The notes under the pieces are model-generated. The model searched no databases, had not been told where the DNA came from, and saw nothing but the letters and a program-made list of their open reading frames with translations. 11,450 nt of DNA from NCBI GenBank assembly GCA_030665705.1, contig DAOUZG010000026.1, forward strand, positions 1 to 11,450. The letters run 5' to 3'. The DNA is from Deltaproteobacteria bacterium (GTDB lineage: Bacteria; Myxococcota_A; UBA9160; SZUA-336). A program made the translations under genes and the position numbers. Below, piece after piece: positions 1-11,450 of this stretch; within the stretch, counting starts at the first letter, position 1; every line of letters starts with the position of its first letter.

Positions 1-690
1 AACACGCGGTCGTGGACGTCCTGGGGCACGCCGGGACCGTCGTCCTCGATCTCCAGGTACACCTGATCGTCCTCGACACCGGTGCGCAACGTGATCGTGC
101 CGGCCCGCCGCACCGAGCGGATGGCCTGCTCGGCGTTGTTCAGCAGGTTGAGGATCACCTGGTCCATCTGGTGGAAGTCGAAGCTCGTCCGGGGCAGGCG
201 CGGGTCCAGCTCGAGGTCGATCTCGATCTGCGACGAGCGCAGGTGGTACGATTTAAGGTCCAGTACCTTCTCGACGCACTCGTTCAGGCTCTGCTCTTTT
301 TTCTCGGGCGCGTGCTTGCGCGCGAAGGACAGAAGCTTGAACACGATCTTCTGGCAGCGCAGGGCCGACTCGACGATGCGTTGCAGGTCGCGGATCTGAG
401 CGGGGTCGCTGGCCTGTCCGCGCAACAGCTCGGCGTAGCCCACCACGCCGGACAGCGGGTTGTTCAACTCGTGGGCCACACCGGCGACGACCTCGCCCAG
501 GCTGGAGAGCCGCTCGGCCTGGGCCAGGCTCTTCTCCACCCGGCGCAGCTTGGTCACGTCGCGGCCGATCCACACCCGGCCGACCTCGTTTTCGCTGTCG
601 TCGGTCAGCGCGGCGCTGACCAGGCTGACCTCGACCGACTTGCCGCCGCCGCGATCCAGCATCAGCTCCAGCGGAGTCGCCGGGTCGGGC
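1..690 (-). other. Histidine kinase portion of the frame: half PAS, HisKA, start of HATPase_c (fused or chimeric)
   Basis: This section shares the ileS reading frame but encodes a sensor kinase. From about 670 leftwards, DRGGGKSVEVSLVS and GRVWIGRDVTKLRRVE look like the last strands of a PAS domain and its link to the kinase core; the first half of the PAS domain is absent. HisKA follows, with GVAHELNNPLSG; the likely phospho-accepting His codon is at 473-471 (fusion residue 1115). The N-box NLLNNAEQAI begins at codon 149-147, and the G1 box DDGPGV lies near 43-28. The remaining ATP-binding motifs are beyond the window. Leucine codons here are mostly CTG (hand count about 21 CTG, 3 CTC), whereas the last ~230 IleRS codons prefer CTC (about 14 CTC, 5 CTG), so this DNA probably has a different origin. 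The kinase domain identity is clear. Whether it belongs to this genome and this protein is doubtful. Confidence 0.85.
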
Positions 691-3600
691 GGTGCGTCGA
701 GCTCGGTTGCGAGGATCTCCGAGGAGATCCTCGCCGCGTGCGCCCGAATCGCCTCTCCGAGCTCCTCCTCCGTCTCGTATCGGACACGGATACGCGCCTC
801 GTACGCGAGGTCCATCTCCTTGCGGGCGCGCTGAACTCGGTTCACGACCTCACGCGCGAGGCCCTCCCGTCGAAGCGCATCGGTGATTCGGGTGTCTAGC
901 ACGACCACACGGCCGCCCTCCGCGGCGGCGGCGAACCCCTCGCGCGCCGTCAGGCGAACTTCGATGTCGTCGCCTCGCAGCGTCACGCTCCCGTCTTCGA
1001 GCTGGAGCTCGATCTCACCTCGGCGGTCGAGTTCTTGGAAGAGCGCCGTTCCGTTCGACTGCTCGAGCGCCTGTTTGACGAGCGGTACCCGCCTGCCGAT
1101 CCGGGGCCCCAGCGCACGGAAGTTGGGCACCAACGCGAACTCCACGTACCGCTCCGGCTCCTCCGTGAAGGTGAGCGCGTGCACGTTGAGCTCCTCGCGA
1201 ATCGGCTCCTCGAAGCGCGCGACTCCGTCCCGGTCCTCTCTGCCCGCCACGACGATGATGGCCTCGGCGAGGGGCTGACGTACCTTCAGCCGATGGGCGC
1301 CGCGAACCCGCTGCCCCAGCGTCACGATGGCGCGGACCCGGTTCATGTCCGTCCGTAGCTCCTCGTCGACACGCTCCGGCCGGGGCTCGGGATAGGGGAC
1401 GAGATGGACCGAGATCGGAGCGCTTTCATCGACCCCACGGACCAGGTTCTGGTGGATCGATTCCGCGATGAAGGGGACGAAGGGAGCGGTCAGGCGGGAG
1501 AACTCCACCAGCACCTCGTAGAGCGTCGAGAAGGCGGCATGCTTGTCCGTCGAGTCGGCCTCGGCCCAGAAACGGGCTCGGCTCCTGCGTACGAACCAGT
1601 TGGAGAGCGCCTCCGCAAACGCCGCGACGCGGCGCGCGGCGGGATAGCTTCGGGAACCGTCGAGGGAGACCCGCACGTCGCGGAGGGTGGCATCGAGCTC
1701 GGCGAGGACCCAGCGGTCGAGATCGGTCCGCTCGCCCAGGGCGGGGCGATCCTGGCTTGGATCCCACTGGTCGATCCGGGCATAGGTGACAAAAAAGCTG
1801 TAGACGTTCCAGAGCTTGAGCAGGAAGTCGCGCAGGGCCTCGACCGCGCCGCCGCGGTAGAGGCGCGTGCTCTGTCCCGGAACGCAGGAGACGTAGAGCG
1901 ACCAGCGCATCGCGTCCGCACCGTGCTCGGCAATGAGGTCCAACGGATCTTCGTAGTTCTTCTTCGACTTCGAGAGCTTCTGGCCGCGCTCGTCGGAGAT
2001 CAGACCCTGCACGACACAGGTGCGGTACGGGTGAGGGTATGCAGCCTCCGGAAATAGCAGCGTGCTGACTGTGAGAAGCGAGTAGAACCAGCCTCGCGTC
2101 TGGTCGAGGGCCTCCGTGATGAAGTCGGATGGGAAGGTTTTCTCGAACTGCTCGCGGTTTCGGTGCGGATAGCCCCACTGCGCAAACGGCATGCACCCCG
2201 AGTCGAACCAGCCGTCGACGACCTCGGGCACCCGGCGGTAGACGCCGGGCTCGCCCGGACGGGTCCAGGTCACCTGGTCGATCCAGGGCTTGTGAACGCG
2301 CAGGTGAGGGGACAGATCGGGGTCGCCCTCCCGCGCTTCCTCGAAGTGTCTGAACGCGTCGGGGTTGCGCGCCAGGATCTCCTGAACCGAGTCGACCGCC
2401 TCCATCCGGCCCGTCTCGTCGTTCACCCAGATCGGAAGCGGGGTTCCCCACCAGCGCTCCCTCGACAGCGCCCAGTCGACGTTGTTGCGCAGGAAGTCCC
2501 CGAACCGACCCTCGCGGATGTGCTCGGGCTCCCAGTGGATCTGCGCGTTATTCGCGATGACCCGTTCGATCTCGGCAGTCGTGCGGATGAACCACGAGCG
2601 CCGCGCGTACTGAATCAGCGGATCGTCCTCTGCCCGCCAGCAGAACGGGTACTCGTGGCGCTCTACGCCCTCGGAGTAGAGAAGTCCACGCTCTCGCAGG
2701 TTTCGGATGATGTCCCGGTCGGCCTCCTTGCAGAAGCGCCCGGCGAAGTCGGTTGCCTCCGGTCGGAAGCTTCCGTCGGGCTGCACGAGCTGCAGGAAGC
2801 CGAGCCCTTCCTCCCGGGCCACCCGGAAGTCGTCCTCGCCGAAAGCGGGGGCGATGTGGACGACGCCGGTGCCGGTATCGAGCGTGACGAAGTCTGCGGC
2901 GATCACCTCGTAGGCACGGCCCCCCTCCGGCTCCCCGTACCGGAAAAGCGGTTCGTAGCGCGTGCCCACGAGTGCCTGGCCCGGTTGCTCCGCCACCACC
3001 CGATGAGGACGATCTCCCAGGACCTGCTCAGCCAGGGCGCGCGCCAGTACCAGCCGCTCGCCGTCTTCGGTCTCGACCGTGACGTAGGGCTCCGAGGGGT
3101 GAACGGCGAGCGCGACGTTCGATGGGAGTGTCCAGGGTGTCGTCGTCCAGCTGAGTAAAGACGCGTTCGGCTCTCCGACGCTCCGGAAGCGGACGACGAT
3201 CGACGGATCGTCGACCGTCTTGTAACCCTGACCGACCTCGCCGGAGGAGAGCGCCGTTCCTCCCTGGGGCCACCACCAGACCACCTTGTAGTCCTGGTAG
3301 AGGAGGTCCTTCCGAAACAGCTGCGCGAGCGCCCACCAGACGCTCTCCACGTAAGGCTCGTGGAACGTGACGTAGGCATCGTCGACGTCGATCCAGAACC
3401 CGATCCGCTCCGTCATGCGACGCCACTCGTCGATGTAGCGGAAAACGGACTCGACGCAGCGCCGCGTGAACGCGTCCACTCCGAAGCGCTCGATCTCGAT
3501 CCGCCCGTGGATTCCGAGCTCCTTCTCGACCTCGACCTCGACCGGGAGCCCGTGCGTGTCCCACCCTCCGCGTCGGGGGACGTCGTAACCGGACATCGTG

Positions 3601-3815
3601 CGGTAGCGGAGGAAGAGGTCCTTGAGCACTCGCCCCAGCACGTGGCCGGGGTGCGGCATCCCGTTCGCGGTCGGAGGGCCCTCGTAGAAGACGAAAGGAG
3701 GCTTGCCCCGTCCCTGCTCGACCGACTTCTCGAAGACGCGCTCCTTCTTCCACAAATCGAGCCAACGTTCCTCGAGGTCCGGGAACCGAACGTTGGGCGA
3801 GACCGGTTCAAACAT
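1..3815 (-). CDS. ileS: Isoleucyl-tRNA synthetase, type 2, continuing in frame into a partial sensor histidine kinase; 3' end off the left edge
   Basis: Charges tRNA-Ile with isoleucine in the cytoplasm and edits mischarged valine. The ATG is at 3815-3813. At residues 55-58 HPGH is the class I HIGH motif, in the context PTANGMPHPGH. The CP1 editing domain shows WTTTPWTLPSN from residue 223 and HIAPAFGEDD at 320-329. GQKLSKSKKNY carries the KMSKS loop (KLSKS, 613-617). The anticodon-binding region contains LKVRQPL, and the C-terminal domain has EGLAREVVNRVQ. Layout and motifs match the eukaryote-like IleRS2 type, usually near 1040 residues; this type is often mupirocin-tolerant (inference). 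I read the frame codon by codon from about 1380 to the left edge, and checked landmarks in the rest, without meeting a stop. After about residue 1040 the protein is no longer IleRS: the last ~25 residues expected of IleRS2 are missing and PAS/HisKA/HATPase sequence follows. The gene is divergent from gatB. The IleRS assignment is firm; the fusion may be an assembly chimera. Confidence 0.9.
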   Translation of the reverse strand, partial: MFEPVSPNVRFPDLEERWLDLWKKERVFEKSVEQGRGKPPFVFYEGPPTANGMPHPGHVLGRVLKDLFLRYRTMSGYDVPRRGGWDTHGLPVEVEVEKELGIHGRIEIERFGVDAFTRRCVESVFRYIDEWRRMTERIGFWIDVDDAYVTFHEPYVESVWWALAQLFRKDLLYQDYKVVWWWPQGGTALSSGEVGQGYKTVDDPSIVVRFRSVGEPNASLLSWTTTPWTLPSNVALAVHPSEPYVTVETEDGERLVLARALAEQVLGDRPHRVVAEQPGQALVGTRYEPLFRYGEPEGGRAYEVIAADFVTLDTGTGVVHIAPAFGEDDFRVAREEGLGFLQLVQPDGSFRPEATDFAGRFCKEADRDIIRNLRERGLLYSEGVERHEYPFCWRAEDDPLIQYARRSWFIRTTAEIERVIANNAQIHWEPEHIREGRFGDFLRNNVDWALSRERWWGTPLPIWVNDETGRMEAVDSVQEILARNPDAFRHFEEAREGDPDLSPHLRVHKPWIDQVTWTRPGEPGVYRRVPEVVDGWFDSGCMPFAQWGYPHRNREQFEKTFPSDFITEALDQTRGWFYSLLTVSTLLFPEAAYPHPYRTCVVQGLISDERGQKLSKSKKNYEDPLDLIAEHGADAMRWSLYVSCVPGQSTRLYRGGAVEALRDFLLKLWNVYSFFVTYARIDQWDPSQDRPALGERTDLDRWVLAELDATLRDVRVSLDGSRSYPAARRVAAFAEALSNWFVRRSRARFWAEADSTDKHAAFSTLYEVLVEFSRLTAPFVPFIAESIHQNLVRGVDESAPISVHLVPYPEPRPERVDEELRTDMNRVRAIVTLGQRVRGAHRLKVRQPLAEAIIVVAGREDRDGVARFEEPIREELNVHALTFTEEPERYVEFALVPNFRALGPRIGRRVPLVKQALEQSNGTALFQELDRRGEIELQLEDGSVTLRGDDIEVRLTAREGFAAAAEGGRVVVLDTRITDALRREGLAREVVNRVQRARKEMDLAYEARIRVRYETEEELGEAIRAHAARISSEILATELDAPPDPATPLELMLDRGGGKSVEVSLVSAALTDDSENEVGRVWIGRDVTKLRRVEKSLAQAERLSSLGEVVAGVAHELNNPLSGVVGYAELLRGQASDPAQIRDLQRIVESALRCQKIVFKLLSFARKHAPEKKEQSLNECVEKVLDLKSYHLRSSQIEIDLELDPRLPRTSFDFHQMDQVILNLLNNAEQAIRSVRRAGTITLRTGVEDDQVYLEIEDDGPGVPQDVHDRV
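711..732. repeat. Perfect 10-bp inverted repeat with 2-bp spacer beside the IleRS/kinase junction
   Basis: The + strand reads GAGGATCTCC, then GA, then GGAGATCCTC. The two arms are exact reverse complements. It lies inside the last recognisable IleRS codons (encoding RISSEIL), roughly 15-40 bp on the IleRS side of the point where homology changes to a histidine kinase. It may be chance in GC-rich coding DNA, or a fold-back point that promoted a chimeric join during amplification or assembly. Confidence 0.6.
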
Positions 3816-3875
3816 GCGCGCGAAAGTAGCACAGTCCCCGAGCGCGACCGGGGGGGCGGTGGTAGCCTGTGGTGC
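3816..3875. promoter_or_regulatory. Divergent promoter region between ileS and gatB, possibly leaderless on both sides
   Basis: Only 60 bp separate the two start codons, so promoters for both genes must lie here or just inside the coding sequences. On the + strand TAGCCT (3863-3868) ends exactly 7 nt before the gatB ATG. On the - strand TACTTT (3828-3823), preceded by TGC as in an extended -10, also ends exactly 7 nt before the ileS ATG. Both match TANNNT, the -10 form seen 5-8 nt upstream of leaderless starts in several bacterial groups. Neither gene has a clear Shine-Dalgarno in front of its ATG. Transcription start positions are inferred, not seen. Confidence 0.4.
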
Positions 3876-5360
3876 ATGGGCGCCAAGCCTTCAACCGAGA
3901 GCGAAGGGGCAGTCCTCCCGGCAGGATGGGAAGCGGTCATCGGCCTGGAGGTGCACGTCCAGCTCCGCACCCGCACGAAGCTGTTCAGTGCGGCGCCGAA
4001 CGCCTTCGGGGCTGAGCCCAACACACAGACCACCGAGGTGGACGTGGGAATGCCCGGCGTACTCCCCGTCATGAACCGTCGTGCGGTGGAGCTGGCCGTA
4101 CGCACCGCGCTCGCGCTCGGGTGCGAGCTCCAGCCGGTCTCGTTCTTCGCCCGGAAGCACTATTTCTACCCCGACCTTCCGAAGGGCTACCAGATCTCCC
4201 AGTACGAGGAGCCGTTCGCGACCGGGGGCGGGGTCCCAATCGAACGCAACGGCGAGCAGCGGACGGTGCCCCTTGTTCGGATCCACATGGAGGAGGACGC
4301 CGCGAAGAGCATTCACGACGACTCGATCACCGGAGCCGGCGTGAGCCACGTGAACCTCAACCGCGCTGGCGTTCCACTCATCGAGATCGTCTCGACGCCG
4401 GAGATCCGGACCCCGGAGGAGGCCGGGGCCTACCTGCGGAGCCTCCGCTCCATCGTCCGGTACCTGGAGGTCTCCGATGCGGACATGGAAAAAGGGCACC
4501 TGCGCTGCGATGCCAACATCTCGGTGCGGCGGAAGGGGGAGACCGAGCTCGGCACCAGGGTGGAGCTCAAAAACCTCAACTCCTTCCGGTACGTCGAACG
4601 CGCGATCGCGTACGAGATCCTCCGGCAGGTCGAGCTGATCGAGGACGGCGGGAGCGTGGTCCAGCAGACCCGGCTCTGGGACGACCGGGCCGGGGAGAGC
4701 CGGTCGATGCGGAGCAAGGAGTACGCGGACGACTACCGGTACTTCCCGGACCCGGATCTCGTGGCGCTGCGGCTCGAGCCGGAGTGGCTCGACGAGATCC
4801 GACGAAACCTTCCCGAGCTTCCGCAGGAGCGACGCCAGCGGTTCGGGGACGAGTATGGGCTTCCCGCCTACGACGCCCAGGTGCTGACGGACGACCGGGG
4901 TGTTGCGGACTTCTTCGAGGCGGTGGCGCGCCTGTACGACAGTCCGAAGACCGTTTCCAACTGGGTCATGCGGGATGTTCTCGGAGCCCTGAACGAGCGT
5001 GGGCTCGGGATTCGGGAGGCCAAGCTCACCCCCGAACACCTGGTGGAGCTTCTCCGTCTCGTTGACGAGCGCCGCGTAACGGCTGCCATTGCACGGGACG
5101 TGCTCCCCGAGGTCGTGGAGTCGGGTACGTCGCCTGCCGCCGTGGTGCAGGCGCGTGGACTCGAAGCGGTTCGCGACACGGGAGAGCTCGAGGCCATCGC
5201 CGCCGAGGTCATCGAGGCCAACCCCAAACAGGTGGGGCAGTACCGGGGCGGGCAGGAGAAGCTCGTGAACTTCTTCGTCGGCCAGGTCATGAAGCGGACG
5301 AAGGGCAAGGCGGATCCGAACCTGGTGAAGGAGATCCTGGCCCGCCTCCTCGCGGGCTGA
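3876..5360 (+). CDS. gatB: Asp-tRNA(Asn)/Glu-tRNA(Gln) amidotransferase subunit B
   Basis: GatB is the kinase/transamidase and tRNA-binding subunit of the cytoplasmic GatCAB complex, which converts Glu-tRNA(Gln) and/or Asp-tRNA(Asn) to the amidated forms. The 494-residue product matches the usual family length. Visible landmarks include VIGLEVHVQLRTRTKLF near the N terminus, KHYFYPDLPKGYQISQYE, the family signature NLNRAGVPLIEIVSTPE (from about residue 160), KGHLRCDANISVR, ELKNLNSFRYVERAI and SKEYADDYRYFPDPDL. The C-terminal YqeY-like tRNA-binding domain ends with KLVNFFVGQVMKRTKGKA and NLVKEILARLL. The reading frame is open upstream to 3360, but homology begins just after the ATG at 3876, and further extension would overlap ileS. 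It has no strong Shine-Dalgarno; a -10-like hexamer lies 7 nt upstream. gatA and gatC are not in the window, so this gatB stands apart from them, which is common outside operon-type arrangements. Confidence 0.96.
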   Translation: MGAKPSTESEGAVLPAGWEAVIGLEVHVQLRTRTKLFSAAPNAFGAEPNTQTTEVDVGMPGVLPVMNRRAVELAVRTALALGCELQPVSFFARKHYFYPDLPKGYQISQYEEPFATGGGVPIERNGEQRTVPLVRIHMEEDAAKSIHDDSITGAGVSHVNLNRAGVPLIEIVSTPEIRTPEEAGAYLRSLRSIVRYLEVSDADMEKGHLRCDANISVRRKGETELGTRVELKNLNSFRYVERAIAYEILRQVELIEDGGSVVQQTRLWDDRAGESRSMRSKEYADDYRYFPDPDLVALRLEPEWLDEIRRNLPELPQERRQRFGDEYGLPAYDAQVLTDDRGVADFFEAVARLYDSPKTVSNWVMRDVLGALNERGLGIREAKLTPEHLVELLRLVDERRVTAAIARDVLPEVVESGTSPAAVVQARGLEAVRDTGELEAIAAEVIEANPKQVGQYRGGQEKLVNFFVGQVMKRTKGKADPNLVKEILARLLAG

Positions 5361-5397
5361 TCCGTCGTTCCGCGCCCCTGGGGGGCCCTTGCGGATC
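5359..5397 (+). terminator. Possible GC-rich hairpin after gatB
   Basis: The sequence starting at the gatB stop codon can fold. GATCCG (5359-5364) pairs with CGGATC (5392-5397), and inside it GCCCC (5374-5378) pairs with GGGGC (5382-5386) around a 3-nt loop. There is no T-run after it, so it is not a classical intrinsic terminator. It sits where a terminator would be expected, between gatB and the separately regulated operon. Confidence 0.35.
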
Positions 5398-5410
5398 GTG
5401 CGGGTAGGTG

Positions 5411-5438
5411 GTAACATACCGACTGGTCGGTTTATAAA
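5411..5438 (+). promoter_or_regulatory. Candidate promoter of the tetR-led operon, overlapped by operators
   Basis: TATAAA at 5433-5438 resembles a -10 box. GTAACA at 5411-5416 is a weak -35 candidate with a 16-bp spacer. The -10 lies at the centre of the perfect palindrome 5421-5448, so a bound regulator would directly exclude RNA polymerase. A transcript starting near 5445 would carry the remaining two operator copies in its leader. The promoter is inferred from hexamers only. Confidence 0.45.
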
Positions 5439-5477
5439 CCGACCAGTCAGTTCGACTAGTCAGTTCGATTAGTCAGT
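5418..5477. promoter_or_regulatory. Cluster of four TetR-type operator-like 14-mers in front of the tetR gene
   Basis: Four related palindrome-like 14-mers occur: ACCGACTGGTCGGT (5418-5431), ACCGACCAGTCAGT (5438-5451), TTCGACTAGTCAGT (5451-5464) and TTCGATTAGTCAGT (5464-5477). Sites 1 and 2 start 20 bp apart, about two helical turns, and together form a perfect 28-bp palindrome at 5421-5448 centred between 5434 and 5435. Sites 2, 3 and 4 start 13 bp apart, so this part also reads as a 13-bp direct repeat of AGTCAGTTCGA(C/T)T. Short GTCGGT-type palindromes just ahead of a tetR gene are the usual autoregulatory operators of the family. The bound protein is most likely the product of the gene starting at 5496. 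Confidence 0.8.
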
Positions 5478-5495
5478 TGATCGTCAGGAGGGGAG

Positions 5496-6131
5496 ATGTT
5501 GCAATCCCCGCGCTCCCCCCGCGTAGGCACGCGCGTCGTGGCCGACGTCCGGCGGCAGGAGATCCTCGACGCCGCCCAGGCCTGCTTCCGTGAGAGCGGC
5601 TACCACGGCACCACGGTCCAGGATGTCGCGGCCCACGCAGGACTGTCTAAGGGCGCGATTTACTGGCACTTCAAGGGCAAGCGAGAGGTCTTCCTGGCTC
5701 TGCTCGAGCGCTACGTCAACTCCCTGCTCGAGCGCTACGCCGATTCCTTCCGGGAGGCCAGCCGTCCAACAAGCGGAGGAACGGTCTCGGCGATGGAGGC
5801 CCTCCGGTGCATGGTGGAAGCCATAGGGCCCCAGGAGTCGTTCGAGTGGGTGGAGCTGAGCCTCGAGTTCATGGCTCACGCGGGCCGCGATCCCGATCTG
5901 CGAAAGCTCCTCCTGAACATGTACCGCGCACTCCGCGGAGCGGTTCAGCACCACATCGAGCGGGGCATCCGGGAGGGGCAACTGCGGTCCATCGATGCGG
6001 CCGCATTCGCTGCGGCTGCCGTTGCCACGCTCGATGGACTGGTGGTGCAAAAGGTGATCGAGCCGGATCTCGACCTCGCCTCTCTCTGGCGAGAGGCGGT
6101 GGACGTTCTGGTACGGGGGATCGAAGCGTGA
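5496..6131 (+). CDS. TetR/AcrR-family transcriptional regulator, first gene of the envelope-transport operon
   Basis: A 211-residue DNA-binding repressor of typical TetR length. Residues about 19-65 form the TetR_N domain, starting RRQEILDAAQACFRESGYHG. The helix-turn-helix is TVQDVAAHAGLSKGAIYWHF (about 40-59), followed by KGKREVFLALLERY. The remaining residues form an all-helical ligand/dimerisation domain of low conservation, so the inducer cannot be named. The ATG at 5496 has an excellent Shine-Dalgarno, AGGAGG at 5486-5491. Its stop codon overlaps the next start by 4 nt, so the regulator is translated with the transport genes it presumably controls, and its own promoter carries four operator-like sites, implying negative autoregulation. 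A 24-bp near-exact tandem duplication (5700-5723 and 5724-5747) encodes LLERYVNS then LLERYADS in helix 4. Confidence 0.95.
   Translation: MLQSPRSPRVGTRVVADVRRQEILDAAQACFRESGYHGTTVQDVAAHAGLSKGAIYWHFKGKREVFLALLERYVNSLLERYADSFREASRPTSGGTVSAMEALRCMVEAIGPQESFEWVELSLEFMAHAGRDPDLRKLLLNMYRALRGAVQHHIERGIREGQLRSIDAAAFAAAAVATLDGLVVQKVIEPDLDLASLWREAVDVLVRGIEA
5700..5747 (+). repeat. 24-bp tandem duplication inside tetR
   Basis: The two 24-bp units, 5700-5723 and 5724-5747, share their first 16 bases exactly and differ at only three of 24 positions. They encode the 8-residue units LLERYVNS and LLERYADS in frame, so the duplication lengthens the helix that joins the DNA-binding and ligand-binding domains without breaking the frame. 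Confidence 0.7.
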
Positions 6132-6904
6132 GTCGAACCGTTAGAACTGTGCTGCTGGCAATGACGCTCGCGACAACGGCCTCCGCGGGGGAGTGGACGG
6201 CGGAGGAGCTCGTTCGCAGAGCGGAGGACATTCTTCGTGGGTCGACCGCAGAGATGACGGCGACGATGACCGTCAAGACGCCGCGCTGGACCCGCGAGCT
6301 CAAATTCCACTCGTGGGACGACAAGAGCGGGGACCGGAGCTTCGTGCGCATCCTCTCACCCCGCAAGGACCGGGGAACCGGCTTCCTCCGGCAGGGGCTC
6401 CACCTCTGGACCTACCTCCCCCGTGTCGAGCGGGTCATGCGGATCCCCGCCTCGATGATGCTGCAGCCCTGGATGGGGAGTGATTTCACGAACGACGATC
6501 TGGTTCGGGAGTCTTCCTTCGTCGAGGACTACGTCCCGAAGAGGCTCGGCGAGATGGAGCTGGACGGCGTGCCGCTCGTCGGTCTCGAGCTCGTCCCGCA
6601 CGAGGACGCCCCGGTGGTCTGGGGGCGGGTCGAGATGTGGATCGAGCGTGAACGGTTCGCACCACGGCTCTTTATCTACTTCGAGGAGGCCGACGCGGGC
6701 GAGTTCGCGAAGGTCCGCACGCTGCGCTTCGACAAAGTGCGTATGGTGCAGGGGCGGCCGCTCCCGCACTTCTGGGAGATGATTCCGGAGGACAAGCCGG
6801 ACCACCGCACCACGATCGTTGTGGAGACGATGCGCTTCGATGAGCCCCTCGACGACGGGCTCTTCACCCACGAGAACCTGCGGCGTGCGGAGGGCGCACG
6901 TTGA
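6128..6904 (+). CDS. Exported LolA-like protein (outer membrane lipoprotein-sorting protein family)
   Basis: A 258-residue periplasmic protein predicted to carry a hydrophobic ligand (lipid or lipoprotein acyl chains) between membranes. The GTG at 6128 overlaps the tetR stop (GTGA). It has a GGGGGA Shine-Dalgarno about 7 nt upstream and gives a good signal peptide: Arg residues, the hydrophobic VLLAMTLATT, and an ASA cleavage site before GEW at about residue 21. The mature part carries hallmarks of the LolA_like/DUF1329-type group: FVRILSPRKDRGTGFLR, LWTYLPRVERVMRIPASMM and PWMGSDFTNDDLVRESSFVE, followed by beta-rich sequence to the end. Relatives of this type usually accompany RND (MMPL) or ABC exporters and an outer-membrane barrel rather than acting as the housekeeping LolA. 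The next gene begins in the TTGA overlap, so the carrier is translationally coupled to the permeases. Confidence 0.88.
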   Translation: MSRTVRTVLLAMTLATTASAGEWTAEELVRRAEDILRGSTAEMTATMTVKTPRWTRELKFHSWDDKSGDRSFVRILSPRKDRGTGFLRQGLHLWTYLPRVERVMRIPASMMLQPWMGSDFTNDDLVRESSFVEDYVPKRLGEMELDGVPLVGLELVPHEDAPVVWGRVEMWIERERFAPRLFIYFEEADAGEFAKVRTLRFDKVRMVQGRPLPHFWEMIPEDKPDHRTTIVVETMRFDEPLDDGLFTHENLRRAEGAR

Positions 6905-8145
6905 GGGTTCTCGTTCGGCTGGCGCTGCGAAACCTCTGGAGGAACCCCCGCCGGACCGCGCTGACGATCGGGGCGACCGTTTTTGCCGTCGGCATCACGC
7001 TCTTCACGGAGGCGCTTGCGACCGGGAGCCATAAGCGGTGGATCGACGAGATCGTCCGCCTCTACCCGGGACACGTGGAGGTCATGGCCCGGGGGTACCG
7101 GGACAACCGCACACTCGACTACGGGATGCGGCTCCCGGAGGATCGTATCCGCGCACTGGATCGCCTCGCAGGGGTGGAAGGCTGGGCCCCGAGGGTCGAG
7201 GCATGGGCGCTCGCCATGCCCGATCGCGAGGGCGCGCTCGGGCGCGCGGGGTGGCTCGTCGGAGTCGATCCCGAACGGGAACGCCGGCTGTCGAAGCTCG
7301 GAAGGTCGGTCCGGGAGGGACGCTTCCTCGATGGAACGCCCGAGAAGGGGGTGGTGCTCGGGACGCGCCTTGCGCGCGGTATGGGGGTCGGAGTCGGCGA
7401 CCCGGTGATTCTGCTGTCAACCGACTACTACGGCTCTCAGGCGGCAGACCGTTTCCAGGTCGTCGGAACCCTGGAGGTGGGGAACCCGGACTTCGACGCA
7501 GCGCTCGTCCTGCTGCGCCTCGACGAGGTTCAGCGTTTCCTCGAGTACGAGGATCACGTCTCGCACGTGGCGATCTTCGCAGAGCAGACGGAGGCCGCCC
7601 TGGAGCTCGCCGGAGCCGTCGAGGGTCTGTTCGATCCCGTGGACTACGAGGTGATGGCCTGGCAGGAGCTCCTCCCGGAGCTCAGGCAGCTCATTCTTCT
7701 CGATGACGTGTCGGCTCATATCATGGTCGGGATCCTGATTCTGGTAGCCGGGTTCGGTCTGCTCAACAGCGTGCTGATGTCGGTCTTCGAGCGAGTGCGG
7801 GAGTTCGGGGTGATGCGGGCCATCGGCGCGCGTCCGCGCACTCTGTTTGCCGTGGTGCTCCTCGAAGCTGCCATGCTGGGGCTGATCGGGGTCATCCTCG
7901 GGCTCGTCGTCGGCATACCGGTCGTTCTCTGGTACGCACAGAACCCGATCGTGCTCTCGGGTGACTACGCGGCCGCCATGGAAGCCTTCGACATTGCACC
8001 GGTGATCGTGTTCGACCTCGATAGGAATAACCTCCTCGGAACTCCCCTGGTGATGTTCGTGGTGGCCATGCTCGCGGCACTCCCCGCCGCGGTGCGGGCG
8101 AGCCGCGGACAGCCCGTGGATGTGATGCGGGCACAGACGACATGA
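6901..8145 (+). CDS. ABC transporter permease, FtsX/LolC-E/MacB type (first subunit)
   Basis: A 414-residue inner-membrane permease with the four-helix type VII ABC layout. TM1 is at about 18-40, followed by a large periplasmic domain (about 41-270), then TM2 (272-295), TM3 (313-343) and TM4 (382-400). The N terminus LALRNLWRNPRRTALTIGA and the cytoplasmic loop VFERVREFGVMRAIGARP after TM2 are family hallmarks; the loop contacts the ATPase. Such transporters do not pass substrate through a channel. They use mechanotransmission to extract lipoproteins (LolCDE) or drive periplasmic processes (MacB, FtsEX). The TTG start at 6901 is chosen because GGAGGG lies 6 nt upstream (6889-6894), it gives the 4-nt TTGA overlap, and homology starts at once. 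The next permease starts in an ATGA overlap. The gene is probably one half of a heterodimer. Confidence 0.92.
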   Translation: MRVLVRLALRNLWRNPRRTALTIGATVFAVGITLFTEALATGSHKRWIDEIVRLYPGHVEVMARGYRDNRTLDYGMRLPEDRIRALDRLAGVEGWAPRVEAWALAMPDREGALGRAGWLVGVDPERERRLSKLGRSVREGRFLDGTPEKGVVLGTRLARGMGVGVGDPVILLSTDYYGSQAADRFQVVGTLEVGNPDFDAALVLLRLDEVQRFLEYEDHVSHVAIFAEQTEAALELAGAVEGLFDPVDYEVMAWQELLPELRQLILLDDVSAHIMVGILILVAGFGLLNSVLMSVFERVREFGVMRAIGARPRTLFAVVLLEAAMLGLIGVILGLVVGIPVVLWYAQNPIVLSGDYAAAMEAFDIAPVIVFDLDRNNLLGTPLVMFVVAMLAALPAAVRASRGQPVDVMRAQTT

Positions 8146-9380
8146 TGCTCCTTCGTCTTGCGTGGAGAAACTTGATTCGCGGCTGGCGACGAAGCGCCAT
8201 CGTGATCGTGGCAATGGCGTTCGGCCTCGGGGCATCCCTGCTGCTTCTGGGTCTGTCCAAGGGGATGGTGAAGCAGATGACCGACACGGCCGTGCAGACG
8301 CAGCTCGGCCATATCGCGGTCCACGCCCGCGGCTACTTCGACAACCCCGACGTGAAGCGAAACCTCCCCCAGGGTGGGCAAGCCGTGCTCAAGCGGCTGC
8401 GTGAACGGTCGGAGGTCGCGGCATCTGCGCGTCTGCGGGGGGACGGTCTGGTCCAGAGCGCCCGTCACAGCGCCCGTGCCTTCTTCATCGGTGTTGATCC
8501 CGAGGCCGAGGCACGTGTCTCGAGCGTTCCTGGCTCGCTCATAGAGGGGAGTTTCCTCAGAGATGCACCGTCGGCGATCCGACGCGCGCGGAGACTGGCA
8601 CCCGTCGTGATCGGTCGGAAGATGACGGAGCGCCTCCGCGTCGGACTGGGAGACAAGGTGGTGCTCCATGCACCGGGAGAGACCGGGCTCGCTGCCTTCC
8701 GGGTCCGCGGGATCTACCGGACCGACTCCTCGGATTTCGACGGGTCTCATGTCTTTCTGCGTTTGCGGGACGCTCAGCGTCTCTTCGATATCGGGGATCG
8801 CGTAACCGAAGTCACCCTCGTCCTCGAGCGTCCGGGGCGTGCACGCAGCCTCCAGGCCTGGCTGGAACAGCACCTCCCGGGCTCGCATTACGAGGTCTTG
8901 CGTTGGCAGGAGCGGGCTCCTCGTCTCGCGGCAATGCTCGACTTGATGACGAGGATCTCCTGGATCTTTTATGGGGGGGTTTTCATCGCGATGGCGTTCG
9001 GCATTGCGAATGTGCTGTTCATGGCCGTCTTCGAGCGGATCCGGGAGTTCGGTGTGCTACGTGCAATGGGGCTCCAGCCGATGAGGCTCGTTTCGATGGT
9101 CCTTCTGGAGTCGGTGCTCCTGACGATGGCCGGGACCGCGGTCGGCCTCGCAGCAGGTTGGAGCCTGGTTGGCTGGTTCAAGGAGCGGGGGCTCGACCTC
9201 GCCTGGTTCGCCGAGGGGCTTCGTGCCTACGGAATCGGAACCGCGATCCACACGACCCTGGACGCAAGCGACCTGGTCTGGCCGGTCCTCATCGCGACGG
9301 TCACCGCGTTTGTTGCGGGGCTTGCGCCGGCCCTCCGGGCGGTGAGTCTCCGCCCAGCGGAAGCACTACGCCACACGTAG
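8142..9380 (+). CDS. ABC transporter permease, FtsX/LolC-E/MacB type (second subunit)
   Basis: A 412-residue paralogue of the preceding permease with the same layout: TM1 about 18-38, periplasmic domain about 40-270, TM2 about 272-296, TM3 about 315-345 and TM4 about 376-397. Shared elements include the start LRLAWRNLIRGWRRSA, QLGHIAVHARGYFDNPD (compare YPGHVEVMARGYRDN in the first subunit), YEVLRWQE at the end of the periplasmic domain, and the coupling loop VFERIREFGVLRAMGLQP. Two unequal adjacent permeases with one ATPase match a LolC/LolE-style heterodimer rather than a MacB homodimer, in which the ATPase is fused. The periplasmic domains differ from each other in charge and length, so the two halves may have separate roles in carrier docking and substrate extraction. 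An ATPase gene follows after 8 nt. Confidence 0.92.
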   Translation: MMLLRLAWRNLIRGWRRSAIVIVAMAFGLGASLLLLGLSKGMVKQMTDTAVQTQLGHIAVHARGYFDNPDVKRNLPQGGQAVLKRLRERSEVAASARLRGDGLVQSARHSARAFFIGVDPEAEARVSSVPGSLIEGSFLRDAPSAIRRARRLAPVVIGRKMTERLRVGLGDKVVLHAPGETGLAAFRVRGIYRTDSSDFDGSHVFLRLRDAQRLFDIGDRVTEVTLVLERPGRARSLQAWLEQHLPGSHYEVLRWQERAPRLAAMLDLMTRISWIFYGGVFIAMAFGIANVLFMAVFERIREFGVLRAMGLQPMRLVSMVLLESVLLTMAGTAVGLAAGWSLVGWFKERGLDLAWFAEGLRAYGIGTAIHTTLDASDLVWPVLIATVTAFVAGLAPALRAVSLRPAEALRHT

Positions 9381-9388
9381 GGGGAGTC

Positions 9389-10081
9389 ATGGGAAAGCAG
9401 GTCTTGGAAGGCGTCGAGCTGGTCAAGGACTACGAAACCCGATCCGTTAGCACGCGTGCGCTCGATGGCGTCTCTATGAGCATAGAGGAGGGAGAGTTCT
9501 CCGTGCTGGCCGGCCCGTCGGGCTCCGGGAAAACGACCCTCCTCAACCTACTCGGTACCCTCGACGCACCGACCTCCGGCCGCGTGTTCATCGACTCGAC
9601 GGATGTCTCGACGCTGAGCGAGGCGGAGCGTTCACGCCTGCGGCTGCAGAAGCTCGGCTTCGTCTTCCAGGCGTTTAACCTGATTCCCGTTCTGACGGCG
9701 GCTGAGAATGTCGAGTTCGTTCTGCTCCTGCAGGGGGTCGGGGGCGCAGAGCGCCGGAAGCGTGCGGTCTCCCTGCTGGGCGAATTCGGACTCGCGGAGC
9801 TCGCAAACAAGCGGCCTCCGGAGATGAGCGGGGGGCAGCAGCAGCGCGTGGCCGTGGCCCGGGCCATCGCTGCGGACCCGCGCATCGTGCTGGCGGATGA
9901 GCCGACCGCGAACCTCGACTCGAAGACCGCGGAGAGCCTCCTCGACCTGATGCTCGAGATGAACCGGCAACGAGGTGTGACCTTTCTGTTCAGCACGCAC
10001 GACCCCAGGGTCATGCACCGCGCTCGACGAATTCTTCATCTCGTCGACGGACGCATCGCCGAGGACGAGCGACGCGCGTGA
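9389..10081 (+). CDS. ABC transporter ATP-binding protein, LolD/MacB type
   Basis: A 230-residue cytoplasmic ATPase, the usual length for stand-alone LolD-type subunits, that powers the two adjacent permeases. All nucleotide-binding motifs are intact: Walker A GPSGSGKTT (residues 42-50), Q-loop VFQAFNLIPVLTAAEN, signature MSGGQQQRVAVARAIAADPR, Walker B IVLADEPTANLDS and H-loop FLFSTHDPRVM. NLIPVLTAAENVE with a LADEPTANLDS D-loop is typical of the LolD/MacB/FtsE branch. The frame is open further upstream (from 8903), but the ATG at 9389 is right: it directly follows a GGGGGAG Shine-Dalgarno, leaves an 8-nt gap after the permease stop, and begins just ahead of the first conserved strand. Its stop overlaps the next gene by 4 nt (GTGA). 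Confidence 0.95.
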   Translation: MGKQVLEGVELVKDYETRSVSTRALDGVSMSIEEGEFSVLAGPSGSGKTTLLNLLGTLDAPTSGRVFIDSTDVSTLSEAERSRLRLQKLGFVFQAFNLIPVLTAAENVEFVLLLQGVGGAERRKRAVSLLGEFGLAELANKRPPEMSGGQQQRVAVARAIAADPRIVLADEPTANLDSKTAESLLDLMLEMNRQRGVTFLFSTHDPRVMHRARRILHLVDGRIAEDERRA

Positions 10082-11319
10082 GAGGGGCTGCGGCGCTTGT
10101 ATTGCTCGCGCTCACCGCTGCACCTCTCCGCTCACCCGCGATCATGGAGTTCGAAGGGGAGGACTGGCAGGCCGAGCTTCGCGGTCACGTGCGCGTTCTG
10201 GGAACGTTCACGCGCGACGTGAGTGCGGACCGTTTCCTCGAGCGCGGCTCCACGCGCAAGCAGGACAGTGGCCTCCTGCTCGTACGCAACCGCGTGACAG
10301 CCCAGGGCGCCGTCGGGGATCGGCTCTTCGGGAAGGTCGCGTACGATACGGAGCTTCGCACCGGCTCGGCCCTGAACTCACTCGGATTCGAGGTCGCCAA
10401 CGAGATTGGCACACAGACCTGGCTCGACGCGGACCGAGTCTTCCACGAGGCCCCCGATGCCCACATGCGCCACGCCCTGTATCGTGCCTGGCTGCGCTAC
10501 GAAGGCGACCAATGGGATCTGACCCTCGGCCGACAACGGATCGCCCTGGGGCGCGGGCGCCTCTGGAACCCGACGGATCTCTTTAACCCGATCTTCCCGT
10601 TGGCGGTGGAGGGCGACCAGCGCATCGGTCAGGACGCGGCGGTCGGCCGCCTCCGGCTCGGTCGCACGCTGCACCTGGTCGGGATTTGGTCTCCGAAGGA
10701 CGATCCGGACCTTCACAGGGCAGCACTCCGTTTCGAGGTGCAGCGAAGGGAGATCGACGCCGCGCTCATGGTCGGACGCTTCCAGCAAGACTGGGTCTTC
10801 GGCGGAGATTTCGCGCTGAGCTTCAGGGGGGCTGCCATCCGCGGCGAGGCCACGTTCACCGATCTCGACCTCGGGGATCGGATCTGGCAGGTCGTCGGCT
10901 CGGTGGACTACAGCTTTCCGCTGGGGACGGGGCTCTACGTACTCGTCGAGCACCTCTTCAACGAGAACCTCGTCGACCCGGGCGCCTTTGCCGCACTGCC
11001 ACCTGGAGCGGGTCGCCGGGCTGCGCTCGAAACGTTCGTGCAGTCCCAGACCCTGTTTCTCAACCGCATCACGACCGTCGTTCGCAACCAGACCGGTTTC
11101 CAGGTCGGCTACGACCTGACGCCGATCCTGCGCAGCGACCTGCTCGTTCTGTACGACTGGCACGGTCCGAGCACCGCGATCGTGCCGGCGATCACCTACC
11201 AGTGGCTTCAGGACGTCGAGATCTCACTCGCGGCGCAGTTCTTCATCGGTCGGGATGAGCGGACCGAGTACGGGGACCGCACGACCCTGCTCATCCTGCA
11301 GGTGGATGCCTATTTCTGA
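10078..11319 (+). CDS. Outer-membrane beta-barrel protein, last gene of the ABC/LolA-like operon
   Basis: A 413-residue protein with outer-membrane barrel features. It has a short N-terminal signal-like segment (Arg-2, then AAALVLLALTAAPL; cleavage site unclear) and a long run of alternating polar/hydrophobic strands. Visible strands include WQAELRGHVRVLGTFTRDV, LFGKVAYDTELR, ALYRAWLRYEGDQWDLTLGR and GLYVLVEHLFNENL, and the final strand ends in aromatic ...DAYF, a C-terminal Phe as recognised by the BAM complex. The motif GRQRIALGRGRLWNPTDLFNP resembles porin-like barrels of the DUF1302/alginate-export kind, which elsewhere pair with LolA-like proteins and RND exporters. It starts at GTG 10078 within the stop of the ATPase gene, so it is coupled to the transporter and is the likely outer-membrane end of the pathway. 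Its 3' end overlaps the convergent PEP-CTERM gene by 10 bp. Exact family and substrate are unknown. Confidence 0.82.
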   Translation: MRGAAALVLLALTAAPLRSPAIMEFEGEDWQAELRGHVRVLGTFTRDVSADRFLERGSTRKQDSGLLLVRNRVTAQGAVGDRLFGKVAYDTELRTGSALNSLGFEVANEIGTQTWLDADRVFHEAPDAHMRHALYRAWLRYEGDQWDLTLGRQRIALGRGRLWNPTDLFNPIFPLAVEGDQRIGQDAAVGRLRLGRTLHLVGIWSPKDDPDLHRAALRFEVQRREIDAALMVGRFQQDWVFGGDFALSFRGAAIRGEATFTDLDLGDRIWQVVGSVDYSFPLGTGLYVLVEHLFNENLVDPGAFAALPPGAGRRAALETFVQSQTLFLNRITTVVRNQTGFQVGYDLTPILRSDLLVLYDWHGPSTAIVPAITYQWLQDVEISLAAQFFIGRDERTEYGDRTTLLILQVDAYF

Positions 11320-11450
11320 GGCTGGGCGGAGCCGGTACGGCGCCGGATTCCGAGGAGTAGGCCGATCCCTCCGATCAGGAGCGCGAGGCTGGTCGGCTCG
11401 GGGATCGGCTCGACAAAGCCGCGGTTGAAGTGCTGAAGGGTGTCGTCCAG
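11310..11450 (-). CDS. C-terminal tail of a PEP-CTERM sorting-domain protein (5' part off the right edge)
   Basis: Reading leftwards from 11450 gives 46 codons ending at a TAG (11312-11310). They contain VEPIPEPTSLAL, then a hydrophobic helix LLIGGIGLLLGI, then the basic cluster RRR. This is a textbook PEP-CTERM signal: PEP motif, transmembrane helix, arginines, near the C terminus. Such proteins are exported and their tails are recognised by an exosortase (EpsH/XrtA family), typically in Gram-negative bacteria that make exopolysaccharide. The tail after the arginines (TGSAQPQK) is slightly longer than usual. The functional part lies outside the window, so nothing can be said about its role. 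The gene converges on the barrel gene and overlaps its end by 10 bp. Confidence 0.85.
   Translation of the reverse strand: MDDTLQHFNRGFVEPIPEPTSLALLIGGIGLLLGIRRRTGSAQPQK

Follow-up and report, generated by a model that had tools for sequence, protein, structure and literature searches.

A TetR-headed operon encoding a LolCDE-like ABC transporter, a LolA-like carrier and a porin-like barrel: a candidate export route for hydrophobic small molecules

The stretch of DNA analysed here (11,450 nucleotides, hereafter the window) encodes an ABC transporter together with a LolA-like periplasmic carrier and an outer-membrane barrel, which raises the question of what such a set of proteins moves across the cell envelope, and in which direction. 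The features concerned are the following:

5421-5448, no strand assigned: perfect 28-bp palindrome, candidate TetR operator (palindrome search against shuffles)
5496-6131, forward strand: tetR, TetR-family regulator, first gene of the operon (PF00440, 68.5 bits; TetR_C_6, 57.5 bits)
6128-6904, forward strand: LolA_like periplasmic carrier (PF17131, 160.7 bits, cut-off 30); its GTG start overlaps the tetR stop
6901-8145, forward strand: permease 1, LolC/LolE-type FtsX permease with a periplasmic domain (PF02687, PF12704); its TTG start overlaps the carrier stop
8142-9380, forward strand: permease 2, second LolC/LolE-type FtsX permease (PF02687, PF12704)
9389-10081, forward strand: LolD-like ATPase subunit (PF00005, 115.7 bits)
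10078-11319, forward strand: outer-membrane beta-barrel (18 strands in the model, C-terminal Phe, conserved inward stretch at about residues 151-186)

The genes for TetR, the carrier, the two permeases, the ATPase and the barrel form a single operon, with 4-nt stop/start overlaps at four of the five junctions (TetR/carrier, carrier/permease 1, permease 1/permease 2 and ATPase/barrel) and a gap of 8 nt between permease 2 and the ATPase gene. A reading of the sequence alone had described an ABC/LolA-like/barrel operon behind a TetR regulator, and its gene content and coordinates proved right when domains and overlaps were checked; the operon itself starts at tetR, and both this gene and the palindrome that precedes it lie outside the interval (6128-11319) of that reading.

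The carrier has a signal-peptide-like N-terminus. In Pfam it matches only PF17131, not the LolA family PF03548, and its solved relatives are 3buu, 9tp6, 3bk5 and 4z48, of which 3buu, 3bk5 and 4z48 belong to the LolA superfamily; a LolA-superfamily carrier is thus present in the operon. Both permeases contain FtsX and MacB_PCD domains and have lolCE as their best NCBIfam model, with 122.9 bits for permease 1 and 113.1 bits for permease 2 against a cut-off of 362.45, and the best model for the ATPase is LolD (224.5 bits against a cut-off of 307.75). The structural model of permease 1 (pLDDT 93.5) points to a fold closest to LolC/LolE: LolE (9rlc_E, E-value 9.4e-25) and LolC (7mdx_A, TM-score 0.72) are its best Foldseek matches, with MacB behind them. 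At what we take to be the place of the LolC Hook, which docks LolA, profile and pairwise alignments give permease 1 a shorter stretch than LolC or LolF, and this stretch is conserved in two sequence versions.

The operon had been read as a dedicated system distinct from the housekeeping Lol machinery, and the host genome bears this out. It encodes a separate LolA (75.6 bits, contig C67), the sole PF03548 match of the genome, and a separate LolC/E gene on contig C329 that scores far better than the operon permeases (358.4 bits, just under the cut-off of 362.45) and is followed by a LolD-type ATPase frame; with these genes elsewhere, the operon is not the housekeeping Lol system. It shares with LolABCDE the FtsX-type permeases of LolC/LolE fold, the LolD-like ATPase and a soluble carrier of the LolA superfamily, but its proteins score far below the Lol cut-offs, its carrier belongs to PF17131, a barrel stands where Lol has LolB, and the host carries Lol genes besides it. 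A second Lol system for special lipoproteins, in which the barrel would be an acceptor at the outer membrane or cell surface, as proposed for the BBJ23-29 cluster of Borrelia, would suit the permeases and the ATPase, whose nearest known models and structures are those of LolC/E/F and LolD, and the accessible text of the Borrelia paper considers lipoprotein cargo (PMC13078400). We regard it as quite unlikely: all three Lol models are far below their cut-offs, the carrier is of the PF17131 and not of the PF03548 type, and no lipoprotein gene accompanies the module throughout, the lipoprotein-like gene that follows the barrel being found only in the host's family.

The only Pfam match of the barrel is Alginate_exp, whose cut-off of 25.2 bits it misses with 21.2 bits. 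Its predicted structure is porin-like, with 18 strands, and appears nearest to OprD/Occ and AlgE among the 50 fold matches listed, none of which is a LptD-, FadL- or TolC-type structure. The sequence-only reading had drawn a comparison with DUF1302-type barrels, which stands at most as a remote similarity; by Pfam the barrel is no DUF1302 member. One barrel relative reaches 19.8 bits with PF06980 (DUF1302; cut-off 23.2), and a profile built from 25 barrel sequences matches DUF1302 with a probability of 88% in local and 97% in global comparison (control 0.1%), although the local match spans only 41 columns. Membership of DUF1302 was rejected on account of this short match and of the window barrel being unmatched by PF06980 in Pfam; since the match is so short, we claim at most that the barrel could be a remote relative of DUF1302/Alginate_exp. 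Unlike AlgE and its Alginate_exp relatives, the window barrel stays below the Pfam cut-off, its gene sits with those for an ABC exporter and a LolA-like carrier, and no polysaccharide synthase is found in the operon.

LolCDE- and MacB-type ABC systems are exporters. This weighs against an uptake route, in which the barrel would admit a hydrophobic nutrient, the LolA_like protein would pass it inward and the ABC transporter would run in the import direction. Such a route would suit a barrel whose fold is nearest to the OprD/Occ uptake porins among the matches listed, but AlgE, which is nearly as close, exports alginate, and fold alone shows no direction; we consider uptake very unlikely.

We then ask whether these genes belong together beyond the host. 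Among 80 relatives located in genome contigs, 58 have at least 5.5 kb of sequence after the carrier gene (the 22 with less than 5.5 kb were left out), and these 58 loci encode a permease in 55 cases, the ATPase in 57 and the barrel in 55; the barrel is missing despite sufficient room in three (L016, L026 and L086). In the host's class, where the barrel was found in 38 of 90 genomes (loci were read for 30, wider regions for 20), the ATPase gene lies directly upstream of the barrel gene in all 30 loci, a permease gene precedes the ATPase gene in 29, and the NTGA overlap is kept in 28. The barrel therefore travels with the other genes, as a dedicated system of the kind first proposed would have it, and the gene order, being conserved in other genomes, is far beyond chance.

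The module is found in many phyla and varies in its permeases, which may be one, two or fused: Omnitrophota have a single permease gene, Proteobacteria a single fused one. As to the heterodimeric permease pair suggested earlier, the window has two genes of LolC/E type, but the module does not require a heterodimer. An origin of the fused permeases from two subunits was also considered and rejected, as their halves map inconsistently to permease 1 and permease 2 (in 44 fused permeases, N-terminal half to 1 and C-terminal half to 2 in 15, the reverse in 6, both halves to 1 in 6, both to 2 in 17).

The presence of tetR is a more local trait. The gene heads the operon in the window, as had been noticed; however, of the 92 loci whose upstream sequence extends over 800 bases or more, 14 have a tetR gene directly upstream on the same strand and 78 lack it, and it is chiefly in the host's class that TetR belongs to the operon. 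The palindrome has a score of 14 (mean of shuffles 4.3, largest 9; no match in 200 shuffles) and is followed by partly repeated half-sites (5440-5468), with two matches against 0.28 expected, a number that 4 of the 200 shuffles reach. The half-site CATACCGACTGGTC is common only to the window and a genome of the same family (G001). A conserved TetR operator was rejected, because the 14 TetR loci besides the window, with best scores of 4-6, have no palindrome comparable in strength to that of the window, which scores 14.

The position of tetR, first in the window and directly upstream in those 14 loci, would suit an inducible efflux of toxic hydrophobic compounds (solvents, terpenes, bile-like compounds or antibiotics) instead of the delivery of a lipid made by the cell, a mechanism close to our export reading with a different substrate. 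An RND analogue, AmeABCD, is reported in the accessible text of its description to export monoterpenes (PMC6394551). We consider toxic-compound efflux unlikely, as TetR is missing from 78 of the 92 loci, the operon has neither a MacA-type adaptor nor TolC, and nine loci are tied to acyl-lipid biosynthesis genes. The permeases share the FtsX/MacB_PCD fold with MacAB-TolC, but the operon ATPase is a separate, unfused gene product, and a LolA-like carrier and a porin-like barrel take the place of the other components; no MacA adaptor or OEP (TolC) domain was detected among the seven window proteins scanned.

The nine loci just mentioned have a single permease and come from eight Omnitrophota and one other bacterium. 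In each of them, TIGR03694 acyltransferase genes that score over the cut-off are adjacent and divergent, an AMP-ligase/acyltransferase is also present, and all 15 over-cut-off TIGR03694 genes of these nine genomes fall in the neighbourhood of the transporter. The accessible text of two papers describes genes of this type as N-acyl amino acid synthases with a link to PEP-CTERM/exosortase (PMC7293339, PMC4897644). For loci of the Omnitrophota type, the strongest candidate for the substrate is an N-acyl amino acid or aminolipid. TIGR03694 was rejected as a general partner: the host genome lacks it, and of 90 genomes of the host's class 11 have it at an E-value of 1e-3 and 2 over the cut-off, neither of these two with a barrel. 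The short loci that surround it in these two genomes showed no module protein, and the same holds near the strong Hahella and Marinobacter copies; of 28 other genomes, two have strong TIGR03694 genes, neither with these next to the module. Since the link to N-acyl synthases is absent from the host and most other clades, it supports an acylated lipid only by extension. The earlier guess of a sterol or hopanoid found no evidence, the only substrate clue being N-acyl amino acids or aminolipids in another lineage.

Other neighbours are diverse. Those of the host's class (tRNA synthetase, VWA, MgtE, GST-like and HtrA-like proteins) give no pointer to a lipid, and those of Betaproteobacteria and Marinobacter (CopA-like ATPase, FtsH, PEMT/ICMT, beta-propeller, BCCT, phosphoketolase and CMAS) yielded no common substrate. 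Directly behind the barrel gene, the antisense strand encodes a PEP-CTERM-like C-terminus. The module might instead serve PEP-CTERM proteins processed by exosortase, or the lipid anchor of such proteins; this reading could draw on the C-terminus just mentioned, on the exosortase of the host and on the association of TIGR03694 with exosortases, but 80 of the 90 class genomes have an exosortase against 38 with the barrel, so that co-occurrence says little; we think this role extremely unlikely, and exosortase was rejected as a general partner, being too common to discriminate.

We consider it rather likely, though far from certain, that the operon serves the ABC-driven trans-envelope export of a small hydrophobic molecule that is probably acylated. 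The two permeases, with their LolC/LolE homology and fold, and the LolD-like ATPase would draw this molecule out of the inner membrane, the LolA_like protein would carry it across the periplasm, and the barrel, strictly co-conserved with them, would take it at the outer membrane and insert or release it. TetR may sense the compound or a relative and act at the 28-bp palindrome to repress the operon that encodes it. The substrates probably differ between lineages. Points that count against this reading are the restriction of the N-acyl synthase link to nine loci, the neighbours in the host's class and the short permease 1 stretch at the presumed Hook position.

The idea of an ABC counterpart of RND systems with DUF1329 and DUF1302 proteins fits the parts of the operon. 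As far as the accessible sources describe them, these systems (AmeABCD of Castellaniella defragrans; PP_0765/PP_0766 with PP_2018/PP_2019 of Pseudomonas putida) combine an RND/MMPL transporter with DUF1329, of the LolA superfamily, and DUF1302, and are thought to move hydrophobic compounds through a periplasmic protein and its cognate barrel. The operon barrel is remotely similar to DUF1302, but ABC permeases and an ATPase replace the RND (MMPL) transporter, the carrier belongs to PF17131 and the barrel is unrecognised by PF06980. Our literature search returned no description of this gene combination; the nearest is the seven-gene Borrelia cluster, which likewise unites a MacB/Lol-like ABC transporter, a LolA-like protein and an outer-membrane barrel, but whose barrel is of Omp85 type, whose permease is homodimeric and which has two extra chaperone genes, and which the accessible text reports in Borrelia only (PMC13078400).

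More tentatively, the module may represent a widespread class of trans-envelope machine for small acylated lipids, which would be N-acyl amino acids or aminolipids in Omnitrophota and different lipids in other lineages. A LolCDE-type ABC transporter and a LolA-like shuttle would bring these lipids to a dedicated porin-like barrel, which would pass them to or through the outer membrane; the module would then be an ATP-driven counterpart of the RND/DUF1329/DUF1302 systems. The exit of small lipids and N-acyl amino acids from diderm bacteria is largely an open question; the stieleriacine paper, in its accessible text, goes no further than naming putative transporters of the cluster as possible exporters of the product. 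If true, this proposal would provide a route for self-made surfactant lipids onto or beyond the bacterial surface, and the Lol architecture would have been put to a further use, with small molecules as cargo and a barrel in the acceptor role of LolB. The module occurs in culturable genera such as Marinobacter, which makes the question testable. A search of plasmids with the carrier gave seven records, all below 60% identity.

The genes of the operon follow one another closely, with 4-nt overlaps read at four of the five junctions and a gap of 8 nt between permease 2 and the ATPase gene. Upstream, the first 3400 nt of the window (1-3400) are GC-rich, with long open frames overlapping on both strands.

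Genes of the operon and its upstream neighbour
3870-5360, gatB, upstream of the operon
5496-6131, + strand, TetR regulator, first gene of the operon
6128-6904, + strand, LolA_like carrier (PF17131)
6901-8145, + strand, permease 1 (FtsX, MacB_PCD)
8142-9380, + strand, permease 2 (FtsX, MacB_PCD)
9389-10081, + strand, ATPase (PF00005)
10078-11319, + strand, outer-membrane barrel (Alginate_exp, below cut-off)

In Pfam searches, the carrier falls in PF17131 (160.7 bits) and each permease matches FtsX and MacB_PCD; the ATPase matches PF00005, and the sole match of the barrel is Alginate_exp, with a score under its cut-off. Both permeases are nearest to the NCBIfam model lolCE and the ATPase to LolD, in each case with scores far short of the curated cut-offs. 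Structures have been solved for LolA-superfamily relatives of the carrier (top match 3buu, E 1.1e-12); a sequence search of the PDB with the barrel returned no match.

A carrier scan of genome contigs led to 89 confirmed loci, of which 80 were kept, and module partners were called in phmmer searches (at least 30 bits) that used the window proteins as queries. The order carrier-ATPase-fused permease-barrel is found in 43 of the 80 loci, the single-permease order carrier-permease-ATPase-barrel in 9 and the order carrier-permease-permease-ATPase-barrel in 7, the other 21 being other or truncated sets. By their titles, these loci include members of Burkholderiales and other Betaproteobacteria, Gammaproteobacteria (e.g., Marinobacter), Omnitrophota, Calditrichota, Ignavibacteria, Marinimicrobia and Planctomycetes (Rhodopirellula). 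In 58 loci the sequence continues for 5.5 kb or more past the carrier; of these, 55 contain a permease, 57 the ATPase and 55 the barrel. The barrel occurs in 38 of the 90 genomes of the host's class (22 of the 42 of good quality); in the class loci returned, the ATPase lies immediately 5' of it in 30/30, a permease lies upstream in 29/30 (the exception lies at a contig end) and the NTGA overlap between ATPase stop and barrel start is retained in 28/30. At least 16 'longest contig' lengths are common to the barrel and permease homologue matches listed (120 of 188 and 120 of 218, respectively), in agreement with linkage. The barrel is thus conserved with the other module genes, and the sequence-only reading is not refuted on this count.

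That reading had also set the module apart from the housekeeping Lol system. The host assembly (2.0 Mb, 338 contigs, 76% complete) contains one PF03548 LolA on contig C67 (75.6 bits) and one LolC/E gene on contig C329, slightly under the cut-off (358.4 versus 362.45 bits), followed by an ATPase frame with a likeness of 150 bits to the module ATPase. Because the host has these separate LolA and LolC/E genes, the module is not its housekeeping Lol system, and the distinction holds. The host genome encodes four PF17131 proteins in total; the three further genes are located on C113 (two in tandem) and C248, and a search of the short stretches flanking them (L006, L007, L008) gave no module permease, ATPase or barrel.

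Most likely, the module works by ATP-driven extraction, hand-over and delivery: the LolC/E-type permease pair would extract a putative acylated small molecule and pass it to the LolA_like carrier, which would deliver it to the barrel. The analysis establishes the families and folds of the parts, their order and their co-conservation, while the substrate, the direction of transport, the hand-over and the ligand of TetR are inferred. The module would work like the Lol system and the RND/DUF1329/DUF1302 systems, but by their membership tests it belongs to neither. In published descriptions, a LolA-superfamily protein goes together with a DUF1302 barrel in the RND relatives AmeABCD and PP_0765/PP_0766 (PMC6394551, PMC10866462), and the BBJ23-29 cluster of Borrelia brings together a MacB/Lol-like ABC transporter, a protein of LolA-like type and a barrel of the Omp85 type (PMC13078400). 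A description of the present combination was not among the matches listed in the literature searched, which covered openly accessible papers other than preprints.

TetR control, presumably exerted through a ligand, is a local trait of the module, since a TetR frame directly 5' of the carrier on the same strand is present in only 14 of the 92 loci that reach 800 bases or more upstream (11 among the 20 class loci read, 3 among 80 others). A perfect 28-bp palindrome precedes tetR (5421-5448; score 14 versus at most 9 in shuffled controls). Such a strong palindrome was seen in the window alone; the half-site CATACCGACTGGTC is common to the window and a genome of the same family (G001).

A clue to the substrate may come from nine single-permease loci (L029, L038, L041, L042, L045, L060, L065, L070 and L072; eight titled Omnitrophota/Omnitrophica), in which a conserved divergent gene cluster faces the operon. 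This cluster encodes one or two proteins that exceed the TIGR03694 cut-off ('PEP-CTERM/exosortase system-associated acyltransferase'); the 11 proteins scored include at least one from each locus, and the one also compared with Pfam matches PF13444/FeeM. It also encodes a large protein carrying both AMP-ligase and acyltransferase domains, observed in L072 and L038 and assigned by clustering in the other seven, and two-component regulators, in most loci a GAF histidine kinase and a sigma-54 response regulator. Two proteins of TPR or uncharacterised type are present as well, and all but one of the nine loci encode a weakly PaaK-like protein 3' of the barrel. The cluster looks like a locus for lipid biosynthesis and its control, and the pairing of TIGR03694 with AMP-ligase/acyltransferase is reminiscent of the OlsB/OlsA steps by which ornithine lipids are made. 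By coordinate arithmetic, all 15 TIGR03694 genes above cut-off in these nine genomes sit in the module neighbourhood. A tenth genome titled Omnitrophota (L035), whose module is interrupted by a contig end, gave no TIGR03694 match. Among 28 other genomes (27 from other clades plus L035), only two carry a strong TIGR03694 gene, neither beside the module; a search of the host genome found none, and the two of 90 class genomes above cut-off both lack the barrel, which counts against generalising the link. TIGR03694-type genes are described as N-acyl amino acid synthases tied to the exosortase system (PMC7293339, PMC4897644).

Exosortase (PF09721) is present in 80 of the 90 class genomes, with a maximum of nine matches per genome. 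In the window, a PEP-CTERM-like C-terminus, VEPIPEPTSLALLIGGIGLLLGIRRR, lies antisense just 3' of the barrel (11320-11450, - strand) and runs up to the window end. In five loci of the host's family (L131, L132, L133, L135 and L136), the barrel is followed by two co-directional genes that have no Pfam match, the first of which is lipoprotein-like, with a putative transglutaminase-like DCDG motif.
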